The notes beneath the pieces were generated by a model. The model was not told the origin of the DNA, ran no database searches, and worked only from the letters and a program-made list of their open reading frames with translations. From the NCBI GenBank assembly GCA_027493955.1, contig JAOSJT010000001.1:4388552-4452551 (forward strand): DNA of 64,000 bases, read 5' to 3'. Positions 1 through 64,000 of this stretch are shown here, in pieces (within the stretch, counting starts at the first letter, position 1; each line of letters begins with the position of its first letter). Both the position numbers and the translations under genes were made by a program. Source of the DNA: Bacteroidia bacterium. Its GTDB lineage: Bacteria > Bacteroidota > Ignavibacteria > SZUA-365.

Positions 1-903
1 CGATTGCTCTGGTCGGCCAGCGCGGGTGCGTACAATCCCGCGGAAGCGGAATTCTCGGTAACGGTAGAGAATACCGGCAGCGTCGAGATTCCCACCATCA
101 CGGCCGGGATTCAGCTCCCTGCCGGTATCGTCCTCGCTCCCGGTGAGAACGCGCAGAAAAACTTCAGCGGGATCGGAACGGGACAACAGCAGACGCTGAC
201 CTGGAAGCTTCGCCCCGTAACGCGTTGCGCCGATGCGGATGTGGACATACAGGTGTCACTGCTCGGTGCAAGCGGCACGCCGCGCACCTGCGTTACCTCA
301 CTGTTCGTGCAGTCGGCGAACAGCGGCGCACCCACGGTGGCGGGTCGCACACCGGCGCAGCTCGACACGCTGGATCGTGGTTCCGCGGCAACATTCACTG
401 TGGATGCGACAGATCCCGACGGACTGCAATTGCTGTACGAATGGGGTGTGAACGGCGTCTTCGAACCTTCGCGGCCGGACAATTCGTACTCGAAGGAATT
501 CTCCATCAACGGTCAGTTCGAGGTCGTGTGCCGCATTCTGGATCCTTGTGCGGTACGCGGAGAGGGCGACACGACTATCGTGACATGGAATTTCACTGTT
601 CGCAGTTCTCTCAGTACAACGCCGCTGCCGACGGCAGGCGACTTTGCCATTCTGGCGAATTATCCCAATCCCTTCAATCCTGGCACGACGGTGGAGTTCA
701 AGTTGCCCATGGGTCGCCAGCGTATGCGTCTGGACGTCGTGGATGCCACAGGACGCGTTGTCCGTACCCTGCTTGACGAAGTGCGGGAGGGCGGCGTCCA
801 CAACGTGTATTTCGATGCGGCGGGATTGCCGAGCGGCGTGTACACGCTGCGTCTGCACTCGGGCAGCAGTGTCCGATCGCATCAGGTGACGCTCATCAAG
901 TAG
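1..903 (+). CDS. Secreted protein with T9SS sorting domain, 3' part only
   Basis: The reading frame is open at the window edge, so only the last ~300 residues are seen. They hold a CARDB-like beta domain (about residues 10-100, with the phrase VENTGSVEIP), a PKD-like domain (about 115-200, with TVDATDPDG and YEWGVNG), and a C-terminal Por/T9SS type A sorting domain opening with LANYPNPFNPGTTVEF and closing near GVYTLRL. Such tails target proteins through the type IX system to the cell surface or medium. The 'difference between ideal and tail' style of the beta domain resembles the middle of the three VWA proteins encoded at 43179-52666, so the missing N-terminus may be a VWA domain, but that cannot be seen. 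A strong hairpin follows the stop. The function is unknown. Confidence 0.85.
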   Translation, partial: RLLWSASAGAYNPAEAEFSVTVENTGSVEIPTITAGIQLPAGIVLAPGENAQKNFSGIGTGQQQTLTWKLRPVTRCADADVDIQVSLLGASGTPRTCVTSLFVQSANSGAPTVAGRTPAQLDTLDRGSAATFTVDATDPDGLQLLYEWGVNGVFEPSRPDNSYSKEFSINGQFEVVCRILDPCAVRGEGDTTIVTWNFTVRSSLSTTPLPTAGDFAILANYPNPFNPGTTVEFKLPMGRQRMRLDVVDATGRVVRTLLDEVREGGVHNVYFDAAGLPSGVYTLRLHSGSSVRSHQVTLIK

Positions 904-928
904 CGTATCCGATAGTAATGAAACCGAT

Positions 929-996
929 GAGGGGAAGGCCGGAAGTCTGTGCAGTGCCGTTGGCACCACAGTTCCCGACCTTCCCCTCACCATTTT
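929..996 (+). terminator. Rho-independent-type terminator after the first gene
   Basis: A 10-base arm GAGGGGAAGG (929-938) pairs perfectly with CCTTCCCCTC (979-988). The interior is also self-complementary (GTGCC/GGCAC and CTGTG/CACAG), so the whole segment can form one long hairpin. It is followed by TTTT at 993-996. It sits 25 bases after the stop of the upstream gene and just before the start of the aminopeptidase gene at 1002. Confidence 0.75.
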
Positions 997-1001
997 GTCG
1001 C

Positions 1002-3437
1002 ATGACCATGCTCCGTTCTTTGCCGACCGTTCTCCTGCTTCCGCTGCTGGTGCTGCTGTTTCCCTGCGGCACGCAGGCGCAGGATTTTGGCAGGCGCGAG
1101 CGCTGGACGGACGTCCTGCATTACGACATTCGCATCGTCCCTGACCATGCCGCGGCATCCGTTCAGGGTGACGTGCGCATCATCGCGGTCAGTCTGCGCG
1201 ACACGCTTCACTCTGTCCGGCTCGATGCGGTGAGGATGCGTATAGACAGCGTATTCATGAACGGTTTCGTGACGGACTTCCGGTATGACTCTCTGTCGCT
1301 CGACGTTCGCTTCCACAGACCCGTCGGCTATGGAGACAGCATTGCGCTCCGCATCGTCTATGCCTGCACGCCGTACAAGGGAATGTACTTCATCCGGCCC
1401 GACGCCAGTTTCCCGAATGATCCCTGGCAGATATGGACGCAGGGACAGGGCGAGGACAACAGGCACTGGCTGCCATGCTACGATTTCCCGAACGACAAGG
1501 CGACGAGTGAGCTGCGCGCGACTGTGGACAGCGGACGGATCACGCTCAGCAATGGCCGGCTGCTGTCCCGAACGCCGCATCCCGACGGTCGAGTGACCTG
1601 GCACTGGCTGCAGGACAAGCCGCACAGCAGTTATCTCATCATGTTTGCGGCAGGGAAGTACCATGTGTATACCGACAGTGCGCGGGGCATTCCCGTGCAG
1701 TCGTATCACTACCAGTCCGACCGGCAGGAAGACGTGGCGCGCACCTACGCTTCATCAGCGGACATGCTGGAGTTCTTTTCCGATTTCATCGGGGTGCCCT
1801 ATCCCTGGGACAAATACGCACAGATACCCGTCGCCCACTATCTCTATGGAGGAATGGAAAACACATCCGCCACCGTGCTGGCGGACACCCGGGCCGTGGT
1901 GGATGCGCGTGCCGCGGTGGACTATGATCCCGAACCATTGATTGCGCATGAGTTGGCGCATCAGTGGTGGGGCGATCTCGTGACGTACATCGATTGGAAC
2001 AACGAGTGGCTGAATGAGGGCTTTGCCACGTACTATCAACAGAGATGGACGCTGCATCGCCACGGAAAAGACGACTTCGACGTGCAGCGCTACGAGGGCA
2101 TCCACAATTACATGGACTGGGCGGACAAAGCCGGACGTTTGCCGGTGGTGTACCGTCGTGGCACCTCCGCCGCGAACACGTATTCCAAAGGCGCGGCGGT
2201 ACTGCATATGCTCAACGACATCCTCGGCGAGGAACAGTACCACCGGGTAATGAAAGAGTATTTGCTCCGTTACGCCTATTCCAATGCCGAGACCAACGAT
2301 CTCAAGCGCGTGATCGAGGACGTCGCAGGAATGAACCTGCACTGGTTTTTTTCACAGTGGCTGTACCGCGCCGGTTACCCCGAATTGACGGTACGATCAT
2401 GGTGGGATGAACAGAAGCAGGCATTGATGGTTCAGGTCAGGCAGGTGCAGCAAATCGATACGTTGGGCGGCCGTTTTCGATTCCCGTTGGCGTTTCATGC
2501 CATTGACAGGGATGGACAGTTGACGTACCTGCGTGCCGACGTGATGGGAGCGGATACGGTGTTCCACTTCGCCCTCGGTGCGGCGCCTTTGCGCGTGGAA
2601 GTGGATCCGGACAATATTCTCTGCGGACGCATTCAGATCGAGCACGGTGTGACGGACGCCATACGGGCGCTGCAATCGAGCGGCAGTGTCGTCATCCGCC
2701 TGCGCATGGTTGCGGAGTTGGCATCGCATGCCGGAACGGATACGGACGCCTTCGATGCACTCGCCCACTGCGCCCGTACGGACGCTCACCGTGCTGTGCG
2801 CAAAGCCGCTGTGGTGGCCTGTGTGGACGCTGCGTCCCCGTCGGGTGGACGGACCGACTTCCTGAAAAAGCTCTTTCTGGATGTGTCGAAGGATGTGCAC
2901 TCCGGCGTACGCGCGCTCGCCTATCATGGCTTCAGGAAATTGCGCGATGTTTCGCTACGCGAGGTGTTTGAGGGAGGGATGAGGGATTCGAGTTATTACG
3001 TCGAGGCGGCGGCCATGAACTGCCTGCTCGATGGGGACACGACCAATGGATGGAGTGTTATCCGTCAGCGCCTGCGGTCCCGTTCGCATATGGATATTCT
3101 CGCACTTGCGGCGCTCGATTGGGTGCGGCACTTTCCGGGACAGGAAGCCCTCCGGGAGGTGCGGGCGCTCGCCGGCCCCGGGCATTCTCTCGCGCTGCGC
3201 GCCAAAGCGTTTGAAACCCTGCTCTCGCTCGGCGACGATGCGCAGAGCGTCCGGGCGCTGGTTGAAGGGATGCTTGCCGAACCGCGCTATCAGATCCGTC
3301 TCTATGCGGTCAGCGCCCTGGCGGTATTCGGACGCGCGGAAGCACAGCGCAGGGCGATGGCGCATCTCACGACGGAGTCTGACCCGCGCGTGCGTGATCG
3401 TATCCGACAACTGTATGCGACCGGCGGCTCGCAGTGA
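1002..3437 (+). CDS. Secreted M1-family zinc aminopeptidase with C-terminal HEAT-like repeats
   Basis: Predicted zinc metallopeptidase of family M1 (aminopeptidase N type), 811 residues. ATG at 1002 (or 1008) gives a clear signal peptide ending near GTQAQ; the frame is open further upstream, but that part overlaps the preceding terminator. The exopeptidase motif GGMEN lies at about residues 283-287. The zinc site is HELAH at 316-320, with the third ligand Glu339 in NEGFATYY, giving the family spacing HExxH-x18-E. After the M1 catalytic region (to about 520), residues ~560-800 form alpha-helical HEAT/ARM-like repeats with many AVRKAAV-type helices. No T9SS tail is present, so a periplasmic location is likely. 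It probably trims peptides taken up as nutrients. Confidence 0.92.
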   Translation: MTMLRSLPTVLLLPLLVLLFPCGTQAQDFGRRERWTDVLHYDIRIVPDHAAASVQGDVRIIAVSLRDTLHSVRLDAVRMRIDSVFMNGFVTDFRYDSLSLDVRFHRPVGYGDSIALRIVYACTPYKGMYFIRPDASFPNDPWQIWTQGQGEDNRHWLPCYDFPNDKATSELRATVDSGRITLSNGRLLSRTPHPDGRVTWHWLQDKPHSSYLIMFAAGKYHVYTDSARGIPVQSYHYQSDRQEDVARTYASSADMLEFFSDFIGVPYPWDKYAQIPVAHYLYGGMENTSATVLADTRAVVDARAAVDYDPEPLIAHELAHQWWGDLVTYIDWNNEWLNEGFATYYQQRWTLHRHGKDDFDVQRYEGIHNYMDWADKAGRLPVVYRRGTSAANTYSKGAAVLHMLNDILGEEQYHRVMKEYLLRYAYSNAETNDLKRVIEDVAGMNLHWFFSQWLYRAGYPELTVRSWWDEQKQALMVQVRQVQQIDTLGGRFRFPLAFHAIDRDGQLTYLRADVMGADTVFHFALGAAPLRVEVDPDNILCGRIQIEHGVTDAIRALQSSGSVVIRLRMVAELASHAGTDTDAFDALAHCARTDAHRAVRKAAVVACVDAASPSGGRTDFLKKLFLDVSKDVHSGVRALAYHGFRKLRDVSLREVFEGGMRDSSYYVEAAAMNCLLDGDTTNGWSVIRQRLRSRSHMDILALAALDWVRHFPGQEALREVRALAGPGHSLALRAKAFETLLSLGDDAQSVRALVEGMLAEPRYQIRLYAVSALAVFGRAEAQRRAMAHLTTESDPRVRDRIRQLYATGGSQ

Positions 3438-3686
3438 CGTCGGCCACCAGGAAGTGCATGCGCATGAGCGGGCGTTTACAGCTGCATCCTTATCAGAACC
3501 GGAGCGACGATTCTGGAAAGGAGACGCCGGATGAGGCGTGGGAAGCGTGCAGGGATCGAGGGATGCTACAGGCGGCACCTGCTTCCGCGTTCCGTCGCGA
3601 ATCGCCGTGCGGAACACCGGCGAGCGGGGGCTCTCTTGCTTCCGCCCGCTACAAATCCGGCCCGGGAAGGATTTCACCACAACCAA
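3438..3686. other. Intergenic region upstream of the secD promoter
   Basis: About 250 bases between the aminopeptidase stop and the secD promoter. Short open frames exist here, but none resembles a known family and none has a convincing ribosome binding site. Nothing else is recognised. Confidence 0.5.
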
Positions 3687-3717
3687 TTGACTTTATTACA
3701 CTTCCGGCCTATATTTG
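3687..3717 (+). promoter_or_regulatory. Promoter of secD-secF
   Basis: A -35 box TTGACT (3687-3692) is followed after exactly 17 bases by TATATT (3710-3715). The -10 box extends to TATATTTG, which matches the Bacteroidota -7 consensus TAnnTTTG at the expected ~20 bases from the TTG. Transcription would start near 3724, giving a leader of about 60 bases before secD. Confidence 0.7.
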
Positions 3718-3737
3718 TTACTCTATGCCAGATTGAA

Positions 3738-3779
3738 ATGAAATTTCGAGCATTTATCATATTGTTGTTGGAGGTCTGA
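3738..3779 (+). CDS. Possible 13-residue hydrophobic leader peptide before secD
   Basis: ATG at 3738 opens a 13-codon frame, MKFRAFIILLLEV, ending with TGA at 3777-3779. It lies inside the predicted secD leader, and its last codons contain the GGAGG (3770-3774) that serves as the secD ribosome binding site. Translation of it would therefore affect access to the secD start. Its own ribosome binding site is weak. It could be a chance frame. The idea of a regulatory leader comes only from this layout. Confidence 0.3.
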   Translation: MKFRAFIILLLEV

Positions 3780-3785
3780 AAGACC

Positions 3786-5684
3786 GTGAAGAAACACATG
3801 TTCCGTATAATCCTGATCCTCGCGTTCATCGCGTTCTCAGGATACTTGCTGTACCCGACCTGGATGGATGCGGGGCATCAAAAAAGCCTGAGTACGCTCA
3901 CAGGGGCAGACAGCGCGAAATATTACGACGATAATGAAGAATCCATTCGCGACAATCGCGAAAAACGGCTGAAACTTGGTCTCGATCTTCAGGGCGGTAT
4001 GTACGTCACTATGGAAGTGGACGTTATTCAGCTTCTGGAGAAACTCGCCAGGAATCAGGACGAGATTCTGCGGGAGATCCTCGCGGAAACCCGAAATGAA
4101 TCCAAGACCTCCGACGAGTCCGTCCTGGACATTTTTGGCCGGAAGTTTGATGAGCGGAACATGCGTCTCAGCCGGTATTACGGAAACATCCGTGATGCGA
4201 ACTCCGACGTTATGACCTATCTGAAGGATGAAAGCGAGAAGGCTGTCGAGCGCGCCGTGGAAATCATCCGGAACCGTATTGACCAGTACGGCGTCTCGGA
4301 AGTCAGCATCACGCGCTCCGGCACTCGTCGTATCATCCTCGAGCTCCCCGGTGTGAGCGATGAGCGTGAAGTGCGCGGCCTGATTCAGGAAACCGCGCAG
4401 CTCGAGTTCAAACTCCTCACCGATCCGCAGGTCTACTATTCGGTCCTCGAAAACATAGATAAGGTGTTACTCGGAAAGACCATTGACGCGGCCGGCGGAG
4501 ACAGCACTCTCGCGGCGGTGGACAGCGCTGCCGCCGTGGCTGCCGCCGACAGCGCCGATGCCGCTAAGCGGCGTGAGGATTCGCTCGCCAGCGCGACAAT
4601 GACCGACGAGCAGCGCGTGGAGAAATTCCGCCAGGAACATCCGTTCATGGCCCTGCTTATCGGTACGCAGTCCGGCTATTTTGCGACGGAGGAGCAGAAA
4701 ACCCGTATCTCCAACATTCTCAATCGCGAGGATGTCCGCAAGGTGATTCCCGAGGACGTGTCCTTCGCGTGGGGTGCCAAACCCATTACGTTCGACGACG
4801 GTACACAGGCCTTTCAGCTGTACTCGCTGAAAGCGCGTCCTGAACTGACAGGCGAAGTCATCACAGACGCGCGTGCGCAGATCGATCAGGGCGGCCTGGG
4901 TGCCAACTCCGTGGTCACCATGCAGATGGATGCTGAAGGCTCACGCGAGTGGGCGCGGGTGACCGGCGCAAATGTCGACAAGCAGATCGCGATCGTGCTT
5001 GATAACGCGGTGTTTTCCGCCCCCGTCGTTCGCCAAAAAATCATCGGCGGCAACTCGCAGATTGACGGTATGGAGAACATGGAAGAGGCGCGGCTGCTCG
5101 AGATCGTCCTCAAGGCCGGCGCGCTTCCAGCCCCCGTCGAGATCATCGAAGAGCGGACCGTCGGTCCGTCGCTCGGTGAAGATTCGATCTCCAAAGGCGT
5201 CAATTCCTTTGCGATCGGTCTTATCCTCGTGCTCGTTTTCATGGTGGTGTACTATCAGTTCGGCGGTGTCCCAGCCGACATCGCTGTGATGTTCAACGTG
5301 GTCTTCATTCTGGCGATTCTCGCGGGCTTCCGCGGAACGCTGACACTACCCGGTATCGCCGGCATCCTGCTCACGGTGGGTATGGCCGTGGATGCGAACG
5401 TGCTCATCAACGAACGTATCCGCGAGGAATTCGGCGCCGGCAAGACGATGCGCGCCGCATTGGAAGCCGGTTATTCACGGGCATTTCCGGCAATTATTGA
5501 CTCAAACCTGACGACGCTTCTCACCTGTCTCATTCTGTATCAGTTCGGTTCAGGTCCCGTTCAGGGCTTTGCGCTGACATTGATGATTGGTATCGTGTGC
5601 TCCCTGTTCACCGCCATCATCATGACGCGCGTCATTTTCGAGCTCACCCTCGATTCGTCGCCCAATCTCGTCAAGCTCGGTTGA
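3786..5684 (+). CDS. secD: Protein translocase subunit SecD
   Basis: SecD, 632 residues, is the inner-membrane part of the SecDF complex that uses proton flow to pull exported proteins out of SecYEG. The start used is GTG at 3786, after GGAGG; ATG at 3801 is an alternative. One N-terminal membrane helix (about residues 6-25) is followed by the family motif LGLDLQGGMYV (about 63-73), the large periplasmic domain with a D4-like repeat (EIIRNRIDQYGVSE), and five C-terminal helices with GMAVDANVLINERIREE. An alanine- and aspartate-rich low-complexity insert sits at about 230-265, unlike short SecD proteins. secF follows 49 bases later in the same direction. Confidence 0.97.
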   Translation: MKKHMFRIILILAFIAFSGYLLYPTWMDAGHQKSLSTLTGADSAKYYDDNEESIRDNREKRLKLGLDLQGGMYVTMEVDVIQLLEKLARNQDEILREILAETRNESKTSDESVLDIFGRKFDERNMRLSRYYGNIRDANSDVMTYLKDESEKAVERAVEIIRNRIDQYGVSEVSITRSGTRRIILELPGVSDEREVRGLIQETAQLEFKLLTDPQVYYSVLENIDKVLLGKTIDAAGGDSTLAAVDSAAAVAAADSADAAKRREDSLASATMTDEQRVEKFRQEHPFMALLIGTQSGYFATEEQKTRISNILNREDVRKVIPEDVSFAWGAKPITFDDGTQAFQLYSLKARPELTGEVITDARAQIDQGGLGANSVVTMQMDAEGSREWARVTGANVDKQIAIVLDNAVFSAPVVRQKIIGGNSQIDGMENMEEARLLEIVLKAGALPAPVEIIEERTVGPSLGEDSISKGVNSFAIGLILVLVFMVVYYQFGGVPADIAVMFNVVFILAILAGFRGTLTLPGIAGILLTVGMAVDANVLINERIREEFGAGKTMRAALEAGYSRAFPAIIDSNLTTLLTCLILYQFGSGPVQGFALTLMIGIVCSLFTAIIMTRVIFELTLDSSPNLVKLG

Positions 5685-5733
5685 ACCGGCAACAAACACA
5701 GAATCCTACTGACGCAGGAGCAAAAAGCATACA

Positions 5734-6651
5734 ATGAGAATCTTCAAAGATCTTAACATCGATTTTCTCGGGAAGAGGAATCTTTTCTACCTCGTATCCG
5801 CCGCGGTGATCGTTGCCGGAATAGCATCGATCGTGTTCAAGGGGCTGGAATTCGGTCTCGATTTCAAAGGTGGCACCGAAGTCGTCGTGCGCTTTCCCCG
5901 TGCCGTAGAGATCGGCGAATTGCGCGGTATCATGCGCAACGCGGATCTCGGCAGCGTGGAAATCAAGTCCTTCGGCGGCGAGACGGATTACATCGTCCGC
6001 ACCGAATTGAAGGGAGAGGGCTCGAAGATCAGCGACCAGATCAAGGTCACACTCGATAAGGCCTTCACGGAGCAGATCGAGGTACTGCAGGAAAACCGTG
6101 TCGAAGCAAAAATCGGTGCCGAGATACGTCGGGATGCCGTTATCGCCATTTTCGTGGCGCTCATCGGAATTCTGGTGTACATCGGCTTCCGCTTCAAATT
6201 CATCTTTGCAGTGGGCGCCGTGGCCGCACTGTTCCATGACGTGTTGCTGACGCTGGGCATTGTGTCCATCTGTACCGGTTTGATACCGGGATTGAATCTG
6301 GAGTTTGACCAGGCGATGGTGGCCGCGTTTCTTACCCTCGTGGGGTATTCCATCAACGATACCGTTATCGTGTTCGACCGTGTGCGTGAGAATCTGAAGC
6401 TGTTCAAGACGTCTCCCCTTGAGCCGTTGATGAACAAGAGCATCAACACCACCATGGCGCGAACGATCCTTACCAGCGCGACCACCATGGTCACCATGCT
6501 CGCGCTGCTCTTCCTTGGCGGAGAGCCGACACGCGGCTTCGCCTTCACCATGGTCATCGGTATTATCACCGGCTCCTATTCCAGCATTTTCGTCGCAAGT
6601 GCGCTGACGCTGGATTGGGCCAAGGCACGGAACGCAAAAATAACCTTCTAA
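5734..6651 (+). CDS. secF: Protein translocase subunit SecF
   Basis: SecF, 305 residues, pairs with SecD in the membrane. The N-terminal helix (about residues 16-35) is followed by the family motif EFGLDFKGGTEVVVRF (about 44-59), the periplasmic P1-like domain, and five helices carrying VGYSINDTVIVFDRVRENL (about 206-224). AGGAG lies about 15 bases upstream of the ATG. It is the second gene of the secDF operon, and the STAS gene begins 12 bases after its stop. Confidence 0.97.
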   Translation: MRIFKDLNIDFLGKRNLFYLVSAAVIVAGIASIVFKGLEFGLDFKGGTEVVVRFPRAVEIGELRGIMRNADLGSVEIKSFGGETDYIVRTELKGEGSKISDQIKVTLDKAFTEQIEVLQENRVEAKIGAEIRRDAVIAIFVALIGILVYIGFRFKFIFAVGAVAALFHDVLLTLGIVSICTGLIPGLNLEFDQAMVAAFLTLVGYSINDTVIVFDRVRENLKLFKTSPLEPLMNKSINTTMARTILTSATTMVTMLALLFLGGEPTRGFAFTMVIGIITGSYSSIFVASALTLDWAKARNAKITF

Positions 6652-6663
6652 GGAAGACGGAGT

Positions 6664-7005
6664 ATGAACATCCCGACAACCGAATTCGGCAACGTCGTTG
6701 TCCTGGCGCTTCAGGGCGCCATACTTGGCGGGCCGGAAGCCAGCGCTCTCAACGAGACGCTGCACCGCCTGATCGACAACGGAAAGAAAAACGTCGTTCT
6801 GGATCTGGGCAATGTGACGCTCATGAACAGTTCGGGCTTGGGGATGCTCATCGGCGGCTATACCACGATGGCCAATAATGGCGGTGAACTCAAACTGGCG
6901 GCCGTGAACGAGAACGTCCGCAAGCTCATCGAGATCACCAAACTGCATACTGTGTTCTCGCCTTTTGCGAGTGTGGACGACGCTGTCGCAAGCTTCGCGT
7001 CCTGA
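6664..7005 (+). CDS. STAS-domain protein (anti-sigma factor antagonist type)
   Basis: A 113-residue single STAS domain of the SpoIIAA/RsbV type. The phosphorylatable serine region is LMNSSGLGMLIGG (about residues 55-67), following LDLGNVT, as in anti-anti-sigma factors. Start: ATG at 6664 after AGGAAGACGGAGT. In the known systems, a serine kinase (anti-sigma) and a PP2C phosphatase act on this serine. Neither is encoded nearby, so the partner must lie elsewhere. It is 12 bases downstream of secF and is followed by a terminator, so it is probably co-transcribed with secDF. Confidence 0.88.
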   Translation: MNIPTTEFGNVVVLALQGAILGGPEASALNETLHRLIDNGKKNVVLDLGNVTLMNSSGLGMLIGGYTTMANNGGELKLAAVNENVRKLIEITKLHTVFSPFASVDDAVASFAS

Positions 7006-9482
<2,477 letters not shown>

Positions 9483-9490
9483 CCTCTGCG

Positions 9491-10411
9491 TCAGCGGAGA
9501 TGAAGCAGCCAGCGGAACACCGTAATCGTCAGCAGCAGAGCCCCCTCCACGCGGCTGAGCTTCCAGCCGGTACGCATCATCATGAGAATCACGAGCATGA
9601 AGGCCGCGAGCACGGCGACGTGCAGAAGCGCGTCATCGCTCGCGTTCAGGGGACGGAGCACCGCGGCCACACCCAGGACGCCGAGCAGATTGAACACGTC
9701 GCTCCCGATCAGATTGCCGATGGAAATGCCCTGACGCTTGCGCAGTATTGCGACAAAAGAGGTCACGAATTCCGGCATAGAAGTCCCCACCGCCACGATG
9801 GAAATGCCGATCGTCCATTCCGATATACCGGCAGCCCGCGCCAACACGGTTGAGGAAGCAACGAGAAAATGCGCGCCGAGCACAATGCATGTGATGCCGA
9901 GAAGTACCATCGGTACGTCCCACCAGTGGAAATCGCCGGCGGGAAGTTCTTCACGAGCCACATCCCTTTTCAGATACAGCAGCAGGATGTATCCCAGCAG
10001 CAGTGCGAGGAGAATCGCACCCTCGAACGAGCCAAGCTGGTGATCCGAGAGAAATACCAGGAGCAGGGTTCCGGTACCGCTCAGCATGATGCCGTCGCGG
10101 AACACCATCGTTCGCGTTGTCGGCACTGTGCGCACGAGGAGTACGATACCAAGGATGAATCCGAGATTGAAAATATTCGACCCGACAACATTGGCGATAG
10201 CCAGGTCGGGGTGTCCTTTCACTGCCGCTCCGATACTCACCGCAAATTCGGGTGCGGACGTTCCGATGGCCACCACGGTCAGTCCGATAACGAGTTCGGA
10301 CACGCCGAAGCGTCGTGCCAGACGCGCAGCCGAGGTGACGGTCCAGACCGCGCCCTGCCAGAGCGCGAGTATGGAAAGCGTGATTATGGCGACATGCAGG
10401 ATTTCGTGCAC
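9491..10411 (-). CDS. Calcium/sodium antiporter (CaCA family, YrbG type)
   Basis: A 306-residue inner-membrane protein with about ten helices and the two inverted alpha-repeats that define cation/calcium exchangers: GLTVVAIGTSAPEFAVSI (about 43-60) with GSNIFNLGFILG, and GISIVAVGTSMPEFVTSF with GSDVFNLLGVLG (about 190-240). The paired acidic residues in PEF form the ion site. The start appears to be GTG (10411); no ATG gives the full first helix. It is transcribed away from the dcw cluster. The exact ion cannot be told from sequence. Confidence 0.92.
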   Translation of the reverse strand: MHEILHVAIITLSILALWQGAVWTVTSAARLARRFGVSELVIGLTVVAIGTSAPEFAVSIGAAVKGHPDLAIANVVGSNIFNLGFILGIVLLVRTVPTTRTMVFRDGIMLSGTGTLLLVFLSDHQLGSFEGAILLALLLGYILLLYLKRDVAREELPAGDFHWWDVPMVLLGITCIVLGAHFLVASSTVLARAAGISEWTIGISIVAVGTSMPEFVTSFVAILRKRQGISIGNLIGSDVFNLLGVLGVAAVLRPLNASDDALLHVAVLAAFMLVILMMMRTGWKLSRVEGALLLTITVFRWLLHLR

Positions 10412-10807
10412 GAGTAGTTTGGGGCTGTGAACAATATCGAGGCGTTACAGCCTCCGTCCCCGAATAAAATGGGAATTTTCAGCGTCGGAAAAAATGTGTA
10501 CCGATAGACGGGATACGGGCAATCCGTCTCATGGCGGCGGCGGCGAAAACGAGCGCGGCATTGACGGGCGTCGCGGCGCGGTACTTCCCACCCCTTCGCG
10601 GCCTGCAAGACGGGGCCAGTCAACGCGTCGGAGCGAAATCCGGCGTGGGGGATTGTGGGAGATAAAGAAGCGAGAAAAACGGGAAGTATCTGACCGCGAA
10701 GGAGCGGATAACACACACGAAACTATCGTGAAAATCCTTCAAAACAGATTAATTTCGAAGAAAGAGGGAGGCACTGAATTTTTTTTCGTGCTGTGGGAGA
10801 AAAGCGC
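10412..10807. other. Divergent intergenic region between the exchanger gene and mraZ
   Basis: About 400 bases with no convincing gene on either strand. It holds the promoter of the exchanger gene, which I cannot place, and ends in the mraZ promoter. No structured RNA motif such as RNase P, SRP or tmRNA was recognised. Confidence 0.5.
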
Positions 10808-10870
10808 TTGATTCTGATCAGCAAATTCACAATTTTGGGGTAAAGTGGGTTGGAGTGGGGAATAGTGGTA
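10808..10870 (+). promoter_or_regulatory. mraZ promoter with MraZ operator (four TGGGN-type boxes)
   Basis: TTGATT (10808-10813) and CAATTTTG (10830-10837) form a promoter with the same geometry as the secD promoter. Starting at its -10 end are four direct repeats in exact 10-base phase: TGGGG (10836-10840), TGGGT (10846-10850), TGGGG (10856-10860) and TGGTA (10866-10870). MraZ of E. coli is known to bind TGGGN repeats separated by 5 bases, so this is the expected autoregulatory operator, with a fourth, weaker box. Binding would cover the start of transcription and repress the cluster. Confidence 0.8.
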
Positions 10871-10890
10871 AACTATTATGTCTCAGATAT

Positions 10891-11343
10891 ATGGCTGGTT
10901 TCAAAGGAAAATATGAATACGCCGTAGACGACAAGGGTCGTGTGAACCTCCCTGCCAAGCTACGGAAAAATCTGTCGCCCGAGGCACAGGATTCCTTTGT
11001 TATCACGCGGGGGTATGACATCAGTCTCGATTTATTCCCGTTGGACATGTGGAATGAATTCGAACAGCAACTTCGCAACAAAACGAACAGACACGAGGAC
11101 GATCACCGCCTGTACGTCCGTACCGTCATGATGTGGGCGCAGGAAACCAGTCTGGACAAGCAGTCCCGCATCACCATTCCGCAGGATCTCATGGAATTCG
11201 CCGGAATCAGCGGCAATGTGATCATCATCGGCGCACTTGATAAAATCGAACTCTGGAGCCCCGAGAACTTCAAGGCCTACTATGACCGGCACGCGGAGCA
11301 GACCTACGAGGCCGTTGCCGCCCGCGTGATGGGGGGCGCGTGA
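10891..11343 (+). CDS. mraZ: Transcriptional regulator MraZ
   Basis: MraZ, 150 residues, is a DNA-binding regulator of the dcw operon built of two SpoVT/AbrB-like half-barrels. The paired signatures are VDDKGRVNLPAKLRK (about residues 10-24) and LDKQSRITIPQDLMEF (about 87-102). I chose ATG at 10891 (MAGFKGKYEY), the start that matches the family; the frame extends to a GTG at 10855, but that lies within the operator boxes. It is the first gene of the cluster, and its stop overlaps the rsmH start by 4 bases. Confidence 0.95.
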   Translation: MAGFKGKYEYAVDDKGRVNLPAKLRKNLSPEAQDSFVITRGYDISLDLFPLDMWNEFEQQLRNKTNRHEDDHRLYVRTVMMWAQETSLDKQSRITIPQDLMEFAGISGNVIIIGALDKIELWSPENFKAYYDRHAEQTYEAVAARVMGGA

Positions 11344-12287
11344 GTGAGCCAGATGGAGAGACCGGATATCACATACCGGTGTTGCTTCATCCGGCGGTTG
11401 ATCTCCTCATCGGAAATCCCACCGGCGTATACGTTGATGGCACGCTCGGCGGAGGAGGTCACAGTAGCGAAGTATTGAGGCGGCTCGGACCCACGGCTAC
11501 CGTGTACGGTTTTGACCAGGATCTCGAAGCACTTGAACACTCGCGGTTACGGTTCCACCAGGACCCCCGCATGACGCTCATCCACAGCAATGTGGTCCAT
11601 CTAAAGCAAGAGCTTGCTCAGCGCGGCGTCGCGTCCATTGACGGTCTTCTGCTCGATCTCGGAGTGTCGTCGCATCAGATAGACGAAGCCCGCAGGGGGT
11701 TCAGCTTTCGCGCGGACGGCCCCCTGGACATGAGAATGAATCAGGATATGCGTACAACCGCAGCCGACATCATCGCATCGTCCACAGAAGAGGAACTGGC
11801 TGAGATTTTGTTCTCCTGGGGCGAAGAGCGTCACAGCAGACGCATCGCCAGAGCGATCATCCGCGAGGCAGCGGTACGACGCATAGAAAATACGGCGGAG
11901 TTGCGCGATATCATCATGAAGGCGGTTTCTCCGGCACATGTCACAAAAACTCTCGCGCGAGTGTTTCAGGCCTTGCGTATAGCGGTGAACGACGAGCTCC
12001 GGGTGCTCGAGCATACTCTGCGCGATGCCTTGGACATGCTCACGATCGGCGGGCGCTTGGTGATCATTTCCTATCATTCGCTCGAAGATCGCAGAGTGAA
12101 GCACTTTTTACGGGCAGAAGCCGCGAGCTGTATCTGCCCGCCCGGACTGCCGGTGTGTGTGTGCGGCAAAACCGCAAGAGTACGAATACTGACGACGAAG
12201 CAGAAAGAGGCAGACGAAGATGAGATACGTAGAAATCAACGAGCCAGAAGCGCCCGTCTTCGCGCAGGCGAAAAGATTCACGCGTAA
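11340..12287 (+). CDS. rsmH: 16S rRNA (cytosine-1402-N4)-methyltransferase RsmH (MraW)
   Basis: RsmH, 315 residues, uses S-adenosylmethionine to methylate N4 of C1402 in 16S rRNA. The AdoMet site is VDGTLGGGGHSSEVL (about residues 31-45). The family motifs LLLDLGVSSHQIDEARRGFS (about 103-122), GPLDMRMN and ISYHSLEDRRVKHF are present, and the C-terminus is basic. GTG at 11340 overlaps the mraZ stop (GTGA). This gene almost always follows mraZ in dcw clusters. Confidence 0.97.
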   Translation: MSEPDGETGYHIPVLLHPAVDLLIGNPTGVYVDGTLGGGGHSSEVLRRLGPTATVYGFDQDLEALEHSRLRFHQDPRMTLIHSNVVHLKQELAQRGVASIDGLLLDLGVSSHQIDEARRGFSFRADGPLDMRMNQDMRTTAADIIASSTEEELAEILFSWGEERHSRRIARAIIREAAVRRIENTAELRDIIMKAVSPAHVTKTLARVFQALRIAVNDELRVLEHTLRDALDMLTIGGRLVIISYHSLEDRRVKHFLRAEAASCICPPGLPVCVCGKTARVRILTTKQKEADEDEIRRNQRARSARLRAGEKIHA

Positions 12288-12663
12288 ACGCATGAATCCT
12301 GTTTTCGCCACGGCGGTGCAGGACGTGCCTTTGGAATATGAGCAAGCGGCGCCGCGTCGCAGGCGCAGTCGTGGACTCACCACGTTCACGCTGGTCATGA
12401 TGCTTGTCGGCTTCGCCGTCCTGATCACGCTGTATATATCAAACGTCGTCGCAGTTGACGGACTCATGATGCAGCAAATCGACGTGGAAAAAACCGAGCA
12501 ACTTCTGCTGCAGGAACGCGAGAATCTGCGGGCAGAGATCAATATGCTCTCAAGCTACAACCGCGTACAGCACATCGCTGTCGAGCGTCTCGGCCTCGTT
12601 CACGCGAATCAACAACCGTACTCCCTCACGGTGTACGGGATACAGAACCAGCAATCCAGGTAA
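12220..12663 (+). CDS. ftsL: Cell division protein FtsL-like
   Basis: A small bitopic protein, 147 residues from ATG 12220: a basic cytoplasmic part with RRRRS near residue 47, one membrane helix (about 55-76) and a periplasmic heptad-like coiled coil (about 80-115, EKTEQLLLQERENLRAEINM). FtsL recruits FtsI/FtsW with FtsQ and FtsB. Identity rests on topology, size and the rsmH-ftsL-ftsI position, since FtsL diverges fast. This start overlaps rsmH by 68 bases but has AGAGG nine bases upstream. ATG at 12292, just after the rsmH stop, would give 123 residues but lacks a ribosome binding site. Confidence 0.82.
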   Translation: MRYVEINEPEAPVFAQAKRFTRKRMNPVFATAVQDVPLEYEQAAPRRRRSRGLTTFTLVMMLVGFAVLITLYISNVVAVDGLMMQQIDVEKTEQLLLQERENLRAEINMLSSYNRVQHIAVERLGLVHANQQPYSLTVYGIQNQQSR

Positions 12664-12672
12664 CGCGCACAG

Positions 12673-14844
12673 GTGACGTTGGAACCGTTCAATTACAACA
12701 CCAGCAAGAATGAAGAATACCGTCTGCTGCAGCGCCAGCAGAGTTCGGTACGTATGTATATGCTGATGGTGTTGTTCATTGCCGGATTCATTGCCGTCGC
12801 TATGAAGCTCTTCGTCATCCAGGTGCGGGATTCCGAAAAACTGCAGGAGCTTGCACGCATACAGTACGAGAGCAGGGAGAGTATCAAGCCCATGCGCGGC
12901 CTCATTCTCGACCGCAATCTCTCCATACTCGCATCCAATGTGACCGAGTATCTGCTGGCGGTCGATCCCGCAGTGATAGAGGATCGCGATTCCGTGGCCC
13001 GCGTCATCTCCGCTGCTCTCAACCGGCCGCTCAGGGAGATTCGCTCCCTGTTGTCGGATACCACACGGCGCTATGTGGTCGTGCAGAAACGACTTCCGGA
13101 AGAAGCCGCCGCAACACTCAAGGGGTGGGATTACTATGGCGTGAAACTCCGCCCTTCACCCAGACGTCGCTACAACTTCCAGGCACTCGCCGGGCCGCTG
13201 ATCGGCTACACCAATGTGGATAACAAAGGGCAAAGCGGTATAGAACTCGAAATGGACAGAGAGCTCTCGGGCCATGAAGGTTTTATCGTGTATCAACGCG
13301 ATGCCCGCGGGTCGCGCAGGCCTGAAGTGGATTATCCGAAAGTGGAACCGGTGAACGGACGCAGTGTGGTGCTCACCATCTCGCAGGTGTACCAGTCCAT
13401 CGCCGAAGAAGAGCTGTCGAAAGGAGTGGAACTCTACGCCGCCGAATCGGGCCGATGCATCGTGTTGCAACCCAGAACAGGCGAAATTCTCGCCATGGCA
13501 AACTATCCGAGTATCGATCCCAACAAACTTCAGGAGTACACGCCGGAGAAAGCCCGCAATCGTGCCGTGACGGATCTTTACGAACCGGGCTCCACTTTCA
13601 AAATCGTTGCCATGAGCGCCGCGCTGAACGAAGGGTTGTACGAGCCGGACGATGTCATCAACGCGGAAAACGGACGATGGGTGTACAACCCGAAGCTCAA
13701 GCCGATTGTTGACGATCATCCGTACGCACAACTCACCCTTCGCGGCGCCTTTGAGCACAGCTCCAACATCGTCAGTGCAAAACTGGCTAACAAACTGGGC
13801 GACGAACGCTTCTACAAGTATGCGCGAAATTACGGCTTCGGCGTCAAAACTGGCATTGAACTCCCCGGCGAAATTTCCGGCGATTTAAAGAAACCGCTGA
13901 ACTGGGACGGCACAACGCTCAACCTTCTGGCGTTCGGCTACGGTCTTGCCGTCACCTCCTTGCAGATCGCCTGCGCGTACGCGGCGATCGCCAATGACGG
14001 CGTGCTGATGCGGCCCTTTATTCGTAAATGGCTGCTCGATGAGAATCGTAATATCGTGGAAGAAAATACACCGCAAGTGGTACGCCGTGTCGTTTCGCCC
14101 GAAACCTCGCACATCATGCGAAGCTTCATGAAGGGCGTGGTGGACAGCGGCACCGCGCGTCTGGCCAGCATCGAGGGCGTAAGTATCGGTGGAAAAACCG
14201 GAACGTCGCAGCGTCTGGTGAACGGGTCCTACTCGAACAAGTCCCATGTGGCCTCCTTCGTGGGATTTTTCCCCGTCGAAGATCCCAAGGTGCTGATCCT
14301 CGTCATTCTCGATGCTCCCTCGCGCGGTTACTACGGGGGAACGACGGCGGGACCGATATTCCGCAACATCGCCATGCGCATCATCAATTCGTCCAGCGAA
14401 TTTGCAAAGCGGCCCGAACCGCTCTATGCCTCGTTCAAAGGCAACGATCAGGTACGCGTACCGAACGTGCGCGGGATGAACCGCGACGTGGCGGAAGCTC
14501 TGCTCAAAGCACACGGACTGAATATGCACCTCACAGGTAAGGGCGAGCGCGTCGCATCCCAGAGTCCGTCAGACGACCGTATGGTGCGTCGCCGCAGTAT
14601 CGTCACGCTGCACATGCGGCCTGCCAAGCAGGAGCAGGCCGGCGCCATGGTGCGTGTTCCGAACGTTATCGGTATGTCGCTGCGCCAGGCCATGGCCTAC
14701 ATGAAGAGCATGCAGCTCACGCCGAGTCCCATGGGCAGCGGCATTGTCCGTGCCCAGTATCCCGAACCCGGAGAGATGGTCCCATCCGGGTCCCGCTGTA
14801 CCATCAATGCGGACGCAGAAGTCATTTCCGCCAATCTGTACTGA
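12673..14844 (+). CDS. ftsI: Septal peptidoglycan transpeptidase FtsI (class B PBP) with two PASTA domains
   Basis: A class B penicillin-binding protein, 723 residues, crosslinking septal peptidoglycan. It has one membrane helix (about residues 27-48), a PBP dimer domain (about 65-220) and a transpeptidase domain with all three motifs: SxxK at Ser307-Lys310 (GSTFK), SxN at 363-365 and KTGT at 508-511. Two PASTA repeats close the protein (about 594-655 and 660-721, each opening VRVPNV). PASTA tails are typical of Gram-positive PBP2x/SpoVD and of some FCB bacteria, but absent from E. coli FtsI. The start is GTG at 12673. It is followed by murE after 7 bases. Confidence 0.95.
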   Translation: MTLEPFNYNTSKNEEYRLLQRQQSSVRMYMLMVLFIAGFIAVAMKLFVIQVRDSEKLQELARIQYESRESIKPMRGLILDRNLSILASNVTEYLLAVDPAVIEDRDSVARVISAALNRPLREIRSLLSDTTRRYVVVQKRLPEEAAATLKGWDYYGVKLRPSPRRRYNFQALAGPLIGYTNVDNKGQSGIELEMDRELSGHEGFIVYQRDARGSRRPEVDYPKVEPVNGRSVVLTISQVYQSIAEEELSKGVELYAAESGRCIVLQPRTGEILAMANYPSIDPNKLQEYTPEKARNRAVTDLYEPGSTFKIVAMSAALNEGLYEPDDVINAENGRWVYNPKLKPIVDDHPYAQLTLRGAFEHSSNIVSAKLANKLGDERFYKYARNYGFGVKTGIELPGEISGDLKKPLNWDGTTLNLLAFGYGLAVTSLQIACAYAAIANDGVLMRPFIRKWLLDENRNIVEENTPQVVRRVVSPETSHIMRSFMKGVVDSGTARLASIEGVSIGGKTGTSQRLVNGSYSNKSHVASFVGFFPVEDPKVLILVILDAPSRGYYGGTTAGPIFRNIAMRIINSSSEFAKRPEPLYASFKGNDQVRVPNVRGMNRDVAEALLKAHGLNMHLTGKGERVASQSPSDDRMVRRRSIVTLHMRPAKQEQAGAMVRVPNVIGMSLRQAMAYMKSMQLTPSPMGSGIVRAQYPEPGEMVPSGSRCTINADAEVISANLY

Positions 14845-14851
14845 GAACGCC

Positions 14852-16402
14852 GTGTTCAATCAGGTCGCAACAAATCTGCACGCTTTTGCCACGGGCTGCC
14901 GCCTGTCGGACATCGTCAGCGATATCGCTGCGGTGCAGATCTATGGTCCCCAGGATGCCGCCGTGGCGAATATCACCACGGACTCGCGTAGGGTGTCCCG
15001 CGGATCAGTATTTGCCGCGGTGGAAGGGGAACATGTGGATGGACATCGCTTCGTGCAGCGCGCGATCGAGGCCGGGGCGGTGTGCGTTGTCGTGCAATTG
15101 CGCCAGTACGAAGAAGGGCTGAAAGATCTGCTTACGCCGGCGTACTGCCAGCACAACGGGAGTACGGTAGCGATTGTGCACGATACGCGCGAAGCGGTGG
15201 CGGTGCTGGCGGATCGCTACTACGATTCACCATCACGGGATCTGAAGCTCATCGGTATCACCGGCACCAACGGGAAGACCACCATCTCCTGGCTTTTGCA
15301 AGGCGCCCTCAGAGCTGCCAAACTTTCTCCCGGAATGATCGGGACGGTCGAATACCGCATAGGGGATACCGTTCTGCCGGCGACCTACACCACACCGCCT
15401 GCGGAAGACCTGCACCGCATGTTTCGTGACATGCGCAAGGCCGGATGCAAATCCGCAGTGATGGAAGTGTCCTCGCATGCACTGGCTCTCAAGCGCGTAC
15501 ACGGCATTTCGTTTGATGTCTCCGTTTTTACCAATCTCACCCAGGACCATCTGGATTTCCACGGCGATATGGATGCCTATCGCGATGCAAAGGGCTTGCT
15601 GTTCAGCGCCCATACGCGCGGTGTCGGCCTCCTGAATGCCGACGATCCCGTTTCGTCGCATCTGCGCGCCCCGCTGGGCAGGAGGGGCAAGCTGTACGGT
15701 CAGCATGGGAAGCCAGCGTTTCGTATGCGCGACATCGAGGTGACAGCGAAGGGAACTTCCCTCACCATCGAGCATGCGGGTGCATCGTGGAAATTGCGCT
15801 CCTCGTTAGTGGGTGCGTTCAACGCCTACAATCTTACCGCAGCCTTCGCCGCGGCGGTGTTACTGGGTATTGATCCGGAAATTGCCCGCCGCGGAATTCA
15901 ATCGGTAAAACGTGTACCCGGTCGCTTCGAGCGTATCCTGTCCGCTGACGGCGTCGCCGCGATTGTGGACTATTCCCATACACCGGATTCACTCGCGAAA
16001 GCCCTGCAGACGGCCCGCGCATTGGTCGGCGCTGGCCGCGTGATTACGGTGTTCGGCTGCGGCGGCGACCGCGACAAGGGGAAGCGACCGTATATGGGGG
16101 CTGTGGCATCGTCCATGAGCGATCTGGCGATCATCACGTCCGACAACCCGCGCACCGAAGATCCCGCGGCGATTATCGCAGCGGTGTACGCCGGTGTGCA
16201 GCCAGGCCGCGAAGTGATGGTACGCAGCGGGCGAAAAGCCGCGATCCATCAGGCGCTCAAGCTCGCACGCCCCGGAGACATCGTGCTCGTGGCGGGTAAA
16301 GGCCATGAAAATTATCAGATCATCGGGACCACGAAGCGGCATTTCGATGACAGTGAAGTGGTTCGCGCCTATTTCGAAGCCCGACGCGGAGGTGTGCAAT
16401 GA
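14852..16402 (+). CDS. murE: UDP-MurNAc-L-Ala-D-Glu:meso-diaminopimelate ligase MurE
   Basis: MurE, about 516 residues, adds the third amino acid to the peptidoglycan stem. GTG at 14852 lies 7 bases after the ftsI stop and gives the normal N-terminus; the open frame upstream overlaps ftsI. The ATP site is GITGTNGKTTISWLL (about residues 133-147). The amino-acid specificity motif is DNPR (in TSDNPRTEDP, about 431), the signature of diaminopimelate rather than lysine enzymes, so the cell wall is DAP-type. The stop overlaps the murF start by 4 bases (ATGA). Confidence 0.97.
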   Translation: MFNQVATNLHAFATGCRLSDIVSDIAAVQIYGPQDAAVANITTDSRRVSRGSVFAAVEGEHVDGHRFVQRAIEAGAVCVVVQLRQYEEGLKDLLTPAYCQHNGSTVAIVHDTREAVAVLADRYYDSPSRDLKLIGITGTNGKTTISWLLQGALRAAKLSPGMIGTVEYRIGDTVLPATYTTPPAEDLHRMFRDMRKAGCKSAVMEVSSHALALKRVHGISFDVSVFTNLTQDHLDFHGDMDAYRDAKGLLFSAHTRGVGLLNADDPVSSHLRAPLGRRGKLYGQHGKPAFRMRDIEVTAKGTSLTIEHAGASWKLRSSLVGAFNAYNLTAAFAAAVLLGIDPEIARRGIQSVKRVPGRFERILSADGVAAIVDYSHTPDSLAKALQTARALVGAGRVITVFGCGGDRDKGKRPYMGAVASSMSDLAIITSDNPRTEDPAAIIAAVYAGVQPGREVMVRSGRKAAIHQALKLARPGDIVLVAGKGHENYQIIGTTKRHFDDSEVVRAYFEARRGGVQ

Positions 16403-17835
16403 CGCTTCGCATCGGCGATTTTGCCGCGCTCCCGACTGCCGTGCTGCGCAACTGCGACGCTATTGCTGAGCACGTTCCGACGCGTGTCGTGACGGATTCG
16501 CGCGAGGCAGGCCCGGAAGTCGTTTTTGTCGCGTTCCGTGGCAGCCGTACCGACGCGCATGACTTTGTGCCCGATGTGTTGCGTCGGGGCGCGCTGGCCT
16601 GTGTTGTGGAGAACCGGTGGTGGCGCAAGCACAGGGATTCGGTGCGCGACCTGCCGCTCATTGTCGTGGCGGATACCATGAAAGCCTACGGCGGTATCGC
16701 GAAGATGCATCGCGCATCCTTCGATGTACCAGTGGTGGGCATCACCGGAAGCAACGGGAAAACCGGGAGCAAGGAAATGGTTGCGGCGGTGCTGCGCACA
16801 CGTTACCGCGTCCTGCACACCGAGGGAAATCTCAACAATCATATCGGCCTGCCGGCAACGTTACTGCGCCTGACAGCGGAGCATCAGGTGGTGGTGACGG
16901 AAATGGGGACAAATCAACCGGGAGACATCGCCTGGTTGTGCGACATCGCCCGCCCGACACATGGCGTGATCACGAATATCGGCCGCGCGCATATCGAAAA
17001 ACTGCTCTCACGCGAAGGCATCGCCGCGGAAAAAAGCGCACTGTTCGCTGCGCTTCCTTCCAGTGGCACCGCCATTCTCAATGCGGATGAAGATCTGCTC
17101 AGCGCCGCTGTGCCCCGGCGTGTGCCGCGTATCAGCTTCGGCACGCGTCGCAAGGCGGATGTGCGACTCGAGAATGTACGACTCGACGCGGACGGACGCG
17201 CGATCGCCCGCATCGTTGCACCGCGCTTTATGTCGAAGCCGCTTACTCTGCGTCTGCAATCCGTGGGCAGGCATTCCGCGCTCAACGCCGCTGCGGCCGT
17301 CGCAGTGGGCTTCGCCTTCGGCTGCCCCGTATCGAAGATGAAGATGGCTCTTGAGAGCGTGGCACCGGTGGACAAACGCCTGCAGACGCACCGCGTCGGA
17401 GGGGTGCTGGTGATCAATGACAGCTACAACGCGAATCCTGATTCCGTACTCGCGGCACTGGACGTCCTGCGCGGTATACGCATCGCGGGCCGCCGCTGCG
17501 CGGTTCTCGGCGACATGCTGGAGCTCGGCGCCGACGCGCGCACGGAGCATGAGCGCATAGGAGCGGCAGTGGTGGAAGCCCGCATTCCGTATGTGCTCAC
17601 CTTCGGGAAACTCGCGCGCGGTATACAGCGCGGTGCACTACAGAAAGCAATGGAAACGGGCTTCCCTGTGTTGGCTCTGCATTTCACCGATAAGGCGGAA
17701 TTGGCCGGCAACCTCAGCGCGTTGCTCACCGACGGAGACGCGGTACTCGTCAAGGGATCGCGCGGCATGCGCATGGAAGAAATAGTGGAAGTCATCGTTC
17801 GCGAATTCACCAGCGATGAGGCACAAACAGCATGA
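16399..17835 (+). CDS. murF: UDP-MurNAc-tripeptide D-alanyl-D-alanine ligase MurF
   Basis: MurF, 478 residues, adds D-Ala-D-Ala to complete the pentapeptide. Its ATP loop is GITGSNGKTGSKEMV (about residues 113-127), followed by the family motifs EGNLNNHIGLP and TEMGTNQPGDI. The C-terminal Mur ligase domain carries NDSYNANPDSVLAAL (about 339-353). It overlaps murE and mraY by 4 bases each. No ddl gene lies in this cluster, so the D-Ala-D-Ala ligase is encoded elsewhere. Confidence 0.97.
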   Translation: MTLRIGDFAALPTAVLRNCDAIAEHVPTRVVTDSREAGPEVVFVAFRGSRTDAHDFVPDVLRRGALACVVENRWWRKHRDSVRDLPLIVVADTMKAYGGIAKMHRASFDVPVVGITGSNGKTGSKEMVAAVLRTRYRVLHTEGNLNNHIGLPATLLRLTAEHQVVVTEMGTNQPGDIAWLCDIARPTHGVITNIGRAHIEKLLSREGIAAEKSALFAALPSSGTAILNADEDLLSAAVPRRVPRISFGTRRKADVRLENVRLDADGRAIARIVAPRFMSKPLTLRLQSVGRHSALNAAAAVAVGFAFGCPVSKMKMALESVAPVDKRLQTHRVGGVLVINDSYNANPDSVLAALDVLRGIRIAGRRCAVLGDMLELGADARTEHERIGAAVVEARIPYVLTFGKLARGIQRGALQKAMETGFPVLALHFTDKAELAGNLSALLTDGDAVLVKGSRGMRMEEIVEVIVREFTSDEAQTA

Positions 17836-18941
17836 TGTACTACCTCTTCGATTACATCAACACGCACTTCAGCCCGCCGGGCTTCGACGTGTTCCGCTTC
17901 ATCACCTTCCGTGCCGCCGCCGCCGCAATCACCGCGTTGCTCATCAGCTGGTTTCTCGGCCCACGAATCATTCGGCTGCTCAAGCGCCGGCAGATCGGAG
18001 AAGCGGCCAAGCTCGAAGCTCCGGAAACACATCGCGTCAAGGCCGGGACGCCCACGATGGGCGGACTCATCGTGCTCGGATCTATCATCATGCCTGTGCT
18101 GTTGTGGGGCCAGCTGCACAACACCTATGTGTGGCTGATTCTGGTCGCAACCGTGCTGCTCGGAGGCGTCGGCTTCATCGACGATTACCTCAAAGTGGTA
18201 AAAAAGTACCCAAAAGGTCTTATTGGCGAGTACAAAATCGTCGGACAGATTGTCGTGGGACTTATCGTCGGTGCCGTGTTGTATTTCTCCCCGGAATTTG
18301 AGGCAGGCAGATCGGCTACGAACGTGCCGTTTTTCAAAAATCTGTTGCTTGACTACACCTGGTTCTACATCCCGATGATCATCCTCGTCATCGTCGCGAC
18401 ATCGAACGCGGTGAATCTGACGGATGGCCTGGATGGCCTCGCCATCGGTACCATCTCCATCGCCTTTATCGCCATCGCGATCATCAGCTATGCGAGCGGT
18501 CGTGTGGATTTCTCGAATTACCTGAACATCGTCTATCTCCCGAGGAGCGGTGAACTTGCCGTGTTCAGCGCCGCGGTTATCGGTGCGGGGCTGGGTTTCC
18601 TCTGGTACAATGCCTATCCGGCGCAGGTATTCATGGGCGACACCGGATCGCTCGCCCTGGGCGGTGCCATGGGTGTGCTGATGGTCATGATCAAGAAAGA
18701 GCTGCTTCTGCCTATCCTCGGCGGCATCTTTTTTGCCGAAACGGTATCAGTGCTGATACAGAAGGCCTATTTCAAGTACACGAAAAAGAAATATGGACAG
18801 GGCAAGCGAATATTCCGCATGGCACCCATCCATCACCATTTCGAATTGCTCGGCTGGCCTGAACCCAAGATCGTGACGCGGTTCTATATCGTGGCGATCA
18901 TCCTCACCATTCTGAGTCTGGCAACATTCAAGGTACGATGA
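17832..18941 (+). CDS. mraY: Phospho-MurNAc-pentapeptide transferase MraY
   Basis: MraY, 369 residues, moves phospho-MurNAc-pentapeptide onto undecaprenyl phosphate to form lipid I in the inner membrane. About ten membrane helices are seen. Family motifs are KAGTPTMGG (about residues 69-77), LGGVGFIDDYLK (catalytic Asp pair, about 110-121), NLTDGLDGLA (about 196-205), FMGDTGSLALGG and the histidine motif PIHHHFELLGWPE (about 331-343). It overlaps murF by 4 bases, and murD follows after a single base. Confidence 0.97.
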   Translation: MMYYLFDYINTHFSPPGFDVFRFITFRAAAAAITALLISWFLGPRIIRLLKRRQIGEAAKLEAPETHRVKAGTPTMGGLIVLGSIIMPVLLWGQLHNTYVWLILVATVLLGGVGFIDDYLKVVKKYPKGLIGEYKIVGQIVVGLIVGAVLYFSPEFEAGRSATNVPFFKNLLLDYTWFYIPMIILVIVATSNAVNLTDGLDGLAIGTISIAFIAIAIISYASGRVDFSNYLNIVYLPRSGELAVFSAAVIGAGLGFLWYNAYPAQVFMGDTGSLALGGAMGVLMVMIKKELLLPILGGIFFAETVSVLIQKAYFKYTKKKYGQGKRIFRMAPIHHHFELLGWPEPKIVTRFYIVAIILTILSLATFKVR

Positions 18942-18942
18942 T

Positions 18943-20325
18943 ATGCAGCGCGCATTCGATATCGCTAGTCTGAAAGTTACCGTCATCGGCGCCGCACGGA
19001 GTGGACTCGCCGCAGCCCGCCTGCTGCGCAGCAAAGGGGTCAGTGTGTTTCTGAGCGAGCTGTCGGAGGCCGGTCGCTATCCCGAGGCCGCACGCCTGCT
19101 CGCGGAAGAAAACATCGAACACGAATTCGGCGAACACAGCGAGCGCCTCTATGCGGCTGATCTCATTGTCGTGAGTCCGGGCGTCCCGTCCGATGCACCC
19201 GTGCTGCTTGAAGCCGAACGGCGCGGCATGCCCGTCATCAGTGAAATCGAGATCGGTACCATGTTCGTTGACGGCCCCATTATCGCCGTCACCGGCACGA
19301 ATGGAAAAACGACGACGACGACGCTTACCGGCGAGATCTGCGCCGCCTCCGGACGCCGGACCCTGCTTGCGGGGAACATCGGTTTTGCGTTCACCGACGC
19401 CTTGCGCGAGAACGACGGAGATATAGACATCAGTGTGCTCGAGATCAGCAGCTTCCAGCTCGATACCTGTGTGACGTTTCATCCGACCACAGCCGTCATC
19501 ACAACCATCACCCCCGATCACCTGAACCGCTATCACGGATCCTTCGAAGAGTACGTTGCCTCCAAACAGCGCATCTTCATGAATCAGAATTCCGGGGACC
19601 GGCTTATTTACAGTGTGGATAATCCGGTGGTCGAAGCAGCGGTAAAGCCCGCAGCGTCACAGCTGTTCCCGGTGAGCGTGACGCAGCGTTTGAAATTCGG
19701 CGGCTGGCGTGAGAACGGCCATCTCATGCTCGACGCAGGGTATGGTGGGGAGTTGCTCGCACGCGTCGAAGACCTGCAGATCCGCGGAGCGCATAATCAT
19801 ATGAACGTGCTGATGGCGTCGCTCGCGGCCCGCCTCGAAGGGATTCCCATGGACGTGATACGCCAGGCGGTGATCTCCTTCCGTGGCGTCGAGCATCGGC
19901 TGGAATTCGTCATCGAGCTCGACGGTGTCGCCTGGGTCAACGACTCGAAAGCCACGAATGTGGACTCCGTCGTCACTGCACTGCAGAGCTACAAACAGCC
20001 CGTGGTATTGATCGCGGGCGGACGCGACAAAGGCACATCCTATGATCCGATGATGGAATTGGTGAAGGAAAAAGTGCATACGATGGTGCTGATCGGCGAG
20101 GCCGGCGACCGCATGGAAGCGGCATTCTCGCGCGTAACCAGGGTGACCCGCGCACGCGACATGCAGGAAGCGGTGAATATCGCCAGAGCGGCGGCGCGTC
20201 CGGGGGATGTGGCGATGCTCTCGCCCGGTTGCGCGAGCTTTGACATGTACGACAATTTCGAACACCGCGGCCGCGTATTCAAGGAATGCGTGCGTACCTT
20301 TTGTCGGGAACCGATGGTAGCGTGA
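18943..20325 (+). CDS. murD: UDP-MurNAc-L-alanine:D-glutamate ligase MurD
   Basis: MurD, 460 residues, adds D-glutamate to UDP-MurNAc-L-Ala. The N-terminal Rossmann part starts VIGAARSGLAAARLL, the ATP loop is VTGTNGKTTTTTLTG (about residues 116-130), EISSFQLD follows (about 167), and the third domain has VNDSKATNVDSVVTAL (about 328-343) and the C-terminal LSPGCASFDMY. ATG at 18943 is one base after the mraY stop. Its TGA overlaps the ftsW GTG. Confidence 0.97.
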   Translation: MQRAFDIASLKVTVIGAARSGLAAARLLRSKGVSVFLSELSEAGRYPEAARLLAEENIEHEFGEHSERLYAADLIVVSPGVPSDAPVLLEAERRGMPVISEIEIGTMFVDGPIIAVTGTNGKTTTTTLTGEICAASGRRTLLAGNIGFAFTDALRENDGDIDISVLEISSFQLDTCVTFHPTTAVITTITPDHLNRYHGSFEEYVASKQRIFMNQNSGDRLIYSVDNPVVEAAVKPAASQLFPVSVTQRLKFGGWRENGHLMLDAGYGGELLARVEDLQIRGAHNHMNVLMASLAARLEGIPMDVIRQAVISFRGVEHRLEFVIELDGVAWVNDSKATNVDSVVTALQSYKQPVVLIAGGRDKGTSYDPMMELVKEKVHTMVLIGEAGDRMEAAFSRVTRVTRARDMQEAVNIARAAARPGDVAMLSPGCASFDMYDNFEHRGRVFKECVRTFCREPMVA

Positions 20326-21485
20326 AACCAAAAACCGGACATATAGACCTGTACGTCTTTCTTAGCGTCCTCGCGCTGATGATGTTCAGCGTGGGTGTCG
20401 TGTACAGCGCCAGCGTTTCCATTTCCGGAATACGGCACGGCGGCGATTCGGATTATCTGTTCCGCACACACGCCGTTCGTGTGGTGATGGGCGTTGGCGC
20501 GTTGTTCCTCGGTATGTTCGTCAATTATCATTCGTACAAGAACGTCAGCAAAATACTGCTGATCATCGCGCTCGCCATGCTCGCGTACACGCTTGTCGGC
20601 GGGGCGGTGGTGAAGGGAGCGCAGCGCTGGATATCCTTTGGACCCTTGCGTTTTCAGCCATCCGAATTTGCGAAATTCGCACTGGTCATCCATCTCGCGG
20701 TGCTGCTCTCGACCAAGCAACGATACATACACGATTTCCGCAACGGCTTCCTCCCGTTGATGATATGGATATTCTCGGTGGTCGGGCTGGTTTTTCTGCA
20801 GCCGAATTTCAGCACGGGAGCCATCATCCTCGGCATCAGTTTCATGGTTCTCTTTGTCGGCCGTGTGCAGCTGAAGCATATCGCCGGTGTCGCACTTGCG
20901 GCGCTGCCTGTCGTCCTGGTCTATGCTGTTTCGGCGGATTACCGTTGGAACCGCATCATGGCGCATTTCGGGGGCGAGAGCGCCGGTGGATCCGCCGGCA
21001 CCTATCAGATTGAGCAAGCGGTGATCGGGCTCGGCAGCGGCGGTGTTTTCGGTGTCGGTATGGGCATGAGCAAGCAGCGTGAGCTGTTTCTCCCGGAGTC
21101 CTACACCGATTTCATCTTTGCCATAGTCGGTGAAGAGTACGGATTCATCGGGGCACTTCTCGTTCTCGCGCTTTTCCTGGTGATCATGGTGCGAGGGATG
21201 AAAATCGCAAAACGTGCCACCGATGACCTGGGACGTTTTCTCGCGACCGGCATCACCGTCACCATCACCGTGTATGCTGTAATCAACACCATGGTGACCA
21301 CGGGCCTGCTTCCCACCACGGGACTACCCCTGCCCCTGCTCAGTTACGGGGGAACGAGCATTCTCTTTACGGCATACGCTCTCGGGATATTGCTCAACAT
21401 TTCCATGTTCACGCGCATTCGCCCGCGCGAGATTGTGCCTCAGGAGGCGCCGTCGGGACCACGGGTCGGGGAGCTGTACCAATGA
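20322..21485 (+). CDS. ftsW: Septal peptidoglycan polymerase FtsW (SEDS family)
   Basis: FtsW, 387 residues from GTG 20322 (GTGA overlap with the murD stop); the frame opens further upstream inside murD. About ten membrane helices are predicted. SEDS signatures are GAQRWISFGPLRFQPSEFAK (about residues 93-112), a large periplasmic loop with GTYQIEQAVIGLGSGG (about 226-241), PESYTDFIFAIVGEE and the C-terminal PTTGLPLPLLSYGGTS. It polymerises lipid II at the septum together with FtsI. The next gene, murG, overlaps by 4 bases. Confidence 0.96.
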   Translation: MKPKTGHIDLYVFLSVLALMMFSVGVVYSASVSISGIRHGGDSDYLFRTHAVRVVMGVGALFLGMFVNYHSYKNVSKILLIIALAMLAYTLVGGAVVKGAQRWISFGPLRFQPSEFAKFALVIHLAVLLSTKQRYIHDFRNGFLPLMIWIFSVVGLVFLQPNFSTGAIILGISFMVLFVGRVQLKHIAGVALAALPVVLVYAVSADYRWNRIMAHFGGESAGGSAGTYQIEQAVIGLGSGGVFGVGMGMSKQRELFLPESYTDFIFAIVGEEYGFIGALLVLALFLVIMVRGMKIAKRATDDLGRFLATGITVTITVYAVINTMVTTGLLPTTGLPLPLLSYGGTSILFTAYALGILLNISMFTRIRPREIVPQEAPSGPRVGELYQ

Positions 21486-22591
21486 GCCCGCGCATGCATA
21501 TCATTTTTGCCGGAGGCGGCACGGGCGGACATCTCTTCCCCGGAGTCGCCATTGCGCAAGCGGTGCAGCAACTCAAGCCGGATTGGAGCGTCAGCTTTGT
21601 CGGGTCCGGCAATCGCCTTGAAGCACGGGTCGTACCCAAGCTCGGCTATGACTTCGACGCATTATGGATTTCCGGATTCAAACGCCGTATCAGCGTGGAT
21701 GCCCTGCTGCTGCCGCTGAAAATCCTTGTATCGCTGGCGCAGTCGTGGAACATCCTGCGCAGACGCAAGCCGGCCCTGGTGGTCGGGACAGGCGGTTATG
21801 CGTCCGGTCCGATGCTGTACATGGCGGCGAAGACCGGTCGGCGCACGATGATACATGAACAGAACGAGTATCCCGGCGCAACGACGCGCATGTTGTCTTC
21901 GATGGTGGACGAAGTCTATGTCACCTACGAATCGAGCGCAACACGACTTCCTGCTGCGGAAAAGCTGTTCATCTCCGGGAATCCGGTACGGCCTGGTTTG
22001 TCACGCTCCTCAGCGGATGACGCGAAGGAGTTTTTCGGATTGATGCCCGAACGAAGAACAGTGTTCGCATTCGGCGGCAGTCTGGGATCGTCGTCCATCA
22101 ACAAGGCGGTGCGGCAGCTCGTGCCGCGTCTCGTACGTGAGGGATATCAACTCATCTGGCAGACAGGGGCGCGGGATATTGCGGAACTCGCAGCGATCGG
22201 CGCATTGTACGCCGGCCAGGTCGTTGTCAGGGCGTTTATCGACGATATGGACAAAGCCTATTCCGCGGCGGATCTGGTGCTTTGCCGGGCTGGTGCAACG
22301 TCTCTCGCCGAGCTCAGCGTGCTCGGCCTGCCTGCCATCCTGGTGCCCTATCCGTTCGCTGCGGCTGATCATCAGTACCATAATGCAAAGGCAATGGCCG
22401 ATGCCGGCGCGGCGCTCGTCCTTCGTGATACCGATTTGCATATGCTCGAAGGCCAGCTGTTCCGCCTGCTCGATGACGATGCGACGTTGGGTGCGATGGC
22501 TGCCGCCTCTTCGGCTCTGGGGCGGCCACAAGCCGCATTCGATCTTGCGCAGGCGGCCATACGCCTCGCGGAAACCGGAAAAGGAGCGTGA
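21482..22591 (+). CDS. murG: UDP-GlcNAc:lipid I N-acetylglucosamine transferase MurG
   Basis: MurG, 369 residues, a GT-B glycosyltransferase (family GT28) that turns lipid I into lipid II at the inner face of the membrane. The N-terminal loop is FAGGGTGGHLFPGVAIAQ (about residues 9-26), HEQNEYPG is at about 124, FGGSLGSSSIN at about 197, and the UDP-GlcNAc site is CRAGATSLAELSVLGLPAIL followed by YPFAAADHQYHNA. Start ATG 21482, or ATG 21494 (MHIIFAGG). An unknown membrane gene starts one base after its stop. Confidence 0.96.
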   Translation: MSPRMHIIFAGGGTGGHLFPGVAIAQAVQQLKPDWSVSFVGSGNRLEARVVPKLGYDFDALWISGFKRRISVDALLLPLKILVSLAQSWNILRRRKPALVVGTGGYASGPMLYMAAKTGRRTMIHEQNEYPGATTRMLSSMVDEVYVTYESSATRLPAAEKLFISGNPVRPGLSRSSADDAKEFFGLMPERRTVFAFGGSLGSSSINKAVRQLVPRLVREGYQLIWQTGARDIAELAAIGALYAGQVVVRAFIDDMDKAYSAADLVLCRAGATSLAELSVLGLPAILVPYPFAAADHQYHNAKAMADAGAALVLRDTDLHMLEGQLFRLLDDDATLGAMAAASSALGRPQAAFDLAQAAIRLAETGKGA

Positions 22592-22592
22592 C

Positions 22593-23087
22593 ATGGAAAC
22601 GGTGAATCGGGTATTCAAGCGCAAGCACGACTTCTACTATCTCACCTTACTGGTGTACGTGGCGTTTTTCGTGCTGTACATCTTCATCACCGGTACTGTG
22701 ACCGATGATACGGTGCAGTTCGGCTTCCGTGACCCCGTCGTCTATATCATCGCGGCCTTTATCGTTTACGCGCTCGTCATGCTGGTGATCAGCATGGTAC
22801 GGAATCAGCGATTGGAAATCACGGACACGAGCATCATTCTTCGCTCGCGATTTTATGAGCGGACCATACGGTTCAGCGACATCGAACGAGTCACCTTCGC
22901 GCGCGATCGCTACAAACCCAACGACGGGACGTTCGCCGTCCTCAAGCTGCGTCTATCCGGCCGACGCCGTCTGATGCGACTGCGTTTTGCGAATTATGAG
23001 CGTGAAAAAGAGTTGTATCAGCTCCTGAAAGCGCTTACCCAGCCGGGGAAGAATGACCCGGCGGCACGAGTGCGACATGATCCATGA
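22593..23087 (+). CDS. Unknown membrane protein with bacterial PH-like domain inside the dcw cluster
   Basis: 164 residues from ATG 22593, preceded by AAAAGGAGCG at the end of murG, so it is translated and tightly linked. Two membrane helices (about residues 13-34 and 47-69) are followed by a soluble beta-rich domain (about 75-155) of the bPH/YdbS-like kind, with LEITDTSIILRSRFYERTI and FSDIERVTF, then a helix with YEREKELYQLLKAL. I do not recognise a named family, and standard dcw clusters have no gene here. Its place between murG and murC suggests a role in envelope growth or division, but nothing in the sequence proves this. An 82-base gap separates it from murC. Confidence 0.75.
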   Translation: METVNRVFKRKHDFYYLTLLVYVAFFVLYIFITGTVTDDTVQFGFRDPVVYIIAAFIVYALVMLVISMVRNQRLEITDTSIILRSRFYERTIRFSDIERVTFARDRYKPNDGTFAVLKLRLSGRRRLMRLRFANYEREKELYQLLKALTQPGKNDPAARVRHDP

Positions 23088-23169
23088 AATCATGCAGCGA
23101 TGCCAAACGTCCGAATTTGAACAGCACACCCTATCCTGAAAACGGATCAACCATAGTGAAGAGCAGCGC

Positions 23170-24552
23170 ATGAAATTCGCGAATATCAACCACATCTACT
23201 TCGTCGGCATCGGCGGCATCGGGATGAGCGGCATCGCCGAGATTCTGCTGAATCAGGGCTTTCGTGTTTCAGGCTCGGACCTCACCATAACCGAGGTGAC
23301 ACGTCACCTCGCTGAGGTGGGTGCGACGGTATACGAAGGGCACAATCCGGAAAATCTGCATGACGTGGATGTGCTCGTCTATTCGTCGGCTGTTTCGCAG
23401 GACAACCCTGAAGTCATCGCGGCCATCGAGCGGAAAATCCCTGTGATTCGTCGCGCGGAAATGCTCGCCGAAGTCATGCGCCTGCATCACGGCATCGCCG
23501 TTGCGGGAACGCATGGAAAAACCACCACCACTTCCATGCTTGGCATGGTGCTCATCGAAGGGCAGAAAGATCCCACCGTCATCGTCGGGGGCAAGCTGCA
23601 TGCCTTTGGCGGAACCAACGCGCGCCTTGGCAGCGGTGAGTTCATGGTGGTGGAAGCGGATGAGTACGACCGCTCCTTCCTCAAGCTCAATCCCTCCATC
23701 GCCATCCTGACGACACTCGAAGAGGAACATCTCGACATCTATGGCAGTCTGGAGGATTTGAAAACCGCCTTCATCGAATTCGCCAACAAGGTGCCGTTCT
23801 ACGGTTTCGTCGCTCTCTGCCTCGACGAACCCACGCTGCAGGAAATCCTCCCGGAGATTCAGCGGAAAGTGGTGACCTACGGCTTCTCCTCGCAAGCGGA
23901 CGTACAGGCGGTGGATCTCGTGCAGAAGGAGCAGCGCAGCAGCTTTACCGTCGTCGCCAGGGGACACGAACTCGGCATGATTACGCTGGGTGTTCCGGGG
24001 GAACACAACGTGCAAAACGCCCTTGCCGCCGTGGCGGTCAGTCTCGAACTCGGTATCCCGTTCGAGCAAATAAAACGGGCGCTCGATGCTTTCGCCGGTG
24101 CCTTCCGACGCTTCGAACTCAAAGCCGATGTTGGCGGGGTGCTGGTTGTGGACGACTACGCGCACCATCCGACCGAGGTCAAGGTCACGCTCAAAGGAAT
24201 CAAGGCGGGCTGGCGTCGGCGTGTCATCTGCGTATTTCAGCCGCATACCTACACGCGCACCCGCGATTTCTATAAAGATTTCGGCCGCTCTTTCATGAAC
24301 GCCGATCTGCTCATTGTCACGGACGTCTACGCGGCTCGCGAACGCGCAATACAGGGCATCACCGGTGAAATCATCGCCGAAGCGGCGAAAAATTTCGGAC
24401 ACAGAAATGTGCAGTACATTGCCGACAAGACGCAACTGGCCGAGGTGCTGGAAGCGGTGGTGAAAGAAGGCGACATCGTGATCACCATGGGTGCGGGCGA
24501 TATCTATATGCACTGTTCACGCTTTATTGAAAAGCTCAAGGACCGCAAGTGA
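23170..24552 (+). CDS. murC: UDP-N-acetylmuramate:L-alanine ligase MurC
   Basis: MurC, 460 residues, adds the first amino acid to UDP-MurNAc. The N-terminal nucleotide fold shows FVGIGGIGMSGIAEILL (about residues 11-27), the ATP loop is VAGTHGKTTTTSMLGMVL (about 111-128), EADEYDRSFL is at about 159, and the C-terminal domain has VVDDYAHHPTEVKVTL (about 327-342) and FQPHTYTRTRDF. It is preceded by 82 bases with no clear promoter and by GAAGAGCAGCGC. It belongs to the cluster by orientation and content. murB begins one base after its stop. Confidence 0.97.
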   Translation: MKFANINHIYFVGIGGIGMSGIAEILLNQGFRVSGSDLTITEVTRHLAEVGATVYEGHNPENLHDVDVLVYSSAVSQDNPEVIAAIERKIPVIRRAEMLAEVMRLHHGIAVAGTHGKTTTTSMLGMVLIEGQKDPTVIVGGKLHAFGGTNARLGSGEFMVVEADEYDRSFLKLNPSIAILTTLEEEHLDIYGSLEDLKTAFIEFANKVPFYGFVALCLDEPTLQEILPEIQRKVVTYGFSSQADVQAVDLVQKEQRSSFTVVARGHELGMITLGVPGEHNVQNALAAVAVSLELGIPFEQIKRALDAFAGAFRRFELKADVGGVLVVDDYAHHPTEVKVTLKGIKAGWRRRVICVFQPHTYTRTRDFYKDFGRSFMNADLLIVTDVYAARERAIQGITGEIIAEAAKNFGHRNVQYIADKTQLAEVLEAVVKEGDIVITMGAGDIYMHCSRFIEKLKDRK

Positions 24553-24553
24553 C

Positions 24554-25492
24554 GTGCTGAATCTCGAGCACATACGGCAGCTCTGCACCGGCGGCATCAG
24601 CATCAGCGAACCGCTCGCACCGCTTACGTCCTTCCGCATCGGAGGGCCGGCCGATATCTATCTCGAGCCATCCACTACGGATGAACTGGTCGCGCTTGTC
24701 CGTTATTTTCGCGTCCAGGAAGTGTCGTACATTCTGCTCGGGAATGGAAGCAATATTCTGATCAGCGACGAGGGCTACCGAGGGGCTGCGCTGAGCATCG
24801 AGAAGGGCTTCTCGTCTGTCACGCTCGACGGCGATACCATCACCGCGGGCGCCGGAATCCGTCTGAGCACCTTTGTGGATTTTGCCATCACGCATAATTT
24901 CGCCGGCGTGGAAATGCTGGCCGGTATTCCCGGGACGCTCGGTGGCGGCGTGATCATGAACGCCGGAGCCTACGGAGGAGAGATTTCGGACCATCTCCTG
25001 GATGTTACCGTGCTTCGCGGTACGGACGTACGCACACTCTCCAGGGACGCATGCAATTTCCGGTACCGGAACTCCGATCTGAAAGAGGATATCGTGCTCT
25101 CCGCGCGCTTCCGCTTTCCCCGGGGAGATGCTCAGGAGCTTCGTCGCAGGCGAAAGGAATTGCTGCTCAAGCGCAATGCCGCGCAGCCGGTGAAGTTTCC
25201 CAATGCCGGAAGCATTTTTAAAAATCCCGAAGGCGATTTTGCGGCGCGGTTGATCGAGAGCAGCGGACTGAAAGGACAGCGTTTCGGTGGTGCAGTCGTA
25301 TCGGAGCTGCACGCGAACTTCATCGTAAACGACAGCGGTGCCACCGCGAACGATGTGGTGGCCCTCATCAACCGTGTACGCCGCATCGTATTCGAGACCA
25401 CCGGTGTGGTGCTCGAGCCGGAGATCCAGTTCATTGGCTTTTCCGCCGATCCCCTGGATCCGTTACCCCTGAACAGGCAGGTACAGGCATGA
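24554..25492 (+). CDS. murB: UDP-N-acetylenolpyruvoylglucosamine reductase MurB
   Basis: MurB, 312 residues from GTG 24554, one base after the murC stop; the frame upstream overlaps murC. This FAD enzyme reduces enolpyruvyl-UDP-GlcNAc to UDP-MurNAc. Motifs: TSFRIGGPADIYLEP (about residues 25-39), LGNGSNILISDEGYRGA (about 60-76), AGIPGTLGGGVIMNAGAYGGE (FAD site, about 121) and KFPNAGSIFKNPEGDFAA (about 214), with the serine used as proton donor in AGSIFKNP. It lacks the C-terminal extension of the E. coli (type I) enzyme and looks like type II. It overlaps ftsQ by 4 bases. Confidence 0.97.
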   Translation: MLNLEHIRQLCTGGISISEPLAPLTSFRIGGPADIYLEPSTTDELVALVRYFRVQEVSYILLGNGSNILISDEGYRGAALSIEKGFSSVTLDGDTITAGAGIRLSTFVDFAITHNFAGVEMLAGIPGTLGGGVIMNAGAYGGEISDHLLDVTVLRGTDVRTLSRDACNFRYRNSDLKEDIVLSARFRFPRGDAQELRRRRKELLLKRNAAQPVKFPNAGSIFKNPEGDFAARLIESSGLKGQRFGGAVVSELHANFIVNDSGATANDVVALINRVRRIVFETTGVVLEPEIQFIGFSADPLDPLPLNRQVQA

Positions 25493-26331
25493 GACGCAAA
25501 CGCACAGTAAAACCAACCCGACACCGCACCGTGGGCATCGCGATGTTTTTCGTCGTGTCCGCTATCGCGGCTATCGCTCTTGCGGCCGCGGAATGGCGCG
25601 AGAGTGTGACGGGTGTGGTCCTGGACGTTCGCGGTGTGAGCATCACCTCCAAGGCGGTGATCGCAGACGCCGTGGCGCTGAACGATTCTTCCAGTCTCAC
25701 CACGATTGATCTTCTCGAGGTGAAGCGGCGCATTCTCGCAAATCCGTACATACGCGACGTGGACCTGATGCGCGATCCGCCGCGTACCCTGGTCGTGAAC
25801 GTCACCGAAAGAAAGCCCATCGCAATGCTGATCAACGTACAGGCCGCCGACTGGCTTGTTGACGAAGACGGCTATGTGCTTCCCGCTGTGCATGCCCCCG
25901 AGGTGTACGATGTGCCGGTCATCACAGGTGCGGGCGATTTGCGGGTACTCAAACCGGGCGTGCGCATTGTGAGCAAGAAAGTGCAGAAAGCGTTGCAGGT
26001 GCTGCGGACGGCTCGCGGCATGGGCGGCGGCATCTTCCACCAGTTTTCTGAAGTACACGTCGCTCCCAAGCGCGACCTCGTGCTCTACACCATCGAGGCG
26101 GGCGTTCCGGTGATTCTCGGGCCGGTGGTGCATATCGAGAACAAGCTGAGAGCGTTCAATACGTTCTGGGAAAACGTGGCGATGAAATACGATCCCGCCG
26201 CGCTAGAATATGTGGATCTGCGCTGGAGCAATCAGGTCGTGACACGCTGGCGCGGAACGACGGACGCACCCGCGCAGGCGGAACAGAGCGATACGCTCGC
26301 CGTGCGCGACACACTCTTCATCAAGGAATGA
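25489..26331 (+). CDS. ftsQ: Cell division protein FtsQ
   Basis: FtsQ/DivIB, 280 residues: a basic N-terminal tail, one membrane helix (about residues 15-35), a POTRA domain (about 42-110, with LDVRGVSITSKAVIADAV and ANPYIRDVDLMRDPPRTL) and the beta domain (about 115-255) with ADWLVDEDGYVLP. It links early and late divisome proteins. ATG 25489 overlaps the murB stop (ATGA). Conservation is moderate, but domain order and gene position leave little doubt. Confidence 0.93.
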   Translation: MRRKRTVKPTRHRTVGIAMFFVVSAIAAIALAAAEWRESVTGVVLDVRGVSITSKAVIADAVALNDSSSLTTIDLLEVKRRILANPYIRDVDLMRDPPRTLVVNVTERKPIAMLINVQAADWLVDEDGYVLPAVHAPEVYDVPVITGAGDLRVLKPGVRIVSKKVQKALQVLRTARGMGGGIFHQFSEVHVAPKRDLVLYTIEAGVPVILGPVVHIENKLRAFNTFWENVAMKYDPAALEYVDLRWSNQVVTRWRGTTDAPAQAEQSDTLAVRDTLFIKE

Positions 26332-26349
26332 AACAACGACGGTACCGAT

Positions 26350-27603
26350 ATGAAAAGCAGACAATCATCCCATGCAGCAGATAATATCGTCGTTGGACTC
26401 GATATCGGGACGACCAAGATTTGCGTCCTTATCGCGGGCAAGGATGCCGACGGCCGCATCAATGTGTTCGGCATCGGCAAGGCGGAGAACGAGGGAATGG
26501 CCCGCGGTACGGTCACAAACATTGATAAGACGGTCCGGGCGATTCAGGAGGCCGTGCAACAGGCCGAACGCCAAAGCGGCATCAAAGTGCGCGCCGTCAA
26601 TGTGGGCATCGCCGGCGATCATATACAAAGTTTCCAGAGTCGCGGCGTCATTGCCATCAGCAATCCGGAGAACGAGATCGGACGCAAAGACGTGGAGCGT
26701 CTGCTGCAGGACACCAAACGTGTCGCGCTTCCGTCCGACCGCCGCATCATCCACGTCATCCCCCAGGAATTCATCGTGGACGGGCAGGACGGCATCTACG
26801 ATCCGGTCGGCATGGCGGGAGTGCGTATGGAAGCCAATGTGCATATCATCACCGGCGGTATCACCCCGGTGCAGAATATCTACAAATGCATTGAGCGCGC
26901 CGGACTCGAAGTCAACGATCTCGTCCTCGAACCACTGGCCTCCGCGTACTCGGTGATGAGTGAAGAAGAAAAAGAAGTCGGAATAGTGCTTGTGGATATC
27001 GGCGGCGGCACCACCGACATCGCCATCTTCGAGGATCGCACCATCCGACATACCGCCGTGCTGGCCATTGCGGGCAAGAAAGTGACCGAGGACATCCGCA
27101 AGGGACTGGGCATACTGAATGATGAAGCCGAGCGGCTCAAACGCGAGCACGGCTACGCCTATCTGCCGGAAATCGTGGAAAACGTGCGCATCCCGCTTCG
27201 TCCGATCGGCGGACGCGATGCGACGGAAATATCCCGCGATCTGCTCTGTCAGATCATACAGCCGCGCATGGAAGAAATTCTCGAAATCGTCGGTCTCGAA
27301 ATCAAGCGTTCCGGGTACTCCAAGCACCTTCACTCCGGCATCATTCTCACAGGCGGCGGATCCCTCATCAAGGGTACAGCGGCGTTGGCCCGCGAGGTGC
27401 TCGGCATGCCGGTGAAGATCGGCATACCCAGCGGCTTCTCCGGCGGCTTCGTCGCCGAGGTGGAGAATCCCATCTACAGCACCTGTGTCGGCCTCGTCAT
27501 GCACGGCATGAGAAGCATCGGTCCCGAAAGCTTCAGCACCAGCGCCGACGCCGGCCGTCCGAATGTGCTGCGCAGGATCATGGATTGGTTTAATGAGCTG
27601 TAG
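26350..27603 (+). CDS. ftsA: Cell division protein FtsA
   Basis: FtsA, 417 residues, an actin-like ATPase that anchors FtsZ to the membrane. Phosphate 1 motif GLDIGTTKICVLIAG (about residues 15-29), SHS2/1C domain (about 85-165), phosphate 2 motif VLVDIGGGTTDIAIFE (about 214-229), adenosine motif LTGGGSLIKG (about 334). It ends in a short amphipathic helix, LRRIMDWFNEL, the usual membrane anchor. The TAG stop at 27601-27603 is followed after three bases by a heptamer repeat array. Confidence 0.97.
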   Translation: MKSRQSSHAADNIVVGLDIGTTKICVLIAGKDADGRINVFGIGKAENEGMARGTVTNIDKTVRAIQEAVQQAERQSGIKVRAVNVGIAGDHIQSFQSRGVIAISNPENEIGRKDVERLLQDTKRVALPSDRRIIHVIPQEFIVDGQDGIYDPVGMAGVRMEANVHIITGGITPVQNIYKCIERAGLEVNDLVLEPLASAYSVMSEEEKEVGIVLVDIGGGTTDIAIFEDRTIRHTAVLAIAGKKVTEDIRKGLGILNDEAERLKREHGYAYLPEIVENVRIPLRPIGGRDATEISRDLLCQIIQPRMEEILEIVGLEIKRSGYSKHLHSGIILTGGGSLIKGTAALAREVLGMPVKIGIPSGFSGGFVAEVENPIYSTCVGLVMHGMRSIGPESFSTSADAGRPNVLRRIMDWFNEL

Positions 27604-27606
27604 ATG

Positions 27607-27718
27607 GTGAAGAGTGAAGAGTGAAGAGTGAAGAGTAAAGAGTGAAGAGTAAAGAGTAAAGAGTGAAGAGTAAAGAGTGAAGAGTGAAGAGTAAAGAGTA
27701 AAGAGTAAAGAGTGAAGA
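27607..27718 (+). repeat. Heptanucleotide tandem array (16 units) between ftsA and ftsZ
   Basis: Exactly 16 consecutive 7-base units (112 bases), each GTGAAGA or GTAAAGA. The only variable position is the third base. The order of that base is G G G G A G A A G A G G A A A G. It begins 3 bases after the ftsA stop. The purine-rich strand is the coding strand of the cluster. No unit is degenerate, which suggests recent expansion or conversion. Confidence 0.95.
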
Positions 27719-27780
27719 ATGAATCATAAGCGGCAAAATAGCACCTCGGCAATTCAGCAAAGATTGGCGGCTCCAGGCCC

Positions 27781-27809
27781 CTTCACCCTTTACCCTTTAC
27801 TCTTTACCA
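27781..27809 (-). repeat. Inverted partner of the ftsA-ftsZ heptamer array
   Basis: Four 7-base units in the opposite orientation (TTCACCC, TTTACCC, TTTACTC, TTTACCA), complementary to the GTRAAGA array about 62 bases upstream. In RNA the two could pair to form a long stem between ftsA and ftsZ. The remaining ~100 bases to ftsZ hold no recognised element other than the GAGGAG ribosome binding site before ATG 27908. Confidence 0.8.
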
Positions 27810-27907
27810 CAATCCGGTACCAACGACAACCGATAATATGAGAAACATATACAAACAGATTTTTCAAGTGAATGCAATTCTGTAACACCATCATCTGAGG
27901 AGACCCC

Positions 27908-29098
27908 ATGGCTATTCTGTATGACAACTCGATGGATACCCGGGCGAAGATCCGGGTCGTCGGCGTCGGCGGTGGCGGCGGTAACGCCATAGACGACATG
28001 ATTCAGCGCGGTATCGAAAACGTGGAGTTCATTGCGGTGAATACCGACGCGCAAGCGCTGGACCGCAACGGATCCTCGTTTAAAATTCAGGCCGGCCGTA
28101 ATCTGACGCGCGGCCTTGGCGCCGGAGCGGATCCCTCAGTCGGGTATCGCGCGGTGGAGGAGGACAAAGAGGAAATAGCCGCGGCACTGAGCGGATCCGA
28201 CATGGTATTTGTGACCGCCGGCATGGGCGGCGGAACCGGTACGGGCGGAGCGCCGGTGGTGGCGAATATCTCCAAAGGCACCGGGGCACTTGTCGTCGGT
28301 ATCGTGACCAAGCCCTTCCACTTCGAGGGCAAGCGCCGCATGGCACAGGCGGAAGAAGGGATCGAGGAACTGCGCAAGCACGTCGACACACTTATTGTCA
28401 TACCGAATCAGAAGTTGCTTTCCCTCGTGGATAAAAACACGCCGGTATCCGAAGCCTTCCAGCTCGCCAATGAGGTGCTCTACAATGCCACACGCGGCAT
28501 CGCCGAAATTATCGCCGTACCCGGTTTGGTCAATGTGGACTTTGCGGACGTCCGCACCATCATGCGCGACATGGGCGATGCGCTTATGGGCAGCGGCATC
28601 GCCTCCGGCGAGAACCGCGCCGTGGAAGCCGCGCACAACGCCATTTCCAGTCCGCTGCTCGACGGCGTCAGTATCGGCGGAGCGCAAGGCGTCCTGGTCA
28701 ACATCACCGGCGGTGCCAACACGTCGCTGGTCGAAATTGACGAAGCCGTATCCATCATCACCGAAGCGGCCGGCGAGGACGCCAACGTCATCTTCGGTTC
28801 GGTGATTGACGAAGCGCTCGAAGACAAGCTCATGGTCACCGTCATCGCCACCGGCTTTAATAAGCGCAACGTCGGTGCGCGTCGCCCGGCCATGCCGCAG
28901 TCCGCTTCGCGTCAACCCCAGCAGCAGACCGCGATGCGCATTCCCACGGGCATCACCGAAATTCGTGAGTACGACGAGCCCGCCTTCGTGCGCAAGGGTC
29001 TCTCCCTGACCACCAGCGACGACGACGACGCCTCGGGCCAGCGCATCGAGAAAAGCAATCCCGACCGTCCGGCATTTTTGCGGAAGATTATGGACTGA
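27908..29098 (+). CDS. ftsZ: Cell division protein FtsZ
   Basis: FtsZ, 396 residues, the tubulin-like GTPase of the division ring. The GTP signature GGGTGTG is at residues 107-113, with VVGVGGGGGNAIDDM at about 17-31 and the T7 loop NVDFADVRTIM at about 210. A variable linker (about 320-380) leads to the C-terminal peptide DRPAFLRKIMD, which binds FtsA and is typical of Bacteroidota/Chlorobi FtsZ. GGAG lies 8 bases before the ATG. It is the last gene of the dcw cluster and is followed by a strong hairpin. Confidence 0.98.
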   Translation: MAILYDNSMDTRAKIRVVGVGGGGGNAIDDMIQRGIENVEFIAVNTDAQALDRNGSSFKIQAGRNLTRGLGAGADPSVGYRAVEEDKEEIAAALSGSDMVFVTAGMGGGTGTGGAPVVANISKGTGALVVGIVTKPFHFEGKRRMAQAEEGIEELRKHVDTLIVIPNQKLLSLVDKNTPVSEAFQLANEVLYNATRGIAEIIAVPGLVNVDFADVRTIMRDMGDALMGSGIASGENRAVEAAHNAISSPLLDGVSIGGAQGVLVNITGGANTSLVEIDEAVSIITEAAGEDANVIFGSVIDEALEDKLMVTVIATGFNKRNVGARRPAMPQSASRQPQQQTAMRIPTGITEIREYDEPAFVRKGLSLTTSDDDDASGQRIEKSNPDRPAFLRKIMD

Positions 29099-29132
29099 TT
29101 CTCTCTCACTCTTTCTTTACCTCCTCAAGCAG

Positions 29133-29166
29133 CGCCGCCCGCCCTCTCCTCATGGGGCGGGCGGTG
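29133..29166 (+). terminator. Hairpin terminator after ftsZ
   Basis: CGCCGCCCGCCC (29133-29144) pairs with GGGCGGGCGGTG (29155-29166), with one wobble and a 10-base loop. The T tract after it is poor (TGCTTCTCC). The stem core resembles the terminators at 58318 and 60088. Confidence 0.7.
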
Positions 29167-29342
29167 TGCTTCTCCGGGTGTACGGAATCCGGTCAGTAAT
29201 TTGTGGATTGAATGGTATTACGGAGATTGCGGATATTTCAGGAATTGCTGAGCAACGCGTTTCGTGAATGTAAAAAAGGACGTTGCTGTCGCGAAAATAA
29301 ACGTCCCGGCGGTGAAGGACCTGAAGCTGCGGAGTTGTAACG

Positions 29343-30104
29343 ATGCCGAGATGGAAGTATAGATTTACGACTATCGCCGTGCTGACCGTTGTCGGTGCGG
29401 CTCTGTCATTTGTCGGGCTGCGAAGCGAGACGAGAGTGCGCAGCAGCGCCTTCGGGATGCAAGCCGTGGTTTCGTCACAAGATGCTGGAGCTGAAACGTT
29501 CATGCCTGCATCCGTCCGAAGGGACTCCCTCGCGCTCACCGTGTTGAACGACGGAGAACGGTATGTCCTGCATTGGCTTGTACCGCCGGCACTGAGCTGT
29601 ATGTCCTTTATCATCGAACGCAGACTATCGGAGACGTACAGCTTTACCTCCGACACGCGCTGGATCGAAATCGGGATGGAACCCGGGATGTGCAATCTGT
29701 TCGAAGCCGTGCCGTATTCTTTTCCCGATCGCAGTACCACAACCGGGATGAAGGGGATCATGCAGTACCGCTTGTCCGTCCGAACGGAAGGCGGCGGGGA
29801 ACTTGTCAGTTACTCAGAGGTCATTACGCTGTCAGTTCCCGATCAACTGGAAATCCGCGATATGTATCCCCAGCCGGCGTCCATGCAGGTGCAGATGTCT
29901 TTTCTCACGTCTGACGCGGATCCTGTCACGGTGCGGATCTTTGACATGACCGGTACCGAACTGCGTAGAACAGCATTTTCCGTACCCCGGCCAGGCGTGC
30001 AACACCATATACTGGATGTGTCTTCCCTTCCGGCAGGGATCTATGTCTGTGCGTCGGAATCGCGGCAATCGATTGCGGTGCGCACATTCCGCGTTGTTCG
30101 ATGA
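29343..30104 (+). CDS. Secreted protein with C-terminal T9SS sorting domain
   Basis: 253 residues. A signal peptide (about residues 1-24, after MPRWKYR) is followed by a fibronectin-like beta domain (about 60-160, with YVLHWLVPP and YSEVITL) and a Por/T9SS sorting domain (about 168-253, IRDMYPQPASMQVQMSF, VRIFDMTGTEL, LPAGIYVC). It is predicted to be exported and fixed at the surface. The catalytic or binding role is unknown. It follows ftsZ by 244 bases, which include a small hairpin GGACGTT/AACGTCC (29279-29307). Confidence 0.75.
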   Translation: MPRWKYRFTTIAVLTVVGAALSFVGLRSETRVRSSAFGMQAVVSSQDAGAETFMPASVRRDSLALTVLNDGERYVLHWLVPPALSCMSFIIERRLSETYSFTSDTRWIEIGMEPGMCNLFEAVPYSFPDRSTTTGMKGIMQYRLSVRTEGGGELVSYSEVITLSVPDQLEIRDMYPQPASMQVQMSFLTSDADPVTVRIFDMTGTELRRTAFSVPRPGVQHHILDVSSLPAGIYVCASESRQSIAVRTFRVVR

Positions 30105-30702
30105 TGAAACCTGAACGGTAATATTTCCACACATCCGGATAGCAACGCCACGACTGTTACCCGACAGAGATATGAGGAGCCTGCTATCAGCCCCGGGTCG
30201 CTGTGCACAGGCAAACGATGGTTCTTCGTCATGGAATGAATGAATGCAGGCCGACTTTGGCATAGCATAGCATGATCGCTGTGGGCTGATCACGCAAGCA
30301 GACCTCGGACAGCGCCGGCTTTGGCAGGGTATGTACGCAAAGCTCCCGTTGCCATCAAGGATCGACGTGGCCCATTCGGCGCAGGCGCTGCGGTCAATGA
30401 AAGTATCTCTCTGTAACTCTGTCGTTACAAAAAATCTTGCGCTGGAAACCTTGTTCGCGCCGGGAGGCGCCCATGCTACCGGAGGCAGCTGAATTGGTCA
30501 CAGGAACACTACCCATCGTAGGATGATATGCAAAACCGGGACAGCGTGATCGCACGTGTGCCTACACCCGTCGGCAATCCGGATTGACACTATCGTTCAT
30601 TGACAATCTCGTTATGGTCCCCCTTGCCCGTTTCCGAAATAATGGCCAACTTCCATCGTGATGTCCACCCGTCTCACCATTCACGATGTGTGGTACTGTC
30701 CA
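30105..30702. other. Long intergenic region without recognised genes
   Basis: About 600 bases. No open frame here resembles a known protein on either strand, and no RNA or repeat was recognised. A TTGACA-like box lies at 30585, but no matching -10 follows at the right distance. It may hold the decayed remains of a gene. Confidence 0.4.
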
Positions 30703-31119
30703 ATGAAGCTCTCCGATGTGATCTCCCGAAATGCGAACATTTGTGTACTGCTCTTGCTGCTGCTTGTCGGCGTCAGTGCGTTCGCTGCCCCTGCAACCAG
30801 GCCTTCGCCCCTATTCCAGAGATCGGAGGTCAGCAACTGTGATGGTACGCGGCTTTCGCCGATGATCATCGCCGATGATGTTGTGAATGATGTGGCGAAG
30901 CAGGATACGCAACAGGAGAGGAAGCGCTGCAAGGCCGTCACGCAAAAGGGCACGCAATGCAAGCGGGATGCGAAGGAAGGCAAGGAGTATTGCTGGCAGC
31001 ATGAAACGGTCCCCGCCGGGGATCGCTGCAAGGCCATCACGAAAAAGGGGACGCAATGCTCGCGAAAGGCGAAAACCGCAGACGGATATTGTACCCAGCA
31101 CGCGAAGATGCGGGAGTGA
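30703..31119 (+). CDS. Small secreted protein with two DUF5763-like Cys/His motifs
   Basis: 138 residues from ATG 30703; the frame is open to 30658, but this start gives the better signal peptide (residues ~12-30, ICVLLLLLLVGVSAFA). The mature part carries two copies of a C-x7-C-x9or10-C-x2-H motif: RCKAVTQKGTQCKRDA..EYCWQH (about 77-99) and RCKAITKKGTQCSRKA..GYCTQH (about 110-133). The pattern matches the DUF5763-type small zinc-finger-like module found in many bacteria. Export of such a motif is unusual. No partner is evident, and the gene is isolated. Confidence 0.6.
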   Translation: MKLSDVISRNANICVLLLLLLVGVSAFAAPATRPSPLFQRSEVSNCDGTRLSPMIIADDVVNDVAKQDTQQERKRCKAVTQKGTQCKRDAKEGKEYCWQHETVPAGDRCKAITKKGTQCSRKAKTADGYCTQHAKMRE

Positions 31120-31387
31120 GCGGTAGTCACCGAGGGGGGGCGCTATTCACCGCACGCGATGCGTTCAAGCTTTGCTGATGCGATTATTCATTTTTTTCAT
31201 GCCTGCGCGACCAAGGAAGGTGGTGTGCTGTAATATCCTTCCTCGGCGCAGCGCAGGCCGGTGGTGCTGTGCGGATTCGGAGTTATGAAAGCGATTATGA
31301 GATTGCTAAACCGTTTATTATTTTTCGTTCTGCTATCCGTCTTTCTGGTCACCATCACCCCATCACACCCTTAGAGGGAAATCGAGC

Positions 31388-34378
31388 ATGCAAAACCGGC
31401 GCATTGTTGTGTTGCTTTCGGCTGTACTCGGCCTCATGGCAACTGTCTGTCAGGCACAGAACACCATCACATTTACGGCAACGGATGCGCGCAGCGCGGC
31501 ATCGATGACGCTCGACAGCATCCATATTCTCAACCTCAGCCGTGGGCGCGACACCACAATTACCGGTACCACCTTCCCCGTCGACTGGCCGCTGACAACC
31601 GGGGTCGGCGAGATTGCGCGGCCCGGAGGGCTCTCCATCAGCGGGAATTACCCAAACTCCTTCGGTGACGCGACGGCCTTTTCCGTCGGCACATCCGAGG
31701 TTGGAGTTTTAAGCATCGCAGTGTTTGGCATGAACGGAACGCGCGTAGCTGAGTACCGGCAGTCACTGCAGCCTGGTCAACATGAGTTCGCCTTTGCTGC
31801 GGGCGGTTTGCCGGACGGTGTGTATTTCGCGACGGCGTCGTTGAATGGGCAGACATCGACGCTGAAGCTGCTGAAGAGCGGGCGATCGGCCGGTGGAAAC
31901 CCGCAAATCGTTTACAGGAACTGGAGTGCGGCAGTCGCTGCCCCGCTAAGGAGAACAGCCGCCGCTGATCTCTATACCTACATCGGTTATGCTGCCGGAT
32001 ATTTCCCGGCTGTACTCGCGGAGGTGCTTCCGGCAGCGGGCCGCAGCTACGAATTCTCCCTGCTGCCGCTCACCAGCCGCGGTATCAGCACTGGCGCGAC
32101 GGTGCCTGTATACGAGATGGATGTACCCACCACGGGCGGAACAGTCAACGTGAGCACAGAGGACTGTCCTATCAAGGGGATGGAGATCACGGTTCCCGAT
32201 TCCGCTTTCGCCGAGCACCGCACCTTCTCCATATCCTATGCCCAGGTGCAGAGTCACAGCTACGGAGCGAACTTCAATCCCGTCTCACCGATGATTGTCA
32301 TCAGCAACGGCGGCGGTTACTCCGACGAACCGATGATCATCAAGATCCCGGTGAAAGTTCCGTCCGACGAATTCGCGATGGCGTTTTTGTACAACGAGCT
32401 TACCGGCACGTTGGAAGGAATGCCCATCCTCGCCGCGGACGCGTCCTCCATTACCGTTGCGACACGCCACTTTGCCACGTCTCAGATATCCACCTTCGCG
32501 CCGGACGTTCAGCGCGCATCCAAGCGTACCGCAGACGCGTTCGCGAATATTATCATATCGTCTATCAGGGAATCGTCGCTGAAGGGACAGCAGATTCTCA
32601 CAACCGGTTTTACACCGGGCAAGGATGACTGGGAGTTCAGCAATCGGGGTTCGGTTATCGCATCGGGCGGCCATTGTGCCGGACAATCGCTTTCAATGAT
32701 GTGGTACTACTATGAGAAAAAGCTCCATGGAGCATCGCAGTTGTTTCACTCGCTCGACCGTCTGTTCATTCCATCCACCAATGGAGATTCCCTGTGGATG
32801 GACAATCCGAAGGGCTACAAATTTGCCTCGATCATTCAAAAAGAGTACGGGAAGTTCAACGGATGGATGGCGGACCAGCTCAGGCAGTTGCGGGATAGCT
32901 CTGTACATGCCATCGGGTGGCGGGCCTTCTTGTATTCCATGCTTCTCACAGGCGAGCCGCAGTATGTGTCACTGAGAGCGAGGGACACCGACGGTTCATA
33001 CTTCGGCCATGCGATTGTCGCGCACAAAATATCGGTAACGGAGAAGAAACTGTTCGTAACCGACCCGAATTATCCGGGTCAGGAGCGATCCATCCTGTTC
33101 TCGGATCCATACTTTGCGCCGTACGATACAAAGCAGAATGCCAATGAGCCGGCATCGGAACAATATCCATGGATTGCCTATATCGCAAAATCATGTCTTA
33201 TTAACTGGTCCACCATAACTGCGCGTTATGCGGAGGTACAGGCGGGGACAATCGGCACAGTCTCTCCACACAGTTTCCCACAAGTGCGTCTCATCGACAA
33301 TTCGGAAAATGCGGTCATTTCCGCTTCGACCGACTATGTATCGAACCGCGACACTCTCGTCATTACTGCGCACAATGCACAAACCGCCTTCGCCGTGTAT
33401 GATGCGACATCGGGGGAGCGGCTCGTTCCCGGAGCAAAGTCGCCGTATGGGCTCGTGTACGATAGCGTTCTCGTGTTAAAGCCCGGAGTTAATGAATTCG
33501 GAGTGTACTTTGCACAGAAGGTCGATAATTCCTGGGTGTATGCTGATTATCAGTGGTTGACGGTGATATACAATCAGCTCACTCCACACGTTGCGACCAT
33601 CAGTCCCACCCAGGGTACGGCGGGCGACGTTCTGACTATCAACGGTTCGAATTTCGGAAATGATCGAAGCAAGGGCGAAGTACATCTGTACACGACATCC
33701 CGCGACATGATCCTCAGAAATGTTGTATCGTGGGATACGAACAGAATCGTCGTCACCGTTCCCGATGATGCGATCAGCGGAAAAGTGTATGTCAAAGTGA
33801 ACGGACTTGAGAGCGAGTACCGCGTCAACAGCGGGCACCTGCAATTCACCTTCAAACCCGGCCCCGCAATTATCCAATCCGTTACACCTGACCATGGATA
33901 CGGAGGAGACCAGATAACGATAAAGGGCAAGCGTTTCGGGAAAGGTCTTACCGGCAGTAAAATCGTCATCAATAATTATGATCTCTTCCCGAATAATCCT
34001 TCCGAAATCCCTTCCTGGACGGATTCGCTGATCACGATTATCCTCCCCAAAACCTGCATCGGGGGCGATCTTCAAATGGTGAACTGGTCCGACGAGTCGA
34101 AGAGCAGCAACGTCGTGCAGTTTACTATGGACCAGCCCGTCATATCCGGGTACGGCCCCGCCTCGGGACCTGATCAGACCCTCGTTACAATTAGCGGAAA
34201 TTTTCTCGGAGAGAGCGCTCTGTGGACCGGTACAGGTGTGACCGTCGGCGGTGTCAAACCGATTCTGGACAACTGGTCGCGAACGGCGGTCTCTTTCTAT
34301 GCGAGTCAGAGTGGCGAAATCGTGCTGACCGTCTGCGGTAAATCAATCGTCGTCGGAAATTTCACGAAAACCCCGTAG
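31388..34378 (+). CDS. Large secreted protein: sorting-fold domain, papain-like cysteine peptidase region, three TIG domains
   Basis: 996 residues. Signal peptide 1-24 (VCQAQ). Residues ~85-163 have the fold pattern of a T9SS sorting domain (GNYPNSFGDATAF, VFGMNGTRV, GLPDGVYFATA), but near the N-terminus rather than at the end. Residues ~400-570 look like a papain-like (C39/C1-type) peptidase: Cys430 in GGHCAGQSLSMMWYY, His541 in GHAIVAHKI, and Asp559/Asn561 in VTDPNYPG. Three IPT/TIG Ig-like domains follow (about 732-824, 825-915, 916-995). The order Cys...His...Asp/Asn is seen. The enzyme family assignment is inference from these motifs. It is likely a surface protease or adhesin, with no near neighbours in the same transcript. 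Confidence 0.65.
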   Translation: MQNRRIVVLLSAVLGLMATVCQAQNTITFTATDARSAASMTLDSIHILNLSRGRDTTITGTTFPVDWPLTTGVGEIARPGGLSISGNYPNSFGDATAFSVGTSEVGVLSIAVFGMNGTRVAEYRQSLQPGQHEFAFAAGGLPDGVYFATASLNGQTSTLKLLKSGRSAGGNPQIVYRNWSAAVAAPLRRTAAADLYTYIGYAAGYFPAVLAEVLPAAGRSYEFSLLPLTSRGISTGATVPVYEMDVPTTGGTVNVSTEDCPIKGMEITVPDSAFAEHRTFSISYAQVQSHSYGANFNPVSPMIVISNGGGYSDEPMIIKIPVKVPSDEFAMAFLYNELTGTLEGMPILAADASSITVATRHFATSQISTFAPDVQRASKRTADAFANIIISSIRESSLKGQQILTTGFTPGKDDWEFSNRGSVIASGGHCAGQSLSMMWYYYEKKLHGASQLFHSLDRLFIPSTNGDSLWMDNPKGYKFASIIQKEYGKFNGWMADQLRQLRDSSVHAIGWRAFLYSMLLTGEPQYVSLRARDTDGSYFGHAIVAHKISVTEKKLFVTDPNYPGQERSILFSDPYFAPYDTKQNANEPASEQYPWIAYIAKSCLINWSTITARYAEVQAGTIGTVSPHSFPQVRLIDNSENAVISASTDYVSNRDTLVITAHNAQTAFAVYDATSGERLVPGAKSPYGLVYDSVLVLKPGVNEFGVYFAQKVDNSWVYADYQWLTVIYNQLTPHVATISPTQGTAGDVLTINGSNFGNDRSKGEVHLYTTSRDMILRNVVSWDTNRIVVTVPDDAISGKVYVKVNGLESEYRVNSGHLQFTFKPGPAIIQSVTPDHGYGGDQITIKGKRFGKGLTGSKIVINNYDLFPNNPSEIPSWTDSLITIILPKTCIGGDLQMVNWSDESKSSNVVQFTMDQPVISGYGPASGPDQTLVTISGNFLGESALWTGTGVTVGGVKPILDNWSRTAVSFYASQSGEIVLTVCGKSIVVGNFTKTP

Positions 34379-34860
34379 AACAGGCATCGGACAGTCAGTT
34401 TTCACCATCGATACCCAAAGCTCAGATCGCGTCACCGCGCATGCCTACGCTTTGGCGAATAATGCCACCCCGCACAACGGTCCATTTCGTGCATGACATC
34501 AGGTAATGGAGCCAGGCTTCATGAAGGAACCACTGCGGTAAACTCTCCGGGTGAAGCTCCGACGTTGTCTGGTAGCGTCTCGAAGCATGATTCGTTTTGT
34601 AACGCACGCGGAGAGCAGTCGCCCGGTGCCGCCTATTGCACCTTGCCTCACCGCACGAAACTCGCTACTTTAAATGAATTGTACCCGGAGCCATGTCCAG
34701 CGAACGGGCTGTCGAATCCTTGTGAGCACAACACCATCTTTTAAGTGCTCGTTGAAGCTGAGACAGAGCAGCTCGGCTCAAACGACGGCCTTTCTGGCCC
34801 TTACAGTGTGCCCTGATCCTGCCAAACTTTGAATTGAACCGTATGTTAGAACCCATTCCA
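34379..34860. other. Intergenic region upstream of the RND efflux operon
   Basis: About 480 bases with only short open frames that match nothing I know. No clear promoter with TTGAC and TAnnTT spacing was found. No repeats were seen. Confidence 0.4.
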
Positions 34861-35922
34861 ATGCAGCGTATGCACATTCTGATCGTGTGCATGCTTTCCC
34901 TGCTTCTCCTGTTGCTGCTGTCGTCCTGCGGAGAGAGCAGTAACAGAAAAAAAATCGACGACTCTGCTCCCGTGCTGGCGGAGGCGATGGTCGTACAGCC
35001 TGAATCGCATACCGTCAGCATCAAAGCCACGGGTGACCTCCTTCCGCTCGAGGAAGTCGAGATCAAAGCTCCTGTGGCGGGCAATGTACGATCCATACAT
35101 TTCCGCGAAGGGCAGCAGGTGGGAAAGGGCGCACTTCTGGTTTCCATTGACGACCGCAACTGGGTCGCCCAGAAAAAAGGACTCGAAGCGCGTCTGATTG
35201 CCGCGGAAGGGGAATTGCGGCGGAAGACACAGCTTCTGGGTATCGAGGGCATCAGTGCGGAAGAAGTGGAGAAGAATCGCGCGGAGGTCGACAATCTCAA
35301 GGCGCAAATCGAGGGCCTCGAGGTCATGATAGACCTCGCCGCCGTGCGTGCCCCGTTCAGCGGACGTATCGGCATGCGCAATTTCAGTCCCGGAGCATGG
35401 CTCTCTCAAGGTGGCGCAATCGCGCGGCTGGTGCAGACGGACGGCATGAAGGTGCATTTTACCATCCCCGCGCAGTACGCCCACAAAGTGGCGGTCGGAC
35501 GCCCGGTGAAAGTGTTCTCCTCAGCCAATGGCGATACTGCAGTAGCGAATGTCTACGCAGTCGATGCACGTATCAATTCGTCGTCAAGAAGTCTGCAGAT
35601 ACGCGCTATGCTCAACGGCAAACATCCGACGTTCATTCCGGGGGATTTTGTACAGGTATCGCTGGAATTGGAGAAAAAGGAAAATGTGCTCCTGGTTCCG
35701 GCGGAGGCGATAATCCCTGAGCTCAATCAGCACACCGTGTTCATCGTCAAGGACGGTAAAGCCAAACGCACAGTGGTGAAAACCGGCGTCCGGACCGAAG
35801 ACCGCGTGGAAATCCTCCACGGACTCTCGCCCGGGGATACCGTACTGATTTCGGGATTGATGGACGTGCGGGACGGTGCGCCGGTGACGCTTCAGCAACT
35901 GCACACCGCGGTGACGGAATGA
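34861..35922 (+). CDS. RND efflux membrane fusion (adaptor) lipoprotein
   Basis: 353 residues from ATG 34861; ATGs at 34843 and earlier are possible. The signal peptide ends in a lipobox, LLLSSC (Cys about residue 23), so the protein is probably lipid-anchored like AcrA. An HlyD/MFP layout follows: first half-lipoyl EVEIKAPVAGNVRSIHFREG (about 62-81), a coiled-coil hairpin (about 100-160), second half-lipoyl AAVRAPFSGRIGMRNFSPG, a beta-barrel and a membrane-proximal domain (PGDTVLISGLMDVRDG). It bridges the pump to an outer-membrane channel. It overlaps the pump gene by 4 bases. No TolC-like gene is in the window. Confidence 0.92.
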   Translation: MQRMHILIVCMLSLLLLLLLSSCGESSNRKKIDDSAPVLAEAMVVQPESHTVSIKATGDLLPLEEVEIKAPVAGNVRSIHFREGQQVGKGALLVSIDDRNWVAQKKGLEARLIAAEGELRRKTQLLGIEGISAEEVEKNRAEVDNLKAQIEGLEVMIDLAAVRAPFSGRIGMRNFSPGAWLSQGGAIARLVQTDGMKVHFTIPAQYAHKVAVGRPVKVFSSANGDTAVANVYAVDARINSSSRSLQIRAMLNGKHPTFIPGDFVQVSLELEKKENVLLVPAEAIIPELNQHTVFIVKDGKAKRTVVKTGVRTEDRVEILHGLSPGDTVLISGLMDVRDGAPVTLQQLHTAVTE

Positions 35923-38900
35923 CACTCTCCGAGCTGAGCATCAAGCGACCGGTGCTGACGATGGTGTTCGCCATCGCTATCGTCATATTCGGTGCCTCAT
36001 CCTTCCTCAATCTCGGCGTACGCGATTATCCGAGCGTGGACCCGCCCATCATCACGGTTTCCACGAGTTACACCGGGGCGAATGCCGAGATCATCGAATC
36101 GCAGATCACGGAACCGCTCGAAATACAGATCAACAGAATTGATGGCATCAAGACGCTTACCTCCACCAGCACTACGGGGCGCAGTATCATCCGGGTGGAG
36201 TTCGAACTGGGAATGGATCTCGACAACGCCGCGAACGATGTCCGCGACCGTGTGGCTCAGGCCGTGCGCAACCTGCCTCCCGATACCGATCCGCCCATCG
36301 TCTCGAAAGCGGATGCGGATGCCCAGACCATCGTGACCATAACCTTGCAGAGCGGGAAGAGAAGTTTACTTGCCCTCACCGACATCGCGCAGAATATATT
36401 CGCTGAACGCCTGCAGACTATTCCCGGCGTCAGTCAGGTGAACGTGTGGGGCAGCAAGCAATATGCGATGCGTCTCAATCTCGATATGGACCGCATGATC
36501 GCCCACCGTGTGAATCCCGTCGACGTGCGCAATGCCCTGACCGCGCAGAACATCGAGCTCCCGTCGGGTCAGGTGGAAGGCGACAGCCGCTATCTCACGA
36601 TTCAGACGTACGGTCGTCTGAACACGGAGGAAGAATTCAATAATCTGGTGATCGCCGACCGTAACGGTACCATCGTCCGCCTTCGGGATATCGGACATGC
36701 GGAGCTCGGAGCGCTCAACGAAAAATCCATCATGCGCGGCAATGGCGGCATCCCCATGGTCGGTGTCGCAATGCAGCCGCAGCCGGGATCGAACTACATC
36801 GAAATCGTGGACGAAGTGTACCGGCGCGTGGAGCTGTTGAAGAAGGAGATTCCGGGGGATATTATCATTGGTACCGGGCTCGATATCACCACCAGTATCC
36901 GGCAGTCGATCAGGGACGTACAATCGACGATATTGGAGGCGTTTATCCTTGTCGTCGCCATCATTTTTATTTTTCTGCGGAATCTGCGCACCACGCTCAT
37001 CCCCATCATCGCTATCCCGCTCTCGCTCGTGGGCGGCTTCATTTTTCTGTGGGCCGCGGATTTTTCGATCAATGTATTGACACTGCTTGGTCTGCTTCTC
37101 GCCACAGGAATTGTCGTTGACGATGCGATCGTGATGATGGAAAATATTTATGCCAAAATCGAAAAAGGCATGAATCCGATCCAGGCCGCTTTCAAGGGTT
37201 CGCGGCAAGTGTTCTTTGCGATCATTTCGACGACGATCACGCTGATATGTGTGTTTCTCCCGATCTTTTTCATGCTCGGTCTGACCGGACGCCTGTTCCG
37301 GGAGTTCGCCATGGTCATGGCAGGGTCCATCATCATTTCCATGTTTGTGTCGCTCACCCTCACGGTGACGATGTGCTCTCGTATGCTGAAACGGGACGAC
37401 CGGGAATACCGGTGGTTGAAACAGGTTCACAGGCCGATTGATTACGTTCTCGCACAGTATCCCGCGTGGCTCGATTGGTTCATGGCACGCCGGCGGTTGG
37501 CGCTCCCTATCGTGCTTGCCTCGGCAGCGATAATCGGTCTTCTGTTGTTCACCCTGCAAACGGAACTCGCACCGTTAGACGACAAGAGCGCACTGCGTCT
37601 GATGTCCACAGCGCCCGAGGGTACGTCATTCAACATGATGAGCGATTACCACGCGAAACTGATTCACCTGGTGGATACACTTCCGGAAAAGCTGAGTCTT
37701 GTCGCAGTAACCGCGCCGGGTTTCGGGGGGAGTCCTTCCGTCAACTCCGCCTTCACCCGACTCATGCTCAAGCCCCCGGATCAGCGGGATAAGACACAAA
37801 TGGAGCTGGTAGCCGAGCTCAACCGCAAGCTGCGGAGCTTCAGTATGGCGCGGACCTTCGCTCTGCAGGATCCGACCATCGCCGGAGCGGGTGGCGGCAG
37901 GGCGGGTCTGCCGGTGCAGTACGTGCTGCAGGCGGCCGATCTCGGCAAGCTCGAACACTATCTCCCGCTCTTTCTCGACGAAGCGCGACGGCATCCCGCG
38001 TTCGAGGTAGTGGATGTAGATCTCCGTTTCACCCGCCCGGAACTGATCATCGATATCGATCGGGACAAGGCGTTCAATCTCGGAATAAGCGTGCGCGATG
38101 TCGCGGAGGTGATTCAAACCTACTTCAGTGAGCAACGCATTGGGTATTTCATCCGCGACGGGAAGCAGTATTTCGTTCTCGCACATGCGATACCGGAGCA
38201 GCGCCGGACCCCGGAGGATGTCACGAACATTCAGCTGCGCACCACGTCGGGGGAACTGGTGTCCCTTGGAAGCGTGGTGCAACTCCGGCACGAAAGTCTC
38301 CCGCCACAATTGCTGCGCTACAACAGATACTCGTCCGCGACCGTCTCCGCCGCGCCTGCGCGGCGCTATACGCTTGGAGATGGAATCGCAGCTATGGACG
38401 AGATCGCCGACAAGGTGCTGGATGAAACGTTTCTCACTTCGCTCGCGGGCACGTCGGCGGATTTTTCGGAGAGCACATCCAACCTGATGCTGGTGTTCAT
38501 TTTTGCTCTCATTCTCGTGTACCTGACGCTCGCCGCGCAGTTCGAGAGCTTTCGTGATCCCCTGACTGTCATGATAACCGTACCATTGGCACTGGCCGGA
38601 GCGTTGCTCTCCATGTGGGTGTTCGGGCAGACGCTCAACATCTTCAGTGAAATCGGCATCATTCTCCTGGTGGGCATCGTGACCAAAAACGGTATTCTCA
38701 TCGTGGAGTTCGCCAATCAGAAACGGGAGGAGGGATTGGATATCATGGCAGCAGCGAGAGAAGCCGCCATCGATCGCATCCGTCCCATCCTCATGACCAC
38801 GCTGGCCACCGTGCTCGGTGCCGTACCGTTGGCTATCTCGCTCGACGGCACCGCCAACAGCCGCGTATCCATGGGTGTCGTCATTATCGGAGGACTGCTC

Positions 38901-38993
38901 TTCTCGCTCGTTCTTACACTCTTTGTCATACCCGCACTGTACACCTACATCGCGCGTACAAGCGCCCCGGTGGCTATCGAGGAAGAAGCGTAA
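35919..38993 (+). CDS. RND multidrug efflux pump, AcrB/HAE1 type
   Basis: 1024 residues, a proton-driven inner-membrane exporter (Resistance-Nodulation-Division, HAE1 group). Twelve helices and two large periplasmic loops. The proton-relay aspartates are in LATGIVVDDAIVMMENIY (about residues 392-409), and NLGVRDYPSVDPPIITVST sits near the start. The C-terminal half has LVGIVTKNGILIVEFANQ. ATGA overlap with the adaptor gene. Substrates cannot be inferred; AcrB-type pumps move drugs, bile salts and solvents. Confidence 0.95.
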   Translation: MTLSELSIKRPVLTMVFAIAIVIFGASSFLNLGVRDYPSVDPPIITVSTSYTGANAEIIESQITEPLEIQINRIDGIKTLTSTSTTGRSIIRVEFELGMDLDNAANDVRDRVAQAVRNLPPDTDPPIVSKADADAQTIVTITLQSGKRSLLALTDIAQNIFAERLQTIPGVSQVNVWGSKQYAMRLNLDMDRMIAHRVNPVDVRNALTAQNIELPSGQVEGDSRYLTIQTYGRLNTEEEFNNLVIADRNGTIVRLRDIGHAELGALNEKSIMRGNGGIPMVGVAMQPQPGSNYIEIVDEVYRRVELLKKEIPGDIIIGTGLDITTSIRQSIRDVQSTILEAFILVVAIIFIFLRNLRTTLIPIIAIPLSLVGGFIFLWAADFSINVLTLLGLLLATGIVVDDAIVMMENIYAKIEKGMNPIQAAFKGSRQVFFAIISTTITLICVFLPIFFMLGLTGRLFREFAMVMAGSIIISMFVSLTLTVTMCSRMLKRDDREYRWLKQVHRPIDYVLAQYPAWLDWFMARRRLALPIVLASAAIIGLLLFTLQTELAPLDDKSALRLMSTAPEGTSFNMMSDYHAKLIHLVDTLPEKLSLVAVTAPGFGGSPSVNSAFTRLMLKPPDQRDKTQMELVAELNRKLRSFSMARTFALQDPTIAGAGGGRAGLPVQYVLQAADLGKLEHYLPLFLDEARRHPAFEVVDVDLRFTRPELIIDIDRDKAFNLGISVRDVAEVIQTYFSEQRIGYFIRDGKQYFVLAHAIPEQRRTPEDVTNIQLRTTSGELVSLGSVVQLRHESLPPQLLRYNRYSSATVSAAPARRYTLGDGIAAMDEIADKVLDETFLTSLAGTSADFSESTSNLMLVFIFALILVYLTLAAQFESFRDPLTVMITVPLALAGALLSMWVFGQTLNIFSEIGIILLVGIVTKNGILIVEFANQKREEGLDIMAAAREAAIDRIRPILMTTLATVLGAVPLAISLDGTANSRVSMGVVIIGGLLFSLVLTLFVIPALYTYIARTSAPVAIEEEA

Positions 38994-39258
38994 GGGTCGT
39001 ATCCGCTGTGTCGGTAACGATTCCGTCCAGGCGGACGTCGGTTTATGGAGAGTGTGACATTGAAGTTGAAGCGGTGCAAACAAACTCCGTCACCTCTCCG
39101 CGGCGAGTCCGCCTCGGCGAATCTGCGATCTTCGACCTGGATCCGGTAATCATCGTTACCCGCCGGTTTATATCATGTGTGACATCGATTTGTGATGAAA
39201 AATCTATCAAATATCGTCACACGGAGCTTCGGCCAAGGCCCGGAAGCGAATCCGAGGC
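38994..39258. other. Intergenic region after the RND operon
   Basis: About 265 bases up to a perfect palindrome. No gene was recognised. Together with the stretch 39313-39481 it makes nearly 490 bases without a gene. Confidence 0.4.
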
Positions 39259-39312
39259 CCACCCCCATCATGTAGAGACGTTGCATGCAACGTCTCTACA
39301 TGATGGGGGTGG
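39259..39312. repeat. Perfect 54-base palindrome
   Basis: Every base from 39259 to 39285 pairs with 39286 to 39312, centred on TTGCATGCAA. The core GTAGAGACGTTGC and its complement make a very stable, loop-poor hairpin. I recall closely similar palindromes (GTAGAGACG...CGTCTCTAC) as dispersed repeats in cyanobacteria and other bacteria. Here it may be a REP-like element or a bidirectional terminator between the pump operon and the hemerythrin gene. There is no T tract. Confidence 0.9.
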
Positions 39313-39481
39313 TGGAGGTTAAAACGTTGGTCAGCGCCCCGCTACTGCGGGGAAGCGCTACGTCCGTCTATCTCGATGTTCATTGGGCCGGAGCATCACA
39401 TGCCATTGGCAGGGCCGTCATGGCAGCATCCCAAACAACCTCAAAGAGCAACTCCCCACTACACACAGCGAAAGTCTTCCC

Positions 39482-40045
39482 ATGGACACACTGCACGCAA
39501 AGCCTAATCATCCCTCCGAATATCTTGAGAGAGATCACCGCCGGCTCGAAAACCTGCTTGCCGCTGCGGCGCACGATCCCTCCGAGGTTGACATGGTGTT
39601 GTACGACGAATTCAGGAGAGGTCTGCTACGGCATATCGGCATCGAGGAAAAAATAGTCCTTCCGCTGCTCCGCTCCGTCGCCGGCTGCGGCTTCGACATG
39701 GAGGCGCAATTGCGACTTGAACATGGCGCCATTGCGGCGTTACTCGTCCCGCCGCCGGCGCCTGAATTGCTCTTCGCCCTTATGGGTCTTCTGCAACGGC
39801 ATAACCATCTCGAAGAGGATCCGGAGACCCTGTATCAGCTTCTGGACGATTGTGTCCGGGCTGCGGGCGACGACATTCTGCGGAAGGTCGTGGAATTCCC
39901 GGACGTCCCCCTTTCCCGCTTCATCAACAATCCCCACGCCGTAGAACCCGCCAAACGCGCCGTCGCACGGAGCGGACATGATTATGACGCGTTGGTGGAG
40001 GAGGGAAGGAGCGTGAGGAGGGGAAACGGTGATACAGAATGGTGA
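39482..40045 (+). CDS. Hemerythrin HHE domain protein
   Basis: 187 residues from ATG 39482. A four-helix hemerythrin-like bundle with candidate di-iron ligands His19 (LERDHRRLE), His51 and Glu55 (LLRHIGIEEK), His81 (LRLEHGAI) and His107/His109 with Glu111/112 (RHNHLEEDPE). Such proteins bind oxygen or nitric oxide, or sense iron and redox state. The tail after residue 125 (PLSRFINNPHAVEPAKRA, basic) is not part of the domain. The stop codon TGA lies inside a short heptamer array. A stable stem-loop follows at 40099-40120. Confidence 0.85.
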   Translation: MDTLHAKPNHPSEYLERDHRRLENLLAAAAHDPSEVDMVLYDEFRRGLLRHIGIEEKIVLPLLRSVAGCGFDMEAQLRLEHGAIAALLVPPPAPELLFALMGLLQRHNHLEEDPETLYQLLDDCVRAAGDDILRKVVEFPDVPLSRFINNPHAVEPAKRAVARSGHDYDALVEEGRSVRRGNGDTEW

Positions 40046-40069
40046 AGAGAAAAAAGTAAAGAGTAAAGG
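40042..40069 (+). repeat. Four-unit heptamer array overlapping the hemerythrin stop
   Basis: GTGAAGA, GAAAAAA, GTAAAGA, GTAAAGG in exact 7-base phase. It is the same family as the ftsA-ftsZ array. The first unit contains the gene's TGA stop. Confidence 0.8.
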
Positions 40070-40098
40070 GATCAGCCCACAGGGCGACATTCCCTGTA

Positions 40099-40120
40099 TC
40101 CCCCAACGGCAGTTGGGGGA
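40099..40120 (+). terminator. Stem-loop downstream of the hemerythrin gene
   Basis: TCCCCCAAC (40099-40107) pairs perfectly with GTTGGGGGA (40112-40120) around a 4-base loop GGCA. No T tract follows, so it may be a Rho-type or merely structural element. The other ~220 bases to the SMR gene show nothing recognised. Confidence 0.45.
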
Positions 40121-40343
40121 CACACGCGCCCAGCCACTACCTCTCCAGCTCAGCCTTTGGCAGACGACACTTCGCCCGACCCTGCCAGGGTGAGCTTCGA
40201 CCTCAGATCTACAGGTGCCGACGGCACGCACACCTCCATCAATCCCGAGCCCCTGAGGCGAACCTCTCATAACAGTACGAGCAAGTGCGACAGATTGGCT
40301 ACATTGAAAGAATCTGATAACGATCACATCTTCAGAGGTACTC

Positions 40344-40685
40344 ATGCTCACAAAGGATTGGCTGATCCTGATTCTTGCGGGTTTTTTCGAAGTAGCATTT
40401 GCGTTCTGCCTCGGGAAGGCGAGAGAGAGCACCGGTATTGAAATGTACCTGTGGTATGGCGGCTTCATCGTGACCCTTGCCGTGAGCATGACGTTGCTCG
40501 TTCAAGCAACGCAAACCTTGCCCATTGGGACGGCGTACGCGGTATGGACGGGTATCGGTGCAGTCGGAACGGCCCTGGTGGGGATAGTGGTGTTTCGGGA
40601 GCCGACGACCTTCTTGCGGCTGCTCTTCCTTTCGACACTGATACTTTCCATCGTCGGTCTGAAAATCGTGTCGCACGCGAAGTGA
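40344..40685 (+). CDS. gdx: SMR family transporter, Gdx/SugE type (guanidinium exporter-like)
   Basis: A 113-residue four-helix small multidrug resistance protein. The conserved glutamate of helix 1 is Glu16 in LILAGFFEVAFAF. The Gdx/SugE signature LPIGTAYAVWTGIGAVGTAL (residues ~63-82) distinguishes it from EmrE-type drug exporters. Characterised Gdx proteins exchange guanidinium for protons as antiparallel dimers. I looked for a guanidine riboswitch upstream and found none. It is a single gene. Confidence 0.85.
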   Translation: MLTKDWLILILAGFFEVAFAFCLGKARESTGIEMYLWYGGFIVTLAVSMTLLVQATQTLPIGTAYAVWTGIGAVGTALVGIVVFREPTTFLRLLFLSTLILSIVGLKIVSHAK

Positions 40686-41074
40686 ACAGCAGGTACATGA
40701 TAGCCCGCATCCTCCAGGGTGCGACGGGCGGCGAAGGGCGCACATACCCGGCGTTCGTGTGAACCGTACGTCGGCAGGAAGGGCGCCGGGGAGGCAAGTG
40801 CGTTTTCGCGAAGTCATGTCATCAACAAATGGCGGGAGCGGCGCAGACCGCGGTATTCACTTGCGCTTGTGAGATACTGCAATAATTGGTACTATCTTTT
40901 CTTGACGTGATATTCTGTATGGCCCAAGGTGCAGGACGCGTGCGACGGGAAGCCATCCCGGATCGTTCCTGCAGCCGCACAGCGGATGCATGTATGAAAT
41001 AGTCAGCGGGATCAGTGAATGAACACCGATGGTAACGGCGAATCACGAATGCGGATGGATTTCAAAGGAAAAAC
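40686..41074. other. Intergenic region between the SMR and DHFR-like genes
   Basis: About 390 bases. No gene or structured element was recognised. A weak TATTCTG at 40911 with TTG 22 bases upstream is the only promoter-like feature. Confidence 0.4.
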
Positions 41075-41644
41075 ATGAGAAGAATAGTCGCCGCCATCAA
41101 TATGACCATCGACGGATATTGCGATCACACAGCAGGTATTCCGGATGAGGAACTACATCACCATTATACGGAGCTGTTGAATGGAGGTGATGGCATTCTC
41201 TACGGGAGAATTACATTTCAACTTATGAAATACTGGCAGCCGCTGGTGAAGAATCCCTCGGGTAAAAATGATATGGACGAATTTGCCAGGGCGATAGATA
41301 CCATCCCGAAACTGGTTTTTTCTCGAACCTTGAAACATGTCGAATGGGAAAGTGCGGCGTTGGCAACCCGGACCCTGGAAGAAGAAGTTGCAGCACTCAG
41401 GCGGCAAGCGGGCCGGGACATTCTCGTCGGCAGTCGGAGTCTGATCCTCCAGCTCATGAAGCGCAACTTGATAGATGAATACCAACTCTGTGTCCACCCA
41501 ATCATTGTCGGCAGCGGTATGCCGTTATTCGAAAGCATCCGCGACACTACAATCTTTACACTTGTGAAGACCAAGACCTTTCATAGTGGTGCAATAACGC
41601 TGTACTATGCGCCGATACAGGAGAATACACCGAAGCGCGAGTGA
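41075..41644 (+). CDS. DHFR-like reductase (RibD C-terminal domain, YyaP/YwjB type)
   Basis: 189 residues with the dihydrofolate reductase-like fold of the RibD C-terminal family: MRRIVAAINMTIDGYCD (start), DGILYGRITFQLMKYW (about residues 41-56), IPKLVFSRTL, RDILVGSRSLILQLMKRNLIDEY (NADPH region, about 113-135) and HPIIVGSGMPLF. Members are putative NADPH-dependent reductases of unknown substrate, often acquired horizontally as single genes. AAAGGAAAAAC precedes the ATG. Its codons are somewhat more AT-rich than the neighbours. Confidence 0.88.
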   Translation: MRRIVAAINMTIDGYCDHTAGIPDEELHHHYTELLNGGDGILYGRITFQLMKYWQPLVKNPSGKNDMDEFARAIDTIPKLVFSRTLKHVEWESAALATRTLEEEVAALRRQAGRDILVGSRSLILQLMKRNLIDEYQLCVHPIIVGSGMPLFESIRDTTIFTLVKTKTFHSGAITLYYAPIQENTPKRE

Positions 41645-41885
41645 GGCATCGCCACAGGAGGGGTGACGGCGTTGGAGGACACATGCCATTGTTGCTTCAC
41701 CGTCGTCTCCCGTTCAGTCGGAGAGATGAAGCGACTCGTGGTCTTCAACACTTTCACGATGAGCGCTCAGGACATCAATGAGTACATCATGCTCTTGTAC
41801 ATGAAATACTCGGAACTATCCTGAGAAGAACCGACGATCATAGGCGCGAGACGGTCATACTCACAAAGTGGCGGAGACGCAAGCC

Positions 41886-42149
41886 ATGAAGAAAATCGTG
41901 TTGATCCCCTGTCTGTTGTCATCTCATTGTGCCTTTGCAGGGACAGGCGGCGCAGAAGACGAGAATATACTGATACTTTCATTCCTCGCGGTCATTGTAT
42001 CGATTCTTGTTCTCCTCTATGCAACGGCATTTGTCAGGAGACGTATTGCAGAGCGTAAGGAAAAGAGCGTAGCGCAGCCTGCTGATGATGTGCAGAGCGA
42101 GGATGCCGATGAAGGTGTTGAATTGAAGCACCCTGAAAATAGTATGTGA
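41886..42149 (+). CDS. Small membrane protein, function unknown
   Basis: 87 residues from ATG 41886. An N-terminal signal-like stretch (VLIPCLLSSHCAFAG), a second helix (about residues 27-50, ILILSFLAVIVSILVLLYAT) followed by RRRIAERKEK, and an acidic tail. The stop-transfer pattern suggests an inner-membrane protein with its tail in the cytoplasm. No family is recognised. It could be a chance frame, but the hydrophobic-basic-acidic order argues for a gene. Confidence 0.5.
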   Translation: MKKIVLIPCLLSSHCAFAGTGGAEDENILILSFLAVIVSILVLLYATAFVRRRIAERKEKSVAQPADDVQSEDADEGVELKHPENSM

Positions 42150-42323
42150 GCAAGAGACTGTTTTGTAGCAATTGACCTTACAACACCTCAGAAATCCTGG
42201 CGCCATCCCGGAAGAGCCGGGAATGTGATTTCTGCACGAAGCGCAGGATAATCGCTCCGCTGGATTCGGGATTGCACCGGGGAAGGTACACGGTGGCGGC
42301 GCGATTGCTGGTCTGCATCCATG

Positions 42324-42347
42324 AGGATATCCTGCATCGGATATCCT
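42324..42347. other. Stem-loop in the 42150-42429 intergenic gap
   Basis: AGGATATCC (42324-42332) and GGATATCCT (42339-42347) pair perfectly around TGCATC. It lies between the convergent genes at 42149 and 42430. It may act as a terminator, but it has no T tract. Nothing else was seen in this gap. Confidence 0.4.
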
Positions 42348-42429
42348 TCGCCTGATATAGCGTGGGTTCAGTCTTCTACAACGGGAGCATCATGAAAAAT
42401 GCTCTGGGATCCCACTCGCGCTACTCCCC

Positions 42430-43074
42430 TCAATCCCCTAAGAACCGGTGCATGTAGCCGATCTGAAACATGAGCTGGGGATTGGAATAGTCGCCTTCCC
42501 CGACGGATGCCCCGGCTTGCAGGAAGAAACCGCCGAGATTCAGCTCGTACACCGCACCGAGATACGTCCAGTATTTGTTCCTCGTGAACCAGCCATCGTC
42601 CTTCTCCAGTCGCGAGCTCCCGGCAATCAACGCCAGCACGTGACTGCGATTGCTGTTGTCGGAGAGCTTGAAGCCGATATTGAGCTGGGCACCGGCGAGC
42701 GCATCGCCGTACAGCGCGCCGGAAAGCCGCAGTCCGAGCGTACCAAACCAGCGCCCGAATGCGATGTTGAATCCCGCCGGTGTGCCGAAGTTGGCACCAA
42801 GCTCATAGTATGCGGCCTCACGGAGATCGGTGATCTGATCGTCCACCCACACCGCTTCTTTCCGGATGATCTCGATGTCGTCGAAAGAGTAAACATATTC
42901 GCTCCCGTCCCGCGTCCTGATTTTCAGGCTCTTGTTCGGCACCTGCTCGATGATGGTTCCCAGTATTTTCGATCCGTTTTTCAGGATCACGGCGTCCACT
43001 TCGGACTGTGCGAGGCAGCGGCTGCCGGTCAGCGCGAATGCGAGAATCAGTAACGGGAGGAAATACGCTTTCAT
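42430..43074 (-). CDS. Outer-membrane beta-barrel-like protein
   Basis: 214 residues. Signal peptide 1-23 (LTGSRCLAQ). An SH3-like small beta domain (about residues 26-72, VILKNGSKILGTIIEQVPN) precedes a series of amphipathic strands (about 88-212) ending in an aromatic residue near the terminus (YMHRFLGD), as in small outer-membrane barrels. AGGAGAAAGGAAC precedes the ATG. It is read in the same direction as, and 104 bases downstream of, the three VWA genes, separated by a purine-rich hairpin. Its function is unknown; a role linked to the VWA proteins is only a guess from position. Confidence 0.7.
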   Translation of the reverse strand: MKAYFLPLLILAFALTGSRCLAQSEVDAVILKNGSKILGTIIEQVPNKSLKIRTRDGSEYVYSFDDIEIIRKEAVWVDDQITDLREAAYYELGANFGTPAGFNIAFGRWFGTLGLRLSGALYGDALAGAQLNIGFKLSDNSNRSHVLALIAGSSRLEKDDGWFTRNKYWTYLGAVYELNLGGFFLQAGASVGEGDYSNPQLMFQIGYMHRFLGD

Positions 43075-43109
43075 GTTCCTTTCTCCTGATGGGTGATAAT
43101 TATTCGCAG

Positions 43110-43175
43110 AGAGCGGAGAGCAGGGAGCGGAGAGCGCTCTTCACTCTTCACTCTTTACGCTCCGCTCTCCGCTCT
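43110..43175 (-). repeat. Heptamer-derived inverted repeat
   Basis: A purine-rich arm (from 43110, AGAGCGGAGAGC...GAGCGGAGAGCG) faces its complement CGCTCCGCTCTCCGCTCT (43158-43175), with CTCTTCACTCTTCACTCTTTA between, which is the reverse of GTGAAGA/GTAAAGA units. It forms a strong hairpin between the VWA gene A stop and the OMP gene start, and could terminate the VWA transcripts. Confidence 0.75.
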
Positions 43176-43178
43176 TTG

Positions 43179-46100
43179 CTACAACCTGGTTACGCGCTTC
43201 ACCAGCACGGTTTCTCCAAACATCGCCACGAGATAGTACACTCCGGCACCGCGGGCGTGGAGAGAGTGCGTAAAATCCGCAGCGCCATCAGGCAGCACAC
43301 CTGTGTGAATCACATCCGCTCGGCCAAGTACATCGTACAGCGCCAGTGTAACGGTTAGATTCCTGGTGCCGGTGAGTGCGATGCGCAGCAGGTCGGTCGC
43401 CGGTTCGGGCCAGACATGCAGCGATGCGCGTTCTGCTACCGGCGGCGTGGCGTCCACGTCGAGCACCGTCACGTTGAAGGGATCCGAGAGCGCTGAGCAG
43501 CCTTCGGCATTGGTGACCTGAACCTGATACACGCCGGTCTGTCTTGCAACGTGCAGCGGTCCGGTGGCGCCTGGTATAGCTGTGCTGTTCAGATACCACT
43601 GGTAGGCATGTGCTGTGTCGCTTCGCAGCGCATCCCCGAGGCGGCGTATGACGGGCTTCGCGGGTGCGGGCTTCATAATGACGTCCGTGGTGTCCGAAGC
43701 GCCCCAGCAGCCCAGTTCGTTGCGCACCCGCACGGAATACCGACCGGCCGCCGTCACCACGATGCTTTCCGTACTCGCTCCTGTACTCCACTCGTATGCG
43801 GGATAGCTCTTGTCGGTCCACAAGTGGACGGTCTCGCCTTTGCAGATCGCCACCGGACCACCCGGAGTAATCACCGGTTGTGGACTATTGTGTACCGATA
43901 CATGCACCGTATCGGATATCCCGAGTGCTCCATCAGTGCGTCGGACCGTGCAAAAGTACTGCCCGCTCGTACGAACCACGAGCATGCGATTCTTCGCTCC
44001 GGATGACCAGGCATAGCTGGCGTAGCCGGCTCCGGCGTCGAGAGTGACGGAGTCGCCCGAACAAAAACGCAGGGAGTCGTCGTATGCCAGCTCGAAACGG
44101 AACGACGCCTCGGGAAGACCCGGTATGCGAATCGGTATCTCGCATTTCGAGGAATCCGTATTTGATGCAAAACACCAAACCGTCACAGTGTAGTGTTTCT
44201 CCCCGGTTGTCGGCGCATGCTGAAGCATCCATTCGGCGCTGCCTTCCTGCCCGGGATTCAGCAGTGAGGGAAGGATACGTTTCGTGAATCGGTCCGGCGC
44301 GTCCGGTGCCGCCAGGGTCAGCTCCGTTGGCAGTACGATGGAGGCACGGAGGGTGTCCGTCCGAGAACCGCCGGTGTTCCGAGCGGTAACGGTGACGGGA
44401 AAAGGCATGGGATTATAGCGAAGATACGTCGTGTCCGCGGTTATTGCGGGGGCATCGAGAGTACACTCGAGCATCGGACCTGCCTGCGGGATAAACACTT
44501 TATGGCAGCAAATGACATCGGGATAATTATCGAAGCTGCTGCGAATACAGATTTCGATGGAATCGCCCTGTGTCCGCTTTTTGGCCGCCAACTGCCAGTT
44601 CACTTCCGCGAACATCCCCGGAGCGATGTCCGCCGGCGATACAAGCTGTGTCGTGCTGACTGGCGAGACCAGTCGCACGTCATGGGTATCCACGATGATG
44701 GTACATCGCGCATTGCGCAGCGTCGTGTCGCCGATATTGTCGCAGCGTCCGGTGACGATAAACGGGTTGGGCTGATAGTCGCGCAGCTTCCGATCCCACT
44801 GCAGGCGCTTCGTACCGTTGATATCGCAGAAGGCCTGAGGTGCCTTTGCATTGATGCAAATACTCCCGGTTTCAATAACCGGAATGAAACAGCCCTGTTC
44901 AAATCGGGGATACGCAGCACGGATGTCGCAACATGCGGTATCAGACCGGTTCGCAGCTTTGAACGTCATGTTCAGCAACAGACCACCGCCATGAACAAGC
45001 TTGCGTGCGGTAACCTGTATGAGGGCGCCTGCGGGATGAGGCGTCACCATGATCGGAGCACCCTCGAGCAGGGAGCCCGTCGGCGTGCTCACACCTTTGA
45101 GCTGTACGCAGGAAGTGTCGTATTCCAGTGTGAATTGCAACGGGTAGAACATCTCGCCGTTGATTGGTGAAATGAGGTTGAGGGGCAGCGTGATATCGGC
45201 GCCACTTTTCCCGGTTGCATCGCCGATCTCCAAATTCAGATTCTTGAACGTGGACGAATCCAGGGGAGCGCGATACGTTTTCGTCTTGGTGTCGCTCCCC
45301 CCACAGAAATCCTTCAACTGCAGATCTACCGTCCGTAGAGCGCCATCCGCGCACTCGCGCTCATAGGTGATGATGCACTCCTGAAAGCTCTGGCGTATGA
45401 TGGTGAATATTTCCTGATAGATCGCGGCGAGCTGTCCGGCATTCGGTGTCTGGTAATACTTCCCGCCGGTAAGCGAGGCGATCATTTGCAATTCCACCGC
45501 ATTGACACTGCTGCCGAGAGCGACAGTAAACACATTGATACGGTGGCGATTCGCCAGTGCAATAATCTCCGCAGGCGTGCGCGTCGAACCTCCGTCGCCG
45601 CCGTCTGTCAGCAGTATAACAGCGCGACATTGGTTCACCCCGTTGTTGATCAGTTCGAGCAGTCCAAAGTACCCGCCGTCCCAGACTGCCGTCAAACCAC
45701 CTGCAGGAAGGGCATCTACGGCGGCGTGCAGCCATTGCTTATTCGTCGTCATCTGCTGCTGTACCGTCACGACGGAGGTAAACCAAATTACCGCCGCCTC
45801 GTCCATAACGCCGTCCATCAGATCAATAAATGCGTGGCCCGCCAGCTTGGCGCCGGCATTACCGGAACCTATCATCGAACCGGATGCGTCGAACACCAGT
45901 GCTACGGATTTTGCACAGGGTTTGGTGGGATCGGGACACCACACCGTGAAATCTTTGACCTCGACACCATTCTCATAGATGCGAAAATCCTGCTTCGACA
46001 TATTGTACGCCGGATTGCCGTCACAGCCGACCGTCACATACAACTCGATGGTCGGCCAGTTTACCGTCACCCGTTTGAAGGTGAGGTTCGGCTGCGCCTG

Positions 46101-46190
46101 AAGCCCGGCCGTTGGCATCACGTGGCAGATAAGGATGAGCAGCGCGACAGCGCTCCATGTGTGAGCAGGTACGTTAGATAACCTTTTCAT
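43179..46190 (-). CDS. Secreted VWA-domain protein A with Ig-like repeats and T9SS tail
   Basis: 1003 residues from ATG 46190, preceded by AAAGGAGTCTGTC; the open frame further upstream is translated repeat. Signal peptide 1-33 (GLQAQ). The von Willebrand A domain (about residues 95-290) has a complete MIDAS: DASGS at 101-105, a threonine in GLTAVWDGG and an aspartate in LLTDGGD. It is followed by Cys-rich strands, beta domains (about 300-740), and three CHU-like Ig repeats of the form CSGDSVTLDAGAGYASYAWS (about 750-915). A T9SS sorting domain (about 925-1003, HVWPEPATDLLRI, YDVLGRADVI, GAGVYYLVA) ends the protein. A secreted, metal-dependent adhesin is the likely role. It is one of three paralogues. 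Confidence 0.85.
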   Translation of the reverse strand: MKRLSNVPAHTWSAVALLILICHVMPTAGLQAQPNLTFKRVTVNWPTIELYVTVGCDGNPAYNMSKQDFRIYENGVEVKDFTVWCPDPTKPCAKSVALVFDASGSMIGSGNAGAKLAGHAFIDLMDGVMDEAAVIWFTSVVTVQQQMTTNKQWLHAAVDALPAGGLTAVWDGGYFGLLELINNGVNQCRAVILLTDGGDGGSTRTPAEIIALANRHRINVFTVALGSSVNAVELQMIASLTGGKYYQTPNAGQLAAIYQEIFTIIRQSFQECIITYERECADGALRTVDLQLKDFCGGSDTKTKTYRAPLDSSTFKNLNLEIGDATGKSGADITLPLNLISPINGEMFYPLQFTLEYDTSCVQLKGVSTPTGSLLEGAPIMVTPHPAGALIQVTARKLVHGGGLLLNMTFKAANRSDTACCDIRAAYPRFEQGCFIPVIETGSICINAKAPQAFCDINGTKRLQWDRKLRDYQPNPFIVTGRCDNIGDTTLRNARCTIIVDTHDVRLVSPVSTTQLVSPADIAPGMFAEVNWQLAAKKRTQGDSIEICIRSSFDNYPDVICCHKVFIPQAGPMLECTLDAPAITADTTYLRYNPMPFPVTVTARNTGGSRTDTLRASIVLPTELTLAAPDAPDRFTKRILPSLLNPGQEGSAEWMLQHAPTTGEKHYTVTVWCFASNTDSSKCEIPIRIPGLPEASFRFELAYDDSLRFCSGDSVTLDAGAGYASYAWSSGAKNRMLVVRTSGQYFCTVRRTDGALGISDTVHVSVHNSPQPVITPGGPVAICKGETVHLWTDKSYPAYEWSTGASTESIVVTAAGRYSVRVRNELGCWGASDTTDVIMKPAPAKPVIRRLGDALRSDTAHAYQWYLNSTAIPGATGPLHVARQTGVYQVQVTNAEGCSALSDPFNVTVLDVDATPPVAERASLHVWPEPATDLLRIALTGTRNLTVTLALYDVLGRADVIHTGVLPDGAADFTHSLHARGAGVYYLVAMFGETVLVKRVTRL

Positions 46191-46411
46191 GACAGACTCC
46201 TTTGCAAAACACAGAACGCAGAACACGCAGAAAAAGCAGAACACGCAGAAGAAGAGAAGAGGCCGAAAGGCTATCTTCTCGTCGTGTTTGTGGTACATCG
46301 TACGTAGTACGTCGTAAGTCGTCCCGCCTGCGCTCTCATGAACTGCCGTTTGTGCGATGGTCCTTTGATGCTTCGGCGGGCAGGAAATCGTAGGTCGTAA
46401 ATCGTCACTCG
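46191..46411. repeat. Repeat-rich spacer between VWA genes A and B
   Basis: Holds two short tandem families: ACRCAGA-like units at 46208-46262 (AACACAG, AACGCAG, then variants, with GAAGAAGAGAAGAGG) and CGTMARW-like 7-mers at 46299-46320 and 46389-46416 (CGTAGGT, CGTAAAT, CGTCACT, CGTTACA). The last unit runs into the stop of gene B. The same order of repeats occurs in the spacer between genes B and C, so spacer and gene were duplicated together. Confidence 0.8.
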
Positions 46412-49400
46412 TTACAGTTTCGTGATGCGCTTTACCAGTACGGTTTCCGGCAGTACGGCGACGAAATAGTACACCCCCGCTTTCCGTCCGGAGAGGGAAT
46501 ACTGAAATTCACCGCGCTCATCGGTGCTCCGTGCTTCGTGAATGACTTCCGAGCGGCCGAGTACATCGAAGAGATACAGGGTAAACGGCTGCGTGCCGAT
46601 GTCGTTGATGCGGATGCGCAGCACATCGCTTGCCGGCTCGGGCCAGGCGTGGAGTGTCGGTGCGCCAGCGAGTGGGGGATTGCCGGCGACGCCGAGTACG
46701 GTGACGTCGTATATGTCGGATACCACCGAGCAACCACGCGAACTCGTCACCCGAACCTGATACGACCCGGGTTGTGTCACAAGAAGCGCGGGCTGCGTCG
46801 CTCCGGGTATCTCAACGCCATTGCGGAACCACTGGCATCGGTAGCCCTCCGGTACGCTCAACACGTCGCCCGTCCGTCGAATCACCGGCTTGTCGGGCTT
46901 GAGGAAACTGATGACGGTCACCGGATCGGATTGACCCCAGCAACCGTGACTGTCGCGCACGCGCACAAAGTATTTGCCTTCGATGCGGACAACGAGTTCG
47001 GCCGTGGTCGCGCCGATGTTCCAGAGGTACTCCTCGTAACTGCCGTCCACACCGAGCACGACCGAATCGCCGACACAGAACCAGAGTGTGCCGCCGGGAG
47101 TGATCATGGGCTTGGGAGCGGGACGCACGCTCACGTGCAGTGTGTCGGAGCGTCCGATAAGTCCGTCGGAACGTCGGACAACACAGAAATAGGACCCGGC
47201 GTTTTTCACTGCGATCTGCTGTGTCTGTTGTCCATGAGACCAGTTGTAGGTCAGATACCCGCTGCCGGCATCGAGAATCACAGAATCACCCTGGCAGATC
47301 TCGAGCGGTCCGGATGCTGTCAGCCGTGTGCTGAAGGTTGGCGGCGGCAATCCGGGTATGCGCACATTGACGGTGCAGACGGTCGTGTCCTGTCCCGCAG
47401 CCCAGCTCCTGGCGGTCAGCGTGTATGACTTCTCCGATGAGATAATCGGATGCTGAAGCATCCAGTTCACACCCCCGCTCTGCCGCGGAGCGAGAGTCGC
47501 GGGCAGGAGCTGCTTTGTATAGTTTCCGGGCGTCTCCGAAGGCGCTAATTCGAATTCCGGAGGCAGTTGCAGCGATGTCCACACGGTGTCGCTCTGAGTG
47601 CCACCGTTGTTCGTCACCGCCACGCTCAATGGAAAGGGCATTGGTGTATAGCGTACGGCGGCGGTGTCCGCAACGATCTGTGGCACAGATACGGCGCATG
47701 AAAGAACCGTACCCGCCTGTGAAACGACGATGCGAACGCAGCAGGTGACGTCGGGGTGATAGTCGAAGCTGCCGCGTATGCAGAGTTCGATGGTGTCTTC
47801 GGACGTCCGGGGTTTGGCCGCGACCTGCCAGCTTACGGTGGCGAACATCCCCGGATCGATATGTGGCGGGGAGGGAGTCTGTGTGTCCGTACTCGGCGAA
47901 AGCAGCTCGATGTCGTCTGCATCATAGAGGATGCGGAAACGTGCGTTTGCTGCCGTAGCGTCGCCGGTATTATCGAAGCGCCCCGTGATGGTAAAGGGAT
48001 TCTGCTGGTATTCCTTGCTGTCCTGTCGCCAGTCGAGTCGGGGTGGAGCCGTGACGGAGCAGGATATGGTCGGGAGAGTGGGAGAGAGACATACACGTCC
48101 GGTATCCATTATCGGAATGAAGCAACCCTGCGAGAATCCCGCATTGATGGGGCGTATATCCCGGCACAGCGTATCGCTGCGCTGTTGCGTGGAGAACGCC
48201 AGGTTCATCAGGCGTCCGTAGCCATTCACCAGAACAGGGGCCGTGCTTTCTATTGTGACACCTCCGGTCACGGGCGTCGCAGTTATCGGGACGCCATCCA
48301 GCAGCGATCCAGGCGGAGCGGTTACAGATTTGAATTGAATGATGGAGGTATCGTATGTAAGCGTGTAACGCAGCGGATAGAAGTTGTTGCCGTGAATACT
48401 TGTGCGGAGATTGAGCGGCAGGGTGAAATCGTCGCCATGTCTGGCGAAAACCTCGCCCAGATCGAGGTGGAGGGGGGAAAATGTTGTGCTGTCCAGCGGT
48501 GCGCGAAAGGACTTCGTTTTCGTATCCGAGCCATTACAGTAATCCCGCAATTGCAGCTCGACGTTGCGCAGGCCGCCATCCGCGCATTGGGCGTCATAGG
48601 TGATCATGCACTCCTGAAAGTGTTGCGCGAGCAGTGTGCCGATCTCTACATACGCGCCGACAAGCTGCGAGGCAGTCGGGACGTAATAGTATCTGCCCCC
48701 GGTGAGCAGCGCGATAAGCTCCAGCTCCACGCTGTTGATGCTCGAGCCCAGGCCGATGGTAAACACACGGATGCGGTGCCGGTTTGCCAGCGCGATGATT
48801 TCCGCCGGCTGCCGCGAGGATGAATTGTCGCCTCCATCCGTCATCAGTATCACCGCGCGGACCGGATTCAGCCCATTGTTGATCAGCTCGATCAAACCAG
48901 CATAGCCGCCGTCCCACACCGCCGTCCCACCACTCGCCGGCAGTGCGTCCACGGCCGAGTGCAGCATCGGTTTATTGCTCGTCATCTGCTGATACACTGT
49001 CACCACGTGCGTGAACCAGATGATCGATGCCTCGTCGACTACACCATCCATGAGGTCAATGAAACCGTGCCCGGCTTGCTTTGCGGCCGCGTTGCCGGCG
49101 CCCATCATCGAACCGGACGCATCGAATACGAGCGCCACGGAAAAGGAGGATCGTACCGTGGGATCAGGGCACCAGAGCTGAAAATTCGGAACTTCCACAT
49201 TGTTCTCGAACACGCGAAAGTCCTGCGCCGACACGGTGAAATCAAGTGTGCTGTCGCAACTCGCCGAGAAGTACAGTTCAATGGTCGGCCAATTCACACC
49301 GATGCGTTTGAAATTCAGCGCCGGCTGACCGTGCATCGTCACGAGCGGGGCGCACAAACCGATGAGAAGCATACACACGGATATCCGTCGTGCTGTAGAA

Positions 49401-49423
49401 CAGAAACTGCCGGACCTCTCCAT
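46412..49423 (-). CDS. Secreted VWA-domain protein B with Ig-like repeats and T9SS tail
   Basis: 1003 residues from ATG 49423 (GTG 49426 is in frame just upstream). Same plan as protein A: signal peptide (about residues 1-32, ending MHGQ), VWA domain with DASGS at 101-105, SGGTAVWDGG and LMTDGGD (about 95-290), beta domains, Ig repeats of the type CQGDSVILDAGSGYLTYNWS, and a sorting tail (HAWPEPASDVLRI, YLFDVLGRSEVI, KAGVYYFVAV) ending KRITKL. It is about two-thirds identical to A over the VWA region by eye. A canonical sigma-70-like promoter lies 40 bases upstream of its start. Product expected at the surface. Confidence 0.85.
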   Translation of the reverse strand: MERSGSFCSTARRISVCMLLIGLCAPLVTMHGQPALNFKRIGVNWPTIELYFSASCDSTLDFTVSAQDFRVFENNVEVPNFQLWCPDPTVRSSFSVALVFDASGSMMGAGNAAAKQAGHGFIDLMDGVVDEASIIWFTHVVTVYQQMTSNKPMLHSAVDALPASGGTAVWDGGYAGLIELINNGLNPVRAVILMTDGGDNSSSRQPAEIIALANRHRIRVFTIGLGSSINSVELELIALLTGGRYYYVPTASQLVGAYVEIGTLLAQHFQECMITYDAQCADGGLRNVELQLRDYCNGSDTKTKSFRAPLDSTTFSPLHLDLGEVFARHGDDFTLPLNLRTSIHGNNFYPLRYTLTYDTSIIQFKSVTAPPGSLLDGVPITATPVTGGVTIESTAPVLVNGYGRLMNLAFSTQQRSDTLCRDIRPINAGFSQGCFIPIMDTGRVCLSPTLPTISCSVTAPPRLDWRQDSKEYQQNPFTITGRFDNTGDATAANARFRILYDADDIELLSPSTDTQTPSPPHIDPGMFATVSWQVAAKPRTSEDTIELCIRGSFDYHPDVTCCVRIVVSQAGTVLSCAVSVPQIVADTAAVRYTPMPFPLSVAVTNNGGTQSDTVWTSLQLPPEFELAPSETPGNYTKQLLPATLAPRQSGGVNWMLQHPIISSEKSYTLTARSWAAGQDTTVCTVNVRIPGLPPPTFSTRLTASGPLEICQGDSVILDAGSGYLTYNWSHGQQTQQIAVKNAGSYFCVVRRSDGLIGRSDTLHVSVRPAPKPMITPGGTLWFCVGDSVVLGVDGSYEEYLWNIGATTAELVVRIEGKYFVRVRDSHGCWGQSDPVTVISFLKPDKPVIRRTGDVLSVPEGYRCQWFRNGVEIPGATQPALLVTQPGSYQVRVTSSRGCSVVSDIYDVTVLGVAGNPPLAGAPTLHAWPEPASDVLRIRINDIGTQPFTLYLFDVLGRSEVIHEARSTDERGEFQYSLSGRKAGVYYFVAVLPETVLVKRITKL

Positions 49424-49462
49424 CACGTTCTCCTTGGCGAATCAGAAGATATTATGACAACA

Positions 49463-49491
49463 TTGTAGGGAAAATGTCCTTCAATGTCAAG
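49463..49491 (-). promoter_or_regulatory. Promoter of VWA gene B
   Basis: On the minus strand, TTGACA (49491-49486) is followed after exactly 17 bases by TACAAT (49468-49463). This is a canonical -35/-10 pair. The transcript would begin near 49455, about 30 bases before the ATG at 49423. It partly overlaps the start of the ACRCAGA repeat. Confidence 0.75.
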
Positions 49492-49582
49492 ACCACAGAA
49501 GACACAGAAAAAACAGAACACGGAACGCAGAACGCAGAACACACAGAAAAAACAGAACACGCAGAAGAAGAGAAGAGGCAGA
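49490..49582. repeat. ACRCAGA-type short repeats upstream of VWA gene B
   Basis: Seven-base units CAGAACA, CGGAACG, CAGAACG, CAGAACA and related AACACAG/AAAAACAG blocks, closing in GAAGAAGAGAAGAGG, match the segment at 46208-46262. A translated frame on the minus strand (FFCVFCFFCVFC-like) is an artefact of the repeat. Confidence 0.8.
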
Positions 49583-49621
49583 AAGGGTCTCTCTTCAATG
49601 CGTTTGTGGGACATCAACAAT

Positions 49622-49670
49622 CGTCAAACGTAAGTCGTCAAACGTAAGTCGTCAATCGTAAATCGTTACG
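49622..49670. repeat. Seven-unit heptamer array running into the end of VWA gene C
   Basis: Units CGTCAAA, CGTAAGT, CGTCAAA, CGTAAGT, CGTCAAT, CGTAAAT, CGTTACG in strict 7-base phase. The gene C stop (minus strand, 49654-49652) lies within the fifth unit, and the last codons of gene C are made of repeat. Confidence 0.85.
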
Positions 49671-52666
49671 CGTTTCATCAGCACAGTCTCACGCAGCAGG
49701 GCCACGAGGTAATACACGCCGGGAACGCGGCCCTGGACGGAGCAGGTAAAACTCGCGCCGCCGTCGGGCAGCACACCGCTGTGAATCAACTCCGACCGGC
49801 CAAGCATGTCGTACAGAGCTACAGTGACGGGTTGATTTCCCGTATCCGCGAGCTCGATGCGCAGAATATCGGTCGCGGGTTCCGGCCAGACGTGCAGCAG
49901 GGGACCCGTTGTAGCCGGCGGGACATCATCGGTGTCCAGCACAGTGACGTCGAACGGGTCCGACAGCGCCGAGCAGCCGTTCATAAAGCGCACACGCAAC
50001 TGATATCTTCCGGTATTTTTTATCTTGATCACGCTGTACCCCGAATCGGGGAGAAGCACGCCATCGCGATACCAGTAGAACCCGCCGATGTCGCCCTGGG
50101 CAATAAGCCAGTCGAGATTACGGCGTATTCCGGGTTTGGACGGAACGGTTTTTGTGGTGACAATCACCGTATCGGAATACCCCTCGCAGTCATGACTGCT
50201 GCGCACCGTAGCGTAAAATGCGCCTGCCGAATGCACAGTGATGATCTGCTCCGTCGCTCCGTTGCTCCAAAGATAGCTCATGTAACCGCCGCCTGCATCG
50301 AGTTGCACGGAATCGTTCTCGCACATCGGAAGCGATCCATGCACAGCGATGCGTGGCGAAGGTGCGTCAATTGCCGTTACCCTCACCGTGTCCGAAATAC
50401 CGATGCGTCCGTCGCTGTGCTCCACGTTGCAGTAATAATTTCCACCTCGCTTTACGGTCAGGAGTCGATCGCGTGCACCGTTGGACCAGCGGTAAGTGGC
50501 GTAGCCCGCTCCTGCATCCAGCAAAACCGAGTCGCCCTCGCAGAATAGCGTGGATCCCAGAGCTGTGAGCGTAAAAGGGAAGGTCGCGACAGGGAGGCCC
50601 GGAATGCGTACAGCGACGGCGCAGTGCTTCGAGTCGGAATTTGCGGTACGTATCAATACCGATACGATGTATTCTCTGTCTGTATTGCTGCGCGGATGCC
50701 GCAGTTGCCATGTGACTTTTGCCGTTTCGTGTGCTCCCAACGTCGGCGGGGAGAGCAGTTTTCTGTAGGAATCGGGCGCATCAGGTCCGGCCAGATCGAG
50801 TTCCATCGGCACGTCTATTGTCGCCCATACGGAATCCGTGCGGGAAGGCCCGAGATTCGTTGCCTCGAGGGTTACCGGGAAGGGCATAGGCGTATATCGC
50901 ACATTCGCACTGTCGGCGGCGACCTCCGTTGCGGACAGCCGGCAGTCAAGGATGGGGTCCATTCGCGGGACATATACCTTCGTGCAACAAACGACATCGG
51001 GATGATTGTCGAATCGCGCCGTGATGCATATCCGCGTTGTATCACCTTCTGTTCGGGGGATGGCTGTCAGGGGCCAGTTGACGTTTTCGAACGAACTCGC
51101 GGCGATGATGCCGGTGCTTCCCGGTTTTGTATCGGTACCCGGGAAATACAACCGAACGTCTGCAGTGTCGTAGGTGATTGTGTAGCGTGCTTGCTTCGCA
51201 TCGCTGTCGCCACGATTGGAAAAGTGCGCGAGTACCGTGAAGGGATTCGGCGAGTAGTCAGGGTTTCCTCTTTCCCAGTCGAGACTGCTCGGAGCACTGA
51301 TATCACAATGGATGATCGGCGTTCCGGGGGCGATGCAGATACGACCGTCCGCTATTACCGGGATGAAGCAACCCTGTTCGAATGTGGCGGCTACGGCTTT
51401 CACCTCCGTACACGCCGTATCCGGAACAATTTTCGTCCTGAAATGGAGATCGAGTAGAGTACCCCCCTGTGTAAGCAGCTTCGGCGTGGTTGTCCGTATC
51501 GTTGCACCGTCAGCCAAGGGCGTCCACGATACGGGTACCCCGGCCAGCAAGGTCGTGTCGGATGCCGTCACGTTGTCTAGCTCCACCACAGCGGTGTCGA
51601 AGACGACGGAGAACTGCATGGGATAGAACATCACCACGTCTGCGGGTGCGAGCAGACGCAACGGAACGGTCATTTCCATCCCTGCGCCACGGATCGAATG
51701 CTCCAAAGCCATGTATAGCATGGAAAACGTCGAAGAATCCATCGACGCCTTGAACGTCGTCGTTTCGGAAAGTGAAGTACCACACACATCGCTTACCTGC
51801 ACTTCAATGGTGCGATGCGCTCCGTCCATGCAAGGACTGGTATAGGAAATTCTGCACTCCTGAAATCCCTGAAAGATGATGGTCGAGATTTCCATATAAA
51901 TGGCGGCCAACTGGCCTGCATTCGGTGTCTGATAGTATCGGCCACCCGTTGCATCCGCGATGAACTCCAGGGAACCGGAATTGATTGCTGTTCCGAGACC
52001 GATCGTGAAAACACGGATTCGGTGTCGCTGCGCAAGAGCGACCACTTCCTCCGGTGTACGTGTGGACGAGGCATCGCCCCCATCGGTCAGCAAGATCACC
52101 GCCCGGCATGGATTCGTCGCGTTGTTGATGAGTTCGATCAATCCGCCATAGGCACCGTCCCATGCCGCCGTGCTTCCCGTGGCGGGCAACACGTCAACGG
52201 CGGAGTGTAAAAGTGTCCTGTCGCGGGTCATCGATTGCATGAGGGTGACATCGGAATTGAACCAGAGCACGGCGGCTTCGTCGACCTTCCCGTCCAGAAG
52301 ATCGACGAACGCGTGACCGGCTTGTTTCGAACCGAGGTTTCCGCTTCCCGCCATAGAGCCGGATGCGTCGAAAACCAAGGCCACCGATACGGCGCAGCGT
52401 ACGTTCGGGTCGGGGCACCACAGGTCGGATGGGACCATCGGTACCCCGTTTTCAGTGATGCGAAATTGTTGCAACGTTGCGTCGTACACCGGCATGCCAT
52501 CGCAAGTGAGCCGATAGAAGACCTCAACCTTCGGTCCGTTGACAATTAAGTTCCTGACGGTAAACCGTGGTTGTGCCTGAACCGTCGTTCCCGATACCAG
52601 AAACAGCAACAGAAATACAGGAAGCGAGAGGGGTTTGAAACGGAAATTGGGTGCTGTGCTTGTCAT
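49652..52666 (-). CDS. Secreted VWA-domain protein C with Ig-like repeats and T9SS tail
   Basis: 1004 residues from ATG 52666, preceded by GGAGAGAGGATTGA. Signal peptide 1-31 (TTVQAQ). The VWA domain (about residues 94-290) has DASGS at 100-104, GSTAAWDGA and LLTDGGD. Beta domains, three Ig repeats (CEGDSVLLDAGAGYATYRWS and copies), then a sorting tail (HVWPEPATDILRI, YDMLGRSELI, VPGVYYLVAL). It ends KRVTIYD, where A and B end KRVTRL and KRITKL. The last codons come from a heptamer array, so the original end appears to have been replaced. First gene of the three, likely with its own promoter. Confidence 0.85.
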   Translation of the reverse strand: MTSTAPNFRFKPLSLPVFLLLFLVSGTTVQAQPRFTVRNLIVNGPKVEVFYRLTCDGMPVYDATLQQFRITENGVPMVPSDLWCPDPNVRCAVSVALVFDASGSMAGSGNLGSKQAGHAFVDLLDGKVDEAAVLWFNSDVTLMQSMTRDRTLLHSAVDVLPATGSTAAWDGAYGGLIELINNATNPCRAVILLTDGGDASSTRTPEEVVALAQRHRIRVFTIGLGTAINSGSLEFIADATGGRYYQTPNAGQLAAIYMEISTIIFQGFQECRISYTSPCMDGAHRTIEVQVSDVCGTSLSETTTFKASMDSSTFSMLYMALEHSIRGAGMEMTVPLRLLAPADVVMFYPMQFSVVFDTAVVELDNVTASDTTLLAGVPVSWTPLADGATIRTTTPKLLTQGGTLLDLHFRTKIVPDTACTEVKAVAATFEQGCFIPVIADGRICIAPGTPIIHCDISAPSSLDWERGNPDYSPNPFTVLAHFSNRGDSDAKQARYTITYDTADVRLYFPGTDTKPGSTGIIAASSFENVNWPLTAIPRTEGDTTRICITARFDNHPDVVCCTKVYVPRMDPILDCRLSATEVAADSANVRYTPMPFPVTLEATNLGPSRTDSVWATIDVPMELDLAGPDAPDSYRKLLSPPTLGAHETAKVTWQLRHPRSNTDREYIVSVLIRTANSDSKHCAVAVRIPGLPVATFPFTLTALGSTLFCEGDSVLLDAGAGYATYRWSNGARDRLLTVKRGGNYYCNVEHSDGRIGISDTVRVTAIDAPSPRIAVHGSLPMCENDSVQLDAGGGYMSYLWSNGATEQIITVHSAGAFYATVRSSHDCEGYSDTVIVTTKTVPSKPGIRRNLDWLIAQGDIGGFYWYRDGVLLPDSGYSVIKIKNTGRYQLRVRFMNGCSALSDPFDVTVLDTDDVPPATTGPLLHVWPEPATDILRIELADTGNQPVTVALYDMLGRSELIHSGVLPDGGASFTCSVQGRVPGVYYLVALLRETVLMKRVTIYD

Positions 52667-52942
52667 TCAATCCTCTCTCCGGTATGCACGAGATTGTGCA
52701 GCAACGTACGCTCCGCGATAATGGGAGGTGATTGCATCAATGGTGAAAACGGCAGTGTGACCGCACGTGCGCGTTGCATCACATCGTCTGCCAACACCGC
52801 GCTACAGAAGGATGGTGCTGAAGGTATCCTGTCCGTGGGGGCCGTGCGTATCATGAATAAACCATGAAGCCCCCGAAAGTTACACACGTTTGAAAAAATC
52901 TCTATACGGGTCCGCATTTTCCGTTGCGGGAAATATTTGCAC
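52667..52942. other. Divergent intergenic region between VWA gene C and the large secreted gene
   Basis: About 280 bases of a 359-base divergent gap. GGGGGC (around 52838) and GCCCCC (around 52874) could form a loose hairpin. No gene was recognised. It should contain the promoter of gene C, not found with confidence. Confidence 0.4.
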
Positions 52943-52972
52943 TTGACAATGTCCGCGCAACATCGTAGGTTG
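52943..52972 (+). promoter_or_regulatory. Promoter of the large secreted gene at 53026
   Basis: TTGACA (52943-52948), 17 bases, then TAGGTT (52966-52971) followed by G, the same architecture as the secD promoter. It gives a leader of about 45 bases before the ATG at 53026, with GCGGAGG as the ribosome binding site. Confidence 0.65.
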
Positions 52973-53025
52973 ATGGACAGAGGATAATACAGTCCATTAA
53001 GCCCAACATCGTGAGCGGAGGTTCC

Positions 53026-56000
53026 ATGCGTCTGATCGTGCTTGTTTCCTGTTTCGTCTGTTTTTCAGCATTGTGCATCGGGCAGAACAAGGGAGTGCCG
53101 GCTGCGGATAAAACGCTCACGAATGATGCGTATGATTTCATCAGCAGCAATCGTGTGCATATGTGGTTCAGCAACAACGGATCGCTTTCCCGTAATCCGC
53201 TGACGGATGCTTCAGGATTCGAATGGCCCGCAGGCAGCGGGAAACACGTGGTTTTTACCGAGGGACTCATCATCGGTGGACTGCTCGACGGCGAACCGCA
53301 TATCGCGGGTTCGACCTACCGGTATGGTCTGCAGGCAGGGGGTATTCGTCCCGACGGCACTGCGGATAATCCCGCGTCTCCGATGAACAGAATCTACCGG
53401 GCGCACCGCTATGACCCGGTATGGCTCAATCAGCTGTCTCCGCAGGACAGGACACGTATTCTTACCGACCTGCGCGACTGGCCGGTGCAGCTCGGAGCCC
53501 CGTGGGTGGATGCGAACGGCAATGGCATCTATGATCCGGATCCGGACGCCTGGGCAATGGGACAGCAAAGCGATACGCCGCTGTTGCCGGGCGACGAAGT
53601 GTTCTGGTTCGTGAGCAATGACCTGGATCCAAGCCGAAGCAGCAATCTCTATGGCACCATTCCGATGGGACTGGAATTCCAGACAATGATATGGGCGTCC
53701 TCGGGACATCCTCTGCTCGAGAATGTGATATTTCGTGAGCACACCATCATTCACAAGGGCAAATCGCGGGTCACGGACCTGCGCATCGGTGCGTGGGAAG
53801 ATCCCGATCTCGGCGAGGCCTGGGACGATTTCTGCGGAGTCGACACCTCGCTCGGACTTACCATCGCATACAACGGTGATGCCCATGATTCGTACTACGG
53901 TACACCGCCATCGAGCGGTATTCTCTGGCTGCAGACGCCGGTGACACCGCAAGCGGGCGCCACTGCACACTACGGACTCGGTTTGCGTCAGGACTATGCC
54001 AATATTCCGCTCTCGGGCTATGTGCATTACATCAATGGTGACGCCGTCTACATGGATCCGTATCTGGGGCACCCCGTCGGAGCCATACAGATGATGAATT
54101 ACATGAGCGGTCTCTTGCATACGGGTGATCCGATGATCGATCCGATTACGAAACTGCCGACGACCTTCACCCTTGCAGGAAACGCCGTGTTGGGAAGCGG
54201 CTGGGTGGATGGCATCGGAGCGCCGGCGGGAGACAGGCGGCAGCTGTCGAGTTGCGGGCCGTTTACCATGGCCGCGGGTGATACGCAGAAAGTGCTTCTC
54301 GCGCGGATTGTCGCGCAGGATGGCAACAATCTGCTGAGTACACGGGCGCTGCGCAATGCGGCACGGCAATTGCGCGATATCTTCCGCAACCTGCCCATGG
54401 GCGCGCAGGCACCGGTGTTCCAGTCGTCTCTCCGACATCCCTCGGCCGACAGCTATGAAGTGCGGGTCAGCGGTGGTCCATTTCCTTCGGGCACAACACA
54501 GGTGATCGCCGTGCTGCGGAGTGCCGACGGCGCTGAAGTGCAACGTGCGGCTCTTGCCGATGATGGTTCCACCGGAGACGAGACTGCGGGAGATGGTATC
54601 TACGGAGGAATTCTCGCGGGGAACGGCGCGGTGCGTGGCGCGGACCTTTTCCTCATCAGTACCGATGGCGCGGACGCGATGGAGTGGTTCGTGGAGAGCG
54701 AAATCGCCTTACCCGGACGTGCGCGTGTGCGCTTTACCGGTGTGCACTCCGACAGTCCGAATTTCGACGGCAAAGTCAATCCGGGTGACAATGTGCGCAT
54801 CGGGCTGCGGCTGGAGAATCACAGCAGTGTTGACATGGGACCGTGGCATCTTTTTATTCGTGACGAAAACGCCGCACTCGCCGACAGGGGCACCATGCGC
54901 TTCCATACCACAGTGCCGGCGTCCGGAGCGGTGGAGCCGGTCTACGATCCGGATGACGCCGAAAGCTACATCGCATTTTCCATTCCGTCGAACGCCGTGC
55001 CGGGGAGCATGCTGACCTTTCCGGTAACGATGATATCCGAGCAGTACTGCCTCTTCCAGGATACACTGCGCCTCGAAGTCGAAGAGCAGGAATTGCCGCT
55101 GGCACACGGATTGCTCAGACATGTGCAGGGGCGTGCCCTGGGATCGCTCGGTTACAGCATCGTGGATCCGACCGCGCTCACGTTGTACGACTACAGAGTC
55201 AGCATCGAGGGTGCGGATCACGAATTCGAGAAAACCATTCATGTCGAAAACGTTACCCTTGGTACCACCATCTACAGAGGCTATGCCCTGCCGGAACGCT
55301 ATCCGCACAGCGGAACCCTGATCGATGGCTGGCTTCTTACGATGGGGACCGCCAGTCATGATGTTCTCTACTGGTCGGACGGTTTCAAGCTTTGGAGTCC
55401 GACTCCTGTTTTCGGAGACTTCTCCGAGCCCACCCGCGAATGGTTCAGCATCTTCGAGGGCAATCTCTTGATTGGCGAGGATTTCACCTTCGGAAGCAAT
55501 CTCAACGCCTATGATATACTCCCCGTGCAGCTCATTTTCGACAAGCAGAATGGACAGAAGGCCATGGGCTATTTGCGCGGTGGCAGTCCGAATTACGGAT
55601 ATCAGGGATACTTCGATATTCCTGTCCGTGCCTACGACGTCAGTGATCCCGCCAAACCGCGTCAGATCATGCTCGGCTTCAGCGAACAGCGCACCCGTCC
55701 ATCCAACAACAATACCTGGATGCCGACGGCGGATCCGAACGACCGGGAAATCCTGTATGTGTTCGCGGATGATTACACCACAGAACCAGACGTAAAATTT
55801 CAGCGGCCGATAAACACGGAAGCGGTAAATCTGGATCTTCTGTACTGTGTCTGGGCGATGCGCGCGGATTCCCTGCCGGAATTCGAGGATGGTGATACCT
55901 ACACGCTCAGTTCCTATGTTCCGGTAAGCCAGCGCGACGTGTACATCCTGTCAAAGCCGCGCACGCTCGCCGTCGAGCAACTCTCACCGCAGCCGGGCGC

Positions 56001-56280
56001 TTTCGCACTGCATGCGAACTATCCCAATCCCTTCGGGCCGGGCAGCGCAAGCGGCAGTACGCACACGACGATCAGCTTCGATCTGCCGGCCGAACAGAGT
56101 ATTCGACTCTCGGTGTTCGATGTGCTCGGACGCGAAGTATCGGTACTCGCCCAGGGCCTGTATGCGGCAGGCCGATACAGTGTGCGTCTCGATGCCGCTT
56201 CGCTTTCGCATGGATTGTATTTCTATCGTCTCGAAAACGGATCCGCTTCGATCAGCAAACGTATGATGCTGCTCCGATAA
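53026..56280 (+). CDS. Large secreted protein with T9SS sorting domain, unknown function
   Basis: 1084 residues from ATG 53026, six bases after GGAGG. Signal peptide about 1-20 (FSALCIGQ). The N-terminal region (NRVHMWFSNNGSL, VFTEGLIIGGLLDGEP, GSTYRYGLQAGGI, residues ~35-105) is a pattern I know from uncharacterised secreted proteins of Ignavibacteria-like bacteria. A central region has DDFCGVDTSLGLTIAYNGD (about 270-290), then a beta-rich domain (about 460-560) with DDGSTGDETAGDGIYGG, and several Ig-like stretches. A complete sorting domain ends it (about 995-1084: LHANYPNPFGPGSAS, VFDVLGREVSV, LSHGLYFYRL). Neither enzyme nor ligand can be named. A strong hairpin follows. Confidence 0.8.
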   Translation: MRLIVLVSCFVCFSALCIGQNKGVPAADKTLTNDAYDFISSNRVHMWFSNNGSLSRNPLTDASGFEWPAGSGKHVVFTEGLIIGGLLDGEPHIAGSTYRYGLQAGGIRPDGTADNPASPMNRIYRAHRYDPVWLNQLSPQDRTRILTDLRDWPVQLGAPWVDANGNGIYDPDPDAWAMGQQSDTPLLPGDEVFWFVSNDLDPSRSSNLYGTIPMGLEFQTMIWASSGHPLLENVIFREHTIIHKGKSRVTDLRIGAWEDPDLGEAWDDFCGVDTSLGLTIAYNGDAHDSYYGTPPSSGILWLQTPVTPQAGATAHYGLGLRQDYANIPLSGYVHYINGDAVYMDPYLGHPVGAIQMMNYMSGLLHTGDPMIDPITKLPTTFTLAGNAVLGSGWVDGIGAPAGDRRQLSSCGPFTMAAGDTQKVLLARIVAQDGNNLLSTRALRNAARQLRDIFRNLPMGAQAPVFQSSLRHPSADSYEVRVSGGPFPSGTTQVIAVLRSADGAEVQRAALADDGSTGDETAGDGIYGGILAGNGAVRGADLFLISTDGADAMEWFVESEIALPGRARVRFTGVHSDSPNFDGKVNPGDNVRIGLRLENHSSVDMGPWHLFIRDENAALADRGTMRFHTTVPASGAVEPVYDPDDAESYIAFSIPSNAVPGSMLTFPVTMISEQYCLFQDTLRLEVEEQELPLAHGLLRHVQGRALGSLGYSIVDPTALTLYDYRVSIEGADHEFEKTIHVENVTLGTTIYRGYALPERYPHSGTLIDGWLLTMGTASHDVLYWSDGFKLWSPTPVFGDFSEPTREWFSIFEGNLLIGEDFTFGSNLNAYDILPVQLIFDKQNGQKAMGYLRGGSPNYGYQGYFDIPVRAYDVSDPAKPRQIMLGFSEQRTRPSNNNTWMPTADPNDREILYVFADDYTTEPDVKFQRPINTEAVNLDLLYCVWAMRADSLPEFEDGDTYTLSSYVPVSQRDVYILSKPRTLAVEQLSPQPGAFALHANYPNPFGPGSASGSTHTTISFDLPAEQSIRLSVFDVLGREVSVLAQGLYAAGRYSVRLDAASLSHGLYFYRLENGSASISKRMMLLR

Positions 56281-56334
56281 ACGAACCGGCCATCTTGCGG
56301 GTGGCGTTGCAGAGCAAGGCCGTTATAAAAAGAC

Positions 56335-56358
56335 ACGGGCGGGGAAATCCCCGCCCGT
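56335..56358. terminator. Bidirectional hairpin terminator
   Basis: ACGGGCGGGGA (56335-56345) and TCCCCGCCCGT (56348-56358) pair perfectly with a two-base loop. It lies between the convergent genes ending at 56280 and 56385 and can serve both. Confidence 0.8.
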
Positions 56359-56384
56359 TCCTTTGCGCTGCGCTCCATGCATCA

Positions 56385-58208
56385 TCAGGGTGTGTGACGG
56401 ATCGCTCCGTACAGCACCGTGACGCGCATGTTCGTGCGTTTCCAGATGCCGTCTTCACGTTCAAGTCGCAGTACGGGGGTGTAGACCTTGACCTTGACCG
56501 TGTTTCCGCTCGCTTGCACCGCCGTGTATTCCAGGGGAACATCCACAGCACTCCTGTTTTCGTATCGTTTTTTCAGGCTGTCCAAAGCGGGGTCCAGCGC
56601 TATGCGCAAGGTATCGGCGGGCTGATCCGGCGGCGTGTACACAAAGGTCAGGGTGTCGAGCGTGCCGTTGACGCTGTAGCCGGCGTGATCCGACGTCGCG
56701 GAATTCTTCGGGGTGCGTGCGAAGTAATACATCCCGGGAAACATGCGGTCGTATCCCTGCACATCAATCGTTTCACCCTCACGGCTTTCATAGCGCAGTT
56801 CGTCGTCGGACTGCGCCGGCTGAGCCGCGATGTACTGAATGCCCAGGTCGGCGGCGATGGTGGATGCGTCTTTCCACTCCGAATACGTCACGGATGAATC
56901 AGCTCTGAGCGATGTGTCGAACCACGATTCTATTGCGGTATAACCGTGGATTTCATGCAGGTACTGCAGGACCGCGCTGATTTCGCGCGCGTCCTCCCGC
57001 GGTACCCCTTTTGTCGCTTTACGGATGCTGCCGTCGTCGAGCATGCTGTTTGCTTCGAGAAGGTGCTTCAACCGCTGTGCCTGGCTGCTCTCGGAGATAG
57101 AGAACGCTCCCCAGGGACCGAATGACACGAGGAGGGTGATGGCGCACAAGGTAAGCGGTATGGCTTTGATGCTTTTCGCTTTGCTGAAAACGAAGTAGAG
57201 TACCATTATCCCGAGCCACACACCGGTGACAACGGCGATGTAGCGGCTTTCCGTCATGCCATAGTCCGAAAGCCGGCGCAGGACGGCGAGAAAATACACC
57301 ACGACAAAGGGCGCGAGCACGATGTAGAACCAGCGCGAGGCCAGAGCGATCCAGCGAGAACCCTCCCGTTCACGAATGGGATGCAGCAGCAGCAACGCGA
57401 ACATGCCCGCGACGGAGAAACCGAGAATCAGCCGGGCAATCCAGCCGTGCGGCCAGGTCCAGCCGACCATGATTTTCCCGGTGTACGCGACAAGGATAAC
57501 GAGATAGATGACGATCAGCGGGAGCAGCACGTACTGCGAGAAAATTTTCAGACCCTTCGGATAGTCATCCGACTGATCCAGCGCATCCAGATCTTCCGGC
57601 ACTCCTGCCAGAAAGAACCAGGTGTTCAGCAACCCGAGAAGCATTATCCACAGCTGGAAATAGCGCTTTCCGTGTATCGTCACATCGAACAGATTCTCCA
57701 CGGCCGCCAGCGCGATGGCGAGGCCGGCCCAGAGAACGACGGTGAACAATCCCGCCGTGAGCAGCCGGAGGAAGAGTGTTTTGTTGAAATGCCAGAACCC
57801 ATTGACCTGCCCCCGCCGCAGCCAGGGTGCGATGGCAACGAAGAGATGCAGCGCCACCGCCAGCATGAAAAAGCGAATGATATGCAATTGCGGTGCAATC
57901 GGCAGATTGTCGGGCAGCGTCAGGGCGTAACCAGCCAACAGGATCAGGGCGCCGATCTGCGTTCCGCTCGATGTGCCCCGGCTCCAACGCTGTTTCTCCG
58001 CAAGCAGCGTGAGCCCTGTCAGGAACGGAACAGCGAGGACGGCGACGAGGAGCACGCGAAAGGCCCACAGCGGTTCGGGTTGAGCTTCGCTGTTGGCGAG
58101 CAGCAGCGCCATCACGGTGCCGGTCGACGCCGCCAGAAGAACGAAGGGGAAGCGCCGCAGTGTCCGCAGAGCTTCGTGCGTGATCTGTTCGAAAGAAGGA
58201 AATTTCAT
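56385..58208 (-). CDS. DUF4153-family membrane protein
   Basis: 607 residues from ATG 58208 (MKFPSFEQITHEALRT); the longer open frame upstream has no supporting features. About eleven membrane helices in the first ~410 residues, with the family-like pattern of aromatic pairs after charged loops (SDDYPKGLKIFSQYVLLPL, about residues 214-232), then a soluble C-terminal domain (about 430-600). The DUF4153 family has no established function. It is separated from the upstream minus-strand gene by a terminator, so it probably has its own promoter in 58209-58317, which I could not locate. Confidence 0.75.
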   Translation of the reverse strand: MKFPSFEQITHEALRTLRRFPFVLLAASTGTVMALLLANSEAQPEPLWAFRVLLVAVLAVPFLTGLTLLAEKQRWSRGTSSGTQIGALILLAGYALTLPDNLPIAPQLHIIRFFMLAVALHLFVAIAPWLRRGQVNGFWHFNKTLFLRLLTAGLFTVVLWAGLAIALAAVENLFDVTIHGKRYFQLWIMLLGLLNTWFFLAGVPEDLDALDQSDDYPKGLKIFSQYVLLPLIVIYLVILVAYTGKIMVGWTWPHGWIARLILGFSVAGMFALLLLHPIREREGSRWIALASRWFYIVLAPFVVVYFLAVLRRLSDYGMTESRYIAVVTGVWLGIMVLYFVFSKAKSIKAIPLTLCAITLLVSFGPWGAFSISESSQAQRLKHLLEANSMLDDGSIRKATKGVPREDAREISAVLQYLHEIHGYTAIESWFDTSLRADSSVTYSEWKDASTIAADLGIQYIAAQPAQSDDELRYESREGETIDVQGYDRMFPGMYYFARTPKNSATSDHAGYSVNGTLDTLTFVYTPPDQPADTLRIALDPALDSLKKRYENRSAVDVPLEYTAVQASGNTVKVKVYTPVLRLEREDGIWKRTNMRVTVLYGAIRHTP

Positions 58209-58317
58209 GATGGAATTCCGATGAGTCAGAATTCTGCAAAGTACGAAAACGGACGATGCGGAGTTACATGCAAAAATCGATCCCCTCTCACCGTCTCCCT
58301 CCGGACAGAATGAGACA

Positions 58318-58344
58318 CACCGCCCGCGGATAGTGCGGGCGGTG
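58318..58344 (-). terminator. Terminator of the YafK-like gene
   Basis: CACCGCCCGC (58318-58327) and GCGGGCGGTG (58335-58344) pair perfectly around a 7-base loop, 38 bases downstream of the minus-strand gene that ends at 58382. The stem is the same as at 60088-60113. Confidence 0.7.
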
Positions 58345-58381
58345 CGCCCTCGTCCCTTTCCCTCTGCACTCTGTGTCGGGA

Positions 58382-59086
58382 TCACTTGCCGGCGAAGTGT
58401 GCTTCCTGTACTTCAGCCGCCGGTGTGTCGTGAATAATCCATGTGCCGTCATCATCAAAGCTGTAGTGTTGCGGGATGCGCTTCACGATGGTCAGATAAT
58501 CCTCCAGCGGCTTGAGCCTTCGGATGCTGTCGTCCAGTGCCTCTTCGGTCGCCCAGGGCTGCACATTTCTGCTGGCCTTGAGACGTTCGCGCATTTCGAC
58601 TGGGATGTTGCCGGGAAGAATGACGAGTGTTATGCGCGGGACTTCCACCGCGGTCGGATCGCCTATCTGTTGATGAATGCGTTGCAAAAATGCATCATCG
58701 AGGGAAATGCTGTTGCGGTCGAGTGTCCGGCCTTTGACAGTGTATCGTTCGAATGTTCCGGGAATGGTCTCGAAGGTGAATCCGAGCTGTGTGCTGCCCT
58801 CATTGTCCGTCAAATGGAGAGGGAATATGCCTTCCGGAAGACGGCCGTCGCCAATGATGCTCGTTTTGCTCCCCGCAGGGAAGGTCCGCCAGATTTTGCC
58901 GTATTCCACCGCTTCGTAGCGGTCGAACTGATTCCGAATCATCAAAGTCGCTGCGCCGTCATATTTCCATACGACGATCAGTATGTCATTGGAGGAATCG
59001 TGTGTCCGGGCGGTTGAGGTAGAGTGAGAGAGGCCTCCTGCAAAGAGAACAAGAATTGCAGTGAGGATGATGCGATGGTTGTTCAT
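58382..59086 (-). CDS. YafK-like L,D-transpeptidase homologue lacking catalytic residues
   Basis: 234 residues. Signal peptide about 1-25. Residues 36-145 follow the YafK-type L,D-transpeptidase layout: IVVWKYDGAATLMI, then GDGRLPEGIFPL (79-90, matching the family GDGxTPEGxY). In the active-site segment YTVKGRTLDRNSISLDD (115-131), the expected His-Gly and Ser-x-Gly-Cys positions fall, without gaps, on Lys118-Gly119 and Asp123-Arg-Asn-Ser126. The C-terminal part (151-225: RITLVILPGNI, LKPLEDYLTI, DDDGTWII) also matches the family's tail. The fold appears kept and the catalytic Cys and His lost, so it is probably a pseudoenzyme that binds peptidoglycan or a partner. Confidence 0.65.
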   Translation of the reverse strand: MNNHRIILTAILVLFAGGLSHSTSTARTHDSSNDILIVVWKYDGAATLMIRNQFDRYEAVEYGKIWRTFPAGSKTSIIGDGRLPEGIFPLHLTDNEGSTQLGFTFETIPGTFERYTVKGRTLDRNSISLDDAFLQRIHQQIGDPTAVEVPRITLVILPGNIPVEMRERLKASRNVQPWATEEALDDSIRRLKPLEDYLTIVKRIPQHYSFDDDGTWIIHDTPAAEVQEAHFAGK

Positions 59087-59390
59087 GGAATACTCCGCTG
59101 GAAAACAATGATGAATTCAGTGAAATATGTCGCGATGAATCAACCGGGCTCCGTTTCTATGGCAGGATGCGATGTCATATGGTTACTTGCATATTTTGTG
59201 CCAAACTTGATAAATGTGATTGCCGGCCTGAAAAGCATAGTTACATTGCAGACCGTGAATATCGCTCACTTTGGCGTGAAATATCCGCGCGATACTGCCT
59301 ATCCCCATTCCTCTTCCGCCGAGGTGGATTCGATACGCAGAAAACATCACACGGAACATTGCACAATCCGGCATCGTTTAATAAGGCTCT
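59087..59390. other. Divergent intergenic region upstream of the YafK-like gene and the broken methyltransferase
   Basis: About 300 bases with no recognised gene. It must contain the promoter of the YafK-like gene. Short open frames on both strands match nothing known. Confidence 0.4.
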
Positions 59391-60064
59391 GTGCGCGTGG
59401 TATACACTTTGAAACACGAGAGTTCCGAGATAGACAGAAAAGTCAGTGATACCAGGTATGCATGGATAGAAAGTGATGCGCGTCGGTACGCGCATGAATC
59501 GGAGAGGTCGGAGGCACAGTACGGCGCGTTTCTCGGACATCGGAAACAGACTCCGTCTCCCGCGCGGATACTCGATGTGGGAGCGGGTCCGGGGTCGCTC
59601 ACCGCGCGCATAGCGATGTGTTTTCCCTCGGCCGCTTTCACGGCGCTGAAAGTATCACCCGTAATGATGCAGTAGGGTAGAGACTATATCGCCCAGCGCG
59701 ATTTACAGTGTCGCGTAGAGTATGTGCAGGTGGACGCGGGTCCGTGGGCGCGATGAATGATATCGGACGCTATGATCTTATCTGCAGTTGTTTTTCCATG
59801 CATGAGTGGAAAGACCCGCGCCGCGTCGTGATGCAGCTTCGCAGCATACTCGCTCCGGGAGGCAGCATGCTCCTGCGCGACCTTCGCCGGATTCCATGGC
59901 TGACGTGGCTTCCGCTGCGGCTTCCGATGCTCGAATCAATTCGTGCCTCCGACACCGTGGAGGAAGTGCGGAAGGAGTTGAGCCGATTGCCCGATTCAGA
60001 TGTAACGGTGCAAGCGGATGCCCCCTTCATGCTGACAGTGAAAATCCGCGCGACGGGACTGTGA
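59391..60064 (+). pseudogene. Class I SAM-dependent methyltransferase, disrupted
   Basis: The first frame (from GTG 59391) runs to TAG at 59673-59675 and carries the AdoMet loop RILDVGAGPGSLTARIA. Beyond the stop, the same frame still reads as methyltransferase (GRDYIAQRDLQCRVEYVQVDA), then ends at TGA 59754-59756. The rest of the enzyme continues in another frame from about 59753 (MNDIGRYDLICSCFSMHEWKDP, then LAPGGSMLLRDL) to 60064. So it needs both one nonsense change and one frameshift to be read through. Either the gene is decaying, or the assembly has errors here. A terminator follows. Confidence 0.8.
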
Positions 60065-60087
60065 CGCTTCGTCGCATCGAACAAGAG

Positions 60088-60113
60088 CACCGCCCGCACA
60101 TTCGCGGGCGGTG
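60088..60113 (+). terminator. Terminator after the methyltransferase pseudogene
   Basis: CACCGCCCGC (60088-60097) pairs with GCGGGCGGTG (60104-60113), 6-base loop, followed by TTGTTT. It is identical in stem to 58318-58344. Confidence 0.75.
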
Positions 60114-60160
60114 TTGTTTACAGGAGGCGGTCCGCAAGAAATCCTGGCTCTGTGGGGAGG

Positions 60161-63100
60161 TTATCCGGAGTATGTGTCGCGGACGGTGCGCATCCCGAAA
60201 CGGTAGAACAGCGCCGGTATGACGATCATGTTCAACGCCGTGGAGGTCAGCAGGCCGCCCAGAATGACGATGGCCATGGGCGCTTCGATTTCCTTGCCGG
60301 GTTCATCCATCCCGAAAGCGAGGGGCAGCAGCGCGAGCGCGGTGGTGAGCGCCGTCATGATGACCGGGCTGAGACGTTCGAGCGAACCGCGTTGCACCGC
60401 ATCGCGAAGCGCACAACCTTCATCGAGCAATCGCTGATAATGCGCTATCATCAAAATTCCGTTCCGTGTCGCGATTCCGAATAAGGTGATGAAGCCCACC
60501 AGCGCGGCCACGTTGATCACGCCACCCATGAAGAGCACCGCCCATATCCCGCCGATCAGCGCCAGCGGCAGGTTTGCCATAATGAGAACGGAGAGTTTGA
60601 AGGAGCGGAATTCCATGAACAGAATGATGAAAATCGCGAAAATGGAAAGCACGCTCAGTCCTGTGATCACGCGCGTCGCGTTTGCTTCGCTTTCGAACTG
60701 TCCTCCGAGTTCATAAAAATATCCGCGCGGAAATTTCACATTCGCTTTCAGACGTTCCTGTATTTCGCTTACTGTCGAGTGCAGGTCGCGTCCATCCACA
60801 TTAGCCTGGACGACCATTTTTCGCTGAACATTTTCACGACCGATGGAATGCGGACCGAACGCGTAGCGAATATCCGCAAGTTGTCTGAGCTGGACGCGTG
60901 CGCCCTGCGGTGTATCCACGAGGGCATTGCGTATCGCCTCGATGTCGCCCCGGGATTGGGCGTCGTAGCGCACGACAAGATCGTAGCTGACGTTGCCTTC
61001 CAGAATTTTGGACACCGCTTCGCCGGCAAACGCCGCATCGATCACATCAGCGAGCGTCGCGGAGGACACTCCGTAGCGGGCCATTGCGGACCGATCGAAG
61101 CGAATCGCAACCTGCGGCACGTTCATCTGTTGTTCGATGGCGAGATCCACAATCCCGTCGACGGATTCCATCTCAATACGGGCCGCTTCTGCGAGATGAG
61201 ACAGCTCCGTCAGACCCGGACCGAACAATTTGAGAGCAATGTTCGCACGCGATCCGGAGAGCATGTGGTCGATGCGATGTCCGAGCGGCTGACCGATGGT
61301 CGCGTTCGTACCGGGTAGAGAGGCCAGGGCGTTGCGCACCGCTTTCAGAAAATCCTGTCTGGAACGATCACCTAGTGTATAACGGACGTCAAGCTCCGAT
61401 ACGTTGGAGCCCTGGGCATGCTCATCCAGTTCGGCGCGTCCGGTCCGTCGGGCTGTACCCTCCACCTCCGGCAGCGCGAGCAATTCCCGTTCGGCTCTGC
61501 GACCAATAGCGTCGGATTGATCGAGCGACGTACCCGGCATGGTGACCAGCGAAATGGTGAGTGATCCCTCGTTGAACTCCGGGAGAAAAGACCGTCCCAG
61601 AAAAGGTACGGTGCCCACCGCCGTCACAAGAAGTATGATCGCGGCACTGAATATCAAGCCGTGACGGGGCAGGGTGTACGTCAGCGTACGGTCGTACATG
61701 CGTTTCAGTATGCGAACGACTCGACTGTCTCCCGCGTCTGTAGCTTTCACCGATGCAGGCAACAGGTAAGAACTCAGCACCGGAGTAATGGTTACCGCGA
61801 CGAGCAGGGATGCAAGTATGCTCGTGACGTATGCGATACCCATGGGCAGGAGCAGGCGACCCTCCAAACCGCTTAGGAAGAAGAGCGGCAGGAATACGAT
61901 GATGATGATAAACGTGGCATGCACCATTGGGGACATGATTTCGAGCGATGCCTGTACGATCACCGATGACGCGGGCTCCCGCTGTTCCGTTTCCAGGGCG
62001 GCGTTGAGACGCAGGCGGCGATAGACGTTTTCCACGTACACGATCGCGTCGTCCACCAGAGCACCGATGGCGATTGCCATTCCGCCAAGCGTCATGGTGT
62101 TGATCGCAATGTCCAGTGCCTGGAACACGACGAAGGTGGCCAGCAGAGAGAGCGGTATCGCCAGCACGGACAGAATCGTGATGCGCACGTTTCCGAGGAA
62201 GAGGAGCAGAATGAGAATGACGAGTATCGCTCCGTCACGCAGCGCTGAAATCACGTTGTCTATCGCGCGCGTGATAAAATCCGCTTGCCGGAATACATGC
62301 GTGTCGATGGTAATGTCCGGAGGTAATTGGTCCGTCAGCCCCGCCACCGCAGCATCGATCTTTTCCGTCAGTTCGAGCGTGTTCGCGTTCGGCTGTTTTT
62401 GCACGATCAGCAGTACGGCGGGACGGCCGTCGATAGAGGCCGTGCCGAGGCGGGGTGCTTCGCCGATAGCGACGTCGGCGACCGAACGCAGAAGTATGGG
62501 AATGCCGTTGCGGGTGGCGACAACCGAGTTGCCGAGTTCCCCGATGTCGTGGATGCGGCCCATCCCGCGTATGAGATATTCTGTTCCGCGATCATTGTAT
62601 ATACCGCCCGACGAGGTTGCATTCGCGCCCTGGACGGCGCGGAGTACATCTTCAAGTGTAAGATCATAGGCGGAGAGTTTTTGCGGTGACACATGGACCT
62701 GATATTCCTTCTGTGCGCCGCCCATGGGAATGATCTGCGCAACACCGGGAATTGCAAGCAATCGGTGACGCACCAGACGCTCGGCGGCTTCGCGAATACG
62801 CATTTCGGCACCTTTGTCATCAGCCCGGCCTCCGCGATGGCGCATACCGACAAGCATGATTTCGCCCATGATCGATGTGACCGGAGCGAGCACGGGAGGA
62901 TCGGCGCGGTCGGGAAGTACAGCCGTGACCAACTGCAATTTCTCGTTCACGATTTGCCTCGCAAGGAAGACGTCCATGTCCCAATCAAATTCCACCCACA
63001 CGATGGATATGCCGGCCGCGCTCGACGAGCGGACGCGGCGGACACCGTTCGCGCCGTTCAGCGCCGTTTCGATAGGGAAGGAAATCAGAAGTTCCACTTC

Positions 63101-63277
63101 CTCCGCGGCCATGCCGTGCGCTTCGGTCAATACCGTGACCGTCGGTGCAGTGAGGTCCGGGAACACATCCACCGGCAGGCGTATCGCGATGATCGATCCG
63201 AAGATTATCGTCGCGACGGTTGTCAGTAGAACGAGCAGTTTATTTCGCAGCGAGAATTGCAACAATGCACTGAACAT
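60161..63277 (-). CDS. RND efflux pump of the heavy-metal (CusA/CzcA-like) group
   Basis: 1038 residues from ATG 63277 (GTG 63283 is in frame). The N-terminal loop PVDVFPDLTAPTVTVLTEAHG (about residues 33-53) and GYFYELGGQFESEANATR in the second half are typical of HME-RND pumps. Helix 4 reads IGALVDDAIVYVENVYRRL, with two adjacent aspartates like multidrug (HAE1) pumps rather than the single DGA of CzcA. FGIATRNGILMIAHYQRL lies in the C-terminal half. Together with the adaptor gene just upstream it should export a metal ion or small molecule. The substrate is not clear. Confidence 0.9.
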   Translation of the reverse strand: MFSALLQFSLRNKLLVLLTTVATIIFGSIIAIRLPVDVFPDLTAPTVTVLTEAHGMAAEEVELLISFPIETALNGANGVRRVRSSSAAGISIVWVEFDWDMDVFLARQIVNEKLQLVTAVLPDRADPPVLAPVTSIMGEIMLVGMRHRGGRADDKGAEMRIREAAERLVRHRLLAIPGVAQIIPMGGAQKEYQVHVSPQKLSAYDLTLEDVLRAVQGANATSSGGIYNDRGTEYLIRGMGRIHDIGELGNSVVATRNGIPILLRSVADVAIGEAPRLGTASIDGRPAVLLIVQKQPNANTLELTEKIDAAVAGLTDQLPPDITIDTHVFRQADFITRAIDNVISALRDGAILVILILLLFLGNVRITILSVLAIPLSLLATFVVFQALDIAINTMTLGGMAIAIGALVDDAIVYVENVYRRLRLNAALETEQREPASSVIVQASLEIMSPMVHATFIIIIVFLPLFFLSGLEGRLLLPMGIAYVTSILASLLVAVTITPVLSSYLLPASVKATDAGDSRVVRILKRMYDRTLTYTLPRHGLIFSAAIILLVTAVGTVPFLGRSFLPEFNEGSLTISLVTMPGTSLDQSDAIGRRAERELLALPEVEGTARRTGRAELDEHAQGSNVSELDVRYTLGDRSRQDFLKAVRNALASLPGTNATIGQPLGHRIDHMLSGSRANIALKLFGPGLTELSHLAEAARIEMESVDGIVDLAIEQQMNVPQVAIRFDRSAMARYGVSSATLADVIDAAFAGEAVSKILEGNVSYDLVVRYDAQSRGDIEAIRNALVDTPQGARVQLRQLADIRYAFGPHSIGRENVQRKMVVQANVDGRDLHSTVSEIQERLKANVKFPRGYFYELGGQFESEANATRVITGLSVLSIFAIFIILFMEFRSFKLSVLIMANLPLALIGGIWAVLFMGGVINVAALVGFITLFGIATRNGILMIAHYQRLLDEGCALRDAVQRGSLERLSPVIMTALTTALALLPLAFGMDEPGKEIEAPMAIVILGGLLTSTALNMIVIPALFYRFGMRTVRDTYSG

Positions 63278-63304
63278 GATCACACCTGTATTTGAGCGAA
63301 TGAG

Positions 63305-64000
63305 CTAGTGAGCATGACCGTGTTCCGGCACACTGCCGGAAAGCGATGCAAGCCGTACCAACTGAGCGCCTCTGTTTACGATACGCTCTCCTGCGTCAAG
63401 GCCGTCAAGAACCTCCACATAGACCTCGCCATAGCGTCCGGGCTTGACCCTCCTGCGCTCAAAGGCCTCGCCCTCTTTCTGCACATACACGATATGCACG
63501 CCGTCGCCTTCATCGATGATCGCCGAGCGCGGAACCGCAAGTACAGGCTGTGCGGAGCCGAATTCGATGCGGGTGTCGGCGTACAGACCAATGGAAAGCG
63601 CCTTTCCGGGATTGTCGAATTCGAATGCCACGTACAAGGTTCGGGTTGCCGGGTCAAGGACCTTGCCCGTGGACAGCAGGCGTCCGTTCAGAGCACTGAC
63701 TCGATAGGGTGTATCAAATCCCTCGGCTTCGAACCACGCGTCCGAAATGTTGCCCGCAGCGGACGCATGCGGTGCCGGGAGACGGGCGCTGAGCACCAAC
63801 CGCGAGGGATCGGCGAGAACGAATAATTGTTGTCCCGCAGTGATATGTTGGCCGGGACGCACGTTGATCCGTTCCACGATGCCGCTGATGGGCGCAGTAA
63901 TACGGAGTGTGGCGTCGGCGCTGCCGGCTTCCCATGATGCGGATTTTTTCAACAAGTCATACCCCGCGCGTGCGGCATCGTAGCGGTGCCGCGCCGTCTC
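63305..64000 (-). CDS. RND efflux adaptor (membrane fusion protein), 5' end outside the window
   Basis: The frame stays open to the window edge, so the N-terminal part is missing. Seen: the end of a coiled-coil hairpin (ARHRYDAARAGYDLLKK), the second half-lipoyl piece RITAPISGIVERINVRPGQH, beta-barrel strands (LSIGLYADTRIEFGSAQP), the membrane-proximal domain with VKPGRYGEVYVEVLDGLDAGE, and a His-containing end (PEHGHAH). The His tail could touch metal, fitting an HME pump. It is 27 bases upstream of the pump gene, so the two form an operon. Confidence 0.9.
   Translation of the reverse strand, partial: ETARHRYDAARAGYDLLKKSASWEAGSADATLRITAPISGIVERINVRPGQHITAGQQLFVLADPSRLVLSARLPAPHASAAGNISDAWFEAEGFDTPYRVSALNGRLLSTGKVLDPATRTLYVAFEFDNPGKALSIGLYADTRIEFGSAQPVLAVPRSAIIDEGDGVHIVYVQKEGEAFERRRVKPGRYGEVYVEVLDGLDAGERIVNRGAQLVRLASLSGSVPEHGHAH

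Follow-up and report, generated by a model that had tools for sequence, protein, structure and literature searches.

The open reading frame at positions 31388-34378 of the window, the whole stretch of 64,000 nucleotides that was analysed, raises the question of what kind of protein carries a sorting fold near its N-terminus and TIG domains at its end, and what such a protein could do. A preliminary description had proposed a secreted papain-like protease candidate in a domain context that it did not recognise as any described family. The frame starts with ATG on the forward strand, its coordinates are exact and it encodes 996 amino acids; the genome consists of one contig of 5.24 Mb. The product is probably a Sec-exported cysteine peptidase with a papain fold, belonging to an undescribed family of the envelope. 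Its parts follow in the order signal peptide, N-terminal module (N-module), ZU5/GAIN-like domain, papain-like domain, beta domain and three TIG domains:

31388..34378 (+), whole ORF, 996 aa; colinear relative L118, models
31388..31456 (+), type I signal peptide, residues 1-23; sequence, alignment A3
31457..31639 (+), first beta half of the N-module, residues 24-84; model m4e9536c0a8bc, alignment A3
31640..31876 (+), homologue of the T9SS type A sorting domain, residues 85-163; TIGR04183, matches to the mirolase CTD (8qb1) and the PorU CTD
31877..32083 (+), second beta half of the N-module, residues 164-232; alignment A3, model
32084..32578 (+), ZU5/GAIN/FIIND-fold domain, residues 233-397; VIA-align, Foldseek
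32579..33307 (+), papain-like cysteine peptidase domain, residues 398-640; structural match over 400-602
32675..32677 (+), Cys430, predicted nucleophile; conserved in 35/37, first residue of a helix by DSSP (core 203-216)
33008..33010 (+), His541, predicted general base; conserved in 35/37, in a strand by DSSP (core 311-322)
33062..33064 (+), Asp559, predicted third catalytic residue; conserved in 37/37, just past a strand (core 327-331)
33308..33583 (+), beta-sandwich domain, residues 641-732; conserved across the core family, model
33584..34375 (+), three TIG/IPT domains, residues 733-821, about 822-920 and about 921-996, the last two boundaries being approximate; Pfam PF01833

The proposed secretion agrees with the type I signal peptide found over residues 1-23, and the Pfam scan returned the three TIG domains at the end as three stretches (PF01833, E 5e-16). 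The C-terminus is formed by a TIG domain, not by a sorting domain.

The core of the protein (residues 228-735, 508 residues) was modelled with AlphaFold2 from 37 aligned relatives, with a pLDDT of 90.1 and a pTM of 0.90, and in this confident model the region taken for a protease was indeed papain-like. The best PDB alignments of residues 400-602 in VIA-align were those with staphopains and interpain A (Z 9.2), followed by xylellain (7.4), TDE0362 (7.1), IdeC (6.7) and AvrRpt2 (6.6); these matches come from the VIA re-alignment and have moderate Z scores, Foldseek alone returning only ZU5 folds below E 0.001. Cys430, His541, Asp559 and Asn561 sit at the residue numbers given for them in the preliminary description. 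A wide separation of the catalytic residues, named there as what would speak against a protease, was not found in the model: the central helix begins with Cys430, His541 is part of a strand and Asp559 comes just past the next strand, all three at the places of the catalytic triad. Of the 37 homologues, 35 have Cys430 and 35 have His541, the same two rows lacking both. The third residue had been left as Asp559 or Asn561. Of these, Asp559 is the better candidate, being invariant (37/37) in the core alignment, while Asn561, two residues further on, is kept in 36/37. The papain-like fold, with conserved Cys, His and Asn/Asp in this order at the catalytic places, places the domain in clan CA.

An oxyanion Gln about six residues before the Cys is typical of family C1, not of every clan CA family. 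No such Gln is present six residues before Cys430, residue 424 being an Ile; Asn419, which is invariant in the core alignment, may stand in for it. Profile and PDB sequence searches gave no significant match to a known peptidase family or PDB chain. Families C1, C10, C39, C47, C66 and C70 produced no significant profile match, the best being C39_2 at E 0.03 and C70 at E 0.09 in some members, and the weak Pfam matches across the core family were to the papain-fold families C70, C39_2 and Guanylate_cyc_2. The papain assignment gains in confidence because residue placement, conservation and the moderate-Z fold matches agree.

A papain fold by itself leaves the reaction unfixed, and the fold is also used by amidases, deamidases and transferases. 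That the protein is such a non-peptidase enzyme, acting on envelope or external molecules, is unlikely: the solved structures that align best with residues 400-602 are mostly endopeptidases (staphopain, interpain A, xylellain, IdeC), although Guanylate_cyc_2 (E 0.007) is the best of the weak Pfam matches across the family and the relative L118 has a weak match (E 0.087) to Gln_amidase, a papain-fold deamidase. Dead forms do exist in the family, as in two members (L040:4177-5550 and L071:47-1240), which are candidate pseudoenzymes, Asp559 is retained and the catalytic Cys and His are both gone. The 996-aa protein, however, has the full triad and the surrounding motif, like 35/37, and there is very little probability that it is a catalytically dead binding protein.

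In front of the peptidase domain, residues 237-395 have the fold of the ZU5/GAIN superfamily, with VIA-align Z scores of 12.8 for ankyrin-B ZU5, 10.9 for CD97 GAIN and 9.7 for the NLRP1 complex; Foldseek matched the core model to ZU5 folds at E 4e-6 to 1e-4. This domain had not been mentioned in the preliminary description, nor had the lipoprotein background of the family or the larger N-terminal module that encloses the sorting fold. Bacterial ZU5 domains have been called self-processing autopeptidases (Zhang et al. 2012, PMC3482391), and the fold resembles the self-cleaving GAIN and FIIND domains, so that cleavage here might release or activate the papain domain. His361-Phe362 lies near the expected site, ahead of a disordered loop (371-381) and the last strand of the domain (385-394) in the model. 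The motif of the ZU5 autopeptidases, a CxH region and an HF/S or HL/T site, is nevertheless degenerate. The residue after His361-Phe362 is Ala (HFA), which leaves the 996-aa protein without the self-cleavage nucleophile, His followed by Ser, Thr or Cys occurs at this site in 15/37 relatives, and the Cys of CxH is missing, with Thr in its place in nearly all of them. For these reasons self-cleavage is not supported by the sequence, and release or activation of the papain domain in this way is judged highly unlikely.

The sorting-type fold near the N-terminus was recovered with TIGR04183, which matched residues 88-163 above its curated cut-off (25.2 bits against 23, E 1.2e-5, NCBIfam), while the Pfam family PF18962 remained below its own (14.8 against 27). 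In the structure comparison of residues 85-163, the mirolase CTD (8qb1) aligned at Z 8.7 with 27% identity and the PorU CTD region at Z 9.3. Complement proteins with Ig-like folds reach scores as high as these CTDs, so the claim of homology rests on the match to TIGR04183. Beta strands flank the fold on both sides and make up with it the N-module of about 200 residues (model m4e9536c0a8bc, pLDDT 85, pTM 0.55). The two outer halves may form one domain, the pTM of this model being low. Residue 24 is a Gln in all six N-module sequences of alignment A3, and the signal peptide is predicted to be cleaved in front of it, which agrees with the Q-rule (PMC5837995) on proteins cut by signal peptidase I.

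By description, T9SS signals sit at the C-terminus. The fold of a type A CTD is present in the 996-aa protein at residues 85-163 of 996, away from the C-terminal position of type A cargo. About 140-150 related sorting-domain copies occur in the same genome, and among 34 loci examined two have complete N-modules at the N-terminus, whereas in the other 32 (of roughly 150 genome copies) the domain reaches the C-terminus. This 32/32 fits the early suggestion that the displaced domain may have a role other than C-terminal targeting. The genome encodes SprA and PorU, both above cut-off, and three stretches known from type A CTDs, NYPN, LPDGVY and KLLK, are still present in the sorting copy, features that would be expected if the domain were still a working T9SS signal that carried the protein across the outer membrane from an internal CTD. 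This is improbable, since the position is at odds with all 32 other copies checked, the NYPN stretch is lost in the N-module relatives L117 and L118, and the fold is linked at both ends to other parts of the protein. As it is joined at both ends, PorU-type cleavage and C-terminal attachment would be unworkable in the way they act on normal cargo, and a structural or retention domain is most likely, as in PorU and PorZ, whose CTDs stay uncleaved and bind PorV/PorQ (PMC10202324). The sorting domain is probably an anchor or structural domain and not a cleavable signal.

The second complete N-module of the genome lies in a protein of about 1168 aa with one TIG domain and a C-terminal FISUMP domain (L041:4299-7802, G000:C1:880298). 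N-terminal modules were considered as a common trait of FISUMP proteins and were found in none of the 30 FISUMP loci sampled. In another N-module protein (L140, G331:C275) the C-terminal part appears rhodanese-like by eye.

The failure of the preliminary description to place the protein in a described family was well founded: no family in Pfam or NCBIfam covers the core (228-735), which is an undescribed and unannotated family of bacterial surface proteins, most of them with a lipid anchor. Core profile matches were obtained in 34 of 391 genomes of the class (about 9%) and in 14 of 395 genomes of the phylum. Outside the class there were one strong (G190) and one weak match (G286). Relatives of residues 385-640 were present in 11/296 phylum genomes, own genome counted, and a single-sequence search of genome contigs returned one relative, from an Ignavibacteriales MAG, so that the host may be Ignavibacteria-like. 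The weak match outside the class, L074 (G286:C40), is a distant relative that matches nothing in Pfam or NCBIfam; its Cys and His/DPN motifs are similar and hint at a wider superfamily.

Out of 38 family rows, 31 are of the lipobox type (four lipoboxes were assigned by eye), six have the N-module and one has neither. In nearly all relatives the lipobox directly precedes the ZU5/GAIN domain. The 996-aa protein has a type I signal peptide instead of a lipobox, and in the six N-module rows, from four genera of the same bacterial family, this peptide and the module of about 200 residues replace the lipobox. A complete N-module was found at E 1e-20 in this genome only among 296 phylum genomes, twice, and in 6/12 genomes of the same bacterial family. 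The relative L118 (989 aa), from another genus of that family, is colinear over its full length with the same domain order, including the tail of three TIG domains; segment by segment the identity is 24-47%, with its maximum in the last TIG. With this colinear relative and the 140-150 related sorting domains, the architecture of the frame is not due to chance.

The core tree requires two changes between lipobox and N-module, and a single clade of the N-module rows is disfavoured (AU p 0.016); the branch of the 996-aa protein is long and its placement has a support of 84/83 only. Given the colinearity of L118, the N-module may instead have had a single origin, followed by recombination of the core.

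Other genes in the window include one for a small exported protein of 253 aa whose sorting domain is of the regular C-terminal kind (29343-30104, +; PF18962 above cut-off), located just downstream of ftsZ, and one for a protein of 153 aa (30658-31119, +) with two short Cys/His repeat motifs (DUF5763), a signal-like N-terminus and an NCBIfam match of the GvpO N-terminal type. Three consecutive proteins of about 1000 aa at 43179-52666 (-) have VWA domains, parts with an Ig-like character and tails that resemble sorting domains, and are probably tandem paralogues. Across 37 loci no neighbour gene is conserved except those of sorting-domain proteins, so the gene context offers no substrate. A toxin-immunity or inhibitor partner was dismissed, no neighbour family beyond the sorting-domain proteins being conserved at these 37 loci, as were viral relatives, none of which appeared in two scans; the BFVD fold search brought up nothing but matches to generic beta proteins.

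The fold, the placement of the triad, the background of the family and the location of the sorting fold within the protein were computed; from the whole we infer activity, substrate, cellular location and the anchoring role. Most likely the protein is a peptidase attached to the envelope, in which the N-module stands in for the lipid anchor. Once exported by Sec and cut in front of Gln24, it would be retained at the envelope, probably on the outer surface, where the N-module would do what the lipid anchor does in the relatives, the TIG domains would act as spacers or binders, and Cys430, His541 and Asp559 would cleave peptide bonds of a substrate. A more specific form of this idea is possible and rather doubtful, namely that the N-module is an exchangeable envelope anchor, with a type A sorting fold set in a beta domain that keeps the protein at the outer membrane by way of PorV-like barrels, and that it replaced the lipid anchor of an ancestral lipoprotein. 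With this locus, a little-studied branch of the Bacteroidota gains an unannotated family of papain-fold enzymes of the envelope. The locus also provides a natural example of a T9SS sorting fold at the N-terminus, in the place of a lipobox, and makes it testable whether such a fold can serve for retention when it is not C-terminal.

Staphopains (C47) and interpain A (C10) are papain-like bacterial peptidases. They share with the 996-aa protein the fold over residues 400-602 at Z 9.2, the Cys that opens the central helix, and the His and third residue on successive strands. They differ in having Asn instead of Asp as third residue, in an identity of 10-13% with no match at the sequence level, and in that the 996-aa protein has a ZU5/GAIN domain in front and no conserved adjoining inhibitor gene. 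The IdeS/Mac-1 group also has the papain fold (Z 6.7-7.1), at 6-14% identity; the 996-aa protein showed neither a match to the Mac family nor a recognised counterpart of the oxyanion Lys of this group. Its member TDE0362 of Treponema denticola combines envelope Ig-like domains and a papain domain in one protein (PMC11833123). ZU5 autopeptidase domains occur in polymorphic toxins and in surface proteins of bacteria (Zhang et al. 2012). Common to these and to the 996-aa protein is a fold of the ZU5 superfamily that lies near the N-terminus of a large envelope protein and adjoins an enzyme domain, whereas the self-cleavage motif of the 996-aa protein is degenerate and no RHS repeats or toxin cassette were seen. 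T9SS type A CTD proteins (TIGR04183) are alike in the homologous Ig-like sorting fold, the signal peptide and the T9SS encoded in the genome, but carry the domain at the C-terminus and not, as here, at residues 85-163 within a larger module. For an uncleaved CTD as a retention domain of the outer membrane, PorU and PorZ are the precedent, theirs being C-terminal (PMC10202324).

Follow-up and report, generated by a model that had tools for sequence, protein, structure and literature searches.

YafK/DpaA enzymes free proteins from peptidoglycan. The Escherichia coli enzyme DpaA, also named YafK or LdtF (8ikr; NF040599), is described in PMC10653827 as an amidase that detaches Lpp. In the docking model given there, Lys83 contacts the D-centre carboxylate of meso-DAP, and the paper treats this lysine as a distinguishing feature of DpaA and the L,D-carboxypeptidases. 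The K83A mutant was inactive, Y109A had 0.7% and Y131A 4% of the activity left, and the small fragments mDAP-Lys and mDAP-Gly were not bound by DpaA (PMC10653827).

YkuD domains without the catalytic cysteine are already known. An example is the second YkuD domain of LdtPae1 from Pseudomonas aeruginosa, which has QLGKIR in place of SHGCIR (PMC10434034); it is fused behind an active domain rather than standing alone, and it clusters with its own active domain and not with YafK. For Lpg1514 of Legionella pneumophila, a Cys-independent chemistry has been reported on a YafK scaffold, but this protein retains Cys174 and His166 (PMC13400389). The open-licence literature on YkuD, YafK and DpaA proteins yielded no description of a dead YafK subfamily of stand-alone proteins, and searches of the same literature for YkuD pseudoenzymes, D-transpeptidase pseudoenzymes and YkuD proteins in Ignavibacteria found none. 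As far as these searches show, the stand-alone dead YafK branch described here would be a previously undescribed pseudoenzyme of the fold.

The gene lies in a window of 64,000 nucleotides, the whole stretch of DNA that was analysed, from a genome consisting of one contig of 5,237,942 bases. The reading frame is open from an ATG start and encodes 234 amino acids plus the stop, exactly where the original prediction had placed it. The features of the gene are listed here with the evidence used for each.

58382-59086, minus strand: gene of the dead YafK/DpaA-type protein (reading frame and orthologues)
59009-59086, minus strand: signal-peptide-like N-terminus, residues 1 to about 26 (read from the sequence, cleavage site not predicted)
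58865-58867, minus strand: Lys74 in loop L1, the equivalent of DpaA Lys83 (alignment)
58829-58852, minus strand: turn motif GDGRLPEG, residues 79-86 (alignment)
58763-58813, minus strand: residues 92-108 at the site of loop L2, where NPxSxYHLSLxxNY, including DpaA Tyr109, is lost (alignment)
58736-58759, minus strand: loop L3, residues 110-117 (length count in the alignment)
58709-58735, minus strand: former catalytic loop KGRTLDRNS, residues 118-126, in place of HGxCxSxGC (alignments)
58319-58343, minus strand: strong hairpin 3' of the gene, without a T run (folding and terminator scan)

Family membership and predicted fold

By its sequence alone the window protein had no match in Pfam or NCBIfam, and its matches to PDB sequences were only at chance level. 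When the window protein and its five orthologues, the six dead rows of the following analyses, were combined into a profile, DpaA was not found among the PDB sequences. None of the six passed the Pfam cut-off for PF03734 (YkuD). NF040599 did not match the window protein, P0002, P0003 or P0006; the active proteins L032, L042 and L048 do match it, yet also score below its cut-off of 365 bits. Annotation pipelines based on Pfam or NCBIfam would overlook the dead clade.

The relationship became visible in profile comparisons. The six dead rows were aligned by hhalign with 29 active YafK proteins (alignment A3), which gave a probability of 98.9% with an E value of 3.4e-17 over residues 31-221. In single-genome searches the six-row profile scored active YafK proteins at E values down to 2.9e-12. 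The homology to active YafK is more than chance. The comparisons by column used alignment A4 with 32 rows (6 dead and 26 active), from which L014, L027 and L029 of A3 are absent. Five further proteins, L013, L015, L020, L021 and L024, were excluded from both alignments for their long fused C-termini; all five have HGx5GC.

The structure was predicted by AlphaFold from the six dead rows alone (pLDDT 66.5, pTM 0.66). DpaA (8ikr) was the sole PDB match of this model below an E value of 0.001 (1.9e-4), with a Z score of 8.6 over 151 residues, and L,D-transpeptidases and related carboxypeptidases ranked next. Because no active sequence entered this model, the match to DpaA was not imposed by the alignment; given its confidence and Z score, the model provides only moderate evidence for the predicted DpaA fold. 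With the 26 active rows added, the prediction rose to a pLDDT of 86.6 and a pTM of 0.79, in a model that leans on the active rows, and it matched DpaA with an E value of 1.8e-8 and a Z score of 14.2 over 181 residues at an rmsd of 4.3. The predicted structure has the YafK/DpaA fold, and a different fold did not emerge.

The original prediction had spoken of a YafK-family L,D-transpeptidase homologue. The family assignment was borne out, whereas DpaA/YafK, its nearest relative among the characterised proteins, works as an amidase and not as a transpeptidase (PMC10653827). Fold, length, the C-terminal helical tail and loop L1 with the equivalent lysine and GD..PEG are shared with DpaA. In contrast to DpaA, the dead protein has no counterpart of His135, Cys143, the oxyanion glycine and the L2 motif with Tyr109, its loop L3 has 8 residues against 16, and it is not detected by NF040599.

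Retained and lost parts of the active site

At the N-terminus, residues 6-19 are hydrophobic and residues 4-17 form a helix in the predicted model; the N-termini of the orthologues are likewise hydrophobic. This agrees with the signal peptide of the original prediction, although a signal-like stretch read from the sequence and a model helix are weaker than the "clear" signal claimed there.

DpaA positions are numbered as the chain index plus 18 in the PDB alignment, with which the letters of Cys143, Lys83, Gln86, Arg108, Tyr109, Lys130 and Tyr131 match. Lys74, which corresponds to DpaA Lys83, is invariant in 6/6 dead and 26/26 active rows. In DpaA it is the lysine of a GPK motif, and the window protein has GSK, with Ser as the middle residue. 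The family motif GDGxxPEGxx was correctly predicted to be kept, and its residues D80, P84 and G86 are invariant in all 32 rows.

Beyond this turn the picture changes. K118 stands at the position of the catalytic His, S126 at that of the catalytic Cys and N125 at that of the oxyanion-hole Gly. The ungapped pairing of His and Cys with Lys118 and Ser126 that had been proposed was recovered: HGSCVTVGC and KGRTLDRNS align without gaps in the profile-profile alignment and in MAFFT, so the pairing is not tied to one aligner. His and Cys are both present in 26/26 active rows and in 0/6 dead rows, and the Gly that precedes the Cys in the oxyanion loop is Asn in all six. Loop L2 is lost as well, with the N and the P of its NP each kept in none of the dead rows and the S in two. 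Of the YPN motif, the Y is found in 1/6, the P in 6/6 and the N in 0/6. Loop L3, measured as the stretch between the proline of YPN and the place of the catalytic His, has 8 residues in five dead rows and 16 in P0006, and 16-27 in the 26 active rows.

Up to the PEGxY turn, 9 of the 12 columns that are near-invariant in the active rows are kept in four or more of the six dead rows, whereas from loop L2 to just beyond the catalytic loop only 2 of 18 are kept. The loss is therefore regional. The Fisher test of this difference (p 0.0012) is only descriptive because the cut at the turn was set after the pattern was known.

Distribution, relation to active YafK and possible role

The dead protein was found in 6 of the 61 genomes searched, its own included, all of them from the bacterial family of the host, in which it occurs in 6 of 12 genomes. 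Searches with the six-row profile across the phylum (395 genomes) and the class (391 genomes) found no further dead members. The other matches of the profile were active YafK proteins, save three false ones (L028, L030 and L047) that were dropped after their translations had been read; they are of two kinds, a repeat protein and what we take to be GntR-like regulators. A pattern scan of the genome contigs gave three loci, whose proteins have the same sequences as the ones from G003, G008 and G005. So far, the dead clade is confined to one bacterial family in the sampled genomes. In the tree a branch with a support of 100/99 separates the six dead rows from the others, and the clade has a single origin. 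In none of the five orthologues are the catalytic positions occupied by His or Cys, as opposed to what a local error in the window would give. The window protein is thus dead by lineage, and the clade is very probably a conserved dead subfamily of YafK/DpaA.

The nearest active branch is that of the YafK enzymes specific to the host's bacterial family (L032, L049 and L050). In a second tree, calculated without L048 and P0006 because of their long branches, these three lie together with the dead clade on one side of a branch with a support of 93/80; this grouping is below the starred level and rests on long branches. The active trio keeps HGxCxSxGC, an L3 of 27 residues and the match to PF03734, all of which the dead protein lacks. 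L049 and L050 have the arginine of GDxR in common with the dead protein, and 23 of the 26 active rows have Gln there. The active YafK of G007, where a dead member is present too, is of the very divergent L048 type (G007:C21:8989-9513) with HGKCASSGC and the longest branch of the tree.

In the genome of the window, the active YafK gene (L032) is located about 9 kb upstream of the dead gene on the same strand. In G008 a fragment of an active YafK gene, ended by the contig edge, precedes the dead gene by about 1.3 kb on the same strand; it is 73% identical to the enzyme of G006. G006 has the two genes in the same orientation on one contig, the active one 64 kb downstream of the dead one. This proximity fits a local duplication, without proving it. 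An active YafK occurs in 5/6 genomes with the dead gene against 1/6 without it, a difference that is not significant (Fisher p 0.08). Since G003 is rated 100% complete and contains the dead gene without any active YafK match, the active enzyme is not an obligate partner. All 12 genomes of the family have some YkuD match at an E value of 0.01 or better.

Since the cutting residues are lost, part of the cell-wall-binding site is kept and the relatives are dead in the same way, the protein probably acts by binding or regulation and not as an enzyme. Most likely it would be a pseudo-amidase of the periplasm, able to bind stem peptides but not to cut them. We propose that it arose by duplication of the bacterial family's own YafK enzyme and that it would dock on the meso-DAP of the peptidoglycan stem peptides through loop L1 (K74 and GD..PEG), with no cleavage following. 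It may then occupy, mark or shield stem peptides or the bonds that anchor proteins to peptidoglycan, and may act as a competitor or modulator of the active YafK, whose gene is 9 kb away. The complete statement of a secreted dead YafK/DpaA paralogue, arisen by duplication, that docks on stem peptides without cleavage and tunes the active YafK falls just short of probable in our judgement, and its step of stem-peptide binding and competition is tentative. K74 is in the most conserved block, where conservation could be structural, and Tyr109, which is also needed in DpaA, is lost in the dead protein. The dead branch would also serve as a natural experiment for telling the binding parts of the DpaA site from the cutting ones.

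The chief rival explanation is that the fold was neofunctionalised, such that the old catalytic loop (xGxxLDxNxI) together with R67, R82, E113, Y115 and N125 forms a new site, for binding or for catalysis, that has nothing to do with peptidoglycan. These five residues are invariant in 6/6 dead rows and are absent or rare in the 26 active rows (N125, E113 and Y115 in none, R82 in two, R67 in three), and the loop has kept its length and gained a conserved LDxN, with the D in 5/6. However, the dead rows retain K74 and the greater part of the L1 block, invariance among only six sequences is weak evidence, and E113 and Y115 cannot be assigned with confidence to a loop because their columns are ambiguously aligned near the L3 gap. 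We regard a new site of this kind as unlikely. A combined version, in which a YafK amidase has become a secreted, non-enzymatic ligand-binding protein whose old meso-DAP pocket and new residues would read the state of the peptidoglycan and guard anchor bonds from the amidase encoded nearby, with LDxN as a new motif in the former catalytic loop, seems to us rather improbable. If it is true, the two proteins are a pseudoenzyme-enzyme pair that acts on peptidoglycan.

Another rival is a duplicate of YafK that is decaying under relaxed selection, with no present function. The dead clade does evolve faster than the active paralogue, with pN values of 0.41-0.51 against 0.26-0.30 for matched pairs from the same genomes. 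Identities are 23-57% within the dead family versus 54-60% in the active one (28 vs 57% for G000-G005, 30 vs 54% for G000-G006 and 41 vs 60% for G005-G006), and the gene is patchily present in its bacterial family. Against this, all six frames are open over at least 225 residues, pN is smaller than pS in 15/15 pairs (with pS near saturation), and the clade shares invariant residues of its own. A drifting gene would not stay open over the deep divergence within the clade, and we consider decay very unlikely.

A serine could have taken over catalysis, as S126 is at the nucleophile position and the YafK protein Lpg1514 turns over beta-lactams via Ser132 and not via Cys174 (PMC13400389). However, a Lys/Ser pair, which was to be looked for as a conserved feature, proved private to the window protein: the six rows have K/T/S/A/T/A at the His position and S/V/V/T/V/T at the Cys position, with Ser in only one member, and a Lys/Ser dyad was rejected. 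Another residue used by Lpg1514 is His166; its place eight residues ahead of Cys174 makes it probably the family His, which the dead protein has lost. The NPxS serine, which by its spacing we guess to be Ser132 of Lpg1514, is kept in 2/6 members and not in the window protein. A serine-dependent hydrolase is thus highly improbable. A sequencing error or local mutation of an active enzyme, for which nothing was found in favour, is refuted by the five orthologues from separate assemblies that are dead at the same positions, and the flanking loops are lost too.

Gene surroundings

The dead YafK gene apparently stands alone. Downstream, past the hairpin, a DUF4153 protein is encoded on the same strand (56385-58208); upstream are a broken methyltransferase on the opposite strand and then a CusA-like efflux gene. 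The segment 58290-58384 with the hairpin folds at -45.9 kcal/mol (z -3.2). Of the terminator that had been predicted for the gene, the strong hairpin is present and the T run is absent; a scan for terminators gave none with a T tail at this place. A sigma-70-type promoter was likewise looked for and not found, and the Rfam and tRNA scans of the window gave no match.

G000, G003 and G006 encode a VWA-type secreted protein near the dead gene. In G000 and G003 a large secreted protein is also encoded nearby, and its copy in the window is just below the Por_Secre_tail cut-off. Since these two families have 55 and 85 matches, respectively, in the window's genome, such neighbours say little, and a conserved neighbourhood was rejected as evidence. 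At 48449-52666 on the minus strand, large VWA-domain proteins are encoded in tandem, one of them weakly matching the sorting domain Por_Secre_tail.

The methyltransferase at 59391-60064 on the plus strand is split across two frames (59391-59675 and 59708-60064), and each part weakly matches a different half of Methyltransf domains, so it looks like a pseudogene. The hairpin at 58319-58343 has a near-identical counterpart at 60089-60112 with the same perfect 9-bp stem (ACCGCCCGC...GCGGGCGGT), and these are the only two exact copies of the 9-bp-stem hairpin in the 5.24 Mb genome. Judged by loop and flank, the two hairpins have opposite orientations, and together they enclose the dead gene and the broken methyltransferase. 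Perhaps the paired hairpins are a terminator pair or cassette relics.
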